From a virus: a DNA stretch of 53,974 nt. This document shows positions 1 to 53,974 of the stretch, piece by piece. The notes beneath the pieces are model-generated. The model did no database searches and was not told the origin of the DNA. It saw only the letters and a list, made by a program, of their open reading frames with translations. Positions within the stretch are counted from its first letter, which is position 1. The number at the start of each line of letters is the position of its first letter. Made by a program: the position numbers and the translations under genes. The DNA is taken from positions 1-53,974 of IMG/VR virus record IMGVR_UViG_3300032087_001678; one strand, written 5' to 3'.

Positions 1-91
1 CTAAAAAAGCATTCTCTGTGCTTTGTGCCATATCTTCTGGCAAAAGTCTTGGAGAGATCTTTTTATTAAGTCCACTAAATGTTGTAAGTTT
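1..91. repeat. Left copy of 91-bp terminal direct repeat (circular join)
   Basis: These 91 bases are identical to 53884-53974. A virion gene reads through them from both sides, so the window is a circular or circularly permuted genome cut at this point. The exact length is typical of an assembler k-mer overlap. A true short terminal repeat cannot be excluded, but it would lie inside a coding sequence. Confidence 0.95.
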
Positions 92-105
92 GAATCCAGC
101 CACTA

Positions 106-591
106 TTAATCCTGTTTATCATCTGGTGAATGTGATGCACCAAAATAAAAAGATATCACAGCACTAGCCAAACCTCCTAAATATCCTAACACTAAATTAA
201 TTAAAGCCTCTGAGTTTTGCTCTGGTGGTTGTAGGGTTACTAAAAATATATATCCCATAAAGCCACTTAAAGTCAGTAAACCCATGAATCTTGTTGTCCA
301 ATCTTTGCTGAACTTAGATCTAGCGTCTTGTGTGTCTTGTACCTCTAATGCAAAAATATCAACTTCAAGTTCTTTCATTTTTACTTCAAAGTCTTGCTCT
401 GCTTTTTTAAGCTCAAGCATCTGCTCAGGTGTTGCTGACTGAATGGCTTGGTTGATTGCTTTTGGCTCTGGTTTACAACCTAGAACCTGTGCTACTACTG
501 ATGCTGCTTGTCCTCCTAGCGGACCGCCTAATGCTGAACCTAATGTTGGTGCTATGGCACCTACTACATTTTTAATTAAATTAAACTTCAT
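106..591 (-). CDS. Holin-like membrane protein (gene-transfer-agent 3-TM holin type)
   Basis: 161 residues. A Gly/Ala-rich amphipathic N-terminus (about 1-40) is followed by a charged helical stretch rich in Glu/Lys (about 55-95). Two hydrophobic segments (about 101-119 and 129-149) precede a short polar tail. This order matches the 'holin of 3TMs, for gene-transfer release' family (PF11351) as I know it. The family is proposed to permeabilise the inner membrane. The start follows a GAGGAAAG ribosome site that overlaps the stop of the cyclase gene upstream in the transcript. The next gene downstream starts with GTG only two bases past this stop. The role in lysis is inferred from family and length. 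A structural membrane protein is the main alternative. Confidence 0.7.
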   Translation of the reverse strand: MKFNLIKNVVGAIAPTLGSALGGPLGGQAASVVAQVLGCKPEPKAINQAIQSATPEQMLELKKAEQDFEVKMKELEVDIFALEVQDTQDARSKFSKDWTTRFMGLLTLSGFMGYIFLVTLQPPEQNSEALINLVLGYLGGLASAVISFYFGASHSPDDKQD

Positions 592-600
592 TTGCTTTCC

Positions 601-2334
601 TCATACTGTGTAAATGGTCAAAGGCTTGCTTTTACCCTTAACACTTATTGGTTTTAATAATTTTAAACTATATTTGCTTCTTTTTGCAGTGGATTCCCCA
701 ACCAATATATCAACTCCAACTTCTTTTGTAGCTGACTCTAATCGAGCTGCGGTATTTACTGGATCGCCTATGGCTGTATAATCGAACCGTGAATCGCTTC
801 CCATATTACCTACAACAGCTAGCCCAGAATTTATTCCAATACCAATTGCAATATCTAACCCTGATTCTTTTATTTCGTGTTGCATTTGAATCGCTGACGC
901 TATAGCTCTATCTTCTTGATTCTCTAAATCTATGGGTGCCGAAAAAATCCCCATGCAGGCATCTCCAATAAATTTGTCAATCATGCCGCCATTTTGCTGT
1001 ATAGCATTTACCTGGATCGTTAATGCCTTGTTCATAATCTTAGTAACTTCTTCTGGTGGTAGTTTTTCAGATAAGTTTGTAAAGCCTCTGACATCTGTAA
1101 ACAAAAATGTGCAATATCTTTTTTCTCCCCCGAGTTCCAGGAGGTTAGGATTCTCTTGTAATCTTTTAACTTGTCTTGGATCTAAATAATGTTGAAATTG
1201 TTTTTTGATCTGTTGACGCAATTTATACTGTTTTTGGAAGTTAATATAGTAAGCAACCGTAGAAGTTATGATTTCAGACACAAAAGTCCATGAAAAATCC
1301 AATAAAATACCCTTCTGAACGCTAAAAACGCCTGAGAAGCCCGTGGTGAGCAGGAAAATTCCAACGAGACCTAAACCCTTCCCTATGCTAAGAAAATTGA
1401 TTGTGAGCCAAATGAGAGCCACAAAAATTCCGAAAATAAAAATTTCGGCTGCTAAATGCCAATCTGGAATGTAAGGAGAGTTTTCAATCAAGATTGACTC
1501 AGATAATGCTGCTTGGATTTTATGTGGTTCTAATAATCCAACTGGAGTTGCAACTTGAGGCATAATGCCATTAGCAGTAATTCCAACAAAAACAAATTTA
1601 TTAGCAACATTCATTTCTTGTAAATCAGTTTGCGGAGTATCTACCCAACTAATCCACTTACGACCAAGACTATCTGTTTTGACTGGTGGCAATCCTTTAA
1701 CTCTAATTTCTTCTATACCAAGATCATTAGTCTTAATAACATAAGTATCAGCACCTACTAATGCTTTTAATACCTCTGTACCAAATGCAGGAACATATCC
1801 ATCAGGGGTTTTTAATAATAAAGGGATTCTACGAACAAGGTTGTCTATGTCAGTGGGTGCAGTTGCTATACCCTGTTTCACATGATTTCTAAGGTTGATA
1901 GTATTTTGAACTACACCCTTAGTTAACATACCACCTTTTTCATCGCCTAGGATCACCGTACCAATTGTTTCTGGGTATATTTGATTTGGGGCTTCAAACA
2001 TAGCTAATATTGATGTACCTTGTTGAAGAGCCTTTGCAAATTTTTCATCTCCCCCGAATCGGTCAGCGTGGGGGAAAGAAATAACCCAACCAACACCTAA
2101 CGCACCATTAGACATAATCTCATTATGGATCTCAGCTAATCTATCTCTAGGTAATGGATAACCACCTTCTCTATCTATATCTTCTTCGGTAATGTTTAAT
2201 ATAGTGAAGTATCCAGATGGCTCAGGTTGTTCTACTAAATAATCAAATACTTTTAGTTTAAGTATTTCTGTTGGTGTGCTTTGAAATACTAAAGGTGCTC
2301 CTAGTATTATTAATAATAGTAATAGTATTCTCAT
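601..2334 (-). CDS. CHASE2-domain class III adenylate cyclase, membrane anchored
   Basis: 577 residues, predicted to make cAMP from ATP at the inner membrane. An N-terminal hydrophobic segment (2-17) leads to a periplasmic CHASE2 sensor (about 30-290) with the family-like 'FVFVGITANG' and 'ATPVGLLEPH' stretches. Three membrane spans follow (about 296-315, 319-338, 343-363), then a linker and the cyclase domain (about 403-577). All expected catalytic positions are present: metal ligands D414 (FTD) and D458 (FIGD), base-selecting K454 and T520, N527 and R531 (VNTAARLE). The Lys/Thr pair is the class IIIb pattern and predicts ATP rather than GTP. The start overlaps the FecR stop as TAATG, so the two are translationally coupled. 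CHASE2 cyclases next to FecR-domain proteins occur in bacteria from general knowledge. A whole copy in a phage late operon is unusual. Confidence 0.92.
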   Translation of the reverse strand: MRILLLLLIILGAPLVFQSTPTEILKLKVFDYLVEQPEPSGYFTILNITEEDIDREGGYPLPRDRLAEIHNEIMSNGALGVGWVISFPHADRFGGDEKFAKALQQGTSILAMFEAPNQIYPETIGTVILGDEKGGMLTKGVVQNTINLRNHVKQGIATAPTDIDNLVRRIPLLLKTPDGYVPAFGTEVLKALVGADTYVIKTNDLGIEEIRVKGLPPVKTDSLGRKWISWVDTPQTDLQEMNVANKFVFVGITANGIMPQVATPVGLLEPHKIQAALSESILIENSPYIPDWHLAAEIFIFGIFVALIWLTINFLSIGKGLGLVGIFLLTTGFSGVFSVQKGILLDFSWTFVSEIITSTVAYYINFQKQYKLRQQIKKQFQHYLDPRQVKRLQENPNLLELGGEKRYCTFLFTDVRGFTNLSEKLPPEEVTKIMNKALTIQVNAIQQNGGMIDKFIGDACMGIFSAPIDLENQEDRAIASAIQMQHEIKESGLDIAIGIGINSGLAVVGNMGSDSRFDYTAIGDPVNTAARLESATKEVGVDILVGESTAKRSKYSLKLLKPISVKGKSKPLTIYTV

Positions 2335-3497
2335 TAGTTGCTTTGGGTAATTTTAATAGTGCTGCCCTGTCCTCCATTTATACTTATAACTCTTGATACT
2401 CCATCTTGTATTAGTATGACGGTATAACTTTTATCAGTATCTATATCTATTCTTGCTGTGCTGTTTACACTTCGTATGACAGTTAGCTTTTCACCTGTTA
2501 TATAAGTTGTTATTTGTGTATCTAGATCTTGTCCAAAATTAGTGCCAACAATATTAAGTGTAGTCGCATCTTGTGCTAACTGATCTTGTTCTTCGGCTAC
2601 CTCTAGTTCATCTAATATATCTAAAAGATCTTCAAGAAAGTTAACATCAAGCCAATTATAATCAAGCTCTGTAAACTCAAGACTATCATCATCTAAATAA
2701 TCTGCGTCTAACTCTTCAAACTCTAAATAGTCTACATCTAATATATTATTAGTTTTTTGTGTTGCATCTTCTTCTGTTAGCTGTATGTTTTCTTTGGGTG
2801 GATTAACAATCAGCATATTATCTATTAGTTCTAAAGTAAGATCTAAAATAACTGGTTTTGTTGGTGGCTTTTCATATACATCTACAGTAGTTGCTTCATA
2901 TGGTTTATTAAGGGTAACTGATCCCATTGCGGTGGTTACTATTATTTCCCCGCTAGCCTCACCCTGGTCATTTGGCAGAAGTATTAGAAGCGATCTACCA
3001 GTCTCATCAACGGTAACTGTAAAATCAGTTCCACGAATTGCTATGTTGGCTGTAGGTGTTTTAAGATCTATGTTTTGTTTATCTATCTTATTTAAAGCAC
3101 CAGTAATGAACCTAGCGGTGCCAAGCCCAAAAGAGATAGCCATTTTAGAATTACTAGGATTTGGGTCAAAGATATATTCATCTATAGTTAGTTGAGAATG
3201 TTCAGTTAGTTTTACTTTAGAGTCATCTAAAAAAGTAATAGCCATTCTACCATTAGTAGTAACGGCACGATCATTTTGTTGAATATTAAAAGCTAATTCA
3301 GCACTATAAGGCTGATCTCTGACTACTTGTGCAGATCCGTTTAACTCAGATATATTGCCAACATCAACAGCTTGTTGCTGTTCCGCTATCGTTTTGAACG
3401 ATACAAATATTAGAGTTAGAAGCAGAACTTGTAATAGAGAGCCAATCTCTAGCAAGCGTTGACATCTGTTTAATGTTGTATGTATTAGAGCTACCAT
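2334..3497 (-). CDS. FecR-domain exported protein
   Basis: About 387 residues. A hydrophobic export segment (about 17-38) precedes a FecR-like beta domain (about 45-200) with recognisable stretches such as 'MAITFLDDSKVKL' and 'TPTANIAIRGTDFTV'. Then comes a very acidic Leu/Asp/Glu/Tyr-rich linker (about 250-310) with imperfect repeats of the type YLEFEELDADYLDDD, and a small C-terminal beta-rich domain. FecR-type domains are periplasmic and relay or scaffold envelope signals. Here the direct partner is probably the CHASE2 cyclase immediately downstream. The start is uncertain: the ATG used overlaps the curlin-like gene by 134 bp, and a later TTG (codon 15) would still overlap by about 90 bp. 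The overlap region encodes the signal segment in this frame and the last curlin repeat in the other. Confidence 0.85.
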   Translation of the reverse strand: MVALIHTTLNRCQRLLEIGSLLQVLLLTLIFVSFKTIAEQQQAVDVGNISELNGSAQVVRDQPYSAELAFNIQQNDRAVTTNGRMAITFLDDSKVKLTEHSQLTIDEYIFDPNPSNSKMAISFGLGTARFITGALNKIDKQNIDLKTPTANIAIRGTDFTVTVDETGRSLLILLPNDQGEASGEIIVTTAMGSVTLNKPYEATTVDVYEKPPTKPVILDLTLELIDNMLIVNPPKENIQLTEEDATQKTNNILDVDYLEFEELDADYLDDDSLEFTELDYNWLDVNFLEDLLDILDELEVAEEQDQLAQDATTLNIVGTNFGQDLDTQITTYITGEKLTVIRSVNSTARIDIDTDKSYTVILIQDGVSRVISINGGQGSTIKITQSN

Positions 3498-4089
3498 CTA
3501 AATCCAAATAAAAATAACCAGAATCTGAAGATGTAGTTCCAGAGTATCCATTACCTAAAAAGTTTATAGTATTGCTACTACCATTAACATCTACATAGTT
3601 TGTGGCATTCTCATAATCAATATCAAAATCAAATGTATTAGAGTCTCCTGAGATAATCCAATCTAAATCTAGATATGAAATATCATCATCTTCACCTGCT
3701 TTTAAATCAAATGTGTTACTGCTACCAGTCACATCTATGTTCATATTTACATAATCAGCAGTAATTAATCCTGTGCTATTCATTAATAAATCAAAAACAT
3801 TAGAATCACCATCAAACTCAAAAAAACCTGTAAAGTTATCACCATCGATGGCATCTGATCTAAAGATATTGCTACCACCTATTTGGTTAATATCAAGTGT
3901 CATTGAAACACCATCAAGGTCCAGTGCCGTCATGGTTCCTGATACGGCTGAGGTTCCTCCAATCAAGTTAGATGATCCTAGCTGTTCTAAGTCTATTGAT
4001 GCTGCATTTCCGCTTTGATCAACATAGACTTCGTTATCTGCTAATACAGATACACTAAATAATAAACCAATTAAAAACTTATTTTTCAT
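3364..4089 (-). CDS. Curlin-repeat (CsgA/CsgB-like) secreted amyloid candidate
   Basis: 241 residues with an N-terminal signal peptide (MKNKFLIGLLFSVSVLA, cleavage before DNEV). The mature part holds about eight copies of an amphipathic beta motif centred on G-[S/G/D]-S-N, with alternating hydrophobic residues before and after: LGSSNLI, IGGSNIF, DGDSNVF, TGSSNTF, SGDSNTF, NGSSNTI, DGSSNTY and SASNSNI. The first two have the curlin-like 'Q-x-G-x-x-N' core. The repeats are longer and more Asp-rich than E. coli CsgA, and most lack the Gln. Being next to csgG and csgF supports export through that pore and extracellular beta-solenoid or amyloid assembly. No separate CsgA and CsgB are seen, so one protein may self-nucleate. 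It overlaps csgG by 11 bp. Function is inferred from repeats and context. Confidence 0.8.
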   Translation of the reverse strand: MKNKFLIGLLFSVSVLADNEVYVDQSGNAASIDLEQLGSSNLIGGTSAVSGTMTALDLDGVSMTLDINQIGGSNIFRSDAIDGDNFTGFFEFDGDSNVFDLLMNSTGLITADYVNMNIDVTGSSNTFDLKAGEDDDISYLDLDWIISGDSNTFDFDIDYENATNYVDVNGSSNTINFLGNGYSGTTSSDSGYFYLDLDGSSNTYNIKQMSTLARDWLSITSSASNSNICIVQNDSGTATSC

Positions 4090-4906
4090 TTATACTCCAG
4101 TAACCTTTGTTTGCTCCTTGCTTTATTGTTTCTAGAACTGCGGTCTCAATTGCTGTTTGTAAAGCTATGTCTATAGATTCGTTTCTGACTAAGCCGTTTT
4201 CTATTTCTACTAGCTCTGTTTGGTTGGCTACAAAACGAAAAACATCGTTGTCTAATGATGCACTTAATATTGTTTTAGTAACCAAAACCTCAAGCAACAC
4301 CTTGCCCGTAGTTACGGAAACTGTGCGGAGAGAAACAGTGACGGTATCTTGTTTATACTGTCGAGACAATCCTATGCCTAGATATCTAGCACCAGCCCCT
4401 CCACTTTTAATGTTACTTTCGTAAGATATCACACCGCCCTGCATAATCAAGCCAGCAAACATTAGAGGTGGCAACTTCTTATCTTCGTCAAAGTCTTGTC
4501 GTGTACTTCTTATTATTTGCCTTTCCTTAGTTACATTATCTAAACCAACTCTTTCGACAACTTCAAAAAATCCTCGATTATCAGATCCTGCGTGTTTAAG
4601 TGCTCTTATTAAATAAGCATTGGGGGCTTGGGTAACGGCAGAAGAAAAGGTTGCATAAGAACTATTGCTTCGTCTTTGTCCTGTTTGATCTAAAAAAGCG
4701 TCAGCGTATATTGCTACTACTGGTTTTGGATTGCTAATTAATTCTGCTCGAGCTAATTCAGGCACCAATAATGAGCCTATCTGTGCTGGTTCTGTTCTCT
4801 GTAATGGTGGTAAATTGTTATCTATTGGGTCAAATAATAACGCACAACTAGAAAGAGAAATCACCAAGAGGAAGTTGTATAATAGTTTCTGAGCCATCGC
4901 TTGCAA
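4079..4906 (-). CDS. csgG: CsgG, curli-type outer-membrane secretion pore lipoprotein
   Basis: 275 residues, close to E. coli CsgG length. The lipobox L18-S-S-C21 predicts a lipoprotein anchored in the outer membrane. Strong family blocks follow: 'VAIYADAFLDQTGQ' (64-77), 'TFSSAVTQAP' (86-95), 'KERQIIRSTRQ' (127-137) and 'SYESNIKSGGAGARYLGIG' (161-179), then 'SLRTVSVTTGKVL' and 'FRFV'. By recall of the E. coli sequence, the constriction Phe is kept (F87), while the Asn before it is Thr and the Tyr of the ring is not conserved. CsgG forms a nonameric pore that exports unfolded curlin subunits. The reading frame overlaps csgF by 59 bp, or 50 bp if the second Met (residue 4) is the start. It is expressed with csgF, the curlin-like gene, fecR and the cyclase. 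Confidence 0.96.
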   Translation of the reverse strand: MQAMAQKLLYNFLLVISLSSCALLFDPIDNNLPPLQRTEPAQIGSLLVPELARAELISNPKPVVAIYADAFLDQTGQRRSNSSYATFSSAVTQAPNAYLIRALKHAGSDNRGFFEVVERVGLDNVTKERQIIRSTRQDFDEDKKLPPLMFAGLIMQGGVISYESNIKSGGAGARYLGIGLSRQYKQDTVTVSLRTVSVTTGKVLLEVLVTKTILSASLDNDVFRFVANQTELVEIENGLVRNESIDIALQTAIETAVLETIKQGANKGYWSINEK

Positions 4907-5288
4907 TAATAGTTAGTGTGATCATACCATCCTCTATAGTGTAGCTAATGGTATTTCCCTCTAGTTCAAATGTTCCTTCAGTTGACTGAGTTTCTCCAAA
5001 CATATTTTCTACTATTTGCCTGGAGATCTGAGCATAAATTCTAGATTCTAAATTACGAATAAATCTTGCAAGAGTTGTGTTTTCAGCATCTCTTTTCAAT
5101 TGATCTTGAAGAGCTTTTATCTCTTCTTTGATTGTCATTTTTCTAGTATATTCTTGATTCTCAATGGTTAAATAATGAGAAGAAGTTCCTATACCACTAA
5201 ATGATGGAGACTTGAATTTGTGTACCATTTCATCTGCTGATACAGATAAACATAATATAAATAATAAACTAATCTTTCCTTTGATCAT
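4848..5288 (-). CDS. csgF: CsgF-like curli assembly factor
   Basis: 146 residues with signal peptide MIKGKISLLFILCLSVSA. The mature N-terminus 'MVHKFKSPSFSGIG' matches the CsgF segment that inserts into the CsgG channel (E. coli: TMTFQFRNPNFGG, from memory). A helical middle (about 50-100, ending 'IYAQISRQIVENMFG') and a C-terminal beta hairpin region ('ISYTIEDGMITLTIIASDGSETIIQLPLG') follow the family order. CsgF caps the pore and couples secretion to nucleation. It overlaps the holin-like gene upstream by 20 bp and csgG downstream by about 50 bp, so stoichiometric translation is likely. No csgE homologue is visible nearby. Confidence 0.9.
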   Translation of the reverse strand: MIKGKISLLFILCLSVSADEMVHKFKSPSFSGIGTSSHYLTIENQEYTRKMTIKEEIKALQDQLKRDAENTTLARFIRNLESRIYAQISRQIVENMFGETQSTEGTFELEGNTISYTIEDGMITLTIIASDGSETIIQLPLGDFSF

Positions 5289-5619
5289 CTCTTTCCGCTT
5301 TTGCTATCTTTTCAATATCTATTAAATTAGGAACACCTAGTAGTGTTTTTAATAATACATCTTGTCTGATAGTCTGATTATCTAGAGCTCTTACTCTGTC
5401 AATTAAAGATACTATAATCCCATATTGAGTATCAAGTTTGGTGGAGATCCTCTCCTCCATCGTGTCTAAACTTACTTGAACTTTATCGTCTAAAGTATCT
5501 AGTTTTTGCTCCATACCATTAATAATTTTCATTATTAATTTCCAAACAAAATAACCTAAGCCTAAAGAGGCTGCTATCGGAAAGCCAAGTTCTGTAATTA
5601 AGCTAACAGCTTCATCCAT
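5269..5619 (-). CDS. BhlA-like small holin candidate (TM plus coiled coil)
   Basis: 116 residues. One N-terminal membrane segment (about 9-32) is followed by a long amphipathic coiled coil (about 33-85, 'MEQKLDTLDDKVQVSLDTMEERI') and a charged C-terminus. This plan resembles BhlA/UviB-type bacteriocin-linked holins of phages. The start ATG overlaps the stop of the 51-codon gene upstream (ATGA), and its 3' end overlaps csgF. A structural or scaffolding membrane role cannot be excluded, as sequence identity to a named holin cannot be shown by eye. Confidence 0.55.
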   Translation of the reverse strand: MDEAVSLITELGFPIAASLGLGYFVWKLIMKIINGMEQKLDTLDDKVQVSLDTMEERISTKLDTQYGIIVSLIDRVRALDNQTIRQDVLLKTLLGVPNLIDIEKIAKAERDDQRKD

Positions 5620-5774
5620 CAGTCTACCAGGTTAGTCCACATATATTCTTCTGCTGCTTCTAATGTGGTAAAGGTTTGCACATCTTCCTCAGTGTTATTA
5701 TCCACTATAGTAAAAGTAGTCTCATCATGTTTGACAATGACATAGGGAACATTGGTTATAGGTCCTAGGCTCAT
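5619..5774 (-). CDS. Small 51-residue phage protein
   Basis: 51 residues, starting MSLGPITNVPYVIVKHDE and ending TLEAAEEYMWTNLVD. It starts at a TAATG overlap with the gene upstream and stops in an ATGA overlap with the holin-like gene, so it is coupled on both sides and almost certainly translated. It has no signal or membrane segment. It looks like a small beta-alpha protein of the tail region. I do not recognise the family. Confidence 0.75.
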   Translation of the reverse strand: MSLGPITNVPYVIVKHDETTFTIVDNNTEEDVQTFTTLEAAEEYMWTNLVD

Positions 5775-6496
5775 TATAAACCTCCGCCTCCGCCTCCAGG
5801 TCCCGCTGTGCCTCTAGTAGCAGTTAAAGAAATAACTTTAGAGCCACTATTATAGCCGCTTGAATTTGGGTAGTAAGTTCCGCCTAAAGAAGCTCTCATG
5901 TAAAAAGTTACACTACCATTGACATATCTAGTTCCGCTACCACTACTTACTGTTGCTAACCATTGCCATACAGGAGAATAAGTGCTGGTACTTACAGTTG
6001 TCCAAGTATTAGTGGCAGGACCTGATGTTGATGATGTGCCAGCCCCTGAAGTAGTAGTGCTATACACGGCTTTTGCTTCAAAGGTTGCACTATCTAGACC
6101 TACATAACTTTGATATGCATAAGAAAAAACCGATGCTGCACCTGAGTTAAAGGTTGTAAAACGATGCTCTAATCTGTCATTTGCAGTGTCAACCTTTTGA
6201 CCATAATTACAGCCTACCTGTGCATAAGTAGAATTAGTGTAACTTTGATTGCCCCAAGGGTTTGGGGCAGAACCTACTCCTGATAGAGCCCAGGTGTTTA
6301 ATGAGATACCAGAAACACCACGCCATTCACTAAATGACATAGTAACTCCTGAAGATTTACTAATTAATCCTCTAACATCAGAATCATTTAGCGACATTGG
6401 ATTTGCTGTTGATACTGAACTATCTTGTGCTGAATTGTCCGCTTCATCTTTAATTTGATAAAGACTAACTGAGTTAGGCGAAGCGGGAATGGTCAT
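5774..6496 (-). CDS. Virion structural protein with Gly-rich tail
   Basis: 240 residues. The N-terminus 'MTIPASPNSVSLYQIKDEAD' and the following 'LNDSDVRGLISKSSGVTMSFSEWRG' form a conserved opening that I associate with short tail or fibre proteins of many marine and enteric phages. The middle is Ser/Thr/Gly-rich beta sequence. The last residues are GPGGGGGGL, probably disordered. Its position just after the giant S74 fibre gene and before the lysis-like genes suggests a fibre-tip or adhesion accessory. It starts five bases from the stop of the 88-residue gene upstream. Confidence 0.6.
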   Translation of the reverse strand: MTIPASPNSVSLYQIKDEADNSAQDSSVSTANPMSLNDSDVRGLISKSSGVTMSFSEWRGVSGISLNTWALSGVGSAPNPWGNQSYTNSTYAQVGCNYGQKVDTANDRLEHRFTTFNSGAASVFSYAYQSYVGLDSATFEAKAVYSTTTSGAGTSSTSGPATNTWTTVSTSTYSPVWQWLATVSSGSGTRYVNGSVTFYMRASLGGTYYPNSSGYNSGSKVISLTATRGTAGPGGGGGGL

Positions 6497-6500
6497 TTAT

Positions 6501-6767
6501 TTATCCCCAAACTGCATCGCATACTGATATCACTAGAGCATCTTCGCCAGAATAATCTGTTGCATCGCCATCATCTTCTACAAACTTTTGCAAGCTTATA
6601 GATCTGTTTAAAACGGCTGGAAGCTGTTCATCACTAGGATCATCAAAAGTATCTATATAAGTTACATATACGCCTGGATGAGCTGCATTGCTTGTTGCTT
6701 CAGCTTCAGCGTCCATAGCAGGGTGCACCTGTATTGATTGCACTGTAGTTACTTTAGAAATTGCCAT
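6501..6767 (-). CDS. Small acidic tail-region protein
   Basis: 88 residues, acidic, without membrane segments, with motifs such as 'HPGVYVTYIDTFDDPSDEQLPAVLNRS' split by charged loops. Its start overlaps the stop of the S74 fibre gene (ATG within TAATG context at 6767), so it is co-translated with the fibre. It may be a fibre accessory or attachment chaperone by position. Nothing in the sequence proves a function. Confidence 0.6.
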   Translation of the reverse strand: MAISKVTTVQSIQVHPAMDAEAEATSNAAHPGVYVTYIDTFDDPSDEQLPAVLNRSISLQKFVEDDGDATDYSGEDALVISVCDAVWG

Positions 6768-9700
6768 TAGTTTCCTCCTTTAAGGTTATTAATTTCACTT
6801 TTAAGTGACTCTATTTGTTCTTGTTGCTCTTTAATAGCTTCAATTAAAAGCCCTACCATATTACCATAAGCAACATTTTTTTGTTTAAATTCGGTAGAAC
6901 CATCTTCTGCTGTTTCTGATACTAAGCTCTTTAAAACAGGAACTTTTTCTATCTCTTGAGCTATAACTCCAAGACCTTCTTTGCCTGTCTCTTTCCAATT
7001 ATAAGTTACTCCTCTAATTTGTTTAACAGTATCTATAGCATTTGGGATAGTTTTAATGTTTTCTTTTAATCTTTCATCCGAATAAGCCGTGACATTACCA
7101 GCAAAAGTTACATCGCCAGTCCTATTCATAGTCATAAGAGCTGTACCCCAAGAGTTTGAGACATAACCATGATCTTTTTTAATTCTAAATTGGTCATCTG
7201 TAAAACCATAACCAACCGACCATGATTCGCCTGACTCTTGTCCAGCTGTAAATATCATAGATGGTCTGTCTGAGTCTGAGGCATTGTCTTGTCTAATTTC
7301 TAAAACATTACCCCAGGCTCTGTTTCCTCTTGTGTGAGTAAGTCTGTGAGATGGGTAATTAGCAGTAGAACCATCATAGCCAACTGTCCCTTGCAGATGT
7401 TGTCTAAAGTCAGATGAAGTAAAACTTCCCCCTACAGTGCCATTAAAAGTGACAGCATTAGGATAAAACACATCTCCAGTAAAGGTGTGTTGCCCACTAG
7501 AATTAATTTGCCATTTGTAACCACTGCCAGTTCCGCTATTTTTGTAGACATAAAAAGTGCTTGACCTACCCACAACTTCCCATATATTAGATCCGCTAGT
7601 ATCTAAAAATTGGATGATGTTCCCACCATTATTTGATCTGTCTTGTATTTTGATTGCTCTTGAGTCTGTAGTTGTGGAATGGAATTTTGCACACTCTGAT
7701 GCCCCACCAAAGACCTCAAAGTTAGGGTAGGTTCCACCACCACCAAACTGAGCTATAGTTGTGTAAGAGTTTGCAGTTGTATGAGCATAGTCTATGTGTA
7801 AAGGTAGCCCTGAACCTGGATCTGATTTCCTTAGCCTATGTCTGAACTGACCTGTTTCATAGTTACCATCAAAGAACAGACCTAGGTTGGTATTGGTATT
7901 ATTTATATTCCCTGTATGTATTCGCAGTGCACCTATATCGTTATCAACACTGCCCAGTGCCATTTTTGTCCAAGCGGTAGTTGCTGAGTTATTGGTTTTT
8001 CTGACATAAAAATCTTGGTCAAAGAAACTTCCTGCAATTTGCATAGAATAATTGTTAGCGTTGTTTGAGTGTCTAGCTTCAATCAAATGTTGCCAAGAAG
8101 AAGCACCTGAATAATAGTTGGTAGGTGATGCAGTCTCAAAAAATCCTGATTGTGAACCAGTAGCACCAGCATTATCTTTAGTAAATGTTCTTGATTGATT
8201 AGAACCATATTGAACGCTTGATGAGTTGGTAGTGGAATCAACAGTAATAGCTGCTGTATATAATCTGCCTGTTAAGTGGGCATCACCTGTGACATCAAGA
8301 GCATGGGCTGGAGAGTTATTTAAGATACCAACTCTTTTACCATCCCCACCAGTAAAGGCTTTAGTTACTGTTAAAGTATCGTTGATAACAAGTTTTCTAC
8401 CATCGGTTCCTCTTGTCCTTGCATATAAGAAAGCATTACCAGCGGTGTTATATCCAATAGACATACCACTATTACTACCATCTTCAAAGCTAGCAATACC
8501 CCAATCGTTAGTGTTTGCAGTGTGATTGTCTCCGTTTCTAACATCAAGCTGAGCAGTTGGAACTGTGCCAACTCCTAATTGTTTTATATAGGTTTTGCCG
8601 CTTGCAGCATCAACCTGCATTTCTGTATCCCAACCACTAGAGAAAACTCCCCATGATTTAGAAGCATCCATATGCCAGCCAATAAATTGAGTACCAAATA
8701 CACCTCTTGAAGTTGAGCCTTTAATGTAATACTGATCCCAGCCAGAAGCATCTGCTGCTCTTAAAAATCTAACTACCGATGAGCCTGTCTCATCTGTATT
8801 CCCTGAGCTAAAATTACCAAGTCTTATCCCAGCAGAATCGTTGTAACCGTAAACTCTATTTACCGCTAGTCCAGTAGTATTAAGTTGACCATAAGTTGTA
8901 CCACTTATTGCGAAATTAGTATTTGTAGTTGAATCTAGTGTAATTGGGTAGCCTGAATCTATATGGAAACCAACAGATGCTCTGGTATCATATGGCAACT
9001 TAATAGCTGCATAGTTTGTACCTGTAGTATTAAATGTCCAATTGACAGCACCAATAGTTCCGATTCCACCTGATTTTAAATTTATTTCAGCATTATCAGA
9101 ATCTAATAATAGATTACCAGATACAACTAATTTTTCAGATGGATCACTACCTTGGTTCCCTATAGCAACATTACCACCATGACCTTGTAAGAATAAAGGA
9201 CGGTCATTTGAGACTCCAGATTCTGTTACTTGTATAATTGCACCACCGTTTGTCCCGTGTGCCTTATCGGCAATTATATACAGATTTAGGTTTGTATTAT
9301 CTGAGTCTCTGACCTGGAATTGTCTATTACCTGCTGTACTAATAACTCCATTGTTATCAAAAGTTGCTACGCCATTTGTTTCAAAATTACTATTAACAGT
9401 AAGACTTCCGCTTAATGTCATATTATTAGAGAAATCTAAATTAAAAGCTCTTTGGTTAAAGTTAATAAGGCTTGCGTCTGTATGAGTAGCGGTTACAACA
9501 GTAACGGCAGTTGAGGCAACCATAGATGGAGTAAATCCACCTTGTTTCCATCTTGTTCCTGTAAACCCAACTTTTCTGCTAGAAGTTTGTGGGACATAAA
9601 TAGCTAGATAATTAACTGAGTTGTAGGTAACTACTGATAATTTATAGCCACTAGAAGCACTATATCTTGAGACAATAGTAGATGACCAAGCTGTCTTAGC

Positions 9701-12700
9701 ACTAATATCAACAAATTGATGGATGTTGAATGAACCAGTTGAACCTCTATCAAAGAAAAACATTCCATCAACACCAGCAGCATTTTGACCATTTGCACCT
9801 GTATCATATGGACAAACTAAAACATAATGAGGAGTAGAATTATCTGAAGTGCTACCAAGGTCTTTATGGATAACATAATCATCTACATTTGCAAAAGTGT
9901 TAGCGTCAAAGTTTACCTTTCTACTGCTATCTATTGCTGTGGTGCCATTTATTTTTAATTCATGTCCTGATGTTAAATTAAGGTTGGTGGCAAATTCTGA
10001 ATCTGCTGTACCAACTTTTAAATATGTAGCTGAAGTGCCATCTTTAACTCTAAAGAAATTGTCTTGATTATCTGTTGTGAGGTACCAAGTATGACTGCCC
10101 GAATCTTCTAGAGCAATAGATGCACCAGAGCCTGTAGATACTGTTAAGCCATTGGCTTTTAAATTTCCGCCTAAAACATGGAAATCTCCGCCTGATTCAA
10201 AGGTAAAATATTTATAAGAACCACTGGCACCTGTTCTAACGCTTAACTCATTTGCTGCACTTCTGTAAATATATAGCTGCTCAGAAGAGTTAATAAAGAT
10301 TCCTGAGTTGGTTGTGATTGATCCTGTTGAAACAATGCTACCAGAGTTTATAGTTCCTACTGTAATATTAGGTGTGCCATGTAAGCCTGAGGCATCAAGG
10401 GTAGGAGCACCCTCAAGCACCCAGTTCCCATTGTTATAGTCATAATAAAATTCTCTGTTATATAGAGCACTACCCTCTGGGAAAGGTACTATAAACCAAC
10501 GATCATTAGTTGCGTTCCACCTTGATCTCATTTGGTGGGCATTGGTGTTGCCAGATGCTGCACTTGGGGCTTCCCATATTTGTCCTGTTTGGTTTGTAGT
10601 GGTTAAAGTACCGACAGAATTTAAGTTACCGCCATTAAAATCAAAGTTACCAGCAGAATTTATAGTTAATCTTGGTGCGTTTGATGTTTTTAAAATAATA
10701 TTAGCAGCATCTGTTGCCTGTATTTCAAAATCGCCTGTTCCTCTGTGAATAATTTCTGAAGTTGTATTGGCTCCGCCATCACCTCTAATAATCCTAAAAC
10801 CATAATCTGTATAGGTTGTATCACCAACTAAATCTATATACGCAAAATGGTTTGCAGTTGTATCTGTACCAATTTGTAAAAATCTTTCGCCTGTACCTGA
10901 GGCATCTATATTGATGCTGCCACCACTTGTAATACCACTTGTTGTTGATAGCTCTCCAGTAACATTCACCCCATGAGAAAAATCAAAAGTGTCTGTAGCT
11001 GTTTTCCACAACATTTGAGCATCTTGAGTGCTACTTACAGCATCTTGAATAGTAATACCAGCATCGTTGGCTGATCCTGAAGAGTCTCCTGTTGAATAGT
11101 TAAGGGTTATGTTCTTATCTTCGACATCTAATGTTGCGGTGTTTAGCGTTGTCGTAGTGCCATTTACTACTAGATCTCCCTGCACTGTAAGACCGTAGTT
11201 AAAAGTAGCATTACCTGTGTTAGATAGGTATAAGTTCTTATTACTTGAATGACCTATTTCTAATCTATTAGCAGATTCATCAACTCTTAATCTAAATAAA
11301 ATACCATCGTCAGGTCTAAAGGTTAGCTGTGGGTTGGTAGCATCTATTTCAGTCGTTCCGCCTAAAACAATATTGCTGTGCAATACTTTAAAATTAACAG
11401 AAGAGGTGCCACCGCCTGCTGCCTGGAAAAGAACATCACGACTGCTTGATTGCATAGCAGATGAAGTAACAAAAGAGAACCCATTGTCTGTGCGATCCAT
11501 AATAAAGTCGCCTGCACCATCCATTTCAAAGCTAGCACCATTTTCTATGGTTACATTTTGACCAAAGGTAGAAGTTCCATCTACCTCAAAAGCATTGCCT
11601 ACTTTAAACTTTCCATCTTGGAAAAGATAAAGGTCAGTTGTCCCTGCTCTACCGATTCTGAGGTCATCTTGATAAGTATCGATTCTATAGTGATCGTAAG
11701 TGCCATCATGATCAGCAGCAAGTTTTAATTGTATTTCACCACCCTCAGCACTTCCTGTACCATTACCTTCTAGTGCTAATACGCCACCAGAAGAATCGGA
11801 TTGACCTATATGCACATTGCCATAGAACCTTGCAAGTTTAGTGTCAGATAAGGTTAAAGCTTCTGATAAGGTGCCATTAGATTCTGTGTAAAATCTTATT
11901 TCCCCGTCATCGTAGCCAGTGTTTCTGCCTTCTATCTTGCCAAAGGTTCTTAAGGTAGTGTTGTTGCCGTAAGCTCTAAATAATATTTCGGCAGAAGTCA
12001 TGGCTCCTGATGAAGATGCTGTACGATCTAGAACAAGCCTTCCTCCTGGGTATGCTCCTGTTCTGGATGTTATATCTCCGCTTGATGTAATAGCTCCACT
12101 GTTAATGGTTCCTGCAAAAGTGCTATTTGTATCTGTAAAAGAAAGAACATTTGTACCTGCTACTTCATTTCTTACTGCAAGAACATTGTCAGCACCGCTT
12201 TGCCATATTCTCCACTTAACAGCACCCGCAGTTCGATATAAAAGATTGTTGTGATATGAGGTGCTTCCTCTATCAATTTCAATGTTCGCAGCACCGCCGC
12301 CATCAGCAATGAGTTTAGCATTAGCAGTTCCAGTTGTTGCAGATGTTATGATGCTTGAGCTAGTAATTGAACCGCCTGTTGAAAGATTGTTAGTAATGCT
12401 GACATCGGGAGTGCTATCTGAAGCATTAGCACCCACAAACTGCATAACAGAAACATTACTTGTTCCGCTTACATTTTTGTAGAAAGTTAAATCATAACCA
12501 CCACCTGTAATAAAATAATTAGCACCTGCTATATCATTTATTTTTATAGCACCTGCTCTTGAACCGCTTCCTATTGTGACTAAATCTACAGTTCCATGAG
12601 ATGTTAAACTCACATTATTTTCTGTTAGTAAGTCACTAGCACTTATGCTGCCTGAAAGGTAGAGGTCTTTGAATCTGCCTGTGGATTCACCTAAGTCAAT

Positions 12701-14185
12701 AGCATTATCTCTAAGAGCATTAGTAGAACCATTCCAAGGAACAATAGTATCTAAATCATCTGCAAATCTTATAGCAGTATCACCATCACCTATGTATAAA
12801 CGATTACCAAAAGAGCTACCAATAGTTCCAACTGTTGAGCCATTTTTACTAAATACTGCAATATCTCCATCATTATCTAAACGATTAAGTGCTAATGGTG
12901 CTCCTTGATAACGAGCAGCAGCTATATAACCTTTAATACCTGCAACACCAATGTTAATGCCTGGAGTATTTCCTGTATTATTTGTGACATTATTATCAGT
13001 AGTTCCAACTAACAGATTGCCTGCAAAGGTGGCATTTTGTGAGGTGTCTAAAGTTAAAGCAGTAGTTGCCGCTGTTCTAAGTCTAATGGAAGCAGAATCT
13101 TGAGTTTCTATATTAAAGTTGCCTGTGCCTCTGTGATAAATAAATGCAGAAGAATTAGCCCCAGTATTATTTCTAATGATTCTCAAGCCATAATCAGAGT
13201 AAGTAGTATCACCAATAAGGTCAATAAAAGAATAGTGATTAGCTGTAGTATTAGCACCAACTTCAAGAGAAACATTATTTGTGCCACTTGCATTTATATT
13301 AATATTTTGACTACTACTTATTGCACCACTTGAGACAGCTGCAAACGATGGGGTAGATGTACCGCTATCTAGGTAGTCTTCTATCTTAGTATTTAAGGAT
13401 GCTGTTGTTGCCTGGTTAGATGCATTACCTATGAAGATGTTACCGTCATTAAGGTTTGGGGTGTCATTTGATCTCCCCGCACCACCTACCTTAATAGATC
13501 CTGATGAGGCATGAGATTTTTGAACTTTACCTATGTTTTGTATTAAAGAAGATTCACCTGTTGGCTTTGAATTAGTTAATGCTCCTGCGGTTGTAGAAAC
13601 ATATAAAGTATCACCAAGGCTGAATGCAGAAGTATCAAGACCTGAAATGGTACCAAAGGTTACAACCTCTGTAGATCCATTGGCTGATGCTGCTGTCAAT
13701 ACCAAGCCAAAAGCTGGCATTTTACTTGTAAAGTCTGCGTCTGCTAAAGCAACTATTGGAGTATTGCCAGTGATGCCTGAAACATACACCGCATCACCTT
13801 TAGAAACAGCTTCACCTGCTTGGGCTTTAAATATAACTGCACCACGAAGATCTCCGATAAATTCATCGGCAGTAACTTCGCCTGCATCTACTTGTGGGAA
13901 TGTTTCTAGAACTTTAGCAACTAATCTAAGCTCTATTAAGTCGCCTGATACGAATGCTCTGGCTGTAGTATTGTCTTGTCCACGAACAACTGTAAGCGTG
14001 TTGCTGCTGATAGCCGTGACTTCAACTATCTCATTATTTGTTCCATCATCTATGGTGCAATAAAATATATCACCGCCAGTAAGTGATGGAAAAACTGAAC
14101 CATCCGCAACGGTGATTGTTGTAGCACTGTTGCTTATGTTACTGGCAAGTGTTGTCCTTGCATTGTTACTAAAGACAATTGCCAT
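6767..14185 (-). CDS. Giant tail fibre with C-terminal S74 intramolecular chaperone
   Basis: 2472 residues. The N-terminal ~100 residues ('DGSVFPSLTGGDIFYCTIDDG', 'VRGQDNTTARAF') form a domain common at the start of phage fibres. A very long Ser/Thr/Asn/Gly-rich beta shaft follows, with many G-N-x-T-F-A-G type turns. Near residue 1010, 'TTTLNTATLDVEDKNITL' resembles marine T4-like fibre modules. The C-terminal ~105 residues are a Peptidase_S74 endosialidase-type chaperone: 'YSDERLKENIKTI' carries the cleavage-site Ser and catalytic Lys region, then 'GVIAQEIEKV' and a terminal coiled coil. The chaperone trimerises the shaft and cuts itself off. A module of about 95 residues occurs twice (near residues 290-390 and 1085-1190). 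This is the probable receptor-binding fibre. Confidence 0.9.
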   Translation of the reverse strand: MAIVFSNNARTTLASNISNSATTITVADGSVFPSLTGGDIFYCTIDDGTNNEIVEVTAISSNTLTVVRGQDNTTARAFVSGDLIELRLVAKVLETFPQVDAGEVTADEFIGDLRGAVIFKAQAGEAVSKGDAVYVSGITGNTPIVALADADFTSKMPAFGLVLTAASANGSTEVVTFGTISGLDTSAFSLGDTLYVSTTAGALTNSKPTGESSLIQNIGKVQKSHASSGSIKVGGAGRSNDTPNLNDGNIFIGNASNQATTASLNTKIEDYLDSGTSTPSFAAVSSGAISSSQNININASGTNNVSLEVGANTTANHYSFIDLIGDTTYSDYGLRIIRNNTGANSSAFIYHRGTGNFNIETQDSASIRLRTAATTALTLDTSQNATFAGNLLVGTTDNNVTNNTGNTPGINIGVAGIKGYIAAARYQGAPLALNRLDNDGDIAVFSKNGSTVGTIGSSFGNRLYIGDGDTAIRFADDLDTIVPWNGSTNALRDNAIDLGESTGRFKDLYLSGSISASDLLTENNVSLTSHGTVDLVTIGSGSRAGAIKINDIAGANYFITGGGYDLTFYKNVSGTSNVSVMQFVGANASDSTPDVSITNNLSTGGSITSSSIITSATTGTANAKLIADGGGAANIEIDRGSTSYHNNLLYRTAGAVKWRIWQSGADNVLAVRNEVAGTNVLSFTDTNSTFAGTINSGAITSSGDITSRTGAYPGGRLVLDRTASSSGAMTSAEILFRAYGNNTTLRTFGKIEGRNTGYDDGEIRFYTESNGTLSEALTLSDTKLARFYGNVHIGQSDSSGGVLALEGNGTGSAEGGEIQLKLAADHDGTYDHYRIDTYQDDLRIGRAGTTDLYLFQDGKFKVGNAFEVDGTSTFGQNVTIENGASFEMDGAGDFIMDRTDNGFSFVTSSAMQSSSRDVLFQAAGGGTSSVNFKVLHSNIVLGGTTEIDATNPQLTFRPDDGILFRLRVDESANRLEIGHSSNKNLYLSNTGNATFNYGLTVQGDLVVNGTTTTLNTATLDVEDKNITLNYSTGDSSGSANDAGITIQDAVSSTQDAQMLWKTATDTFDFSHGVNVTGELSTTSGITSGGSINIDASGTGERFLQIGTDTTANHFAYIDLVGDTTYTDYGFRIIRGDGGANTTSEIIHRGTGDFEIQATDAANIILKTSNAPRLTINSAGNFDFNGGNLNSVGTLTTTNQTGQIWEAPSAASGNTNAHQMRSRWNATNDRWFIVPFPEGSALYNREFYYDYNNGNWVLEGAPTLDASGLHGTPNITVGTINSGSIVSTGSITTNSGIFINSSEQLYIYRSAANELSVRTGASGSYKYFTFESGGDFHVLGGNLKANGLTVSTGSGASIALEDSGSHTWYLTTDNQDNFFRVKDGTSATYLKVGTADSEFATNLNLTSGHELKINGTTAIDSSRKVNFDANTFANVDDYVIHKDLGSTSDNSTPHYVLVCPYDTGANGQNAAGVDGMFFFDRGSTGSFNIHQFVDISAKTAWSSTIVSRYSASSGYKLSVVTYNSVNYLAIYVPQTSSRKVGFTGTRWKQGGFTPSMVASTAVTVVTATHTDASLINFNQRAFNLDFSNNMTLSGSLTVNSNFETNGVATFDNNGVISTAGNRQFQVRDSDNTNLNLYIIADKAHGTNGGAIIQVTESGVSNDRPLFLQGHGGNVAIGNQGSDPSEKLVVSGNLLLDSDNAEINLKSGGIGTIGAVNWTFNTTGTNYAAIKLPYDTRASVGFHIDSGYPITLDSTTNTNFAISGTTYGQLNTTGLAVNRVYGYNDSAGIRLGNFSSGNTDETGSSVVRFLRAADASGWDQYYIKGSTSRGVFGTQFIGWHMDASKSWGVFSSGWDTEMQVDAASGKTYIKQLGVGTVPTAQLDVRNGDNHTANTNDWGIASFEDGSNSGMSIGYNTAGNAFLYARTRGTDGRKLVINDTLTVTKAFTGGDGKRVGILNNSPAHALDVTGDAHLTGRLYTAAITVDSTTNSSSVQYGSNQSRTFTKDNAGATGSQSGFFETASPTNYYSGASSWQHLIEARHSNNANNYSMQIAGSFFDQDFYVRKTNNSATTAWTKMALGSVDNDIGALRIHTGNINNTNTNLGLFFDGNYETGQFRHRLRKSDPGSGLPLHIDYAHTTANSYTTIAQFGGGGTYPNFEVFGGASECAKFHSTTTDSRAIKIQDRSNNGGNIIQFLDTSGSNIWEVVGRSSTFYVYKNSGTGSGYKWQINSSGQHTFTGDVFYPNAVTFNGTVGGSFTSSDFRQHLQGTVGYDGSTANYPSHRLTHTRGNRAWGNVLEIRQDNASDSDRPSMIFTAGQESGESWSVGYGFTDDQFRIKKDHGYVSNSWGTALMTMNRTGDVTFAGNVTAYSDERLKENIKTIPNAIDTVKQIRGVTYNWKETGKEGLGVIAQEIEKVPVLKSLVSETAEDGSTEFKQKNVAYGNMVGLLIEAIKEQQEQIESLKSEINNLKGGN

Positions 14186-14199
14186 TAATTACCTCTTTT

Positions 14200-14631
14200 T
14201 TAGCTAACTGTAACTGTCCAGGTGATTGTCATAGAGTCAGCAGATCCTTTGTTTACAACTGAGAAAACTGTTCTACATAACATGGTGCCACCTGATGAAG
14301 CATTAAATATACCTGCTTCTGTTACCGCACCTGTACCAGTTCCTGCTCCAAAAGTAGCAACATAAACGATGTCATTGTCCGTAACTGTTGTTGAAGTTAG
14401 GGCTGTTCTACTTCCTGATAATTCAGAACCTAGGGCGGAGTCTGAAGCAGCAGCAGCTGTAGAACCTGTACCAATTGCCATATGTGACATAGCAGAATCT
14501 GTTGTATCTTTCATTCTAGACGCAACAAAATCTTTTCCGTCACTAACAACAATATTTGGAACCTCAGCAACGACTTCATCGTTAAGCTCGATCTTTAATT
14601 TACCTGTCAGTTTAAAATTATCGACTATCAT
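14200..14631 (-). CDS. Virion-associated beta-rich protein
   Basis: 143 residues. It starts 'MIVDNFKLTGKLKIEL', has a helical-looking 'DGKDFVASRMKDT' and continues as beta-rich sequence with 'MAIGTGSTAAAASDSALG' and 'AGIFNASSGGTMLCRTVF'. The last pattern resembles small tail or baseplate proteins that sit upstream of fibre genes. It lies between a repeat-rich virion protein and the giant fibre, with short gaps. I infer a fibre-attachment or tail-knob role. The family is not certain. Confidence 0.55.
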   Translation of the reverse strand: MIVDNFKLTGKLKIELNDEVVAEVPNIVVSDGKDFVASRMKDTTDSAMSHMAIGTGSTAAAASDSALGSELSGSRTALTSTTVTDNDIVYVATFGAGTGTGAVTEAGIFNASSGGTMLCRTVFSVVNKGSADSMTITWTVTVS

Positions 14632-14639
14632 TTTTACTC

Positions 14640-15866
14640 CTAATTAAGAGCACTTGTATTAAGTGCAGCAGTATTTAAGACACTTTTTGAACTTACGATT
14701 ACCTTCAAGCTAATGCTTTCAGACATAGTTAAAGTATCATCAATACTTTTGCTAAAAGATATCACATCTTGTTCTGATATGGAAAGGCTATCTGCCTTTG
14801 CAAGGGCTTGAGATTTAGCTAACTGCTCACTAATTCCAAAGGAATCACTAAAGGGTTTAGCAACTAATGTAGCTGCCTGTTCAGACATAGTTGCTGTATC
14901 AGATAGGGGTTTAGTAAAGTCAAAAACACTATCCTCTGATAAGAATGCCACATTGGTTTTTTCTGAACTTACATCTGTTTGTAATGGGTCATCAACACTA
15001 GCTACATCATCTAAACTAAATGCATCTGAAAAAGATCTAACAAAAGAGACTGTTCTGCTAAAGGATTCGCTCATAGTGAAAGAATCAGAGTGAGGAGCTT
15101 CAAACAATAAAGCTGGTGCCTCGCTCATACTTAGCGTATCTGATTTAGGTAAGCTTAAGTCTTTAGCGTCTGTCTCACCCATAGACACACTATCAGACTT
15201 ACCAAGCCCTAAGTTAAATATAGAATCTTCGGATATTGAGAAACTATCACTAACATTCTTGCCTATAGCAAAGTCTGCATCTTCAAAGATTAGAACAGAG
15301 TGTTGTATTCTTTTTGAAACATCAAATGTTTGATCATCGCTAAAGTTGAAGTTGTCATCTGTAATAGGTCTTTCAAACAAGATGGCTGGTTGATCAGAAA
15401 GTGTATAGCTATCACTAAAGTCTCTTAAGAACTCTAATAATATATCTATTGACTCAAGCATAGTTGCTGAGTCTGATAAGCCTTTAGCGACATCAAGGGT
15501 TTGTTCATCTGTAAATGAAAAAGAATCTGTGAAAGGTTTGTTTACTGAGTAAGCTAACTCTTCCAACATACTCAAAGTAACTGCATTTGGATTACCTTTA
15601 GTAAAGTAAAGATTCTTAGTATCTGGATCTACCAGGATATCGGCAAATAGATTTAAACTTTGAACAGCAAGATTTGGTTGTACAAAATTAAGCAATACCC
15701 CTGAGATAGGAGCAATAACAGATGCTGATACACCTAAATTTGGATCAAGGGTTGAGGTTTGTAATGTAGGGGAATTAGACTCAGCGGCTTCTACTGTAAG
15801 AGAAACCTCTTGGGTTTTGACACTTACTTGTAGGTTCGGATACTCTACAACTAATCTTATAGCCAT
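14640..15866 (-). CDS. Virion protein with ~14 'SDS-SE' repeats
   Basis: 408 residues. The N-terminal third (1-130) is beta-rich. From about residue 110 the protein is built of 20-25 residue repeats with core K-x-x-S-D-S-h-x-h-S-E (for example KPFTDSFSFTDEQ, KGLSDSATMLES, KSDSVSMGE, HSDSFTMSE, KPLSDTATMSE, KPFSDSFGISE, KADSLSISE). The acidic, regular pattern suggests an elongated, perhaps ion-binding stalk. It overlaps the stop/start of the 124-residue gene by one base. By position it is a tail or neck appendage. Repeat number probably changes by recombination. Confidence 0.6.
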   Translation of the reverse strand: MAIRLVVEYPNLQVSVKTQEVSLTVEAAESNSPTLQTSTLDPNLGVSASVIAPISGVLLNFVQPNLAVQSLNLFADILVDPDTKNLYFTKGNPNAVTLSMLEELAYSVNKPFTDSFSFTDEQTLDVAKGLSDSATMLESIDILLEFLRDFSDSYTLSDQPAILFERPITDDNFNFSDDQTFDVSKRIQHSVLIFEDADFAIGKNVSDSFSISEDSIFNLGLGKSDSVSMGETDAKDLSLPKSDTLSMSEAPALLFEAPHSDSFTMSESFSRTVSFVRSFSDAFSLDDVASVDDPLQTDVSSEKTNVAFLSEDSVFDFTKPLSDTATMSEQAATLVAKPFSDSFGISEQLAKSQALAKADSLSISEQDVISFSKSIDDTLTMSESISLKVIVSSKSVLNTAALNTSALN

Positions 15867-16240
15867 TAGTCAAAGTCATCTCTCACATTAAATTTAATTA
15901 AATCATTAACGGTCTGTATGTTGCCATCAGATTTGGTTATTTCTATTTCTCCCTCGTAAAACCCTGCCTCAGTAAATGTTGAACTGGTAAATACCATGGC
16001 ACACTTACCTGCGGTAGCATTTGTAATAGAACAAACAATAGTATCAACAATAGCTGTTGTACCTATTTTTCTTATTCTTACTCTTGTTGTAGAACCTGTT
16101 AGATCTATAGGGGCAAAAGTTGTCGGATCTTCTGGATCTAATGTTTTTCCAGTAGCCGCAGTATTTGAATCTGTTAAAGTAAAGTTAAGCTCTGGATGTG
16201 TATCCCCAACTACTACTTTAATTGTTGTTGAATATGCCAT
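15866..16240 (-). CDS. BppU-like N-terminal domain protein (tail appendage)
   Basis: 124 residues, nearly all beta: 'TIKVVVGDTHPELNFTLTDS', 'STTRVRIRKIG', 'GFYEGEIEITKSDG', 'KFNVRDDFD'. This alternation of 'D-x-x-P-x-h-x-h-x-h-x-D' and 'G-x-Y-x-x-E' resembles the N-terminal domain of baseplate upper protein BppU, which anchors receptor-binding proteins. It overlaps both neighbours by one base. The assignment is by pattern and context. Confidence 0.5.
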   Translation of the reverse strand: MAYSTTIKVVVGDTHPELNFTLTDSNTAATGKTLDPEDPTTFAPIDLTGSTTRVRIRKIGTTAIVDTIVCSITNATAGKCAMVFTSSTFTEAGFYEGEIEITKSDGNIQTVNDLIKFNVRDDFD

Positions 16241-16917
16241 TACATAAACTCCTGGTATTTAACTGTTAAAGGAGCACCTACTAAGCCATATTTAGATTTT
16301 CTAACAGCTTGTGCTTCACCTTTATCATACATTCTTTTGTTCAGATCTGCTGCCTGAACATCGCTCCAAGGACTATCTTTCATCATTTGCAATCTATACA
16401 AAGCACCATGAATAATAGTTTCTTGATACTCATTAACAATTATATTAGGAATTGTTGTTGCTGTCGCTGTTGGCTTTAAACTATATAGTGCATATAACGA
16501 ATAGTTTTTATCTGGGGTGGGTGCGAATAATATAATCTCTTGATTTCTTTGTGAATAATATTTAGGTCTACCTTTACCATAAGCATCAATCAATGAAGGT
16601 GTGCCTATTAAAGACTTAGGCTCTAATCTTGATAAGCTTTTTTCTGAAACCTGATCATTCGATTCACCAATCTCATAATAAAAATCAATAATGTGGTTTA
16701 ACTCAGTTCCTGTTGGGATATCTAAGTCGGCAGCCTCATACTCATTAATCCCTGTAACTGTTTGAAATAGGGTTAGTTCTGATAAATAAATATCAGTATT
16801 TACGCAAAAATCTATTATAGTATTTCGCAGTTCTTCAATAGCAATAAAAGACGGACAGCTTGGAGCCTCTCTTTTTACCTTAGGTACTAATGATTCTATC
16901 TTTTTTGCTACTGCCAT
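16240..16917 (-). CDS. Head-tail adaptor or tail tubular-like protein
   Basis: 225 residues, mainly helical at both ends with a beta middle ('GKGRPKYYSQRNQEIILFAPTPDKNYSLYALYSLKPT'). This arrangement, with a C-terminal helix carrying many Lys/Arg, resembles gp11-type tail tubular or adaptor proteins of short-tailed phages. It lies directly after the DUF6682-like adaptor and before appendage genes. It would bridge portal and nozzle. It could instead be a tail-tube-like neck component. Confidence 0.6.
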   Translation of the reverse strand: MAVAKKIESLVPKVKREAPSCPSFIAIEELRNTIIDFCVNTDIYLSELTLFQTVTGINEYEAADLDIPTGTELNHIIDFYYEIGESNDQVSEKSLSRLEPKSLIGTPSLIDAYGKGRPKYYSQRNQEIILFAPTPDKNYSLYALYSLKPTATATTIPNIIVNEYQETIIHGALYRLQMMKDSPWSDVQAADLNKRMYDKGEAQAVRKSKYGLVGAPLTVKYQEFM

Positions 16918-16923
16918 TATTCA

Positions 16924-17589
16924 TTATTGTGCTGGTGTTGATGGTCTTGGAGTAGATCCAGCATCAACTTGGTTTTTAATTCCTAGTGAATTTTGAAAAG
17001 ACTGTAAGTAGACGCCTGATCTTTGGAGATCACCTGCATACTCAGTATCTTTCTGATATGCCCTATACAACATGAAATCTAAAATAGCATTAGCGTAAAC
17101 ATCATCTAAAGAAATAACTGTAGTATCAGAACTAAAATTACTAATACTTATATCTGTAGGTGCTGAACTATAAACAATTTCTATAGTTGCATCTGATGCT
17201 GTTGTATGTGGATAAACATAAAATATTTTAGGATCTAATGGATCATAAACATAATGCTCAACATTAGTTCCCGTTGTTCCGTGCCAGTCTTCTATTTGAT
17301 CGTCTAATACTCTTCTTTCAATATTTGTTATTGGTTTAGAAGATGGATTTGAATTTCTGTAAATAGATAATAATCTAAGAGCTGCACTCGGCAAACTCTG
17401 TTTAGCACTATCAGCAACTAAAGTAAAAGACGCATTGACTGGGTTTGCATCTGGTCTAAATAAAACAATCTCTCTTTGAGCATCATTCAAATAGTTCAAT
17501 AAGGTTTGTTGTGACCATCTAACATTAGTCGTGTCTTGCAGAATCTCCTCTGCTCTATTGATAAGGTCAATTACTTTAACGGTTGCCAT
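16924..17589 (-). CDS. Head-tail connector/adaptor protein (DUF6682-like)
   Basis: 221 residues. The N-terminus 'LINRAEEILQDTTNVRWSQQTLLNYLNDAQREIVLFRPDA' is a helical signature I associate with DUF6682 and related phage adaptor proteins. A beta core contains 'YVYDPLDPKIFYVYPH'. The C-terminus includes 'DDVYANAILDFMLYRAYQKDTEYA' helices and a Pro/Thr tail. It would dock under the portal ring. It is six bases upstream of the next adaptor gene. Confidence 0.7.
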   Translation of the reverse strand: MATVKVIDLINRAEEILQDTTNVRWSQQTLLNYLNDAQREIVLFRPDANPVNASFTLVADSAKQSLPSAALRLLSIYRNSNPSSKPITNIERRVLDDQIEDWHGTTGTNVEHYVYDPLDPKIFYVYPHTTASDATIEIVYSSAPTDISISNFSSDTTVISLDDVYANAILDFMLYRAYQKDTEYAGDLQRSGVYLQSFQNSLGIKNQVDAGSTPRPSTPAQ

Positions 17590-17590
17590 T

Positions 17591-17875
17591 TTATAATCCT
17601 AATACTTTTTTCTCTTCGTCTGTTAAAGATCCTTTGTCATATACAAATGACCAAAATTCTGGTCTATGCATTGGGTGCCAGGGAACTATTTTCCCGTGTT
17701 CACCTCTTGAAGCAATTGGATCTCCTGAGCTAGATTCAACAACAACTTCTTCGTCAACTTCTACTGAGTTTTCTAGTGAAGCATACTGATGCTCTAGATC
17801 TTTTAGTTTGTCTTTTGGGTTTAGAGAAACATCAAATTTCTCTTTTGCTGATTTAATTAATTCGTCTTTTGTCAT
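17591..17875 (-). CDS. Small acidic head-completion candidate
   Basis: 94 residues. The N-terminal helical 'MTKDELIKSAKEKFDVSLNPKDKLKDLEHQYASLE' resembles a small SAP- or LEM-like helical domain. Acidic Val/Glu-rich sequence follows, then a conserved-looking 'HGKIVPWHPMHRPEFWSFVYDKG'. It is the first gene after the coat-protein terminator and the promoter-like site, leading the adaptor operon. The ribosome site is GAGG. The virion role is inferred from position only. Confidence 0.5.
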   Translation of the reverse strand: MTKDELIKSAKEKFDVSLNPKDKLKDLEHQYASLENSVEVDEEVVVESSSGDPIASRGEHGKIVPWHPMHRPEFWSFVYDKGSLTDEEKKVLGL

Positions 17876-17890
17876 AGTAACCTCGGTTTA

Positions 17891-17920
17891 ATTATAACTA
17901 TGCTTAAGTTATCACAAAAA
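17891..17920 (-). promoter_or_regulatory. Sigma70-like promoter for adaptor-to-ejection operon
   Basis: On the minus strand a perfect TATAAT (17896-17891) lies 18 bases after TTTTTG (17920-17915), or 15 after TTGTGA. It is just downstream of the coat terminator and upstream of the 94-residue gene. The genes that follow through the circular join to 38099 leave almost no other gaps, so this may drive the tail genes and the curli/cAMP cassette. Confidence 0.5.
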
Positions 17921-17940
17921 CATATATACAAGCTAGTAGG

Positions 17941-17976
17941 AAAAAAACAAAAAAGAAGGGGAGCCGAAGCTCCCCC
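17941..17976 (-). terminator. Rho-independent terminator after coat gene
   Basis: On the minus strand GGGGAGC and GCTCCCC form a perfect 7-bp stem around a TTCG tetraloop (17975-17958). A T-rich run of about 16 bases interrupted by single non-T bases follows. It lies 11 bases past the coat-protein stop and probably limits read-through from the highly expressed coat gene. Confidence 0.93.
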
Positions 17977-17986
17977 CAAGTTAATA

Positions 17987-18853
17987 TTAAGCTACTTGTA
18001 ACTTAAATTCACCAATCGCTGTTGGTAGGATAACTTTGTATCCGTAAACAGACAGACCTCTAACGCCATCACCAAATGAAGACTCAAGTCTTACAGTTTC
18101 GGTGTTAGTCATTTGAGAAGCATAAGCAATAGCTTTTGGATGTCCGTACAGACCAGATGTTACACCAGCTGTTGTAGACAGGTTGTTAGATACATACATA
18201 TTGAATCTATCAACTGTTCCGATGAAGCCATTTCTTAATGGTGAAACATTGTCACCAGTTAAGTATGCTTGTCTAAGTTCTGACTGTTTTAACAATGTAG
18301 CAACAGCTGGGTTGATGATCATGAATCTTCCATCTTCTGGAATATTATTTTCATCAAGTTGCTGTCCTGCATCAAGAATAAAACCAAGAACATTAGATGC
18401 TGTAATGTTTGATGGTGTAGCATTGATATCTGTTAAAGATGATCCTGCTGCAACATTTGCAAACACATCTTGCTCAATAGCGATTTTCATGTTCTGAGCT
18501 GCATCATTTGCTGCTTCGTTCATGAAGTCGATATCGGCTTGTTCTTTTAGAATGTCATCAACTTTAAAAGCATAGCTTTTAGCTTTGTCGATGTTTAACT
18601 CAATGGTAGATGAAGTAACATCTGAATAGGATAGAGATCCTGAGTAATCAGCAACTGAAACTGCTGGTACTGTTCTAATGTTAACTTTATTACCTAACCC
18701 TGAAATTTCTCCTTCGTACTCGTTAGTTGTTACCTCAGATAAAACGGTCTGAGCGTAAAACTTAGCTTGTAACTTTCTAGAGAATACTTCAGGTATAAAA
18801 TGCTGTTCACCAGCTGCGAAGCTAAAGCTTCCGCCTGAAGATGAATATGCCAT
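17987..18853 (-). CDS. Major capsid (coat) protein
   Basis: 288 residues. The N-terminus contains 'FIPEVFSRKLQAKFYAQTVLSEVTTN', a typical start of T=7-type coat proteins of short-tailed phages. 'KSYAFKVDDILKEQADIDFMNEAANDAAQ' and 'IINPAVATLLKQSELRQAYL' follow, matching the usual order of N-arm, spine helix and P-domain. The C-terminus ends in 'GYKVILPTAIGEFKLQVA'. It is next to the scaffold gene, has an AGAGGT ribosome site and is followed by a strong terminator. It forms the icosahedral shell. Confidence 0.88.
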   Translation of the reverse strand: MAYSSSGGSFSFAAGEQHFIPEVFSRKLQAKFYAQTVLSEVTTNEYEGEISGLGNKVNIRTVPAVSVADYSGSLSYSDVTSSTIELNIDKAKSYAFKVDDILKEQADIDFMNEAANDAAQNMKIAIEQDVFANVAAGSSLTDINATPSNITASNVLGFILDAGQQLDENNIPEDGRFMIINPAVATLLKQSELRQAYLTGDNVSPLRNGFIGTVDRFNMYVSNNLSTTAGVTSGLYGHPKAIAYASQMTNTETVRLESSFGDGVRGLSVYGYKVILPTAIGEFKLQVA

Positions 18854-18904
18854 ATTAATTACCTCTTAAATATAAAAAAAGTTTATCTAAAAAGTAGTAA
18901 TCTC

Positions 18905-19876
18905 CTATGGCTTGACCCTTCCGTCAGCATAAGCCTGATCAATTTCTTTCTCAAGCTTTCTAAATTCTTTGTCAGAAAGTTTACCAATTTCTTGGGCAGT
19001 CCATATTCTTTTACTACTACCTACATTTTGTTTCCTGGCTTTAGAGAGTGAAGGTTCAACATTTTGTTTAGCCTTTTCTACTAATTCCTCTTTGGAAACT
19101 TTTTTGGAAACCAGACCTAAATCATTTTTATACTTTGATAAGAGAGCTATTACATCTTGAGCATCACCTTCAGATGCAGCATTACGCCACATTCTTGATT
19201 GTCTTTCTAGCCATATAGTGAAATCATCACTAGACGACACAGATTTCCAATCGGGATGCACATCAGCTATAGCTGCATAATGCTTCCTATCTGCTTCTTC
19301 TTTCTGAGAATCAAGAACTTTTTGTGTAGCTTGTTGCACTTTTTGATCAACAGATGCGATGCGAGCATCAACATATTTTTGAAGTGGTTTAACAATCTCT
19401 GGGTAATCTTTCATAATCTCACCAAGGTCAATATTCACCTCTTCTTTCTGCTGTTCAATCCGAGCCTCAGACTTCATTACTTCCATAGCTTTGATTTTAT
19501 TATCCATCTCAGCTATTTTAGATTCGAGTTCTTTCTCTCTCTGGGTAGCCTTGGTCATTCGTGCCTGAGCATTCTTATACCTTTCTTCCCACTGTTCGGC
19601 AGATAACAAACCCTTATCGGATTTAGTTTCTTCTTCCTGAACCTCTTCTACATTCTGATCAGACGCTTCTTCAGTTTCCTGAGATTCATCGGGTGAAGCT
19701 TCCACATCTTCGACAACTTCTTCAGGGGTGTCTTCGACTTCAGCCTCTTCGGTAGCTAACCCTTTGGCTTCTGGTTCAGATTCCTGTTGAGAGTCTTGAA
19801 TTTGTTTCAACATCTCATCAGCTTCTTTTTCAAGCTTTTCGGCGATTAACTCGCCTTTAGTTTTTTCTCTTTCCAT
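18905..19876 (-). CDS. Capsid scaffolding protein
   Basis: 323 residues, strongly acidic and helical. An N-terminal Glu/Asp-rich stretch (about 1-90) leads to a coiled coil (about 95-200, 'ARMTKATQREKELESKIAEMDNKI' region). A basic C-terminal end ('KARKQNVGSSKRIW', 'EFRKLEKEIDQAYADGRVKP') would bind the coat protein. Position between portal and coat and the charge layout fit a head scaffold that leaves before DNA packaging. No protease gene is adjacent. Confidence 0.82.
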   Translation of the reverse strand: MEREKTKGELIAEKLEKEADEMLKQIQDSQQESEPEAKGLATEEAEVEDTPEEVVEDVEASPDESQETEEASDQNVEEVQEEETKSDKGLLSAEQWEERYKNAQARMTKATQREKELESKIAEMDNKIKAMEVMKSEARIEQQKEEVNIDLGEIMKDYPEIVKPLQKYVDARIASVDQKVQQATQKVLDSQKEEADRKHYAAIADVHPDWKSVSSSDDFTIWLERQSRMWRNAASEGDAQDVIALLSKYKNDLGLVSKKVSKEELVEKAKQNVEPSLSKARKQNVGSSKRIWTAQEIGKLSDKEFRKLEKEIDQAYADGRVKP

Positions 19877-19911
19877 TTTAACGGTCCTCGTTTGGGGGGT
19901 GTCGATTAAAA

Positions 19912-20091
19912 TTATTTATATATGTTAGGTGTATCCCTACGGGAGCCTAACGAGTTGATTACTTTGTCAGCAATCTCGTCTAAAGATACTATAAACTTAA
20001 GAATGTCGCAACGCCCTTGACTAAAGCGGTAGTTGTCCGTTATTTCCAACTGGTCCCGCTCCATTTGGCGTAGGGACTCCATTTCTTCCAT
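19912..20091 (-). CDS. Small gene overlapping the portal 3' end (start uncertain)
   Basis: The open frame runs from 20181, and the likely protein is its C-terminal part 'MEEMESLRQMERDQLEITD', then 'YRFSQGRCDILKFIVSLDEIADKVINSLG'. Possible Met starts lie at 20115, 20091, 20082 and 20064, and none has a clear ribosome site. All overlap the Gly/Pro-rich portal tail. The short helical protein sits between portal and scaffold in the operon. The role is unknown. Confidence 0.5.
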   Translation of the reverse strand: MEEMESLRQMERDQLEITDNYRFSQGRCDILKFIVSLDEIADKVINSLGSRRDTPNIYK

Positions 20092-22024
20092 CAGGACCGA
20101 CCATTCCGTCCCCATTTGGGACTTGATCAACTTGACCGCCTTGCTGGCTGGCAATGATAGCTTGTTGTAATGCTTGCTCATCCATTAACTCCTTTTGTGA
20201 TTTAATTACTTCTTCTGGATCAATATCTAAGGACTTAGCAATATCAGTTAATAGTTTTTCTCTATCAACCATTTGTGCATCCATTGGATTATTGATCAGC
20301 GATAGGAACTGTAGCAATCTTTGTGATTGTACTTCCTTCTGTATCAGGGCTGTGGATCCTTTTGCAACTATACGCATATCTGACTTAACATTTTCATTTT
20401 CATTCCATGTCATGTTCCAGTCATACAGTGAGCGTATCATTGGTTGGGTAAGGTAGTCATCAATGTTTTTGATAACTGATTTTAAGACTATGTTTGCATT
20501 ACTCATCAAAATAGAAATACCTGTAGCAGTTCTATTCAATGAGCTTTGTGTTTGTCCGTGGGTATAGGACGGTAGTGCCGTAGTCTCATCGGCAAATCTT
20601 CTAAATAATTCAATAACAGATACAAGTGCTGGAGAATTTGACTGAGGTTGATAAAAACGAACCATAGGCTGATTACCATCACCGCCCTCTCTCAAGAATA
20701 CTCGCCAAGGGTAAAGCTCTGTTGGATCTTCACCAGATGCCATGATGTCTGTATTAACTTCCACCATAGGACCAGATGATAACGCAACATTATCCAAATA
20801 TATTCTTGTAGCTGCATTCATAGTGGCTTGAGAATCTCTCATCATTCTAGGTACGCCAGTACCCCAGAAAGCGTGAGGATTCTTCTCGTAAGGAAATATG
20901 AAATAAGGTATTATGCCACCAGGTAAAGGATTAAGTTGTGCCTTAATAACCTTACCAGCAACTATCCATACATTTGCATGATACTCTTGTGAGAGATCAT
21001 CTTCCTCGCCAAATTCAACGCCAGCGTCTTGTAAATCGTATCCGTTGAGAGAACCCCAGTATTCCATAACTTCAAACTTACCTGTTTGGGTAGATCTGTC
21101 ATTAACATTAGCAATCTCTCTTCTGTCTTTTTCGTGTTGAGCTTCATCGTGATTTCCGTCTGGATTCATTTCTATGCACTCTTCTATAATCTCAGCATTG
21201 AATCCTGGATAATCTTTTAAATCTCTAAACTCTTGTCTTGAAATAATATGTCTTCTAAATAAATCTCTTAGGTCATCCATGCTAGTAGCATGAGGATCAG
21301 GATATAAATCAAATACTGATACAGCCTCCATTTCGGGGAATGCACTTTCTTCGTATATTAAATTAAAGCCTTCTTCTCCTTTAACCCACTTATGATCTCT
21401 GTCAACTTTAAGAGTTCCAGCTTTCATAGCACCAGTACCAAAGATAACTTGCTCCATAATGGCATCTTTCATTTTGCCTTCTAGGTTGCTTTCTATAGCT
21501 TGGTCAAGAATAGCTTCTTCCATATTCTCAACTCTACGCTTTGTTTCCTCTTGAATCTCTTCTTTTAATTCTTCTAATCTAGCCATGATTAAATCATCAA
21601 CTAAACCAGGGTCCACTACTTCGGCAGCTTGCATAATTTCTAATGCAGCTCTTTCGGTAAGTTCTTGTTCTACTAGGGGTTGTTTAGAAACTGGGGTTGC
21701 TTCGATTGAAAAGAATTTTTGACCTGGTTGAAATAATAAATCCGTTATTCTAGAGAATGCTGCGAGTACCTTGGTTCGGGTTAGACCAACATAGACTTGT
21801 GATCTATCGCCTTTTGATTGAATCTTGGCAAGAACCTCAGGATCGTATTGACCCATGAACGCTCTTAGATCTTCAATCCAGTCATCCTCAATATCATCAC
21901 GGGCATCTTTGTATTCTGTGTACTTGGATTCAAGTATATGTCCGAGTGAATTTAATTCCTGTAGTTCTTCTTCTGTGGCATCTACTGCTGCTGTTATGCC
22001 TTCGGGTCCTAGTTCTTTACTCAT
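20021..22024 (-). CDS. Portal protein (P22-like)
   Basis: 667 residues, slightly shorter than the P22 portal (725). The N-terminus has 'EYKDARDDIEDDWIEDLRAFMG' and 'SQVYVGLTRTKVLAAFSRITDLLFQPGQKFFSIEATP', which I recognise from marine P22-type portals. A central 'NPLPGGIIPYFIFPYEKNPHAFWGTGVPRMMRDSQATMNAATRIYLDN' segment includes the wing/clip pattern. Later, 'TATGISILMSNANIVLKSVIKNIDDYL' is the stem-helix region. The C-terminus is a Gly/Pro/Asn-rich tail. The dodecamer is the DNA gate and packaging platform. It follows terL by six bases. Confidence 0.92.
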   Translation of the reverse strand: MSKELGPEGITAAVDATEEELQELNSLGHILESKYTEYKDARDDIEDDWIEDLRAFMGQYDPEVLAKIQSKGDRSQVYVGLTRTKVLAAFSRITDLLFQPGQKFFSIEATPVSKQPLVEQELTERAALEIMQAAEVVDPGLVDDLIMARLEELKEEIQEETKRRVENMEEAILDQAIESNLEGKMKDAIMEQVIFGTGAMKAGTLKVDRDHKWVKGEEGFNLIYEESAFPEMEAVSVFDLYPDPHATSMDDLRDLFRRHIISRQEFRDLKDYPGFNAEIIEECIEMNPDGNHDEAQHEKDRREIANVNDRSTQTGKFEVMEYWGSLNGYDLQDAGVEFGEEDDLSQEYHANVWIVAGKVIKAQLNPLPGGIIPYFIFPYEKNPHAFWGTGVPRMMRDSQATMNAATRIYLDNVALSSGPMVEVNTDIMASGEDPTELYPWRVFLREGGDGNQPMVRFYQPQSNSPALVSVIELFRRFADETTALPSYTHGQTQSSLNRTATGISILMSNANIVLKSVIKNIDDYLTQPMIRSLYDWNMTWNENENVKSDMRIVAKGSTALIQKEVQSQRLLQFLSLINNPMDAQMVDREKLLTDIAKSLDIDPEEVIKSQKELMDEQALQQAIIASQQGGQVDQVPNGDGMVGPDGRNGVPTPNGAGPVGNNGQLPL

Positions 22025-22030
22025 ATCTTT

Positions 22031-23605
22031 TTAAAAAAATTGTTTCTTTACTCGCCTAAAGTTTTGTCTATGTTTTCTTGGCATACTGTTCAATCCAAAT
22101 AAAGCTATAGCGTATGCCATTATTTTATCATCAAAACACCCATGTTGGGCATTTGTGATTCCTCTAGCGTCTACGACATAAGTTCGCAGCTCATCTATTA
22201 GCTCCATATCTACTATACCACTTTCTCCCTGGCGTAGTAAGTGTACTAAGTTATCAATAATTAAAGGTTTTGTCTTGCTTGTGGTTAAAAAACCTGCACG
22301 GCGGGTTAGGCGGTCTACATACGCATCATCCACACTTTGCTCAACATAGAGATTCGGATAATTTAATTCTTGTATTTTTCTGATGGTTGTCAGTCCGTGA
22401 TTGTTTCTTTCAATCAATGTCCAGGCTTTGTTATAGAAGTGTCCGATCTTGGCAACTATGTAGGCGAGGTCAAACGGGTCCACATGACCAGACCAGGTCG
22501 CAACTTGATTGCCCATATGATCTAGCACCTGGATGCAAGAGTAGTCGCCATGCTCCAAGCCCTCCGAAACATCAACGCCAATACAGTATCTTAGAGAATC
22601 CTTTGGATTCTCGAAAATTTTTAGGAGCCCTTTTTCATGTGGCACGAACTCACTCTCACGCACATCGTATCGGGAAATCGGGGTAAAGCATTCTACAGCT
22701 GCTTGATCTATAAACTTCGGCTCAACAAATAATCTACCTGTTGTTAAAAAAGCTTCCTGCGGGGTAGACGGGTACTCTTGTCTAAATAGATCTTCGCCAC
22801 CAAGCTCCTGGATTTTTAAACGCCTAAACATTATCTGCTCATCATCCAGATTAAACATAGTCTTAATATCTTCTTCTTCACGCTCTAATTCAAAGTAGGG
22901 GTCAACCTTCCTGCGGTAATCGGACATCATATACCAAGGTATAAAACATAGATCCCACTCACCTTCACCACGCAGGGATCGCATACACGCATCATAGAAC
23001 CAACCACCTGCTCCATTCGCCGTAGATTCTAATAATATTTCTGACTCTGCTTCTGGAACGGTCTGAAGTAGCCCTGGAATGATATCGGCATTTGGGTAAA
23101 AGGCTACCTCAGAACCATGTAAATAATTAGTTGTCCATCCTCTCCCGACTTCACCAGTTCTCGCTGTAGCGATTCTCCACCTTGATCCGTGGGTAAAAGC
23201 CATAGAATTGCTAGTAGATTCTTTAAGATCAGGGGTCACTAATGGGTGGGGTAAATTATCATAGAAGTTTCTAACCATTCCAAAGATAGCTTTTGTGGAT
23301 TCATTAAGGTGCGATACTACTACCGCATTCTGGTTTTGTGCAGTTACGGTCTTCCAAAATCCCCGTGCCTGGCAATAAGTAGATATACCTGTCTGCCTGG
23401 ACTTTAATATAAGCATTCTAACCCTACCATGTTTCTGCATTTGGTCGTTAATCTGCTTATCTAGCAATAACTGTGCTTCGTTAAAATTAAAATCTATTAA
23501 TTTACCTTGTTTATCTATGATTTTTAGACAATGTTTAGCGTATTGTCTGAGATCCGTTTTAAAGGTTTTTATAATTTTTTGTATTTTAGATTTTTCAGAT
23601 TGCAT
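22031..23605 (-). CDS. terL: Terminase large subunit
   Basis: 524 residues. The ATPase part has a Walker-A-like 'KSRQTGIST' (68-76), a Walker-B-like 'NYLHGSEVAF' ending in E166, and coupling motif 'LLESTANGAGG' (191-201). The nuclease part has RNase-H-fold acidic residues D345 ('CIGVDVSEG'), E399 ('LIERNNHG') and D492/D493 ('GCFDDKIMAYAIAL'). This is the complete headful- or site-cutting motor protein. It is followed by the portal and separated from terS by an unusual 138-bp gap. Confidence 0.97.
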   Translation of the reverse strand: MQSEKSKIQKIIKTFKTDLRQYAKHCLKIIDKQGKLIDFNFNEAQLLLDKQINDQMQKHGRVRMLILKSRQTGISTYCQARGFWKTVTAQNQNAVVVSHLNESTKAIFGMVRNFYDNLPHPLVTPDLKESTSNSMAFTHGSRWRIATARTGEVGRGWTTNYLHGSEVAFYPNADIIPGLLQTVPEAESEILLESTANGAGGWFYDACMRSLRGEGEWDLCFIPWYMMSDYRRKVDPYFELEREEEDIKTMFNLDDEQIMFRRLKIQELGGEDLFRQEYPSTPQEAFLTTGRLFVEPKFIDQAAVECFTPISRYDVRESEFVPHEKGLLKIFENPKDSLRYCIGVDVSEGLEHGDYSCIQVLDHMGNQVATWSGHVDPFDLAYIVAKIGHFYNKAWTLIERNNHGLTTIRKIQELNYPNLYVEQSVDDAYVDRLTRRAGFLTTSKTKPLIIDNLVHLLRQGESGIVDMELIDELRTYVVDARGITNAQHGCFDDKIMAYAIALFGLNSMPRKHRQNFRRVKKQFF

Positions 23606-23743
23606 TTGTAAAATTACATACCCCCCATAGGTCCATAGGGGGATATGGGTATATATGTATATGAGGTACCCAGCCCAGCACTCCCCGCCCCTTTATTTAT
23701 AAGGCTTTCAGCGATGGTCATTATTGGATTGATCCAGTATCAC
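23606..23743. other. GC-rich terS-terL spacer with inverted repeats
   Basis: This is the only non-coding gap inside the terminase-to-coat operon. It holds a C-run and G-run pair around 23630-23645 with a repeated CCATAGG. A locally GC-rich stretch 'CCCAGCACTCCCCGCCCC' lies near 23671-23692 and contrasts with the AT-rich genome. A perfect 7-bp inverted repeat ATCACCT/AGGTGAT (23739-23757) overlaps the terS stop. It may be a weak terminator, or a pac/cos recognition region. The sequence alone does not decide. Confidence 0.45.
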
Positions 23744-24154
23744 CTAATTAAGGTGATCCTCTTTATTGTCAAATTCTAAGGTTTCAAACCAAGAATCTTT
23801 CATTGAAACTTCAAGCTTCTGAGAACTATCGATCATCTGATAATATTTCATCAAGAGCTCTAGAGCCTTTACACGGCTGCCTGCGGTATGACCTGCTACT
23901 TTGCCTAAGGCTTCGTCTTTGAGCTGCTCTATGATGCTGTCATGGTCTCTCAGATTGCGTTCTTTTGACTCAGCTAACTCAACTGCAAGCATTTCGCAAA
24001 CTTCATCATCACTCATCAATCTGTAGCCCTGATTGTAAGCCGATTTCTCAGAGTAGCCACACCGTTTAGCAGCTTCAGTAGCGTTCTTGCATACCAAGAA
24101 ATGCTGTACAAATTCTTCCTTTCTTTGTCTCATTGTCTTGTCTTTGATTGCCAT
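23744..24154 (-). CDS. terS: Terminase small subunit
   Basis: 136 residues. The N-terminal 'RQRKEEFVQHFLVCKNATEAAKRCGYSEKSAYNQGYRLMSD' is the helix-turn-helix pattern of the Terminase_2 family. A helical oligomerisation region follows ('SRVKALELLMKYYQMIDSSQK') with a C-terminal acidic tail. It recognises phage DNA and stimulates TerL. It lies two bases from the HNH gene upstream and is separated from terL by a GC-rich spacer. Confidence 0.9.
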   Translation of the reverse strand: MAIKDKTMRQRKEEFVQHFLVCKNATEAAKRCGYSEKSAYNQGYRLMSDDEVCEMLAVELAESKERNLRDHDSIIEQLKDEALGKVAGHTAGSRVKALELLMKYYQMIDSSQKLEVSMKDSWFETLEFDNKEDHLN

Positions 24155-24156
24155 AA

Positions 24157-24669
24157 TTAATCCTCGTTATGTTTAGCTATAAGTTTACACCATTTGACCA
24201 GATCTTTTAACTCCATCGTGTACTTCATCATATTACAAGCAAGGCACACTAGAGCTATGTTTCCTTCTACATATCCTTGGTTGTTATCAATCCGATCTAT
24301 AGAGATATTAGACAGGTGATAACCTGTACCATCTTTGATGTGAGTCATAGCTATACCAGTGTATAGACAGAGTCCTTTCTGATGATCATAAAGCTTGTGT
24401 AGATACTCCTTGTCTATGTTGAAGTCGTGTGTCTTCTTCCTTCTATGTGATAGCTGATTGTATAGGTTGTTTGTATAAGCGTATGGGCTTTCGCTCATTC
24501 TTTTTCTTTTCCCCGATTGACGGCAGGAGCGGCATTGTCTAGCTCTATATCCTTTAGTTATTTCAAAGCGGGTTATGTCCTTGCGTATATTGCAAGTTTT
24601 ACAGACTCTAGACTTAGGACCAGTCGTATGGGGTTGAGTCTTTGATTTCGATCTCGAAGCTTTCGACAT
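24157..24669 (-). CDS. HNH endonuclease with zinc-binding Cys pairs
   Basis: 170 residues. An N-terminal basic region precedes 'CKTCNIRKDITRF' and 'ARQCRSC', a likely zinc ribbon. The HNH domain spans about 85-160: 'HDFNIDKEYLHKLYDHQKGLCLYTG', 'SIDRIDNNQGYVEGNIALVCLACNMMK'. HNH nucleases next to terminase genes assist packaging in several phages. A homing nuclease is the alternative. The start overlaps the DUF5675-like gene by 56 bp, so a later start is possible. Confidence 0.85.
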   Translation of the reverse strand: MSKASRSKSKTQPHTTGPKSRVCKTCNIRKDITRFEITKGYRARQCRSCRQSGKRKRMSESPYAYTNNLYNQLSHRRKKTHDFNIDKEYLHKLYDHQKGLCLYTGIAMTHIKDGTGYHLSNISIDRIDNNQGYVEGNIALVCLACNMMKYTMELKDLVKWCKLIAKHNED

Positions 24670-25042
24670 CCTTTAAGACCTCCCTAAATTTAGCCATAGC
24701 ATTCTTGCTGGCAGAGACTGCTGGTTGACCAGCCATCAATGATGATCCAACAAGCAAGCATCCGTGGCTATCTTTCTCGGGGAAGTTTCCTACATGGAAT
24801 AGGATATAAGTTCTGTTTGGTACCTCTGTGACTTCGAAGGTTTCACCAAATCTTTTGCTAGTATATGCCTTGCAAGTATATACACCATTTGGAATGCAGC
24901 TGACCTCTTTTTTATTTCCCCGCCAAGGGCGTTCAGCGATCCAAAATACATGATCTTTAACGGTTAATTTGCCAAGGGTGGCTTCTGGTAAATAAGCAAA
25001 TCTCTCTAGTATTGCTTCGGGTTCTTTGTCTTTGAAAAACAT
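24614..25042 (-). CDS. DUF5675-like protein, possible cell-wall lysis enzyme
   Basis: 142 residues. The order 'TLGKLTVKDHVFWIAERPWRGNKKEVSCIPNGVY', 'FEVTEVPNRTYILFHVGN' and 'DSHGCLLVG' matches DUF5675 as I know it. H83 followed by H93-G94-C95 recalls the H...HGC site of L,D-transpeptidases, but the spacing is shorter. The family is often near phage lysis genes, and a coiled-coil membrane gene lies immediately upstream. It is the best, though unproven, candidate for the missing endolysin function. Confidence 0.7.
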   Translation of the reverse strand: MFFKDKEPEAILERFAYLPEATLGKLTVKDHVFWIAERPWRGNKKEVSCIPNGVYTCKAYTSKRFGETFEVTEVPNRTYILFHVGNFPEKDSHGCLLVGSSLMAGQPAVSASKNAMAKFREVLKDVESFEIEIKDSTPYDWS

Positions 25043-25045
25043 AAT

Positions 25046-25297
25046 TTATAAAACTAATGAGCTGCCAGCAATAATGACGATAACTGCCCAAGCGAAACGC
25101 TCCACCCAGCCAATATAGACATTTCCTTTCTGTTGATTTTGTTCAAGGGTTCTCAATCTAAATTCATGATCTTGCAGATCATCTTTCTGAGCGATCATAC
25201 GCTCTTCCAGTCTAGGAAGTATTGAGGTTAACTCATGAACCTCAGACATTTTCTTTTCAAGGTTCTCAAGTCTCATTTCTAATGCTTGTAGCTCCAT
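25046..25297 (-). CDS. Coiled-coil protein with C-terminal membrane anchor (XhlA-like)
   Basis: 83 residues. A heptad-rich coiled coil (about 3-58) is followed by one C-terminal membrane segment (about 64-83, 'VERFAWAVIVIIAGSSLVL'). The plan resembles XhlA-type or holin-accessory proteins. It is the first gene of the leftward operon and lies three bases before the DUF5675-like gene. A spanin role is not supported, as no signal peptide or lipobox is present. Confidence 0.6.
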   Translation of the reverse strand: MELQALEMRLENLEKKMSEVHELTSILPRLEERMIAQKDDLQDHEFRLRTLEQNQQKGNVYIGWVERFAWAVIVIIAGSSLVL

Positions 25298-25382
25298 ACA
25301 ATTAATCTTTATGTAATGCCCTAAAGATATAGCATCTAAAAGAATATATCTACTGCATTGAAAAAAATATTTAAAAAAATGC

Positions 25383-25412
25383 TTGACACTATATATCGTA
25401 TGGCATTAATAT
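25383..25412 (+). promoter_or_regulatory. Strong sigma70-like promoter of the early plus-strand operon
   Basis: TTGACA (25383-25388) and TAATAT (25407-25412) are 18 bases apart, in the 155-bp divergent gap between leftward and rightward operons. The first gene follows with an AAAGGAGG ribosome site at 25441. Minus-strand TATATT elements in the same gap may start the leftward operon, but they have no clear -35 box. Confidence 0.8.
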
Positions 25413-25452
25413 TGGAATCATTGTTTACATACACACACAAAAAGGAGGGAAT

Positions 25453-25869
25453 ATGAAACAATTATCAAAGCAAATGACCGTAGAAGAATGGGCTTCTACA
25501 TGGGCTGACAAAGAAACAAGAGACTACATCTTGAAGAATGAGAGAGATGAGGTGAGATACCACAACAATGGTAAATCAAGTTTTAATTCTTTGTCTTATC
25601 CTATCTACGATGGTGACTACTACTTCGCATTTATTGGTGACAGTGTAAGGGTGAATGCTAAGTACAATGCTCAAGCTAACAGAGAGCTTAGAAAACTTGC
25701 TAAGTCTTCTCTAAGCAATGATGATCTATTTGACAGAATGCAAGACTACTTTGAGATGCAGTTCAAGAATGTTGGATCAGGTGACTCAATGACTAGAGAA
25801 GAGCTATGGTTCGCAATTCTAGATATCAGAGATGTAAGCGTATGTGATGTTTGCGGAGGAGGTGCGTAA
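25453..25869 (+). CDS. Unknown early protein
   Basis: 138 residues, charged and aromatic-rich, with 'TVEEWASTWADKETRDYILKNERDEVRYHNNG' and a C-terminal 'VSVCDVCGGGA' CxxC pair. It is the first gene after a strong promoter and a near-ideal ribosome site, so high early expression is likely. That position is often used by phage host-takeover proteins, but no family is recognised. Confidence 0.75.
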   Translation: MKQLSKQMTVEEWASTWADKETRDYILKNERDEVRYHNNGKSSFNSLSYPIYDGDYYFAFIGDSVRVNAKYNAQANRELRKLAKSSLSNDDLFDRMQDYFEMQFKNVGSGDSMTREELWFAILDIRDVSVCDVCGGGA

Positions 25870-26153
25870 TGTTTGAATATATCGTATTTGGAATCGTTGA
25901 TAACGCAGTCATGATCCTTGGGGCTATGACTGGATATGAAGTCGAGAAATTTTTACCTAAGCAATTTCAAAAAGGTTTAGGGGTAGTCTTTGGAGCTGGC
26001 ATAGGAAACGCTGTGTCAGACTTCATGGGTGGTGCTGGTACTGGGTCTTGGGACCTAGCCTTTGGCACCGCTCTTGGCTGCATCATAGGGCTGATATTTA
26101 TTCCGCTGTTTGTCATGATTGGCAAGCTCAGAGACAAAAGGAGGGTTAAATAA
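25869..26153 (+). CDS. Small Gly-rich membrane protein
   Basis: 94 residues from the ATG at 25869, chosen over an upstream in-frame start because TAATG couples it to the previous stop and GGAGGAGG lies just before. Hydrophobic segments at about 4-22, 38-57 and 64-85 with Gly-rich turns ('VVFGAGIGNAVSDFMGGAGTG') and a basic C-terminus suggest a 2-3 span inner-membrane protein. The role is unknown. Superinfection exclusion would be one guess. Confidence 0.75.
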   Translation: MFEYIVFGIVDNAVMILGAMTGYEVEKFLPKQFQKGLGVVFGAGIGNAVSDFMGGAGTGSWDLAFGTALGCIIGLIFIPLFVMIGKLRDKRRVK

Positions 26154-26377
26154 TGTACGGCAGAAATGATATTGAAACTATGGAAAAAAAGTTAGTTGAT
26201 CAAGGCGTGACTGACTGGGATTATTTGGAGCATCTCTGGGCTATTGTCCAGAGAGCTTGGAACCCTGAAAGGGATTACAGTGCAATGCTTAAAAATATGT
26301 ACTACAAGAACTTACACGAAGGGGCTAAATTTCCGTTTTCATCTGTAATTAATAACACTACTGAAGAGCAACACTGA
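26153..26377 (+). CDS. Unknown small early protein
   Basis: 74 residues, starting in TAATG overlap with the membrane gene. It has helical sequence 'DIETMEKKLVDQGVTDWDYLEHLWAIVQRAWNPERDYSAM' and no membrane segment. Its TGA stop forms part of the hammerhead-like element that follows. No family is recognised. Confidence 0.7.
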   Translation: MYGRNDIETMEKKLVDQGVTDWDYLEHLWAIVQRAWNPERDYSAMLKNMYYKNLHEGAKFPFSSVINNTTEEQH

Positions 26378-26411
26378 GAGGTGGCGAAACTCCCTTCGGG
26401 GAGTCTAGTGC
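26368..26411 (+). ncRNA. Hammerhead-ribozyme-like element (U7-deleted core)
   Basis: The plus strand reads CTGA-GAG...CGAAAC (26374-26390), then a perfect stem CTCCC/GGGAG (26390-26403) with a TTCG tetraloop, then GTC (26403-26405). This is the hammerhead order CUGAUGAG...CGAAAC-stem III-GUC with U7 missing and stem II reduced to one G-C pair around GTGG. Stem I is weak: GCAACA against TAGTGC gives one pair, a 2x2 loop and three pairs. It lies in the gap between two early genes. It could be a degraded ribozyme or just a stable intercistronic hairpin. Confidence 0.35.
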
Positions 26412-26448
26412 GGGCAATTAAGCCTAAACAAAATTCCTAGGAGGGAAT

Positions 26449-26577
26449 ATGAATTATAAAAAAGAAATAGCAAAAAGAGATAGGGCTACCTATATCACTT
26501 TTGCTTTAATTATGGCAACACCAGTTGTCTTATCAATTTGGTTAGCAATAGCCTTAACTAACGGAGGGCAATCATGA
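26449..26577 (+). CDS. 42-residue single-span membrane peptide
   Basis: MNYKKEIAKRDRATY is followed by a hydrophobic helix of about 22 residues (ITFALIMATPVVLSIWLAIA) and LTNGGQS. AGGAGGG at 26439 is a strong ribosome site, and an ATTCC/GGAAT hairpin (26433-26448) could mask it. The stop overlaps the next start (ATGA). The basic N-terminus predicts inside-N topology. The function is unknown. Confidence 0.75.
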   Translation: MNYKKEIAKRDRATYITFALIMATPVVLSIWLAIALTNGGQS

Positions 26578-27101
26578 AAAAGAATGATTTTAATCTAGAT
26601 GCAATGCACCGTGATACATACGGTGAAGGCAACAGAGCCTATCAATTAAGAAAGGGTCATTGTGATCTATACAGTAAAGACGGCGTAGAGCTGTACTTTT
26701 CTTACGAAACTTTAGTAGCCTTCAAGGTTCCTAACTATCAGTTAGTATCCATTGAAAATTGCTGGGGTACTACAACAGGCAAACACCTTAACTGGATTGG
26801 TGAGCCTAAGGATGCAAGGTTGTCTTCTGGTGACTTTGAGAAAGTAGCTAAAGAATGTCTAGAGCCTTACGGGGTTCTAGATACTTCTGATCCTTCTGAT
26901 CCTATGAAAACTGTAGGCATGGTATCTGCTATGTTTGATCTACTATGTCAAGATGATAAGGAAGCCTCCCTTAAGTATAGAAAGCGTTTCTATGCTGCTG
27001 GTGGTCTTTCTTTTCCCCCCGATTGGGACGAGCTGCCAGCTGCTGAGAGAGCTGAGAGATTAGCCAAGGTTGATAATGTAGCACTCAAGGGGGTGGAATA
27101 A
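26574..27101 (+). CDS. Unknown early protein with phage 'TTTGKHLNWI' domain
   Basis: 175 residues. The N-terminal ~90 residues include 'VELYFSYETLVAFKVPNYQLVSIENCWGTTTGKHLNWIG', a pattern I have met in many phage early proteins (DUF8033-like, from memory). The C-terminal part is helical ('SAMFDLLCQDDKEASLKYRKRFY', 'AAERAERLAKVD'). It is coupled to genes on both sides (ATGA and TAATG). No catalytic motif is seen. Confidence 0.75.
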   Translation: MKKNDFNLDAMHRDTYGEGNRAYQLRKGHCDLYSKDGVELYFSYETLVAFKVPNYQLVSIENCWGTTTGKHLNWIGEPKDARLSSGDFEKVAKECLEPYGVLDTSDPSDPMKTVGMVSAMFDLLCQDDKEASLKYRKRFYAAGGLSFPPDWDELPAAERAERLAKVDNVALKGVE

Positions 27102-27313
27102 TGGATAGCATTAATAAAATAGCTTTACCCGCTGAAAAGTGGGTTGAGCTCTACGCTAGACTTTCTGAATATGTTTTAGAGTATTCATCAATTGATCCAA
27201 TTTATAATGATGATGGCACCAAGACAGAAGAGAAGCAAGACGAGTTCTGCGATATTGTTGATAGCGTAGAAGAGATAATGAGAACAGTTTTAACCAAAGA
27301 GGTGCAATCATGA
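27101..27313 (+). CDS. Unknown small acidic protein
   Basis: 70 residues, acidic, helical: 'AEKWVELYARLSEYVLEYSSID' and 'DEFCDIVDSVEEIMRTVL'. It starts in TAATG overlap and ends four bases into the next gene. It may be an anti-host or regulatory peptide. No family is recognised. Confidence 0.65.
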   Translation: MDSINKIALPAEKWVELYARLSEYVLEYSSIDPIYNDDGTKTEEKQDEFCDIVDSVEEIMRTVLTKEVQS

Positions 27314-27585
27314 ATGAACTTAATGATAAAAATTTGCGTAACGACTTTTTAAATGCTCACAAGTATTTAGCTGAAGCTGATAGCTGGGATGAACTTCTCT
27401 GGGATTATTTTGACGGTGATGACATCTTTAATGGTGATGCTAAATCACTTAACCAAGGAGTAGCGAGGGGTATTAATTTATACCTCTGTGAGCCAGATAA
27501 ATATGAAGCTTATAATGAAGGCTGGACAATGGGATGCGGTTGGAGCATTCCAACGCTGGTCCAATATATTTCTAGGTGGGCATAA
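27310..27585 (+). CDS. Unknown small acidic, Trp-rich protein
   Basis: 91 residues with repeated Trp/Asp clusters ('EADSWDELLWDYFDGDDIF') and '[21 protein letters not shown]' at the end. It overlaps the previous stop (ATGA) and the next gene by 10 bp. Strong negative charge suggests a DNA-mimic or protein-binding role, but this is a guess. Confidence 0.65.
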   Translation: MNELNDKNLRNDFLNAHKYLAEADSWDELLWDYFDGDDIFNGDAKSLNQGVARGINLYLCEPDKYEAYNEGWTMGCGWSIPTLVQYISRWA

Positions 27586-27845
27586 TGAATAGCATTTATG
27601 AAAAAGCTTTAGAGGTTTTCAACTCTGGACTCTTCCTGCAAATGGAAGGGTCCTTTGGGAGATACTATGTCAACACCTTTATAGATTCAGGAATTATCAA
27701 AACCCTTGATGAAAAAGGATCGTTAATAACTGACGGCTACGGTAGAGAAGTCCAGCTGAAAAAATTTGTTATAGACAATGACAGAATTGATCAGCTTTGG
27801 ATGGATGAGCCAGACTTTATGGAGGATCTTGAAGGTGACTTGTAA
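27576..27845 (+). CDS. Unknown small protein
   Basis: 89 residues, mixed alpha/beta. '[42 protein letters not shown]' looks like a small beta barrel. The C-terminal acidic stretch '[13 protein letters not shown]' overlaps the NrdR-like gene by 11 bp. No family is recognised. Confidence 0.65.
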
Positions 27846-27981
27846 AGATTGTGAAGGCAGATCTAGAGTCGTTGATGTGCGTAAATTTGTTGACGGCTCA
27901 GTAGTAAAACGCAGGCGGGAATGTCTGGAATGTAAGAGAAGATTTACAACTTACGAGGAGGAATACAAAAGAAAAAGTTAA
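27835..27981 (+). CDS. NrdR-type zinc ribbon, stand-alone
   Basis: 48 residues from GTG 27835, preferred over the longer open frame because GGAGGA lies eight bases upstream. The protein reads '[17 protein letters not shown]', then '[20 protein letters not shown]', which is the NrdR zinc ribbon with both Cys pairs and the basic DNA-binding strand. The ATP-cone that senses dATP in full NrdR is absent. Full NrdR represses ribonucleotide reductase genes. A ribbon-only version could act as a constitutive or dominant competitor at NrdR boxes. It is the last gene before a terminator. Confidence 0.82.
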
Positions 27982-27999
27982 TACAAATAAAACAATTAA

Positions 28000-28028
28000 G
28001 AGCGGGGTTTTTACTCCGCTTTTTTTTA
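28000..28028 (+). terminator. Rho-independent terminator of the early operon
   Basis: AGCGGGG (28001-28007) pairs with CTCCGCT (28014-28020), including one G-T pair, around a TTTTTA loop. A run of eight or more T follows. It lies 20 bases after the NrdR-like stop. Confidence 0.92.
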
Positions 28029-28087
28029 TCTTTTTTAAATGTCAAGACTGTTTTTAATTTTTCTTTTTGGTAATATGGAAAGTTCCG

Positions 28088-28264
28088 ATGTTAGTTAAAG
28101 AAGCAATAATCAAAGTAGCCAGAGAGCTCAAAAACAAAGAAGAGAAAACATATCAAGATCCAAATCTATTGGAAGGATATCCACAAGATCTTAATCAAGA
28201 CGACATCAAAAAAGCTATGCTTGCTATAGCTGCTGTATCAGAAACAATAGTTAATCTATATTAG
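28088..28264 (+). CDS. Unknown small helical protein
   Basis: 58 residues from ATG 28088 (GGAAAG just upstream). A longer reading from TTG 28067 exists but is less likely. The sequence is helical: 'MLVKEAIIKVARELKNKEEKTY' and 'DDIKKAMLAIAAVSETIVNLY'. It follows the terminator and converges with the leftward small-gene cluster, overlapping its last gene by nine bases. It may have its own weak promoter. Confidence 0.5.
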   Translation: MLVKEAIIKVARELKNKEEKTYQDPNLLEGYPQDLNQDDIKKAMLAIAAVSETIVNLY

Positions 28265-28453
28265 ATCTATTTCCCTGTAGGCATCTTCAAAATTGTTCCC
28301 TAACTTGGACCATTCAAGATCCCCATCAAGTTTATAAATCCAGCCACTAACTTTATGTTTTTTACCGTATGGGTTTTTAGGGACCCATCTTAAACTTACC
28401 CTATCAAAACCTCTTTCCTTAAATCTAAGTATCAGTTCTGCCTTTTTGCTCAT
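28256..28453 (-). CDS. Unknown small basic protein
   Basis: 65 residues, basic N-terminus 'MSKKAELILRFKERGFDRVSLRWVPKNPYGKKHKV', then 'GWIYKLDGDLEWSKLGNNFEDAYREIDLI', probably an alpha/beta fold. It is the last gene of the leftward replication cluster. It overlaps the 54-codon gene upstream by 29 bp and the convergent plus-strand gene by nine. Confidence 0.65.
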   Translation of the reverse strand: MSKKAELILRFKERGFDRVSLRWVPKNPYGKKHKVSGWIYKLDGDLEWSKLGNNFEDAYREIDLI

Positions 28454-28589
28454 AATAATCTTCCCAATATTCCTCGAATATTTTTCTAAATTGTTTAAGG
28501 GTGGGGATAGTGACTTTTGAAGCAGACTTTAATTTAGAAACATAATCTCTATATGCTTGAACTAACTGTTTCTCTGTATATAAAACCAT
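28425..28589 (-). CDS. Small conserved-type phage protein (LYTEKQL motif)
   Basis: 54 residues, MVLYTEKQLVQAYRDYVSKL, then 'VTIPTLKQFRKIFEEYWEDYYE'. A short protein with 'LYTE-x-QL' near the start and 'PTLxxFRxIFE' later occurs in marine T4-like and pelagic phages, from memory. It is helical and soluble. The start lies three bases past the stop of the 58-codon gene. Confidence 0.7.
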   Translation of the reverse strand: MVLYTEKQLVQAYRDYVSKLKSASKVTIPTLKQFRKIFEEYWEDYYEQKGRTDT

Positions 28590-28592
28590 TCA

Positions 28593-28769
28593 TCAATGTA
28601 GCGTCACTCTGTCATTACTATCATAAACGAAAACTTCATTTAATTCACCTATGACATCAATACCTATACGGTGCAAAGCATCTTCTGCCTCTTCAGAGTC
28701 TGGTGCTATGATGATGAATTGTTGAGGCTCTAGCTGGTCTTTGACTAACTCGCCATAGAAGATCTTCAT
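28593..28769 (-). CDS. Unknown 58-residue protein
   Basis: MKIFYGELVKDQLEPQQF, then 'IIIAPDSEEAEDALHRIGID', ending 'NEVFVYDSNDRVTLH'. The beta-alpha-beta pattern suggests a ferredoxin-like mini domain. The start overlaps the stop of the DUF6321-like gene (ATGA), which supports translation. No function is known. Confidence 0.7.
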   Translation of the reverse strand: MKIFYGELVKDQLEPQQFIIIAPDSEEAEDALHRIGIDVIGELNEVFVYDSNDRVTLH

Positions 28770-29110
28770 TTCTTTGGAGGAGATTTTTTACTTCCCCCCG
28801 AACCTGACCAGAGCTTCTTCCTAGCCCAGTAGTTCGCAGAGAATTTATCATTCTTAGTAAGCCCCCCTGATTTGTTTTTGATTCCAGCGGATCGTGCAAG
28901 ATAAGACTTCCTAGCTTTACTAGAATAATTATGCCCATAATCTTTATGCCCAAATCTGACAACTTTAATTTCATTACCTTTCTTAGCTAGCACTTCCATT
29001 TTGTGCTTGCTTGATCCTGTATTTCTTCTTGGTTTATTAAATCCTGGATACTTCTTGCCACGATACATAACGCCACCAGAGACTCTTTTTGTGTCTTTAA
29101 CTGTTGCCAT
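28766..29110 (-). CDS. Basic phage protein (DUF6321-like)
   Basis: 114 residues, very Lys/Gly/Ser-rich. 'VSGGVMYRGKKYPGFNKPRRN', 'GHKDYGHNYSSKARKSYLARSAGI' and 'FSANYWARKKLWSG' match DUF6321-type phage proteins as I know them. The strong positive charge suggests nucleic-acid or capsid-interior binding. It overlaps the next gene upstream by one base. Confidence 0.7.
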   Translation of the reverse strand: MATVKDTKRVSGGVMYRGKKYPGFNKPRRNTGSSKHKMEVLAKKGNEIKVVRFGHKDYGHNYSSKARKSYLARSAGIKNKSGGLTKNDKFSANYWARKKLWSGSGGSKKSPPKK

Positions 29111-29352
29111 TACTTCCTCCTATACCTTGCGGTTTTTCTTGCAATCTTTTTAGGTTGTTTAACGAATTGTTTACCAGCTTTATTACCTTTAGCTTTAGCT
29201 CTATTGGTAGCTGCTTTCTCTGCCTTTGTTAAGGCTTTCCATGCTTTATCTGGTAAGTATCTCTTTTTTCCCCGACTAGGCTTGCCGTCAGAAGTTCTCC
29301 ACTTTTGCTTGCCCCACATTTTAAGGGATTTTTGAGATTTTTTTAATGCCAT
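29110..29352 (-). CDS. Small Lys/Arg-rich phage protein (DUF5872-like)
   Basis: 80 residues, about one third Lys/Arg. 'KWRTSDGKPSRGKKRYLPDKAWKALTKAEKAATNRAKA' and 'KQFVKQPKKIARKTARYRRK' resemble a family (DUF5872-like, from memory) common in aquatic viruses. It is probably a DNA-binding or packaged basic protein. Confidence 0.7.
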   Translation of the reverse strand: MALKKSQKSLKMWGKQKWRTSDGKPSRGKKRYLPDKAWKALTKAEKAATNRAKAKGNKAGKQFVKQPKKIARKTARYRRK

Positions 29353-29370
29353 TATTTAAAATACTTATAC

Positions 29371-29577
29371 TTATTTATAATTTTTATTAATGTTTCTTGG
29401 TTTTCTTCTGCGTCTTACTTTTTTAACAGGTTTTGCTGGTTTACCTTCTTTGACCCAAAATAACTTTGCTACTTTCCAACCGTCTTTGAGCCAATTCCAA
29501 AATCCTACAACGCATTTTTTAAGCCAGTTCCAAAAACCAAGCCACCATTTTTTTAATTGATCTATACCGAAATACAT
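29371..29577 (-). CDS. Amphipathic Trp-rich basic peptide
   Basis: 68 residues. The first half has the repeat 'GFWNWLK' twice inside an aromatic amphipathic helix ('WWLGFWNWLKKCVVGFWNWLK', split across about 11-31). The second half is a Lys/Arg tail ending 'RRRRKPRNINKNYK'. This looks membrane-active, like an antimicrobial or membrane-binding peptide. It is flanked by other basic mini-genes and overlaps the next by one base. Confidence 0.65.
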   Translation of the reverse strand: MYFGIDQLKKWWLGFWNWLKKCVVGFWNWLKDGWKVAKLFWVKEGKPAKPVKKVRRRRKPRNINKNYK

Positions 29578-29807
29578 TATCTATATCCTCCGCCAGCTTT
29601 TTTATAGGCTACTGCTAGCATTTGTGCCTTTCTTGCAGACCATTGACCTGCTCTACCACCTTTTGTGCCTGCTTTAATTTGATTAAACAAGCGTTTACGC
29701 ATAGCTGGTTTAGTATAATTACCTGCTGCATTTACTGTGGACTTTTTCTTTGTGGTCTTTTTACTTTTTCTTACCACTTTTTTTCCTGAGTCTTTTAAAG
29801 TCAGCAC
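29577..29807 (-). CDS. Small basic phage protein ('GRAGQWSARKAQ' family)
   Basis: 76 residues. A Lys-rich N-terminus is followed by 'NYTKPAMRKRLFNQIKAGTKGGRAGQWSARKAQMLA' (in two halves) and 'YKKAGGGYR'. I know this C-terminal module from many marine phages as a conserved hypothetical. It is probably nucleic-acid binding. It overlaps the next upstream mini-gene by 47 bp. Confidence 0.72.
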   Translation of the reverse strand: MLTLKDSGKKVVRKSKKTTKKKSTVNAAGNYTKPAMRKRLFNQIKAGTKGGRAGQWSARKAQMLAVAYKKAGGGYR

Positions 29808-29880
29808 CTGTAATTTTATTTCTAGGCGGTGCGACTCTAGCTAGTTTCTTTTGTTTTGGTGAATACTTTTTAAATGGCAT
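29761..29880 (-). CDS. 39-residue basic phage peptide
   Basis: MPFKKYSPKQKKLARVAPPR, then 'NKITGADFKRLRKKSGKKK'. The 'KYSxKQKKLAxVAxPRxKITGADF' pattern recurs in marine phage small proteins, from memory. Its stop lies inside the neighbouring gene. It starts one base into the 24-residue gene's stop. Confidence 0.68.
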   Translation of the reverse strand: MPFKKYSPKQKKLARVAPPRNKITGADFKRLRKKSGKKK

Positions 29881-29954
29881 TACTTCTTCTTCCCCTTTTT
29901 AGCTTTCTTTTTTTTAGGCTTTCCATAACCCATACCTTTTTTACCATAACCCAT
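29880..29954 (-). CDS. 24-residue Gly/Tyr/Lys peptide
   Basis: MGYGKKGMGYGKPKKKKAKK plus GKKK. It is coupled to both neighbours by one-base overlaps (TAATG), which argues for translation. Similar 'MGYG...K' peptides occur in aquatic phages, from memory. It is probably a DNA- or RNA-coating peptide. Confidence 0.6.
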   Translation of the reverse strand: MGYGKKGMGYGKPKKKKAKKGKKK

Positions 29955-30139
29955 TATTTTTTCCTCCAAGATTTTTTAGCTTTAGCCTTTGCCTTTTGAG
30001 ATAGATCTCCATAATGGAATAACTTAACGCTAGATGCTGAATGCCTTACACCAGAGTGTAAAGATCCGTCTGGCATTTTATGGTATCCGCCTTTATGTAA
30101 AGTTCCATCCTTTTTGTAGTGGTTCACGCCTTTTGCCAT
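29954..30139 (-). CDS. Small basic His-rich protein
   Basis: 61 residues: 'HYKKDGTLHKGGYHKMPDGSLHSGVRHSA' holds two 'DGxLHxG' units with several His, perhaps a metal-binding beta hairpin pair. It ends in 'KAKAKAKKSWRKK'. It overlaps the 112-residue gene by 47 bp. Confidence 0.65.
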   Translation of the reverse strand: MAKGVNHYKKDGTLHKGGYHKMPDGSLHSGVRHSASSVKLFHYGDLSQKAKAKAKKSWRKK

Positions 30140-30431
30140 TTTTATCCTTAAATATTCTAACTACTCTATGATAAACCATGTCTTTCATGCCTTTCATAGT
30201 TTTATTATGTTCTGGTAATTCCTCCCATGCCTTTTTTCTTTCTTCCCGAGTTGGCAAGCTAGCAATGGTTTGTGGGATTCCCATCTGCATAGATAGAAGA
30301 TACACTAAATCAAACCATTTTTCATCTATGTCTGATATGTACTCTAGGCGTTCTTTATGAGACTTTAACAAGCCAATATTGTAGGCGTAGGCAAGAGCAT
30401 CAACCTGACCAGATTTGTCAGTGTGTTTCAT
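30093..30431 (-). CDS. Unknown protein
   Basis: 112 residues, helical: 'DALAYAYNIGLLKSHKERLEYISDIDEKWFDLVYLLSMQMG' and 'TREERKKAWEELPEHN', ending basic. It overlaps the DUF3310 gene by 14 bp and the His-rich gene by 47. The role in replication or assembly is unknown. Confidence 0.65.
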   Translation of the reverse strand: MKHTDKSGQVDALAYAYNIGLLKSHKERLEYISDIDEKWFDLVYLLSMQMGIPQTIASLPTREERKKAWEELPEHNKTMKGMKDMVYHRVVRIFKDKNGKRREPLQKGWNFT

Positions 30432-30660
30432 GCATTCTTTGCTTTACCTTCTCAATTAATCTATTGAGATACCATTGAGCTTTGTAAAGATCTTCAAGCT
30501 CATTTTTATGCTTGGCATGGTATCGCCATAAATACTTAATAGAGTTGCACTGTGATACAACCTCTTTTGAATTTGGATTAAGGGACGCAACTGTCTCTAG
30601 TGCGTCAATGCATTCTATTTCACCCGCTTTGTAGTGATCTGGATTTATATTATCTTTCAT
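30418..30660 (-). CDS. DUF3310 (SaV-like) phage protein
   Basis: 80 residues. 'NPDHYKAGEIECIDALE', 'NSIKYLWRYHAKHKNELEDLYKAQWYLNRLIEKV' is the full DUF3310 pattern. The family is often called a nucleotide-kinase-like protein, but its activity is not established. It lies among DNA metabolism genes, overlapping the Ref-like nuclease by four bases (ATGA). Confidence 0.88.
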   Translation of the reverse strand: MKDNINPDHYKAGEIECIDALETVASLNPNSKEVVSQCNSIKYLWRYHAKHKNELEDLYKAQWYLNRLIEKVKQRMHETH

Positions 30661-30950
30661 ATTAATTCTTTAACCTTCTGCAATAAACTTTCTTCTGTTC
30701 CGTAGCGTTCTTCAAACTCATGTTTAAAAGGATGCCTAGAAACATAAAACTCGCTATTTACACCTTCTCTATGATGTCTAAAACATAGAGGTATTGTTTT
30801 TAAATGTGCGTCTGGCTTAGTCTTACCGTCTATGTGATGAACTTCAGCTGGACTATCACAATCATAGTGAACTCTACATACTATGCAGCCTAGCTGCACG
30901 ATTGAGTTCATCCATAGTTTTTCCTGTTTGTTTGGGTTTCTGCCTTTCAT
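30657..30950 (-). CDS. Ref-like HNH nuclease
   Basis: 97 residues. 'MNSIVQLGCIVCRVHYDCDSPAEVHHIDG', 'KTIPLCFRHHREG' and 'FKHEFEERYGTEESLL' match the RecA-dependent nuclease Ref of phage P1 and related recombination-enhancement proteins. Key Cys pair, H-H and H-H residues are all visible. It would cut at RecA filaments and aid recombination. It overlaps the 73-residue gene by 77 bp. Confidence 0.82.
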   Translation of the reverse strand: MKGRNPNKQEKLWMNSIVQLGCIVCRVHYDCDSPAEVHHIDGKTKPDAHLKTIPLCFRHHREGVNSEFYVSRHPFKHEFEERYGTEESLLQKVKELI

Positions 30951-31095
30951 ATTCGTTATATAAAAAGTTTAAATTACTTAAAACATATTCATTATAAGGC
31001 TTTCCAAACTCTGTGTAATTACTATTTCTTGGTCTGCTATACATATGCTCTTGATGCATACGACTACAAAAGTCTTCAAAAGTTTCACGCTCCAT
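30874..31095 (-). CDS. Unknown small protein
   Basis: 73 residues: 'MERETFEDFCSRMHQEHMY', 'GKPYNEYVLSNLNFLYNEYERQ'. Helical and soluble. Its 3' part overlaps the Ref-like gene by 77 bp and its start overlaps the gene upstream by 11 bp. No function is recognised. Confidence 0.55.
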   Translation of the reverse strand: MERETFEDFCSRMHQEHMYSRPRNSNYTEFGKPYNEYVLSNLNFLYNEYERQKPKQTGKTMDELNRAARLHSM

Positions 31096-31420
31096 ATCTA
31101 CTCCTCTCTAATCTATAGTTGGCTTGTTTAGTTCTCCATTCCTCGAACTGCATATCTACAGCAGCTTTCTCTGTCTGTAATGCGTCAAGTCTGGCTTTTG
31201 CCTTAGCTACTAACAATGATGCTTCGTAGTAAGGGTCTGATGCTTCAGCCTTGGATTTCTGGGCATTGTAGCTACGCTCCCCATCTTCCTTAGCTTTACA
31301 TAGCTCGATCCAGAATACTCTTTTGAGATTTACTTCTGACTTAAGTACATCAACCCTAGCCTCTGATATGTTAGGTATGATGTCTCTTAACTGTTGATGA
31401 AAGTTTTCAGATTGGTCCAT
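31085..31420 (-). CDS. Unknown coiled-coil protein
   Basis: 111 residues, nearly all helix: 'VDVLKSEVNLKRVFWIELCKAKEDGERSYNAQKSKAE' and 'ASLLVAKAKARLDALQTEKAAVDMQFEEWRTKQ'. It overlaps dnaB by 14 bp. It resembles small helical phage proteins near replication genes. No motif for activity is present. Confidence 0.65.
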   Translation of the reverse strand: MDQSENFHQQLRDIIPNISEARVDVLKSEVNLKRVFWIELCKAKEDGERSYNAQKSKAEASDPYYEASLLVAKAKARLDALQTEKAAVDMQFEEWRTKQANYRLERSRYGA

Positions 31421-32726
31421 ATTCTGTCCTCTGTTTTTTTCTTTCCCCGAAAGCCACCTCCTCAGGATCTAAAAACTTTGATCTAGCTCCGTCAAAAGCC
31501 AGTTCAAATTCTCCAGTTTCACCTAGACGGTTCTTTCTGATTATTACTTCGGCAAGGCTAGTATCTAATGAATCATAATATTCTTGCCTATATAACATTA
31601 TAACCATATCAGCATCCTGTTCTATAGATCCTGAATCCCTAAGATCTGAAAGGACTGGTCGCTTATCCGTTCTCGCCTCCACACCCCGATTTAATTGAGA
31701 CAACGAGATTAACGGACAGCCTACATCTTTAGCCAGCCCCTTCAGAAGATTGGAAATATAGGTCATAGATGCCGCCCTACTGTCTGAATTGCTTGGTGCT
31801 TTATTTGAAGTCATAAGCAACTGTAAGTAGTCGACAACAATTAGATCTATATTTTTAATTGCTTGTATCGCTTTGGTTTTATTTATTAAAGTTTCTATTG
31901 TTATAGGTGACTTATCGTAAACATATAAATTAGTCTCTGAAAGTCTTTGTTCTATAGTATTAAACTTATCCCATTGATCTGCGGTTAGATTTCCTGTTAA
32001 TAGCTTATCCATACCTAAATCAGACTCAGAGCTAATGATCTTTTTAATCAATTGTTCGTTAGTCATTTCTAGAGAAAAAACTAAAACAGTCTTACCAGCA
32101 AGAATATTATTCGTGGCTATGTTTAATGCCCATGTGGTTTTACCCATCCCTGGTCTTCCAGCAACAATAATTAGATCACCATCTTTGAAACCTTTTATTC
32201 TTTGATCTATATTTTGGAATCCTGTTTTAATTAGACTCTGTGATAAAAGATCTGTATTCTTAAGTTCATCTTTTACTTTTTGTAAAACATCCTTAACCTC
32301 TACTGGTGATCCTGTATTTTTTGTGACTTTATTGTTGATAATTAATTGATTGACTTGATCAACCTTTTTATCAATAGGATCATCTGTCTTAACAATGTCT
32401 GGTATTTCTGCTGCAAGTCTTAAGAGTTTATTGTTTGCAGTCTTTTCATGCATGGCTTTAATCCAATGAGCAAATCCTGCTGGACTAATACAATAACCTG
32501 CTGCTTCTCTTATTTCATTGAAAGTAAAATCATCTTCTATTTTGTTTCTTATGGTGACTATGTCAGAGGCTTGTGTATCTAACATAACCTCATAAGCTTT
32601 TCTGTAAGAATAAGTTTCAAAGTCTTCTGGGAGCAAGCCTTCATCTTGAGCTTTCTTAAATCTTTTATGATCAAGTATCATGGCTCCTAAAAGATTAGCT
32701 TCTAATTCATATATTTCTTTATCCAT
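31407..32726 (-). CDS. dnaB: Replicative DNA helicase, DnaB family
   Basis: 439 residues from the ATG at 32726, chosen because AGGAGAC lies immediately upstream. A Met eight codons earlier (32750) lacks such a site. The N-terminal helical domain carries 'EANLLGAMILDHKRFKKA'. The RecA-like domain has Walker A 'GRPGMGKTT', 'VLVFSLEMTNEQL', Walker B 'IDLIVVDYLQLL' and the late 'LSDLRDSGSIEQDADMVIMLYR' block. It unwinds the fork as a hexameric ring. No DnaC-type loader is visible, and the adjacent initiator may load it. Confidence 0.96.
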   Translation of the reverse strand: MDKEIYELEANLLGAMILDHKRFKKAQDEGLLPEDFETYSYRKAYEVMLDTQASDIVTIRNKIEDDFTFNEIREAAGYCISPAGFAHWIKAMHEKTANNKLLRLAAEIPDIVKTDDPIDKKVDQVNQLIINNKVTKNTGSPVEVKDVLQKVKDELKNTDLLSQSLIKTGFQNIDQRIKGFKDGDLIIVAGRPGMGKTTWALNIATNNILAGKTVLVFSLEMTNEQLIKKIISSESDLGMDKLLTGNLTADQWDKFNTIEQRLSETNLYVYDKSPITIETLINKTKAIQAIKNIDLIVVDYLQLLMTSNKAPSNSDSRAASMTYISNLLKGLAKDVGCPLISLSQLNRGVEARTDKRPVLSDLRDSGSIEQDADMVIMLYRQEYYDSLDTSLAEVIIRKNRLGETGEFELAFDGARSKFLDPEEVAFGERKKQRTEYGPI

Positions 32727-33357
32727 GTCTCCTCTCAATGATTGCGTCAAATTGATTAATACCTAACATTGTTCCAAGTGTAGGTCTGCCATCCCAAAAA
32801 GACCTTATCCATTTCTTATGACCTTCAGAGTTTGCTATATCAAAATAGGCTTCCCAAAACTCTTTTGATGTGAAATCTATTTTTTTCCCCGTTTTCGGCG
32901 AGATATAACCTTTTTTAGATTTAGCTATTTCTTTTAATTTTTTATATGGCGTAGTGTATTTGTGTGCATTGCTGGTATGAGCATAAAATGATTGATCGCA
33001 TTTCTTTTTATAAATCTCATTAATCAAATCTATATCTAATATAAATTCATCTTTAGTATAAGCTTTAGTATTGTAGCCACCTGCCGACCCCCCATAGCCG
33101 TCTGCCGACCCCCCTAATATTTTGTAATAATTGCTTGTGTTTTTTCTTTGCTCCCACTCTATATAACCCATGTCTCTTAACTTTTTAAGATTATCTTTAA
33201 TAGCTGTGAGGGAAAGACCAGTAAGCTCAGTTAACTTTTTATGGGAGGGATAAGAACAACCAAACTCATCTGAATAGTTAGCAAGAACAATAAGCAATAA
33301 TTTTTGTGTTGAATTTACTTCAACCCGCAGAACTTTTGTTATGTATTCAAGTGACAT
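32719..33357 (-). CDS. Winged-helix replication initiator (lambda O-like)
   Basis: 212 residues. The N-terminal winged helix 'NSTQKLLLIVLANYSDEFGCSYPSHKKLTELTGLSLTAIKDNLKKLRDMGYIEW' is of the HTH_36/replication-protein type. A Gly/Ser/Tyr linker ('GGSADGYGGSAGGYN') follows, then a C-terminal domain with 'WIRSFWDGRPTLGTMLGINQFD'. In lambda-like phages such a protein binds the origin and recruits DnaB, the next gene. The Gly-rich linker DNA (near 33085-33120) contains short direct repeats, where an origin could lie as in lambda O. Confidence 0.78.
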   Translation of the reverse strand: MSLEYITKVLRVEVNSTQKLLLIVLANYSDEFGCSYPSHKKLTELTGLSLTAIKDNLKKLRDMGYIEWEQRKNTSNYYKILGGSADGYGGSAGGYNTKAYTKDEFILDIDLINEIYKKKCDQSFYAHTSNAHKYTTPYKKLKEIAKSKKGYISPKTGKKIDFTSKEFWEAYFDIANSEGHKKWIRSFWDGRPTLGTMLGINQFDAIIERRHG

Positions 33358-33440
33358 TTATTTCCCTCACTTGCGTATATTAACTTCAAATAATAATTAT
33401 TGTAAAGTATTGTTTTAAAATAATAAAAAGATTACAATTC
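33358..33440. promoter_or_regulatory. Divergent AT-rich control region with operator-like palindrome
   Basis: This 83-bp gap separates leftward replication from rightward recombination genes. It has an 18-bp near-perfect palindrome TATTGTTTTAAAATAATA (33408-33425) and a perfect 10-bp one, AATAATTATT (33392-33401). AT-rich -10-like sequences occur on both strands. A repressor site is likely, with the RHH protein or a host factor as binder. Confidence 0.5.
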
Positions 33441-33455
33441 ATGCAGGAGGTTTTT

Positions 33456-34076
33456 ATGAGTAATCTAAAAATATATGAAGCACTTAGAAATGTGCAAAAC
33501 TATATGTATCAAAACCCAATTGCTAAAGAGGGAGTTAATACATTTCAAAAATATAAATACAGAGGTATAGATCAAATCATCCAGGCTTTTTCTAAACCTT
33601 TGCACGACAATAATATATTAACTGTGGTCCAACCAGATCTAAAAGTATCCACAAAGTTTTTAGAAGACGGCAGATCAACACTTACTAGAGTTGTTGGCAC
33701 CTTAAGATTTATTTCTACTGAGGATGGGTCTTATGTTGATAGATCTTATGTGGGTCATAGCAAATCACAACAGGGAAAAGATTTAGAGTCTGCTAGATCT
33801 TTTGCTTATCGTAATTCATTGCTTGAAACATTTTGCGTTCCTTTTGAGGGAGTGGTGGAGCCTGAACTTGAGGGCATTGATAAAGATGCACCAGCTGAGA
33901 ATGGATCTGAAGAAGTTTCAATAATTGATGACTTCAAGAAAGACTTAGCTCAATGCCAAGATGTAGCTTCTGCAAAAGAAGTTTATCTTAATTATAAAAA
34001 AGTAGCTGATTTATCTGGTGATGAAGAAATACAAAAAAAATTAATTCTTGAATATACAAAGGCATTTCCAAAATGA
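33456..34076 (+). CDS. erf: ERF-family single-strand annealing recombinase
   Basis: 206 residues from ATG 33456, because the upstream in-frame ATG (33441) lies before AGGAGG, which serves the later start. 'FQKYKYRGIDQIIQAFSKPLHDNNILTVVQPDL', 'TRVVGTLRFISTEDGS' and 'GKDLESARSFAYRNSLLETFCVP' are ERF blocks. A charged C-terminal domain follows. It anneals single strands for recombination and circularisation, with the YqaJ exonuclease four bases overlapping. Confidence 0.92.
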   Translation: MSNLKIYEALRNVQNYMYQNPIAKEGVNTFQKYKYRGIDQIIQAFSKPLHDNNILTVVQPDLKVSTKFLEDGRSTLTRVVGTLRFISTEDGSYVDRSYVGHSKSQQGKDLESARSFAYRNSLLETFCVPFEGVVEPELEGIDKDAPAENGSEEVSIIDDFKKDLAQCQDVASAKEVYLNYKKVADLSGDEEIQKKLILEYTKAFPK

Positions 34077-35011
34077 TTAAGCAAGGAACACCTGAATGGC
34101 ACGATCAGAGAAAAAATAGAATAACAGGTACTAGGCTTCCTAGAGCTGTTAGAGAGTGTGCTTGGGCAAAAGGAGATCAGTGGCAAGCTTTGGGCAGAGA
34201 TATGTATAGAGAGGCTCACAATTTACCACAGGACCCTTTTGATCAAAGAGCTATGTTTGCCATAACTTATGGTAAAGATCACGAACCAATTGCTTTACAA
34301 CAATTAAAAGAAATGGGTTATAAAATAACTCAGCCTTCTTTTGTGGTCCATCCTGAACACAGTTGGTTGGGTATGTCACCTGATGGCGTTATTGTTTCTG
34401 GTAGAAACGGTAAAGTCTCAGCAGTAGAGATTAAGTGTCCACAAACCAAACCAGTACAAAATGTCAAAGAACAAAAAAGAAACTATTGGCATCAAATGCA
34501 ACTAGGCATGGCGTGTATGGATATAGATGAGATGTTGTTTTTTCAGTGGTATGAGAATGCACACTACCAAGAATGGGTTGAAAGAGATCCAAGATGGGCT
34601 GAGGTTTATATACCTAAAGCTAAAGAGTTTATGGATTGGTATGCAGAAGCATCCAAAGATCCTAAAAATATCGCATCTTGGTCTGAAGACAAAGAAGAAC
34701 CTGGAGTCAATTATAAATCTGTAGATGAAGATGATCAGACATCTCAACTTGCAGATATATTAACCGAACTAAATGAGCTTAATGAAAGGAAAGCCTTGCT
34801 TGATAAAAGGAAGAAAGAACTTTCAGCCGAAGCTGTTAAAAAGCACGGAGGAGCATTTAGTACCTCAAGAGTGAAATGTCATATGACACAAGCTAGAGGT
34901 CGTATTAACTACGCCAGACTGGTAAAGGATCAAAATATTCCTTATGACATTATGGAAGGCTATAGGTCAGAAGGTGATACTAGAATCTATACCAAATTAC
35001 TGGAGGACTAG
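34073..35011 (+). CDS. YqaJ-family recombination exonuclease (lambda Exo type)
   Basis: 312 residues. 'GTPEWHDQRKNRITGT' (start motif), 'YGKDHEPIAL' (Glu), 'WLGMSPDGVIV' (Asp), 'AVEIKCPQTK' (ExK) and 'YWHQMQLGMACMD' (Gln) are all in place. A Lys-rich coiled-coil tail follows (about 220-265). It resects double-strand ends to supply ssDNA to ERF. It overlaps erf by four bases. Confidence 0.95.
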   Translation: MIKQGTPEWHDQRKNRITGTRLPRAVRECAWAKGDQWQALGRDMYREAHNLPQDPFDQRAMFAITYGKDHEPIALQQLKEMGYKITQPSFVVHPEHSWLGMSPDGVIVSGRNGKVSAVEIKCPQTKPVQNVKEQKRNYWHQMQLGMACMDIDEMLFFQWYENAHYQEWVERDPRWAEVYIPKAKEFMDWYAEASKDPKNIASWSEDKEEPGVNYKSVDEDDQTSQLADILTELNELNERKALLDKRKKELSAEAVKKHGGAFSTSRVKCHMTQARGRINYARLVKDQNIPYDIMEGYRSEGDTRIYTKLLED

Positions 35012-35015
35012 AAAA

Positions 35016-35183
35016 ATGATATTAGAAAAATCTAATGCTAAAAAATCAATTAGTTCAAGAATCGACAAATCTACTTACGACAAACTTGTAAAAGTTAGTA
35101 AGGTCAAAGGACATAGATTTTTTGATCGTAAGGTTGCTTACATGGTAAATAAGATTCTAGAAGACTGGGCTAATAAGGAGTAA
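35016..35183 (+). CDS. Ribbon-helix-helix DNA-binding protein
   Basis: 55 residues from ATG 35016, with TGGAGGA at 35001. The longer open frame from 34944 lacks a ribosome site. 'KKSISSRIDKSTYDKLVKVSKVKGHRFFDRKVAYMVNKILEDW' is an Arc/MetJ-like beta-alpha-alpha pattern. It is the only clear transcription-factor-type gene, apart from the NrdR ribbon, and so a candidate for the operator at 33408-33425. Confidence 0.75.
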   Translation: MILEKSNAKKSISSRIDKSTYDKLVKVSKVKGHRFFDRKVAYMVNKILEDWANKE

Positions 35184-35187
35184 AATA

Positions 35188-35442
35188 ATGGCTGAATTTG
35201 ATAATACAAATAGAGGATCTATTTGGAAAAATGTAAGGAAGGAGAAGGAAACTCATCCTGACTTTACTGGAAGTATAAATGTTGATGGCAAAGAGTTTTG
35301 GCTTAACGGTTGGTTAAGAAAACCAGGTGCTAAAGAAAAAGCTCCAGCTATGACATTTAGTGTAAACCCTAAAACTGGCGGCGGCGATGGTGGTTATGCC
35401 CCAGCCCCATCTCCAGTTGGTGAAGATGATATTCCATTTTAA
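35188..35442 (+). CDS. SSB-like small protein with acidic DDIPF tip
   Basis: 84 residues. 'NRGSIWKNVRKEKETHPDFTGSINVDGKEFWLNGWLRKPG' is a small OB-like beta protein common in phages (DUF736-like). After a Gly/Pro/Ala linker it ends 'GEDDIPF', matching the SSB C-terminal tip that binds partner proteins. It lies in the ERF/YqaJ operon, so ssDNA binding in recombination is likely. Length is half that of bacterial SSB. Confidence 0.72.
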   Translation: MAEFDNTNRGSIWKNVRKEKETHPDFTGSINVDGKEFWLNGWLRKPGAKEKAPAMTFSVNPKTGGGDGGYAPAPSPVGEDDIPF

Positions 35443-35451
35443 GGAGCTAAT

Positions 35452-35775
35452 ATGGGAAAAATAGTAACGCCTGGTGGTGAAGAGGCTTTAAAAACTATCA
35501 CTTTAACTGTCGATGGAGAAGCTAGAGAATATGAAGTCGAAAGCCTATCCAAAGAAGCTGTAAATCGTTTGAATGTTTTAAACTTTCATTCAAATAGCAT
35601 TATGCCTTTATTAACAGAAGTCGTAAGGCTTATTCAATTGGGTAATCAGGTAGATCAAAGTCAACTGACTCAACATCTACCAGAGAAGTACACAGTTGTA
35701 CAACAAGCCGAAGATGCGGTAGAATCAGATACAAAGAATACTAATGAGGATGATTCTTCTAAAGAAGGCAAATGA
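35452..35775 (+). CDS. Unknown phage protein
   Basis: 107 residues. The beta-rich N-terminus 'ALKTITLTVDGEAREYEVESLSKEA' is followed by helices ('SNSIMPLLTEVVRLIQLGNQVDQSQL') and an acidic tail. It resembles a conserved phage hypothetical (DUF6447-like, from memory). It overlaps the next gene by four bases. Confidence 0.65.
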   Translation: MGKIVTPGGEEALKTITLTVDGEAREYEVESLSKEAVNRLNVLNFHSNSIMPLLTEVVRLIQLGNQVDQSQLTQHLPEKYTVVQQAEDAVESDTKNTNEDDSSKEGK

Positions 35776-36260
35776 ATGCAAACTTAGACAAGAGTCTCTC
35801 AGGTTCTGAGAGGCTCTCATCTGTTCTAGGGGAGGGCTCTCTCTCAGGGACACCTTGCAACGGTGGAGTCTGTTCCACTACTCTTGGGGACACTAGATGT
35901 AAAACTTGTGGAAGACATGAAGATGAAATCCGCCAGTGGCATCAGCTCCCAGAAATAAAAAGAAAAATAATTAATATCAGAAATGCCGCAGAAGGTTTTA
36001 AAATACGGCAGATCGCTTCGCAAGAAGAAAGATGGAGGGAATTACAAAAATTGAAAAGCATAGACAATCTAACTGTTGGCGATGCACTTAAAAGAGTTAT
36101 CCAAGTTGCAGTGTGCCAAGGTGAGATGTATAAACAAGATCACAAATGCATAGAGTTATTGAATAAGATTGCTACATCTGAGCATAAGTTTAACGACATA
36201 GCTATCAAGTCAATAATGTCTGAAAATGACTATTCAGAAATTAAACAGAAGTTCGAGTAG
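35772..36260 (+). CDS. DUF1289-type zinc-finger protein
   Basis: 162 residues. After a Ser-rich leader, 'GVCSTTLGDTRCKTCGRHEDEIRQWHQLPEIKRKIINIRN' (about 33-72) is the DUF1289 Cys-pair module with its characteristic 'EIRQW'. A helical C-terminal part follows. The activity is not known. It overlaps the nuclease gene by 35 bp. Confidence 0.75.
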   Translation: MNANLDKSLSGSERLSSVLGEGSLSGTPCNGGVCSTTLGDTRCKTCGRHEDEIRQWHQLPEIKRKIINIRNAAEGFKIRQIASQEERWRELQKLKSIDNLTVGDALKRVIQVAVCQGEMYKQDHKCIELLNKIATSEHKFNDIAIKSIMSENDYSEIKQKFE

Positions 36261-36687
36261 AGCATTTCAAAAAGATCTTCTAACTGGACAAGAGTTAGAA
36301 CAAAAGATCCTACAGACAATACGCAAAAAATATCCAACCGCTGTATTGGTCCCAGGTAAGTTTAAACCTTACGATATTTTCATTCCCGAAAAAGATCTCA
36401 AGATAGAAGTTAAAGTTGATTATAAAAGCCAAGAAACTGGCAACATTATTATTGAACTTCATATGTTTGATAAACCGTCAGCTTTGTTAACAACACAGGC
36501 AGATTACTGGATCATTCACACGGGGAGAGAAAATCTATGGATAGAACCCAAAAGAATATTAGAGTGTATTTTGTTAAATAACATTCATGTTAAAGACATA
36601 TTGGGCGATGGTGATGATCAAACCAAGAAAGCTTGTTTGATACCTATAAATCTATTCAAGCAATATATTATTGACAACAATGTGTAA
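36226..36687 (+). CDS. PD-(D/E)XK nuclease, resolvase-like
   Basis: 153 residues. 'GQELEQKILQTIRKKYPTAVLVPGKFKPYDIFIPEKDLKIEVKVDYKSQETGNIIIEL' has the E...D...ExK spacing of the PD-(D/E)XK fold (about 21-80). Small proteins of this type act as Holliday-junction resolvases or VRR-Nuc-like flap nucleases in phages. The operon position after ERF, Exo and SSB supports a recombination role. Confidence 0.75.
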   Translation: MTIQKLNRSSSRAFQKDLLTGQELEQKILQTIRKKYPTAVLVPGKFKPYDIFIPEKDLKIEVKVDYKSQETGNIIIELHMFDKPSALLTTQADYWIIHTGRENLWIEPKRILECILLNNIHVKDILGDGDDQTKKACLIPINLFKQYIIDNNV

Positions 36688-36707
36688 TCTATGTTTATAA
36701 TGTTTAC

Positions 36708-36842
36708 ATGATAAATTGTATATTTGGTATTTTTATTTTAGGCGTGATGGCTTTCTTTACTTATGTGGGTTTACATATAGCTGAAGAAAAACGACAAGGT
36801 AAAAGCTTACCACTGATATGGGAGAAAAAAGATGACGATTGA
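36708..36842 (+). CDS. 44-residue single-span membrane peptide
   Basis: MINCIFGIFILGVMAFFTYV, then 'GLHIAEEKRQGKSLPLIW' and an acidic tail. One N-terminal membrane helix and a cytoplasmic charged tail are seen. It ends 11 bases inside the next gene. No good ribosome site is seen. Expression is plausible from the tight packing. Confidence 0.5.
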   Translation: MINCIFGIFILGVMAFFTYVGLHIAEEKRQGKSLPLIWEKKDDD

Positions 36843-37029
36843 TATTACTGTTGAAGATATCGGAAATTTAAAAACTCATTGCGAGGAAAGAGTAAGTGAG
36901 ATCTATGCTAGAGAAGATTTAACCCTACAAGAGAAAGCTGATCTTGCTAGACCCTTTAATGTAAAGATTGAAAACTTATTGCTAGTTATAACTGACAGCA
37001 AAATAGTAAGAGATTCAGGGAGCTTATAA
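36832..37029 (+). CDS. Unknown small helical protein
   Basis: 65 residues, acidic N-terminus and two amphipathic helices ('VEDIGNLKTHCEERVSEIYARED', 'QEKADLARPFNVKIENLLLVITD'). GGGAGAA precedes the start. It overlaps the next membrane gene by one base. No function is recognised. Confidence 0.6.
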   Translation: MTIDITVEDIGNLKTHCEERVSEIYAREDLTLQEKADLARPFNVKIENLLLVITDSKIVRDSGSL

Positions 37030-37226
37030 TGTTGGATTTTATTTTAGGCATTCTGTTTTTTATTTTTGTTATGGCTGTGGTCTTCGGGCTCATAGTTTAT
37101 TTGTTTGCTTATTGGGCTACTAGCTCTACATTTGTAGGCTGCCAAGAAACTAGAGATGATCTAAATAATTTATTAAAGATGTTAGATAACTTAAGCCAAG
37201 ATATTAAAAAACTATTTAGAAGATGA
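37029..37226 (+). CDS. Small membrane protein with coiled-coil tail
   Basis: 65 residues. A long hydrophobic segment (about 3-30, 'ILGILFFIFVMAVVFGLIVYL') is followed by 'RDDLNNLLKMLDNLSQDIKKLFRR'. It overlaps the integrase start by four bases, so it is coupled to int. It may be an exclusion or holin-like peptide. Confidence 0.6.
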   Translation: MLDFILGILFFIFVMAVVFGLIVYLFAYWATSSTFVGCQETRDDLNNLLKMLDNLSQDIKKLFRR

Positions 37227-38023
37227 ACACATTTACTGACGCAATAAAAGAATATTATAGGTTTAATAAAATGGGTAAGAATGACTTTACCTATAGAAAA
37301 TACTTTGAACCTTTGTTTGCTGATGTAGATGTTAAAACTATTACTAAAGAACAAATAGCTGCTGCTAGATCTGGTATTCAGGGAGCACCAGGAACAGTTA
37401 ACAGATATTTAAACTACTTCCGTGCCATACTTATGTATGCATATGAAGAGTTAGGGTGGTTGGACTCCAAACCCATCATTAAAAGAGTAAAAGATTCCCC
37501 TAAAAGATTAAAATATTTTACTCTTGAAGACATAAAGAAGCTTCATAGTGCACTTCCCCCGCACTTGAAGAAACCTTTTGTCTTTTCTCTCCTTACAGGC
37601 GTGAGGATGTCCAACTGCTTTAATTTAAAATGGGATGATATAAAAGAAGATCAAATTGCAATTGATGGAACAGAAACTAAAAACGGTAAGAGTTTATGTG
37701 TGCCATTAAATAAGAAGTGCAGAGAGCTTCTAGAATCAATTAAAAAAGAAAGCCCTTATGTTTTCACCTATGCTGGCAGAAAACTCAGCAGAGCGTCAAA
37801 TACGGGCTGGTATAACGCATTAAACAAAGCTGGTCTAAAAGGATTTAGATGGCACGATATTAGACACACCTGGGCTACCCATCATGTAGAGAATGGAACC
37901 CCCTTACATACACTACAACATCTTGGTGGGTGGTCCGATTTCAATATAGTTAATAGGTATGCACACCTATCAAAAGATTATTTAAACGATGCTTGTGAGA
38001 CAAGTAATACTTTGATATCTTAG
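37223..38023 (+). CDS. int: Tyrosine integrase
   Basis: 266 residues, short for a phage integrase. The SAM-like core-binding domain (about 1-85) is present, with no separate arm-binding domain. The catalytic set is complete: R128 ('TGVRMSN'), Lys in 'TKNGKS' (about 153-156), H211 and R214 ('HDIRH'), H233 ('LQHLGGWSD') and nucleophile Y246 ('VNRYAHLS'). It catalyses site-specific recombination between attP and attB. It is the last gene of the recombination operon and is followed by the hairpin at 38040. No excisionase was recognised. Confidence 0.96.
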   Translation: MNTFTDAIKEYYRFNKMGKNDFTYRKYFEPLFADVDVKTITKEQIAAARSGIQGAPGTVNRYLNYFRAILMYAYEELGWLDSKPIIKRVKDSPKRLKYFTLEDIKKLHSALPPHLKKPFVFSLLTGVRMSNCFNLKWDDIKEDQIAIDGTETKNGKSLCVPLNKKCRELLESIKKESPYVFTYAGRKLSRASNTGWYNALNKAGLKGFRWHDIRHTWATHHVENGTPLHTLQHLGGWSDFNIVNRYAHLSKDYLNDACETSNTLIS

Positions 38024-38039
38024 GCTTGAAAACCTTCTA

Positions 38040-38095
38040 GCAGAGTCGGTATCTAATTTCATATTCCCTCGCATAATATGTATTATCGGCTCTGC
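38040..38095. other. Long inverted repeat after int: attP or bidirectional terminator
   Basis: Arms 38040-38051 and 38084-38095 pair over 12 bp (two G-T pairs) around a 32-base interval. That interval holds a second perfect repeat, ATAATA-TG-TATTAT (38073-38086). It fills the gap between the convergent integrase and ejection-protein genes. The position fits attP. The structure also fits a terminator, but T-runs are weak. Confidence 0.55.
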
Positions 38096-38098
38096 GAT

Positions 38099-41000
38099 TT
38101 AATCTTGAGGCAATATGTTTCTTACCGCCTTGTTATATGATCTCATTATTTGATATTTTTCAGCATTAAGTCTGTTGGTAACTTCAAAATATTTAGCACG
38201 GTCATCTTCTTTCCAAAGCTCTTCAGCTTCTCTTAGTAGTTTGTTAATTTCTCTAATTCTTTTTTCTTGTATTTTTAATTCTTGATCAGCTTTTTTGTAA
38301 TCTTCTTTAAATCCACTACGCTCTATAAAATCTATTAGTTCTTTAAACTCACCATCACCTTTTTTCTCACCAATTTTTTCATACTGTTCATAACTATTCA
38401 TAATGCCTTCACCCTCAACATCAGGTGTGCCTCTTAGAAAATCTTTATGACCATAAAATTCATATTGATCTGTATAATCTTCTGGCTCTGCTAGGAAGAT
38501 ACGCCCAAAAGGAATACTGTTTAAAGGAATATCTCTTTCTATTCCTTGCATAACATCATTCAATCTTGAAACTGTTCCAGCACCTCTTTCTACTGTTGAA
38601 TAAAGACCACCTAAATAAGATTGCATCATGTATTTAAGAACATCTGGGCTTATGTTAAATGTCCCTGCATCAGCTTCTCCACCACCCTTAATTCCAAGGT
38701 AAGGTGCATCAACTTTATTTAACATCTGTGTAAACTCTCTATAAAACTCTTCTGTGTTTCTTAATTTAACAGAGGATTTGGGTAATTTGCTGCCATAAAG
38801 TTGTTCTTTATAAACTGGAGCACCTGTCCATTTTTCGTTAATTTGTGTTTCATACCAAGGTTTAGCAACAGAAGGAACCAAGGTTTTACCTAAATCAAAA
38901 CCATCTTCATTGTAAGCAGCACCCACAGGTGAGAAGTTTCCAACAGCAACACCAGTCATATCTCTGATTAGTTCGTATTCACTTCTTCTTTTATACCCAA
39001 CAAGATCTTCAGTAGAATATTCAACAGCCATTCTTCCCATGTTGTAAAAAAGATTATATCCATATGGTAATGGAATAGTTAAGGCTATAGGCTTACCGTC
39101 TGCACCTTCAAGTTGATTTGTTGCTTCATTCCAAGTTGCTGTTCCAACTCTTTTTTTCTCTATAAAGGGCAAGAGTACAACTAGATTTCTTTCTTGTTTA
39201 TGTGGTGGAATTTTATCTATCCATAATTTTCCATCATCATCTTCGCCGCCAACCAAAGTATTATAAATAGCTACAAGAGCACCAAAACCAACACCACCTG
39301 CCATAATATATTGTTTAGGTTTGGAAATTGGTTGATAACGCATCTTGCCTTCAGCATCGAACTTAAACGGCACCATGCCTCTAAAGAAGTTAACATTACC
39401 CTGGACACTTGCATTAGCAAAAACAAACAAAGCATTAACATAAGGACCTAATCTACCAGATCTATTAAAGTTAATTGTTAAGTTTTTAGCTAGATCTGCT
39501 GCTTTCGCTATATCTGTTTTACTTGCTTTGTCTATGCCTCCAGCTTCATTAACAAAAGCCTCAAAAACTGAATATCTACTAACATTCTCAGCAACATTGT
39601 TTAAAGATCCTACAAGTTGAGAGATACCTTTGTGCAGTCTTTGTGGATTTATAGGAAGACCATCATGAGCCCTTGAAAGATAAATCATTTCTTTTTCAAT
39701 AACATCAACATCTCTGGCATTAACATATCCTGTTGACCCACCATTTTCTAAAAAGCTTCTAAACATTTTGTAATCTTCTGGGCTTTTTTCTTCTAAGTTT
39801 TTAGTTACATAGCCTCTTCTTAAAACTCCTAAATTTTTATATACATTTTTTGGATTAAGTGCTTTGCCTAGTATTTTTTTGCCCCTAGCTCTTCCGCCTT
39901 CCATACCTTGTTCAGTCATTAGATTAAAAATCCCAGTCTGATAATCTTTTGTAAAGTTGGTTACAATAAATTCTGGTGAGTATTGCGTATAGATGGCTGA
40001 TAAGTAGCTTGTCATTGCACGGAAAACACGGACTATAGGATTTACCGTATTAATGCCAAACTCATCTAATCCTCTAGCAAGCCTTTCATCTCTTATGGAA
40101 AGAAATTTTGTTTTACCTTCTTCTTTAAATGCTATTAAAGATTCTTTGCCATCCCATTTATGTGGTTTTTTAAATTTGGCTGCTCCTTGTACTTTCCATA
40201 TCCCTTCTACTGGAAACTCTCTTACTAATGTAGCAAGTTCTTTGAAGATTTCATTTCTTTCCCCGAGCACAGCTGCCTCAGATCTTCTAACAACAGCTTG
40301 AGAAAATGGATTGCCAGCTTCTGTTGTTCTACCTTTTGCTTGCGGAATAATTTGTCCAAACAAGCTTTGACCTCTACCGCCTACACTTGGTTTATTATCA
40401 GTGATAGTGTCCACTGCAAAGCCTACTAATGGCACATAATATTTATAAGAAGCATCCCAGTCAGCAATAGTGTCTTGACTTACTAGATCATTTTCTAAAT
40501 ATATTTCTCTAGTCTTCCCTAGATATTTTTGATACATATCAAATGCTTCCATCAGCTTTTCACCTTGCTTGTTAGTTGGCTTTGCTGTGTTTCTTTGGAA
40601 GCTAATGCCTAGTTTTTTAAGGGTAGCTATAGCGTCTTCTGTTCTAATTCCTGAGCCGCTATCTTGGTATTTAGCTAATACATTTTTAGCTTTTGTTATT
40701 TTGCCTTTTATAACTCTTTTATCTTTTTCTTCTTTTGCTTCTAATAAAGCTTGCTCTAGTTGTGGAAGTTCTTTTGAATATCTTGTATTAATTGCTTTGT
40801 TTCTTTCTGGAGCATGAAGGTTTTTAAGAAACTGATTAAATGTTTCAGATTTAATATTATTATCTCTTAAGAATTTATTTATTACAGCTGCTTCATCAAC
40901 TGCATCGTCAAGTTTCGTTTTTACTTTTCCATAAAAAGTATCTGTTGAGCGAATAATATCTATATCTTTTAAATTTTCTGGCAAGTAATCTTTAAGCTTC

Positions 41001-44000
41001 TCCATGAAGTTTTTCATTCTGTCTAATTTATCTATGCCTAATTCTTGGAATGTAGAGAATGCTCTGAATAAGTGAGACTTATCAGCATTAGTTAATAATG
41101 CTTCTACATCTAAATCAAAATCTTTTGGTGTTGTCGGTGGAGGTGTTACCCTTCTTTGGGCGATTGGCTCTTGACTACGGAGATTCCTTGTTGCTTCAAA
41201 TAGCTTACTAAGTTGTTGTATATTTGATCTCTGCTCATCCCTGGCTTGACTGTTAAGCCTGCCAGCTTCTTCGAGCTCTTGGATTCCTTGTTCTGTTCTT
41301 GTTTCATTAAAAGTTCCTAAATCGAATATTGCTTCTTGTTGTGCTGCCTCTGCAACATATAATGCATCTTCCATTGTATCAAAAACAACTGTGGCATCAA
41401 GGTAATATTTTCCGTTGTCTTCATTCAGCCATCCGCCAGCATAAACATCACGGTTCATTCTATCTGATAGTTCTTTTATGTTATCTACATAAGATTGAAG
41501 TATGTCATCATTTATTTGGTTTTGATCAACAACTATTTCTAAAGCTTTTACAGGGGCAACTGCAAAACCACTGCTGGGAGATTCTAGTGTTTCTGGATCA
41601 ATGGTAAACCCTTCTGGGTTTTGTTTGATAAAGTCTAATAAAGATGTGTTGTTTAACTGCGGTATTGCAGATCGAATACCGTCCCCATCTTCTGTTCTGG
41701 TCGCTGCTTCCACTTCATCACGGGCTTGTTGTTGCGTATCGATTGGTCCAACATCTGTTCCAGTTTCTCCTCTGGAAGGGACTGCAACACTTCCAGGGGC
41801 ACGGGATGATTGAAAAGCTCGTAATACTCTCTCATTTTTTGCTCTAGGGCTGTCAGCTGAAATTGCATCATGTAAATCCTCTATTAATTTGAATGTTATA
41901 GGAGCATTATCTTTTAAAAACTCCCTGTTAGTATAATATAAACTATACATTTGAGCGAATGTTTCAGCTTTAACCATGTCTTGAAACGAAGAAGTCATAG
42001 CATCAGTTCCCACCGCAGACATAAAACTTTGTAAAGGATATGCTAAAAATGTTGATTCAAAATAGGATCCTGAACCATCTTTAAATGGTCTATTTGTAAT
42101 TAAAGATCTGCCTCCATCAAAACCTTTTTTATACCCAAGATAAATATTTAAAGCTTCTGCAAAAACAGCACCCTTATTTTCATTAGCAATGATTGAAAGA
42201 TCTTTTGCATATGTAGAATCTAGACTCATATCTGGAATGTCTAATAATGGAGAGCTAATACTTGCTGGAGTGTAAACCGCATACGATGCTGACCTATCTC
42301 TACCAATACCATAATCTATATGATGTCCTAGTTCATGAGATAGCATGGACCTAAGTTTGATCTTGGCTCCCTGAGGCTTGTCATATTTAAAGTTAGCCAT
42401 TCCTGTAGCTGGGTTTATAAACAAGGATTGTGTTACTGGGCTATATTGTCCGTAAGGTAATGTTGGTGACTCTCTATCTAAATTAAGTGCACCTATAAAA
42501 CGCAAATCGGTAAATATATCTAATGGTAAACCTGACTTAAATAAATCTACTGTAGCAGCTGCTAAATTGTTTGCCTCTGAAAAATTAAGATCTTTAGTAT
42601 ATTTCATATGACCTGTATATATTTGTTTCTTGAGGTCTGCTGAATCAGGTGCACTTAAATTAGCATCTAAGTCTCTTATAACACCATCATGAAATCTTCT
42701 AGGATAGATAATTCTATTTCTAACCATGTCTATTTCTTCTTTGCTTCCTACATCAATTTTGTCTTTCATATAAGTAGGTGGCTTAGCTTCTATTTTGGCA
42801 TGAACATCAACTGTTTGATTGTATAACTCAGAATCTTGAGAAACTGGCTCTCCCGCCATAGCTTGTTTAGCATCTCTAGTTCCGCCGCCTAAAGGATCTG
42901 TAAATGAAAATTCTGGTTTTATATCTGGAAATTTTTGATCTATTTGATTAATTAAAGGAATATTTTTATCAACAAGTATTTCTCCCTGTACAGCGTCTTC
43001 TAACTTTATAAAATTAGAATTTATAAATGTATCAGAAATTAATTCTTCGACAGTAACGCCTTGATTGTAATTAGGATCAAACATCTTTACTACAGCTCTA
43101 TCAAGAGCTTCGTAGTTTACAGAAGAGTTGTTAACGACTGCATTAAATGACTCAATAAACTTTTCTAATTCAGGATTGTCTTTATTATTCTTAATTAACG
43201 AGTTAACTTCAGGTGAATAAACAACCTCACCAGTAGATCTAATTGATGATATAGCTCCTGAAGATATTATTGATGCCAAGAAAGAATGACCAGCAACATC
43301 TTTCAAAACTTCTGACATTGTTGGACCTTCATATAGAGGATTATTTCTATTATCGTATGCTGTTCTTAGATCTGATTGTAGGTCAAAAGCTGCTGTATTA
43401 ATTTCTTGTAAAACGCCATTAACTACTTCAAAGCCTGTATCGGCTGCAACATCAGTAAAGCCTCTTTTTAAAATATCTTTAACAGTTTTATTACCAACAG
43501 GAGACAAGTATCTAGCAATTGGAACTGCCTCTGTAGCTACTTCTAAAGCTCCTTGTATATTTCCATAAGCTAGTGCTGTTTCATGATCTTTACCTTGTCT
43601 TCGTGCTTCAGCATAGCTAAGTCCTTGGGTTTGTGCTCCAAAATACCCCAAGGTTGCTGTAGTTACTGGTGCTGTTAACCTTCCACCAGAGAGAGCATTA
43701 ACGCCCATGGCAGTTGTTATAATAGCCATTGACTCTAAACCACTTGAAACAGTTTTACCATAATCACCAAGATCTGCATCGTTTTGTCTTTTAGCAATTT
43801 TTTGGTTTATTTTTCCTATTTCTTTTAAAGCATCTGATCTTAAAGCTTCAAGCTGTTGCTCATCTCTAGCTTTTTCTTCTTTTGACATATTAGCGTATCT
43901 TTCAGCTAATATTGCTTGACTATAAGTATCGTATGAACCATCTGGCAACATTAAAGGAATTTCACCTTTCATTCTTTTGAATGCGTCTTCTGTTGCCTGT

Positions 44001-44347
44001 AACTTGAAACTTTCAAAGGCAGCTGATGCTCCATCCATAATGTTTTTAGGTATAAAAGCATCTTTGATGTAAAGTAAATTTTCAAAGAAAGCATCTGGTC
44101 TTCTTTGGTCTGCCTCAAACATAAAACCAGCTACAGGCTCACCTATAACATCAATAACTTCTCTAGCTATTTTGGATTTTACTGTGAGAGTTGGAACATG
44201 TTTTAAAGGATTGACAAAAGTAAATTGCGGTTGCTCTTCCTTTTCTTCTTCTTCCTCGAGTAGAGGAGGCTGAGGAGCGTTTAGATCAACGCTTTTTAAT
44301 GGATCATTGAAGTCAAATTCTTGTGCCACACTATAAACCTCTTTCAT
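38099..44347 (-). CDS. 2082-residue ejection/internal virion protein with HEXXH and LPD38-like domain
   Basis: 2082 residues, by size an internal protein ejected with the DNA. Hydrophobic helical segments lie near 210-250 ('GLESMAIITTAMGVNALSGG'). A zinc-metallopeptidase motif 'HELGHHIDYG' is near residue 669, preceded by 'LRSMLS'. A low-complexity linker spans about 825-880. The C-terminal third contains 'NFNRSGRLGPYVNALFVFANASVQGNVNFFRG', a pattern of the LPD38 large-polyvalent-protein domain. The end is a charged coiled coil. Such proteins form trans-envelope channels and may digest proteins or peptidoglycan during entry. The 3' end faces int. Confidence 0.85.
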   Translation of the reverse strand: MKEVYSVAQEFDFNDPLKSVDLNAPQPPLLEEEEEKEEQPQFTFVNPLKHVPTLTVKSKIAREVIDVIGEPVAGFMFEADQRRPDAFFENLLYIKDAFIPKNIMDGASAAFESFKLQATEDAFKRMKGEIPLMLPDGSYDTYSQAILAERYANMSKEEKARDEQQLEALRSDALKEIGKINQKIAKRQNDADLGDYGKTVSSGLESMAIITTAMGVNALSGGRLTAPVTTATLGYFGAQTQGLSYAEARRQGKDHETALAYGNIQGALEVATEAVPIARYLSPVGNKTVKDILKRGFTDVAADTGFEVVNGVLQEINTAAFDLQSDLRTAYDNRNNPLYEGPTMSEVLKDVAGHSFLASIISSGAISSIRSTGEVVYSPEVNSLIKNNKDNPELEKFIESFNAVVNNSSVNYEALDRAVVKMFDPNYNQGVTVEELISDTFINSNFIKLEDAVQGEILVDKNIPLINQIDQKFPDIKPEFSFTDPLGGGTRDAKQAMAGEPVSQDSELYNQTVDVHAKIEAKPPTYMKDKIDVGSKEEIDMVRNRIIYPRRFHDGVIRDLDANLSAPDSADLKKQIYTGHMKYTKDLNFSEANNLAAATVDLFKSGLPLDIFTDLRFIGALNLDRESPTLPYGQYSPVTQSLFINPATGMANFKYDKPQGAKIKLRSMLSHELGHHIDYGIGRDRSASYAVYTPASISSPLLDIPDMSLDSTYAKDLSIIANENKGAVFAEALNIYLGYKKGFDGGRSLITNRPFKDGSGSYFESTFLAYPLQSFMSAVGTDAMTSSFQDMVKAETFAQMYSLYYTNREFLKDNAPITFKLIEDLHDAISADSPRAKNERVLRAFQSSRAPGSVAVPSRGETGTDVGPIDTQQQARDEVEAATRTEDGDGIRSAIPQLNNTSLLDFIKQNPEGFTIDPETLESPSSGFAVAPVKALEIVVDQNQINDDILQSYVDNIKELSDRMNRDVYAGGWLNEDNGKYYLDATVVFDTMEDALYVAEAAQQEAIFDLGTFNETRTEQGIQELEEAGRLNSQARDEQRSNIQQLSKLFEATRNLRSQEPIAQRRVTPPPTTPKDFDLDVEALLTNADKSHLFRAFSTFQELGIDKLDRMKNFMEKLKDYLPENLKDIDIIRSTDTFYGKVKTKLDDAVDEAAVINKFLRDNNIKSETFNQFLKNLHAPERNKAINTRYSKELPQLEQALLEAKEEKDKRVIKGKITKAKNVLAKYQDSGSGIRTEDAIATLKKLGISFQRNTAKPTNKQGEKLMEAFDMYQKYLGKTREIYLENDLVSQDTIADWDASYKYYVPLVGFAVDTITDNKPSVGGRGQSLFGQIIPQAKGRTTEAGNPFSQAVVRRSEAAVLGERNEIFKELATLVREFPVEGIWKVQGAAKFKKPHKWDGKESLIAFKEEGKTKFLSIRDERLARGLDEFGINTVNPIVRVFRAMTSYLSAIYTQYSPEFIVTNFTKDYQTGIFNLMTEQGMEGGRARGKKILGKALNPKNVYKNLGVLRRGYVTKNLEEKSPEDYKMFRSFLENGGSTGYVNARDVDVIEKEMIYLSRAHDGLPINPQRLHKGISQLVGSLNNVAENVSRYSVFEAFVNEAGGIDKASKTDIAKAADLAKNLTINFNRSGRLGPYVNALFVFANASVQGNVNFFRGMVPFKFDAEGKMRYQPISKPKQYIMAGGVGFGALVAIYNTLVGGEDDDGKLWIDKIPPHKQERNLVVLLPFIEKKRVGTATWNEATNQLEGADGKPIALTIPLPYGYNLFYNMGRMAVEYSTEDLVGYKRRSEYELIRDMTGVAVGNFSPVGAAYNEDGFDLGKTLVPSVAKPWYETQINEKWTGAPVYKEQLYGSKLPKSSVKLRNTEEFYREFTQMLNKVDAPYLGIKGGGEADAGTFNISPDVLKYMMQSYLGGLYSTVERGAGTVSRLNDVMQGIERDIPLNSIPFGRIFLAEPEDYTDQYEFYGHKDFLRGTPDVEGEGIMNSYEQYEKIGEKKGDGEFKELIDFIERSGFKEDYKKADQELKIQEKRIREINKLLREAEELWKEDDRAKYFEVTNRLNAEKYQIMRSYNKAVRNILPQD
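41653..41871 (-). CDS. Candidate embedded gene inside the 2082-residue protein
   Basis: 72 codons in another frame of the same strand. The protein is well-formed: 'EQKMREYYELFNHPVPLEVLQ', then 'SLPEEKLEQMLDQSIRNNKPV' and 'RPEQKMGTVFDLQYRS'. AGAGGA lies five bases before the first ATG (eight before the second), a good ribosome site. The main frame here is a Gly/Thr/Gln/Glu-rich linker that could tolerate overprinting. It may be a true nested gene, or the trace of one captured out of frame. Confidence 0.4.
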   Translation of the reverse strand: MMQFQLTALEQKMREYYELFNHPVPLEVLQSLPEEKLEQMLDQSIRNNKPVMKWKQRPEQKMGTVFDLQYRS

Positions 44348-45899
44348 TTATGAAAGCAGTCATGAAGGCTAAATATACTTCACTATCTGCATCTTCTAAG
44401 CTGCCTTCGTATCTAGCAGCTTCCCATGCTAAAATTGCCTCATTTTTAATTTGAGCATAATTTGCTACTTTCTTACCCATTCTATAATCAAAATCTTCTT
44501 TTGAAGAATCAAATCTAAAGACTTCACCATCAGTAATATAAAAAGGTTTTTTGCCATCTGCTCTATCAGCAAGATTACCAAATTCAGCGTAAGCATTTGC
44601 TACCTCTGCTTGCAAAAGTGCAGGGTTTGCGTGTTTTTTAACAAGAGCATTTTTATACAAAGCCTCATCGCCAGGATTCTTAAATGCATAGTTTGCGTTG
44701 TCTTCTGAAGGTAGGTTAATAAATTGTTGACCTATTTCTGGATCAGCCTCATACAATGCTTTTACATAATTTGACTCACCTTGCAAACCTGTTCTTACTG
44801 ATTCTGCTTTGGTAAATATTTCACCAATATATTTTTCTTTTTCATACTTAAGATCAAAATATGTTTCTGTTTGATCTTTTACGAACCTATCATCACCTTT
44901 AAAATTTAAAGCACCTTTGCCCATTTCAATGTATGTTTTTAGCATTGATGGATTGTTTACCAGGCTCATTGCAACTTCTTTTTCAGCAGAAACTCTATCT
45001 ACCACATCTGCAACTGAAACAACTTTTGCATCATCTGCTGTTTGTGATTCTTTAATCAAGCCAGTCACATTGTCTGGCAAAAAGGATTCTACTGTTGTTG
45101 CCTCTTCATCTCCTGCAAACTTTACATTAAAGTTAGCACCAACAATCATGTTTCTTGGATCACTTTCTAATGCATTAAAATTTCCATTAAAAGACACTGA
45201 TTCTATAATTCCTTTTCTCCCGTCAGCGGCTTCAAACTGTTTGCCAGTAAAGCTGCTTAATCTTTCTTTAAATATGGTTGTTAAAACATCTGAATGATTT
45301 TGAGCAACGCCAACGAAGTCACCTTGCTCTATTAAGGGTGATATTCTTTGCCAGCCGTTCATGTAATCTTTTTCTGCAAATTTACTAAAATCTAAGGCAC
45401 CAACATTTCTTAAGTGAATCATTGGCTCTTCAAGCATACTGGCTGCTTGGACCTCATCTATTACGCCTTCTTGTAAAAGTCTGCTCGTATTTATAAATAC
45501 CATTAAAGCATCTCTTTCTTTTTGATCTTCTATTTTATTCAAGGTGTCGTCTAGAATTGCCTTATCTTTTTGTTGTACAAAGTCTGCTGATTTAAGTTTT
45601 AAAGCATTAGTTTTTAGCTCATTCATCAGATTAAATTTACCAACAGTTAGCTCTGATTCTGGAGTTGCTTCAAGTTGTCCAAGAGTCATTCCTCTTAGCT
45701 CTTTTGATTCTTTTTGAGCATCTATTGAAAGTTGCAACTCTTCTCTACGCATTTCTTCAGTTTCTAGCTGCGATGCAGAAACCTGTTCTCTTCTAACTAG
45801 GTCTCTTTCATATAGCTCGGCTTCTTTTCTTTTTCTGTCTTCATCGACCAATGCCATGTAATAGCCAAATCCATCTTTAAATCCGCTTGAAAAACTCAT
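44331..45899 (-). CDS. Internal virion / DNA-ejection protein
   Basis: 522 residues, highly helical and charged. It starts 'MSFSSGFKDGFGYYMALVDEDRKRKEAELYERDL', with coiled coils to about 160, a small globular middle ('KQFEAADGRKGIIESVSFNG', perhaps SH3-like), and a helical C-terminus. It lies between the Ala-rich ejection protein and the giant HEXXH protein, as inner-core genes do in T7- and P22-like phages. It overlaps the next gene by 17 bp. Confidence 0.65.
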   Translation of the reverse strand: MSFSSGFKDGFGYYMALVDEDRKRKEAELYERDLVRREQVSASQLETEEMRREELQLSIDAQKESKELRGMTLGQLEATPESELTVGKFNLMNELKTNALKLKSADFVQQKDKAILDDTLNKIEDQKERDALMVFINTSRLLQEGVIDEVQAASMLEEPMIHLRNVGALDFSKFAEKDYMNGWQRISPLIEQGDFVGVAQNHSDVLTTIFKERLSSFTGKQFEAADGRKGIIESVSFNGNFNALESDPRNMIVGANFNVKFAGDEEATTVESFLPDNVTGLIKESQTADDAKVVSVADVVDRVSAEKEVAMSLVNNPSMLKTYIEMGKGALNFKGDDRFVKDQTETYFDLKYEKEKYIGEIFTKAESVRTGLQGESNYVKALYEADPEIGQQFINLPSEDNANYAFKNPGDEALYKNALVKKHANPALLQAEVANAYAEFGNLADRADGKKPFYITDGEVFRFDSSKEDFDYRMGKKVANYAQIKNEAILAWEAARYEGSLEDADSEVYLAFMTAFINERGL

Positions 45900-46336
45900 T
45901 AATCAAATATCTTCTTAAGAAGATACCCTCCTGCTATTGCTAATAATACATAAGGTGCTGCTGCACCTATTGCTGCCATGGCTCCTCCACTTGCTGCGGC
46001 TCCGCCTGCTGCTGCTGTTGTAGCCGCCGTTCCTCCAGCTGCTGCCGCCGTTCCTCCAGCTGCTGCTGCTGTTTGTCCAGCAACATTTGCTGCTGTTGTT
46101 TTTGCAGCTTCTGTAACGAGAGCCTCGCCAGCTTTTCTTGCTAACATTTTTTGAGCTACTGCAATACCGCCAACTGTTCCCGCAACATTCATCATAGCTG
46201 CTTCTTTTTGTGCTTGAAGCTGCATATTTGCAATATCTGTTTGCGTTTCTAACTGTGCAGCTTTTGTTAAACCAGCTAAAGCCTGTTGCTTTTGGGTCCT
46301 GCCTACACCTATTAATCCACCTAATCCACTAGCCAC
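45899..46336 (-). CDS. Ala/Gly-rich ejection-type protein with terminal TM
   Basis: 145 residues. A helical N-terminus ('QKQQALAGLTKAAQLETQTDIANMQLQAQKEA') precedes an Ala/Gly/Thr repeat region with 'TAAAAGG' in tandem, and a C-terminal hydrophobic helix 'APYVLLAIAGGYLLKKIFD'. Low-complexity Ala/Gly proteins of this kind include P22 gp7/gp20-type ejected proteins. It overlaps the next gene upstream by eight bases. Confidence 0.65.
   Translation of the reverse strand: MASGLGGLIGVGRTQKQQALAGLTKAAQLETQTDIANMQLQAQKEAAMMNVAGTVGGIAVAQKMLARKAGEALVTEAAKTTAANVAGQTAAAAGGTAAAAGGTAATTAAAGGAAASGGAMAAIGAAAPYVLLAIAGGYLLKKIFD
46023..46064. repeat. 21-bp perfect tandem duplication
   Basis: The unit GCCGCCGTTCCTCCAGCTGCT occurs twice in direct succession (46023-46043, 46044-46064), in frame inside the Ala/Gly-rich gene, adding one seven-residue repeat. 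It is GC-rich against the genome and probably slips. Confidence 0.9.
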
Positions 46337-46829
46337 TTAATGCACTCCTTTGTGTCATAGCACTGCCGAGACCGCCAGAAAGAATTTGTTGTCTTCTTTC
46401 CCCAGCTCTCATTCGTGCAAAATTTCTTGCTGCTACCAAAGCAGATGTTTCTGATCTTTGATAGTCTCCTTGCATTTCTGGTCTAAGCTGTAAGCCATAA
46501 CCAGCCTGTCTTCTTTGTTCTTGTCCTCTAACATTAGCATATTGTCTTGCTACTGCTGCCTGTGCCCTTCCTATTTCTTCTTGTTGTAGTTCTTCAAAAC
46601 CTGTTGTCATTTGGGCAATAAGATCTTTTTCTACTGGAAAAAATCTATTTAAGTAATCTTGAAACTCAGCTTCATATAAGTCTGCTAATGTATCTTGAGC
46701 TGACTGATCGCCTTGTCTAAACGGGTTAACATAGAGATTTTGATTGTACCCCATAGGATCTCCATACATATTATTGCCATAGAAATTACCACCAAACAAA
46801 CCTCCCATATTATTATTATAAAAAGCCAT
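46329..46829 (-). CDS. Ejection-type virion protein (Asn/Gly head, helical body)
   Basis: 166 residues. The N-terminus is Asn/Gly/Tyr-rich ('MAFYNNNMGGLFGGNFYGNN'). Then come 'DTLADLYEAEFQDYLNRFFPVEKDLIAQMTTG' and Arg/Gln-rich helices ('GRAQAAVARQYANVRGQEQRRQ'). The pattern is shared with the next gene upstream and with helical virion-interior proteins. It overlaps by one base upstream. The inferred role is DNA ejection or neck assembly. Confidence 0.65.
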   Translation of the reverse strand: MAFYNNNMGGLFGGNFYGNNMYGDPMGYNQNLYVNPFRQGDQSAQDTLADLYEAEFQDYLNRFFPVEKDLIAQMTTGFEELQQEEIGRAQAAVARQYANVRGQEQRRQAGYGLQLRPEMQGDYQRSETSALVAARNFARMRAGERRQQILSGGLGSAMTQRSALSG

Positions 46830-47428
46830 TAATCTTTACCAGTTCCTGGAGCCGTTGACTGGCTTCCCCTTTGTTGTGTGTAATATCCATAACCTAAGCC
46901 TGCTGCTGTTCCAGCTGCACCCAATCCACTTGTAAATCTATTCATACTTTGCTGAGCAATAGCCTTAGATCTTTCTAAACCTAGTGCACCGACATCACCT
47001 AATCCAGCCATAGCTTGACCAGCTTGTCCTTGTCCCATAGCTACAATGTTTTGCATACCTTGATAATATCTATCTACTTGTCCTGATAATGCCTCTGCTG
47101 TTCCTCTACCCATGCCCTGTGCTTGTGCTTGTTGCATTTGAGCTGCTCTTGCTTGATATTGTCCACTTGTAGGATCTGCACCCATAGCAAAAGCTTGTTG
47201 CTGCATATTTCTTCTTGCTGCTTGGAACTCTGGTTGTTGTATAGCTGTTACAAAACCCTCAATACTTTCAAAGGCTGATGGGTCTCTCATTGCAAATACA
47301 TCTGACATATACTGATTTTCTAAAGGAACATAATACTGTTGATAAAGATTAAATCTTTGTGCTGCAATTGATGCTAATGCTTTTTGTGATTTTGTGTCTT
47401 CGATTTTTGTTGAGCCGCCGCCTGACAT
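46829..47428 (-). CDS. Ejection-type virion protein, Gln/Ala/Gly-rich
   Basis: 199 residues, starting 'MSGGGSTKIEDTKSQKALASIAAQRFNLYQQYYVPLENQYM'. A helical Gln/Ala-rich middle ('QARAAQMQQAQAQGMGRGTAEA') and 'GLGAAGTAAGLGYGYYTQQRG' follow. The N-terminus and length resemble internal proteins downstream of tail genes in marine podoviruses. It is one base from both neighbours. Confidence 0.65.
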   Translation of the reverse strand: MSGGGSTKIEDTKSQKALASIAAQRFNLYQQYYVPLENQYMSDVFAMRDPSAFESIEGFVTAIQQPEFQAARRNMQQQAFAMGADPTSGQYQARAAQMQQAQAQGMGRGTAEALSGQVDRYYQGMQNIVAMGQGQAGQAMAGLGDVGALGLERSKAIAQQSMNRFTSGLGAAGTAAGLGYGYYTQQRGSQSTAPGTGKD

Positions 47429-47832
47429 TATAATTCTTTCTCCACTATTAATAATTTAGTTTCATATCCTTTATAAGAAAGTGCTTTAGCTAAACCAACA
47501 TGAGGTGTCCAAAACTCTACTTTATTACATCCTCTTTCTTCTGCCATGTTCTCTATATAGTCCATGTATTTACTGGCTGCTTCGCCTCTCTTATCATATG
47601 CCACCCAAATCAATAACGACTTAGTTGGTTTAAACATATTAGGCTTTTCTTGTAAGATAATGAAACTTTCACAAGGTTCCTGTTCCAGATCTACATAAAG
47701 CTCTGCTATGTTGTTGACTAAAGCTGTATAAATATCTTCAGGTCTCCAATCTGGTTTGGCTTCTTTTTCTATTTCCCGAAGCCCCGCCTGGATGTAGTCC
47801 CAGTAGACTCTTACATCAACCTGTGTCAACAT
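47428..47832 (-). CDS. GNAT-fold-like internal virion protein (T7 gp13-like)
   Basis: 134 residues. 'MLTQVDVRVYWDYIQAGLREIEKEAKPDWRPEDIYTALVNN' and 'GEAASKYMDYIENMAEERGCNKVEFWTPHVGLAKALSYKGYETKLLIVEKEL' have the beta-alpha order of a GNAT acetyltransferase with 'W-x-x-x-x-x-x-x-x-x-x-x-G-Y/F' ending. A clear acetyl-CoA loop is lacking. T7 gp13 and relatives are similar small proteins needed for head or ejection assembly. Confidence 0.6.
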   Translation of the reverse strand: MLTQVDVRVYWDYIQAGLREIEKEAKPDWRPEDIYTALVNNIAELYVDLEQEPCESFIILQEKPNMFKPTKSLLIWVAYDKRGEAASKYMDYIENMAEERGCNKVEFWTPHVGLAKALSYKGYETKLLIVEKEL

Positions 47833-47872
47833 TTTTCTTGTAAGATATCACTTTTTATACTATGTATCAAAG

Positions 47873-48217
47873 CTATTCTCCTGTATCTGTAGGTGGATAT
47901 ACATAATCTATACCATAAATCATAGCTGTAAAGATAGTATTCAAATCTGACTCTTTGGTTGTAAGGATATCTGTTGCCCAACCCAAAGCAATTTCATTGG
48001 TTACAGAGTCAATATGAAGCATCTCATTGTTCTCTAAATCAGCAATTCTTGCGTATGGGCTAAATGTTACCCACTCATCTCTTGTTGCTGTAACGCTTGC
48101 ATCATCGGTTCTTGTTGCAGTTATTTTTACATGGACCTCTGTAATAACTTTTACACCATGCACCAAGTCAGCAGTTAATCTAAGAAATTCGTATTGATAA
48201 TTAAATTCATGAACCAT
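47873..48217 (-). CDS. Unknown virion-region protein
   Basis: 114 residues, beta-rich: 'FNYQYEFLRLTADLVHGVKVITEVHVKITATRTDDASVTATRDEWVTF', then 'IALGWATDILTTKESDLNTIFTAM'. It is one base from the J-like fibre gene. It is probably a small virion or fibre-linked protein. The family is unknown to me. Confidence 0.55.
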   Translation of the reverse strand: MVHEFNYQYEFLRLTADLVHGVKVITEVHVKITATRTDDASVTATRDEWVTFSPYARIADLENNEMLHIDSVTNEIALGWATDILTTKESDLNTIFTAMIYGIDYVYPPTDTGE

Positions 48218-48218
48218 A

Positions 48219-51200
48219 TTAGAATCCTGTTGTTACTGTCCAAGTATCTTGTGTTTCTCCAATTTTTAATATTGCATCTCTAGGTGAAAATGATCCTGAA
48301 GCAGATGTTAGTCTTAATGTAACAGTATCACCGTTGCTAACTGTTCTTGATGCATTTGAGTAAGATCCATTATTAACTTTAAACTCTGCACTCGTATCAG
48401 ATCCTGTTGCAAGTTCAGCAGTTGCACTGGTAAATGAACCGCTAAGGGATACAGTATTACTTGTAATAACTGTGTTTTTAGCTACACCAAATTGATCTGT
48501 GAATGTAAATTGTGCTGGAGCATTAACACCAAACTTAATAAACCTAGCTTCAACAAAATCTACATAAGCTGGGTTAGCATCGCCTTGAGCATAGATAAAA
48601 AAGTTTAATGTACCACTACCTTCGTATCTAAAGGCTAATGGAATGTTAGTAGTATCAGCACTTGATACTAATCTTGATTCATTGACATGACCAGGTAAGT
48701 CTTCAATCCTTGGGCTTTTATATATTACATGAGATGTTGACTCTGATAGCTCTGGAGTATCCCCTGTTGTTGATACATGAGTGTTTACTTGATATGGTGC
48801 AGTTGAAGTTGGACTGCCATTATTGCCAAAAGTTCCATCAGAAATAAAAAATCTTACTGTCTTAACCTGTCCTGTTCCGCCTTTAGCCCTTACATATCCT
48901 TGGTAGAATCCTGCTCCTGTGCCTATCTCAGCTACATGAGCATATCTAAAGTCATTGTAGTAAAAGCCACCCATAGTAGTTCCAGATGTTTTAGCTCCCT
49001 TAGTTGGTAAAGCAAAGTTATCTGTATTTACATTATCTACGGTTATGGTGTTTGCTGTTATCTTCCCGCCTTCGATGGTGGTCGTATTATTATTTATATC
49101 TGCTGCTGATCCACCAGCCTCAACTGGGGTAATGGTTAACTTATTGGCAGTAATGGTATTTGTTTGTATATTGCCACCGTGAATAGAGGTTTGTCCGTCT
49201 GTAGACAGATCTCCTTCTACTATTAAACTATTAGCAGTAATTAAGCCGTTAACATCTATTCTTGCAGCATCTAGAGTTCCTGTTGAAATCTTACCTGCGT
49301 CTAAACTTGCTATCTTGGCATTGTCTATGGCTGCGTCACCAATTTTTGCATTAGTAATAGTTCCGTTTTGAATAAAGGCATCAGACATATAAACGCCTGC
49401 TGGCACTGTCTCACCATTGACAGTTGTAGATGATGTTCTGACAATAAAAGGTATTGATGCGTAAGCACCTGTTGGCGAAACAATTTGAAAGCTGTCTGTT
49501 TGGAAAGTGACATCAACCACTCCTGTTCCAGATGAAGCATTATTTTCAATAACCATACCACCTATTCTTGGCGGACTACTTCCTGCTGCTACTTGTAAAA
49601 CATAGGCTGCCGCTGCATTTCCTTCTATATCAGCAACAGATGTAGATAAAGATGTTACGCTTGCTTCAACACCATCAACATCACTGGTAATCTGAGTGAT
49701 AGCGGAAGCATTCGCTGTAATGCTTGAACCTTGTGAGTTAACGGTAGATTGTAAAGAACTGATAGCTGTTGACTGTCCAGATATATCATCCTCGTTGTCT
49801 TCAATCCTAGAGGTCAATGAAGTAATGCTGGTATTTACAACATCTATAGCATCGTCATTAGCTGTAATCTGAGACTGTAAATTAGTAATACTAGATCCTA
49901 GCCCTGTAATATCACTATCATTGCTACTTACCGCAGTTTGCAATGCTGTAATTGATGAGGCTTGAGATGTGATGGTTCCCTCTGCCGAGGTTAGTCTGCT
50001 ATCCAATCCACTAATCGCTGAGGAGTTTGCTGTAATATCTGTCTCTGCTGAATCTACATCGCCTTGTAAAGTTGTAAGATCATTCTCTAAAGCTGTCACA
50101 TCACTAGATATGCTAGAGATAGTTGTTCCTTGAGAGCTAACAGTAGAATTTAATGTAGAGATCGCACTTGCGTTTGTGCTGACATTAGAATTAGTTGTCG
50201 TTAAATTGTTTTGTAATGTGGTAATACTAGAACTGTTTGAGCTAATATCTGTGCCTTGTTGCGATACGGTGCTTTGTAAAGTAGATATAGCTGAAGAGTT
50301 TGAAGCTATTGCATCATCTCTAACTAGCTCCCACTCTCCTGCTGTTATTTGATCTGCTGTTGCCGAGGCTGCTCTATATAATTTATTGCTATCATCTGTA
50401 TCTATCCATAGATCACCTATAGCTGTAGCTGTAGGAATAGCATCCTGAGCAAATGTTTTTGTCCTGGTATCTACTTCCCCCGAAAGCGTGTTGAGGGATG
50501 TTTGTAAAGCTGTAACAGAGGTAGCTGAAGCCTTAGTATCAATATCATTTTCATTTTGCGTAACCCTAGTATCAAGCCCTGATATCGCTGAAGAGTTGGT
50601 ACTAATGTTTGAGTTAGCATTATTTATTGATGTTGTTAGCGAAGTAATAGATGAATTAATCGCTGTTATATCAGTGTCATTTGATGATACAGAAGATTGT
50701 AGCGTGCTTATTGCTGAGGAATTGGTTGCAATATCTCCTTCTGCTGAAGTTAAATCTGTTTGTAGCGATGTTACATCTGACTGAATAGTTGTAATACTGC
50801 TTTCAGTTGCAGTAACTCTTGTAGTTAGTCCAGATATTGCAGATGTATTAGAAGTTATATTTCCTTCCGCAGTTGTTACATCTGATTCTAAAGATGTGAT
50901 ATCTGACTGAACTGTGGATAAAGTGCCATTAATTGTGGTTATGCTGTTAGTAAGTCCTGTTATAGATGTAGTATTTGCCGAAACATTACTGTTAGTTGTA
51001 CTTAAACTATTTGTGAGAGAAGTGACATCAGAGACTACGGATGTAATGTCTCCGTCATTTGCAGTAATTTGTGTTTGTAGATTGCTAACTGCACTAGCAA
51101 CTGTAGATGTTCCATTGTAGCCAGTTAATGTATTTTCAAGTTCTGTAATGTCTGAAGTTATTGTTGAGATATCTGATTCTGCTGTTGATACCCTGGTAGT

Positions 51201-52319
51201 AAGCTGTGATAAACCTGTGGCATTTGCCTGTAAACCTGTGGATGAATCAGTAATTGCTGAGTTTAAAGAAGTAATATTTACAGATGTAGAAATATTCGCC
51301 TCATCACTGACACCAGCTACTAATAATATATTAGCTGCATTAGACTCAATAGCTAATTCATTAGCATCAATCTGAGATTGTAATGTTGTATCTACTGAAG
51401 ACGCTGCACCTGAAGATGTAGTTGACCAAGAAGATCCTGTCCATATATAAATTTGATTATTGTTGTCAGTCTCAATCCAAATATCTCCAGCCTGTAAAGA
51501 GCTACTATCTGGTCTTGTTGTTGGTGAACTATCAGATCTAATAGTTCTAGTTGATGCTGTGGTTAAACTATCTAAATCATCACTAAGATCTGAAATATCA
51601 CTTGCTGCTGTATTGGCTGTTGATTGTGCAGAAGTTGCTGCTGCCTGAGCCGTATCTACTGCCGAATCTATAGAAGCTACAGCATTTTGCAGGGTTACTG
51701 TTTGTGAATTTAAGTCTACTGTTATAGATGAATTTAATGTTGCAAGCCCTGGTAAGTCTGCTATCTCTTCACCAAGAGACTGCATGATTGCACCAACATC
51801 AACGGCTGTAGAAGCACTAACACCATTTAAAGAATGAAAGCCACTTTTACGCCCATCAACGCTAACATTTCTTAACCAATAGTATCTTGTATTATTTACG
51901 CCAACTTGATGGACAAAGACAGAAGCTGTGACAGAGGCTAAAAATGTTTTAGTTCCAAAAGTATCTGAAGTATTTACCCAAACCTCTGTATGAGAATGAC
52001 CCCTATAAGTTGCGTAGTCCCAGCCTACAATAATGTTTTCAAAGGCACCTGAAGCTGACACTCCAGTTGGTACGGTTGGCTCATCACCTGTTTTTTCATC
52101 ACCACCAATAATAATAAAGTCTTTACCGCCACTGCCAAATGAAAAGTTTCTTTTAGCTATTCCTGAGTCAATAAGATCTCTAAAGGTAACGGCTGAGTCT
52201 AATTTATTTCCTTTTTCCCCTTTGAGCTGGGCTATGGAATCATTTATAGATGTGGCAAAACGCTTGCCTTCTGGATCAAAGCTTCTTGGTACAACAAAGG
52301 TTCCCCTTGTTTTAGCCAT
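48219..52319 (-). CDS. 1366-residue fibre with FN3-like head, coiled-coil stalk and J-like C-terminal part
   Basis: 1366 residues. The N-terminus (1-190) has 'GTFVVPRSFDPEGKRFATSINDSIAQLKGEKGNK' and an FN3-like domain ('PTVPTGVSASGAFENIIVGWDY', 'YYWLRNVSVDGRKSG'). From about 190 to 920 it is a Ser/Thr/Asn/Leu coiled coil of 14-15 residue units (NSSAISTLQS-type), interrupted by two 'GD[I/L]WI-[E/D]TD-x-x-N' modules near 280 and 640. The C-terminal part ('GRIDVNGLITANSLIVEG'-type, 'TNTITANKLTI') resembles the distal part of lambda J-like and DUF1983 proteins. It is a host-contact fibre and shares its stop/start base with the nozzle-like gene. Confidence 0.78.
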   Translation of the reverse strand: MAKTRGTFVVPRSFDPEGKRFATSINDSIAQLKGEKGNKLDSAVTFRDLIDSGIAKRNFSFGSGGKDFIIIGGDEKTGDEPTVPTGVSASGAFENIIVGWDYATYRGHSHTEVWVNTSDTFGTKTFLASVTASVFVHQVGVNNTRYYWLRNVSVDGRKSGFHSLNGVSASTAVDVGAIMQSLGEEIADLPGLATLNSSITVDLNSQTVTLQNAVASIDSAVDTAQAAATSAQSTANTAASDISDLSDDLDSLTTASTRTIRSDSSPTTRPDSSSLQAGDIWIETDNNNQIYIWTGSSWSTTSSGAASSVDTTLQSQIDANELAIESNAANILLVAGVSDEANISTSVNITSLNSAITDSSTGLQANATGLSQLTTRVSTAESDISTITSDITELENTLTGYNGTSTVASAVSNLQTQITANDGDITSVVSDVTSLTNSLSTTNSNVSANTTSITGLTNSITTINGTLSTVQSDITSLESDVTTAEGNITSNTSAISGLTTRVTATESSITTIQSDVTSLQTDLTSAEGDIATNSSAISTLQSSVSSNDTDITAINSSITSLTTSINNANSNISTNSSAISGLDTRVTQNENDIDTKASATSVTALQTSLNTLSGEVDTRTKTFAQDAIPTATAIGDLWIDTDDSNKLYRAASATADQITAGEWELVRDDAIASNSSAISTLQSTVSQQGTDISSNSSSITTLQNNLTTTNSNVSTNASAISTLNSTVSSQGTTISSISSDVTALENDLTTLQGDVDSAETDITANSSAISGLDSRLTSAEGTITSQASSITALQTAVSSNDSDITGLGSSITNLQSQITANDDAIDVVNTSITSLTSRIEDNEDDISGQSTAISSLQSTVNSQGSSITANASAITQITSDVDGVEASVTSLSTSVADIEGNAAAAYVLQVAAGSSPPRIGGMVIENNASSGTGVVDVTFQTDSFQIVSPTGAYASIPFIVRTSSTTVNGETVPAGVYMSDAFIQNGTITNAKIGDAAIDNAKIASLDAGKISTGTLDAARIDVNGLITANSLIVEGDLSTDGQTSIHGGNIQTNTITANKLTITPVEAGGSAADINNNTTTIEGGKITANTITVDNVNTDNFALPTKGAKTSGTTMGGFYYNDFRYAHVAEIGTGAGFYQGYVRAKGGTGQVKTVRFFISDGTFGNNGSPTSTAPYQVNTHVSTTGDTPELSESTSHVIYKSPRIEDLPGHVNESRLVSSADTTNIPLAFRYEGSGTLNFFIYAQGDANPAYVDFVEARFIKFGVNAPAQFTFTDQFGVAKNTVITSNTVSLSGSFTSATAELATGSDTSAEFKVNNGSYSNASRTVSNGDTVTLRLTSASGSFSPRDAILKIGETQDTWTVTTGF

Positions 52320-53974
52320 TAGGTAATCTCCTGTGGGCTTTCATAAACACAAACTTCATTAACAATATCAGTTCCCTCAAGTTGTATTTCAAAAGACTTA
52401 GCTCTGTATCCTCCTGGTAGTCTAAATATTTCAGAATTGGTAACAGTCTGAGTATGTTTTAGACTGCCATCAGCATAAAGTTTGAATGTTAAAGAACTGT
52501 ATGATTCTGCACTAACCTTAGCAACGCCTGGTGATATAGGTCTATTGGTGTAAAACTCTTTAGACTTCCATGTATAAGTTCTTCTAGTTGAACCTTGAAC
52601 AAACTTTTTCAAAGTACCATCAATTACTAAATATAAAATATCTTCTTCTCTGTCATTAAATCCTGCTGTTGCATAAAAATCTAAATCAACAAAAGCATTC
52701 TTTTGTCCTCTTGGATCAAACAAAAATCCTTTTTTGGTAGATGAATTTGAGCCGTCCCAAGTAAATGCTATGTATTTGCCTTCGTATTCGTATGCATCAA
52801 TGTTGCTTGGGTAGTAATCTTGCCATTGATCTCTTGTAAATATTTGTTCTGTTATAAGCTGTATGCCTGAGTTAGACGCTAAAACCAAACCATCTGGAGA
52901 TGCGTATATAGCATACTCACCCATATCAACTAACGATCTCTTGTTTGAACAAGGTAAGTTAGCATCTATTTCTACCATAGCCATAGCACTTGGATCTGTA
53001 CCTGAAGCCATCAAAGGCTTGCCTTTGGTTGTTACTAATAAACCTGAGGCTATAGAAGCTATTGCAACTATGTCATCTTTAGTTGTTAATTGATTCGCTA
53101 AAGGATAAGAATGTGGTAAAAAAGCTTCACTAAATAATAAAGTGTTACCAGCAAAGCCAGCAGTTATGCCGTTTGGCATGGTAGTAAGTCCTAACAATGG
53201 TCCATCTGGATGATCTGCTGATGTATCGTCTGGTGGTGCTAAATTGTCTGCTGATTCTATTTCTTCCCCGAGAGAGGCGTCTAGAACTGTATCAGTAATT
53301 GTGTGTGCTGTTGTCGTGCTTGTATCACCAACAAATCTAAAGATACCATTAACATCCGTTCTGTAAATTCTTCTTTTAGCTATTGAGTAATTCCCTGATG
53401 TTATGGCAGGCAGTTGCACGGATACTGTAGAACCGTTTGCTGCATCTACAATGTCGCTTGAAGTTACAGGTGATGGTGGTCCTTCTTCGCCAAAGCTTGT
53501 TACTTCGGTATATAAATATGCTCTAGAGCTTACTTCAGCTCCTGCATCTGCTGATGAATTATCTACACTAATGCTAGTAATAGCTGCTGGAGTAGGTAGC
53601 CCAAGTCTAAATGTTGCTGCTGGATAAGGACCAGATCCTGTAAAAAGGGTAGAGCTGTTGCCATACTTAGGAAAAGTCCCAAAACCAGTAAAATAAAATC
53701 GTCCATATTGATCCTCTTTAATTGGACTTTCTACAACATCAACCTCATCTGTAAAGGTAAACCACTGATTTGCGGATGCTTTATAGATAGTTTTAGTGGT
53801 ACCTGATATATTGCTTGCTGGATGTGAGCTTGGCTCTGAAGAGTCATCAACATCAACAGGCAAGCCTTCTAGCCTACCAGAATCTAAAAAAGCATTCTCT
53901 GTGCTTTGTGCCATATCTTCTGGCAAAAGTCTTGGAGAGATCTTTTTATTAAGTCCACTAAATGTTGTAAGTTT
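52319..53974 (-). CDS. Tail nozzle-like virion protein (continues at 103..1 across the join)
   Basis: Within the window the frame is open to the right end and continues in the left copy to GTG 103-101, with AGGA upstream. The full protein is 555 residues, starting (M)AGFKLTTFSGLNKKISPRLL. A Met call at TTG 53926 would remove this conserved-looking start. 'RAYLYTEVTSFGEEGPPSPVTSSDI', 'AKRRIYRTDVNGIFRFVGD', 'TPNGITAGFAGNTLLFSE'-like and 'WDGSNSSTKKGFLFDPRG' are beta-propeller-like repeats. They resemble tail tubular B/nozzle proteins of short-tailed phages. The start is two bases from the holin stop, so the lysis and tail genes form one operon. Confidence 0.78.
   Translation of the reverse strand, partial: KLTTFSGLNKKISPRLLPEDMAQSTENAFLDSGRLEGLPVDVDDSSEPSSHPASNISGTTKTIYKASANQWFTFTDEVDVVESPIKEDQYGRFYFTGFGTFPKYGNSSTLFTGSGPYPAATFRLGLPTPAAITSISVDNSSADAGAEVSSRAYLYTEVTSFGEEGPPSPVTSSDIVDAANGSTVSVQLPAITSGNYSIAKRRIYRTDVNGIFRFVGDTSTTTAHTITDTVLDASLGEEIESADNLAPPDDTSADHPDGPLLGLTTMPNGITAGFAGNTLLFSEAFLPHSYPLANQLTTKDDIVAIASIASGLLVTTKGKPLMASGTDPSAMAMVEIDANLPCSNKRSLVDMGEYAIYASPDGLVLASNSGIQLITEQIFTRDQWQDYYPSNIDAYEYEGKYIAFTWDGSNSSTKKGFLFDPRGQKNAFVDLDFYATAGFNDREEDILYLVIDGTLKKFVQGSTRRTYTWKSKEFYTNRPISPGVAKVSAESYSSLTFKLYADGSLKHTQTVTNSEIFRLPGGYRAKSFEIQLEGTDIVNEVCVYESPQEIT
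53884..53974. repeat. Right copy of 91-bp terminal direct repeat
   Basis: Identical to 1-91 and lying in the 5' part of the nozzle-like gene. See the left copy. One copy should be removed for a circular map. Confidence 0.95.

Follow-up and report, generated by a model that had tools for sequence, protein, structure and literature searches.

Type I hammerhead ribozymes between early genes of a marine virus and its relatives, including cultured SAR11 phages, probably divide a long message into separate ones

Hammerhead ribozymes already described in phages

The kind of ribozyme considered here, and its gene-punctuating layout, are already known, since Perreault et al. (2011) described that layout in prophages: in phage DNA, hammerheads lie on either side of one gene or of a short block of variable genes, and the tandem copies were proposed to punctuate mRNA by cutting long transcripts (PMC3088659). 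According to the part of that survey used here, three tandem prophage sets (from A. tumefaciens, A. caulinodans and C. scindens) cleave in vitro, one of them also in E. coli; four of 18 hammerheads conforming to the consensus were inactive, and the purpose of phage hammerheads was left open. The same source describes HHphage of haloviruses HF1 and HF2, a hammerhead that precedes the start codon of an early gene by 13 nt, with a transcript 5′ end within 3 nt of the cut (PMC3088659).

The elements reported here likewise lie between same-strand phage genes of varying identity. They differ from the prophage elements, as these appear in that part of the survey, in several respects. Perreault's hammerheads are prophage-borne, belong to types I–III and in about 40% of cases likely use a pseudoknot, whereas ours are found on marine virus contigs and in SAR11 phages, are of type I with a short stem II, have a quantified placement relative to stop and start codons, and in some cases encode protein tails. 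HHphage carries a two-base core insertion, whereas the marine core is standard. In the literature searched, outside which most subscription papers and preprints lie, we recognised no report of pelagiphage hammerheads, of a marine or SAR11 family, of ribozyme-encoded tails or of ribozyme-leader modules between unrelated genes.

The element of the window

The window, i.e. the whole stretch of DNA analysed, consists of positions 1–53,974 of IMG/VR virus record IMGVR_UViG_3300032087_001678 (53,974 nucleotides). It looks like a temperate tailed phage; matches to PHROGs include an integrase (37223–38023, +), a DnaB-like helicase (31407–32750, −) and a terminase large subunit (22031–23605, −), and there is a portal/head-tail adaptor region at 20021–22024. 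On the plus strand, positions 26356–26410 read CACUA CUGAAGAG CAACACUGAGAGGUGG CGAAAC UCCC UUCG GGGA GUC UAGUG, a sequence that supports assignment to the type I hammerhead class. We number its positions (C3 to U16.1) by the hammerhead convention. All core nucleotides are present: the CUGA core segment CUGAAGAG (26361–26368) supplies CUGAAGA (C3 U4 G5 A6 N7 G8 A9, 26361–26367), a CUGANGA motif that is kept in relatives, where the search pattern required it, and GAA (G12 A13 A14) follows at 26386–26388, with A15.1 at 26389. The further class features, GAA(A) and the A15.1–U16.1 and G10.1–C11.1 pairs, are also found. Stem I, which covaries in relatives, is a perfect 5-bp helix of CACUA (26356–26360) with UAGUG (26406–26410). 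Stem II (26368–26385) has five pairs (G–C, C–G and CAC/GUG) with a two-base AA bulge and a UGAGAG loop, and stem III (26389–26404) has 6 bp (AC-UCCC/GGGA-GU, with A15.1–U16.1 counted in) and a UUCG loop. Loops close stems II and III and stem I opens to the flanks, which is the type I topology. The NUH cleavage triplet is GUC at 26403–26405, so that, by the site used in the hammerhead class, cleavage is predicted between C17 (26405, 2′,3′-cyclic phosphate) and U1.1 (26406, 5′-OH), and the 3′ strand of stem I would form the 5′ end of the downstream product.

The first-pass annotation had already proposed a type I hammerhead between early genes, which the full core, three stems and covariation bear out. 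It located CGAAAC, the UUCG-capped hairpin and GUC correctly, and its predicted 5′-OH end at 26406 is the same point under our assignment. Its limits, 26368–26411, are shifted because it took as core the CUGA-GAG at 26374–26380, whose CUGA contains the upstream stop codon. That segment is without position 7 and corresponds to the last part of the 5′ strand of stem II together with the stem II loop, so we reject it; the choice is what led to the belief that U7 was missing and stem I weak. The true core lies 13 nt upstream and has every base, and once CUGA and the first two stems are placed correctly the case for a hammerhead becomes stronger.

Rfam models, at their own cut-offs, gave no match in the window. 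The best match is RF03152 (RAGATH-1-hammerhead), below threshold: all 77 model positions align to 26336–26410 at 29.6 bits (E 0.0045 in the local stretch; cut-off 56.3), with non-standard pairs in the family's 5′ hairpin, and this is the family's one match in the whole record. Neither the window nor the other loci scanned (17 from relatives, 20 from pelagiphages) contain a match to any hammerhead family above its Rfam cut-off, so that the family escapes standard annotation. With a relaxed threshold, five loci yielded five hammerhead matches of 27.8–34.3 bits (four RAGATH-1 and one Hammerhead_3), in three of the five. Hammerhead_3 (RF00008) matches one relative in L033 at 29.6 bits without reaching its cut-off of 48.5, and the topology of the window family is type I, not III.

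Two covariance models were built from the family itself. Model R1 was trained with the window included, so its window score of 49.5 bits is not independent. Model R2 was built without the window and its relatives L002, L004 and L131, with L007 kept in; on the window, the element is its sole hit at E up to 10, with 40.9 bits and an E-value of 8.8e-10. A detector requiring all three stems finds one element in the window, and two of 100 Markov-resampled windows give one.

Folding of the window RNA is less favourable. In the minimal 59-nt stretch the three stems form near the minimum free energy, while with the flanks other structures are preferred: over 26336–26412 the stem I pairs have a mean probability of 0.04, and the fold z-score is only −0.99. 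To form stem I the RNA would need tertiary contacts, or folding during transcription, to offset this unfavourable free energy. We identified no pseudoknot or loop–loop contact: between the stem I region and the stem II loop, where natural fast hammerheads have a tertiary contact, no conserved complementary pair is seen by eye in relatives, in which stem I is often followed by an A/A mismatch, and a pseudoknot between UUAAU upstream of stem I and the leader hairpin loop was dropped because, by eye, it fits the window, L004 and L005 but not L002. An alternative stem, UUUUCA/UGAAGA, is by eye absent from relatives.

Relatives, covariation and gene placement

A search with the 175-aa gene downstream of the element (26574–27101, +) recovered six related loci. 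The same ribozyme lies near that gene in five of them (L002, L004, L005, L006 and L007), and none was found within the stretch examined of L003. The 74-aa protein encoded upstream returned no related loci, and blastn with the element, or with the ribozyme clusters of L033, L026 and L010, returned no match among deposited phages. Across the window and the five positive loci, stem II reads CAC/GUG, CAU/AUG or UCU/AGA and position 7 is A, G or C, and the stem III hairpins of the five differ widely; L002 and L039 show the compensatory change CAC/GUG to CAU/AUG in stem II. The first-pass annotation had named homologues that keep the hairpin and lose the core as evidence against its reading, and the opposite is seen: the core is kept, and hairpin and stems alter by compensatory changes. 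In L026, sub-threshold matches to several microRNA hairpin models, in both orientations, mark a probable long inverted repeat at 2560–2674.

A strict ribozyme pattern was found in 37 stretches of virus contigs and in no genome contig, and a looser one in at least 119 virus-contig stretches; among genome contigs, a looser pattern gave one, L153, labelled a Verrucomicrobia MAG. Among the matches listed, the structural detector reported 223 elements; after 34 duplicates were dropped and the window counted once (as L001 or as the window), 189 distinct elements remain, on 128 IMG/VR loci. Five Markov nulls gave 0, 0, 0, 1 and 0 detections against these 223, a comparison that is partly circular because most loci (L008–L152) were fetched by the ribozyme patterns, and for these loci the copy numbers are no estimate of prevalence. 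The cleavage triplet is GUC in 183 of the 189 elements, the others having UUC, GUA or UUA.

Covariation was assessed on 148 distinct looser-pattern matches among those listed, taken without a pairing filter; the pattern itself dictates only the first two pairs of stems I and III and the first pair of stem II. Beyond these, stem I pairs 3–6 form in 145, 142, 142 and 114 of the 148 (shuffled means 66, 64, 71 and 76), stem II pairs 2–4 in 145, 135 and 144 (62, 83 and 75), and stem III pairs 3–5 in 144/148, 140/148 and 132/147 (60, 65 and 74). Most of the tested positions show all four Watson–Crick types, and pairing past stem I pair 6 and stem II pair 4 is at about chance or below. Pair counts in two alignments, A1 and A2, whose rows were picked for pairing and are hence biased toward structure, agree with this unfiltered test. 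The three helices round the core are thus backed by covariation.

Cultured Pelagibacter (SAR11) phages were reached by gene and protein homology (the TMEM65-like gene, the 175-aa gene and phage RNA polymerase) and not by the ribozyme. The 94-aa gene of the window (25869–26153, +) encodes a protein whose TMEM65 match is just below threshold (24.2 against 25 bits), and its DNA is 69.7% identical to gp04 of Pelagibacter phage HTVC109P; a hammerhead lies directly 3′ of the TMEM65-like gene in both HTVC109P and L007. Model R1 matched 13 of 25 whole records, namely 12 of 20 of pelagivirus type (HTVC109P, 168P, Eistla, 031P, 142P, 304P, 022P, 019P, 131P, 201P, Ran and the uncultured S35-C6) and one of five controls. 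That control match, in Roseobacter phage CRP-125, has 19.3 bits and a poor stem III and was not accepted, nor was one at 307–360 of HTVC031P (24.9 bits, no GUC), a phage that has another good element. R1 found no element in the pelagiphages HTVC021P, 121P, 105P, 134P, 120P, Bylgja, 200P and 119P or in the controls T7, LUZ100, BB8 and CRP-227. Model R2 recovers the same pelagiphage elements. Their stem I strands (GCAACA/UGUUGC, GUAACA/UGUUAC, GCAAAA/UUUUGC and GUUGUA/UACAAC) provide further compensatory sets, and some have a GUA cleavage triplet. In HTVC031P (L157) the hammerhead at 2069–2155 has a greatly lengthened stem II hairpin. In HTVC109P (L154, MH598805.1), the ribozyme at 1104–1165 is overlapped by the annotated CDS gp05 (1121–1387), whose start is probably misannotated, a better one lying downstream at 1256. 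In phage Ran (L164, 3373–4240), ardA-like anti-restriction genes share the early region with a hammerhead, and ardA adjoins hammerheads elsewhere too, according to the part of the 2011 survey used here (PMC3088659).

In the window, the ribozyme is surrounded by small genes of its own strand, in a run extending from a promoter-like site (25383–25412, +) to a terminator-like hairpin with a T tail (27998–28023, +), the possible end of the early operon. Both are consensus matches; evidence for the former is weak, as four such sites were found against a mean of 10.0 in shuffles, and four terminator-like sites were found against 2.3. The upstream 74-aa gene (26153–26377, +) takes its last codons (NTTEEQH and the stop) from the ribozyme and ends before the cut. 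Downstream, the ATG of a 42-aa gene (26449–26577, +) follows 43 nt past the cut, with a Shine-Dalgarno AGGAGG at 26439–26444 (+). Near the predicted new 5′ end, a leader hairpin GGGC-AAUUAA-GCCU (26412–26425, +) has pairs that read GAGC/GCUC in L004–L007; such a hairpin is near the cut in 36 of the 189 leaders, against a shuffled mean of 8.6.

The same placement recurs throughout the family. Of the 189 elements, 182 have within reach an upstream ORF with 30 codons or more, and its stop falls at or before +17 of CUGA, i.e. before the cut, in all but one (a 31-codon ORF in L084). Among the 181 stops, 122 fall no later than −7 of CUGA, the bulk of them between −13 and −7, nine are at −6 to 0, 15 coincide with the UGA of CUGA and 35 are in stem II, with none past +17 (examined to +24). 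An ATG-ORF begins at most 150 nt past the cut in 176 of 189 (median 29 nt); the other 13 have none within that distance, several being at contig ends. Stop and start are both present for 149 of the 189 ribozymes compared with 101 of 945 random same-strand points, and the cut point is inside a same-strand ORF of at least 60 aa in 20 of 189. Multiple copies occur on 37 of the 128 loci, always on one strand, and exactly one ORF fills 37 of the 59 intervals between copies.

Upstream ORFs whose last codons come from the ribozyme number 35 of 181 and belong to 20 families, so that unrelated proteins, the window 74-aa protein among them, share endings such as NTTEEQH, STTDET and STSDES. The tail is probably incidental, since the TMEM65-like protein has it in L007 and lacks it in HTVC109P. 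The ribozyme and its leader form a module that can be conserved between dissimilar flanks: identity upstream, in the module and downstream is 0.52, 1.00 and 0.54 for L005/L006, 0.55, 0.95 and 0.54 for L002/L005, and 0.56, 0.97 and 0.56 for two copies in L014. Other module pairs have one flank in common, and the window module is 0.70–0.82 identical to those of relatives. Together with the 131 upstream and 132 downstream gene families that flank the ribozymes, these islands of identity suggest that genes are exchanged at the modules.

Proposed function and alternatives

The core is complete, the stems covary, the stop–ribozyme–start order is strict and copies cluster on one strand. We consider it likely, with a probability of about 0.8, that the element is a type I hammerhead, located in a leader between genes of an early phage operon, whose self-cleavage splits a polycistronic mRNA and breaks no gene; catalysis, its co-transcriptional timing and an effect on decay are what we infer. 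The RNA would fold as RNA polymerase passes and cut itself after the GUC ending at 26405. Of the two products, the upstream one, with the 138-, 94- and 74-aa genes, would retain its stop codon and end in the ribozyme, with stem II and the GC-rich stem III giving it a structured 3′ end bearing a cyclic phosphate, and the downstream message, from the 42-aa gene onward, would start with a 5′-OH, a short hairpin and the Shine-Dalgarno site. Translation and decay of neighbouring genes could thereby be uncoupled, a punctuation needing no promoter, terminator or host RNase.

The close approach of stops to the ribozyme, including the 35 stops in stem II, of which the window's is one, could alternatively be a regulatory feature: a ribosome ending the upstream gene would cover stem I and the core of an active ribozyme, so that cleavage would be restricted to times of scarce or completed upstream translation. 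Such gating is unlikely in our view, as close stops are to be expected anyway in compact phage genomes and the ribozyme-coded tail of the TMEM65-like protein is not constant. The identity islands between unrelated flanks and the many flanking families would also fit ribozyme-plus-leader DNA kept mainly as a recombination joint for single-gene cassettes, with cleavage secondary; the compensatory divergence of the stems fits RNA function rather than a DNA joint, and this alternative is rather improbable. The window copy might also have lost its activity while the family stays active. This would agree with how poorly the folding ensemble supports stem I once the native flanks are included and with R2 scores of the window and its clade (22.6–40.9 bits) below those of most pelagiphage elements, but with every core position intact and a compensatory stem II change within the clade we find it very improbable.

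Elsewhere, in retrozymes or satellites for instance, hammerheads do serve to excise RNA or make it circular (PMC4918200, PMC7761336), and tandem copies occur here too. Between our copies, though, lie different protein genes rather than repeats, no reverse transcriptase was found among the window proteins scanned (part of the total), and the part of the 2011 survey used here records no circular products (PMC3088659), making this role extremely improbable. The first-pass annotation allowed chance some part, and indeed the bare pattern CTGANGA..GAAAC..GTC arises in 21 of 100 shuffles. A chance likeness around an ordinary hairpin or terminator is nonetheless negligible: once stems are required or the clade is held out, little room is left (2/100; E 8.8e-10), and covariation excludes it. 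We likewise rejected a promoter or terminator role for the UUCG hairpin, for it has no T tail and homologues keep the core rather than the hairpin.

Beyond self-cleavage as punctuation, a bolder reading, which we rate as less likely than not, is that abundant marine phages exchange single genes as cassettes joined by hammerhead-leader modules (70–115 bp), the module DNA serving recombination and its RNA freeing each new gene as its own mRNA. Each accessory gene would then travel with, or insert between, module copies, and would be expressed without a promoter because the module RNA frees it; unrelated proteins would gain a shared tail (NTTEEQH, STTDET and similar) where the 5′ ribozyme strand is read as codons. 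The marine virus and its relatives probably carry the same element to cut a long message into separate ones. With the family present on many marine virus contigs and in SAR11 phages already in culture, HTVC019P, HTVC109P and Eistla among them, the idea of mRNA punctuation becomes directly testable in culture.
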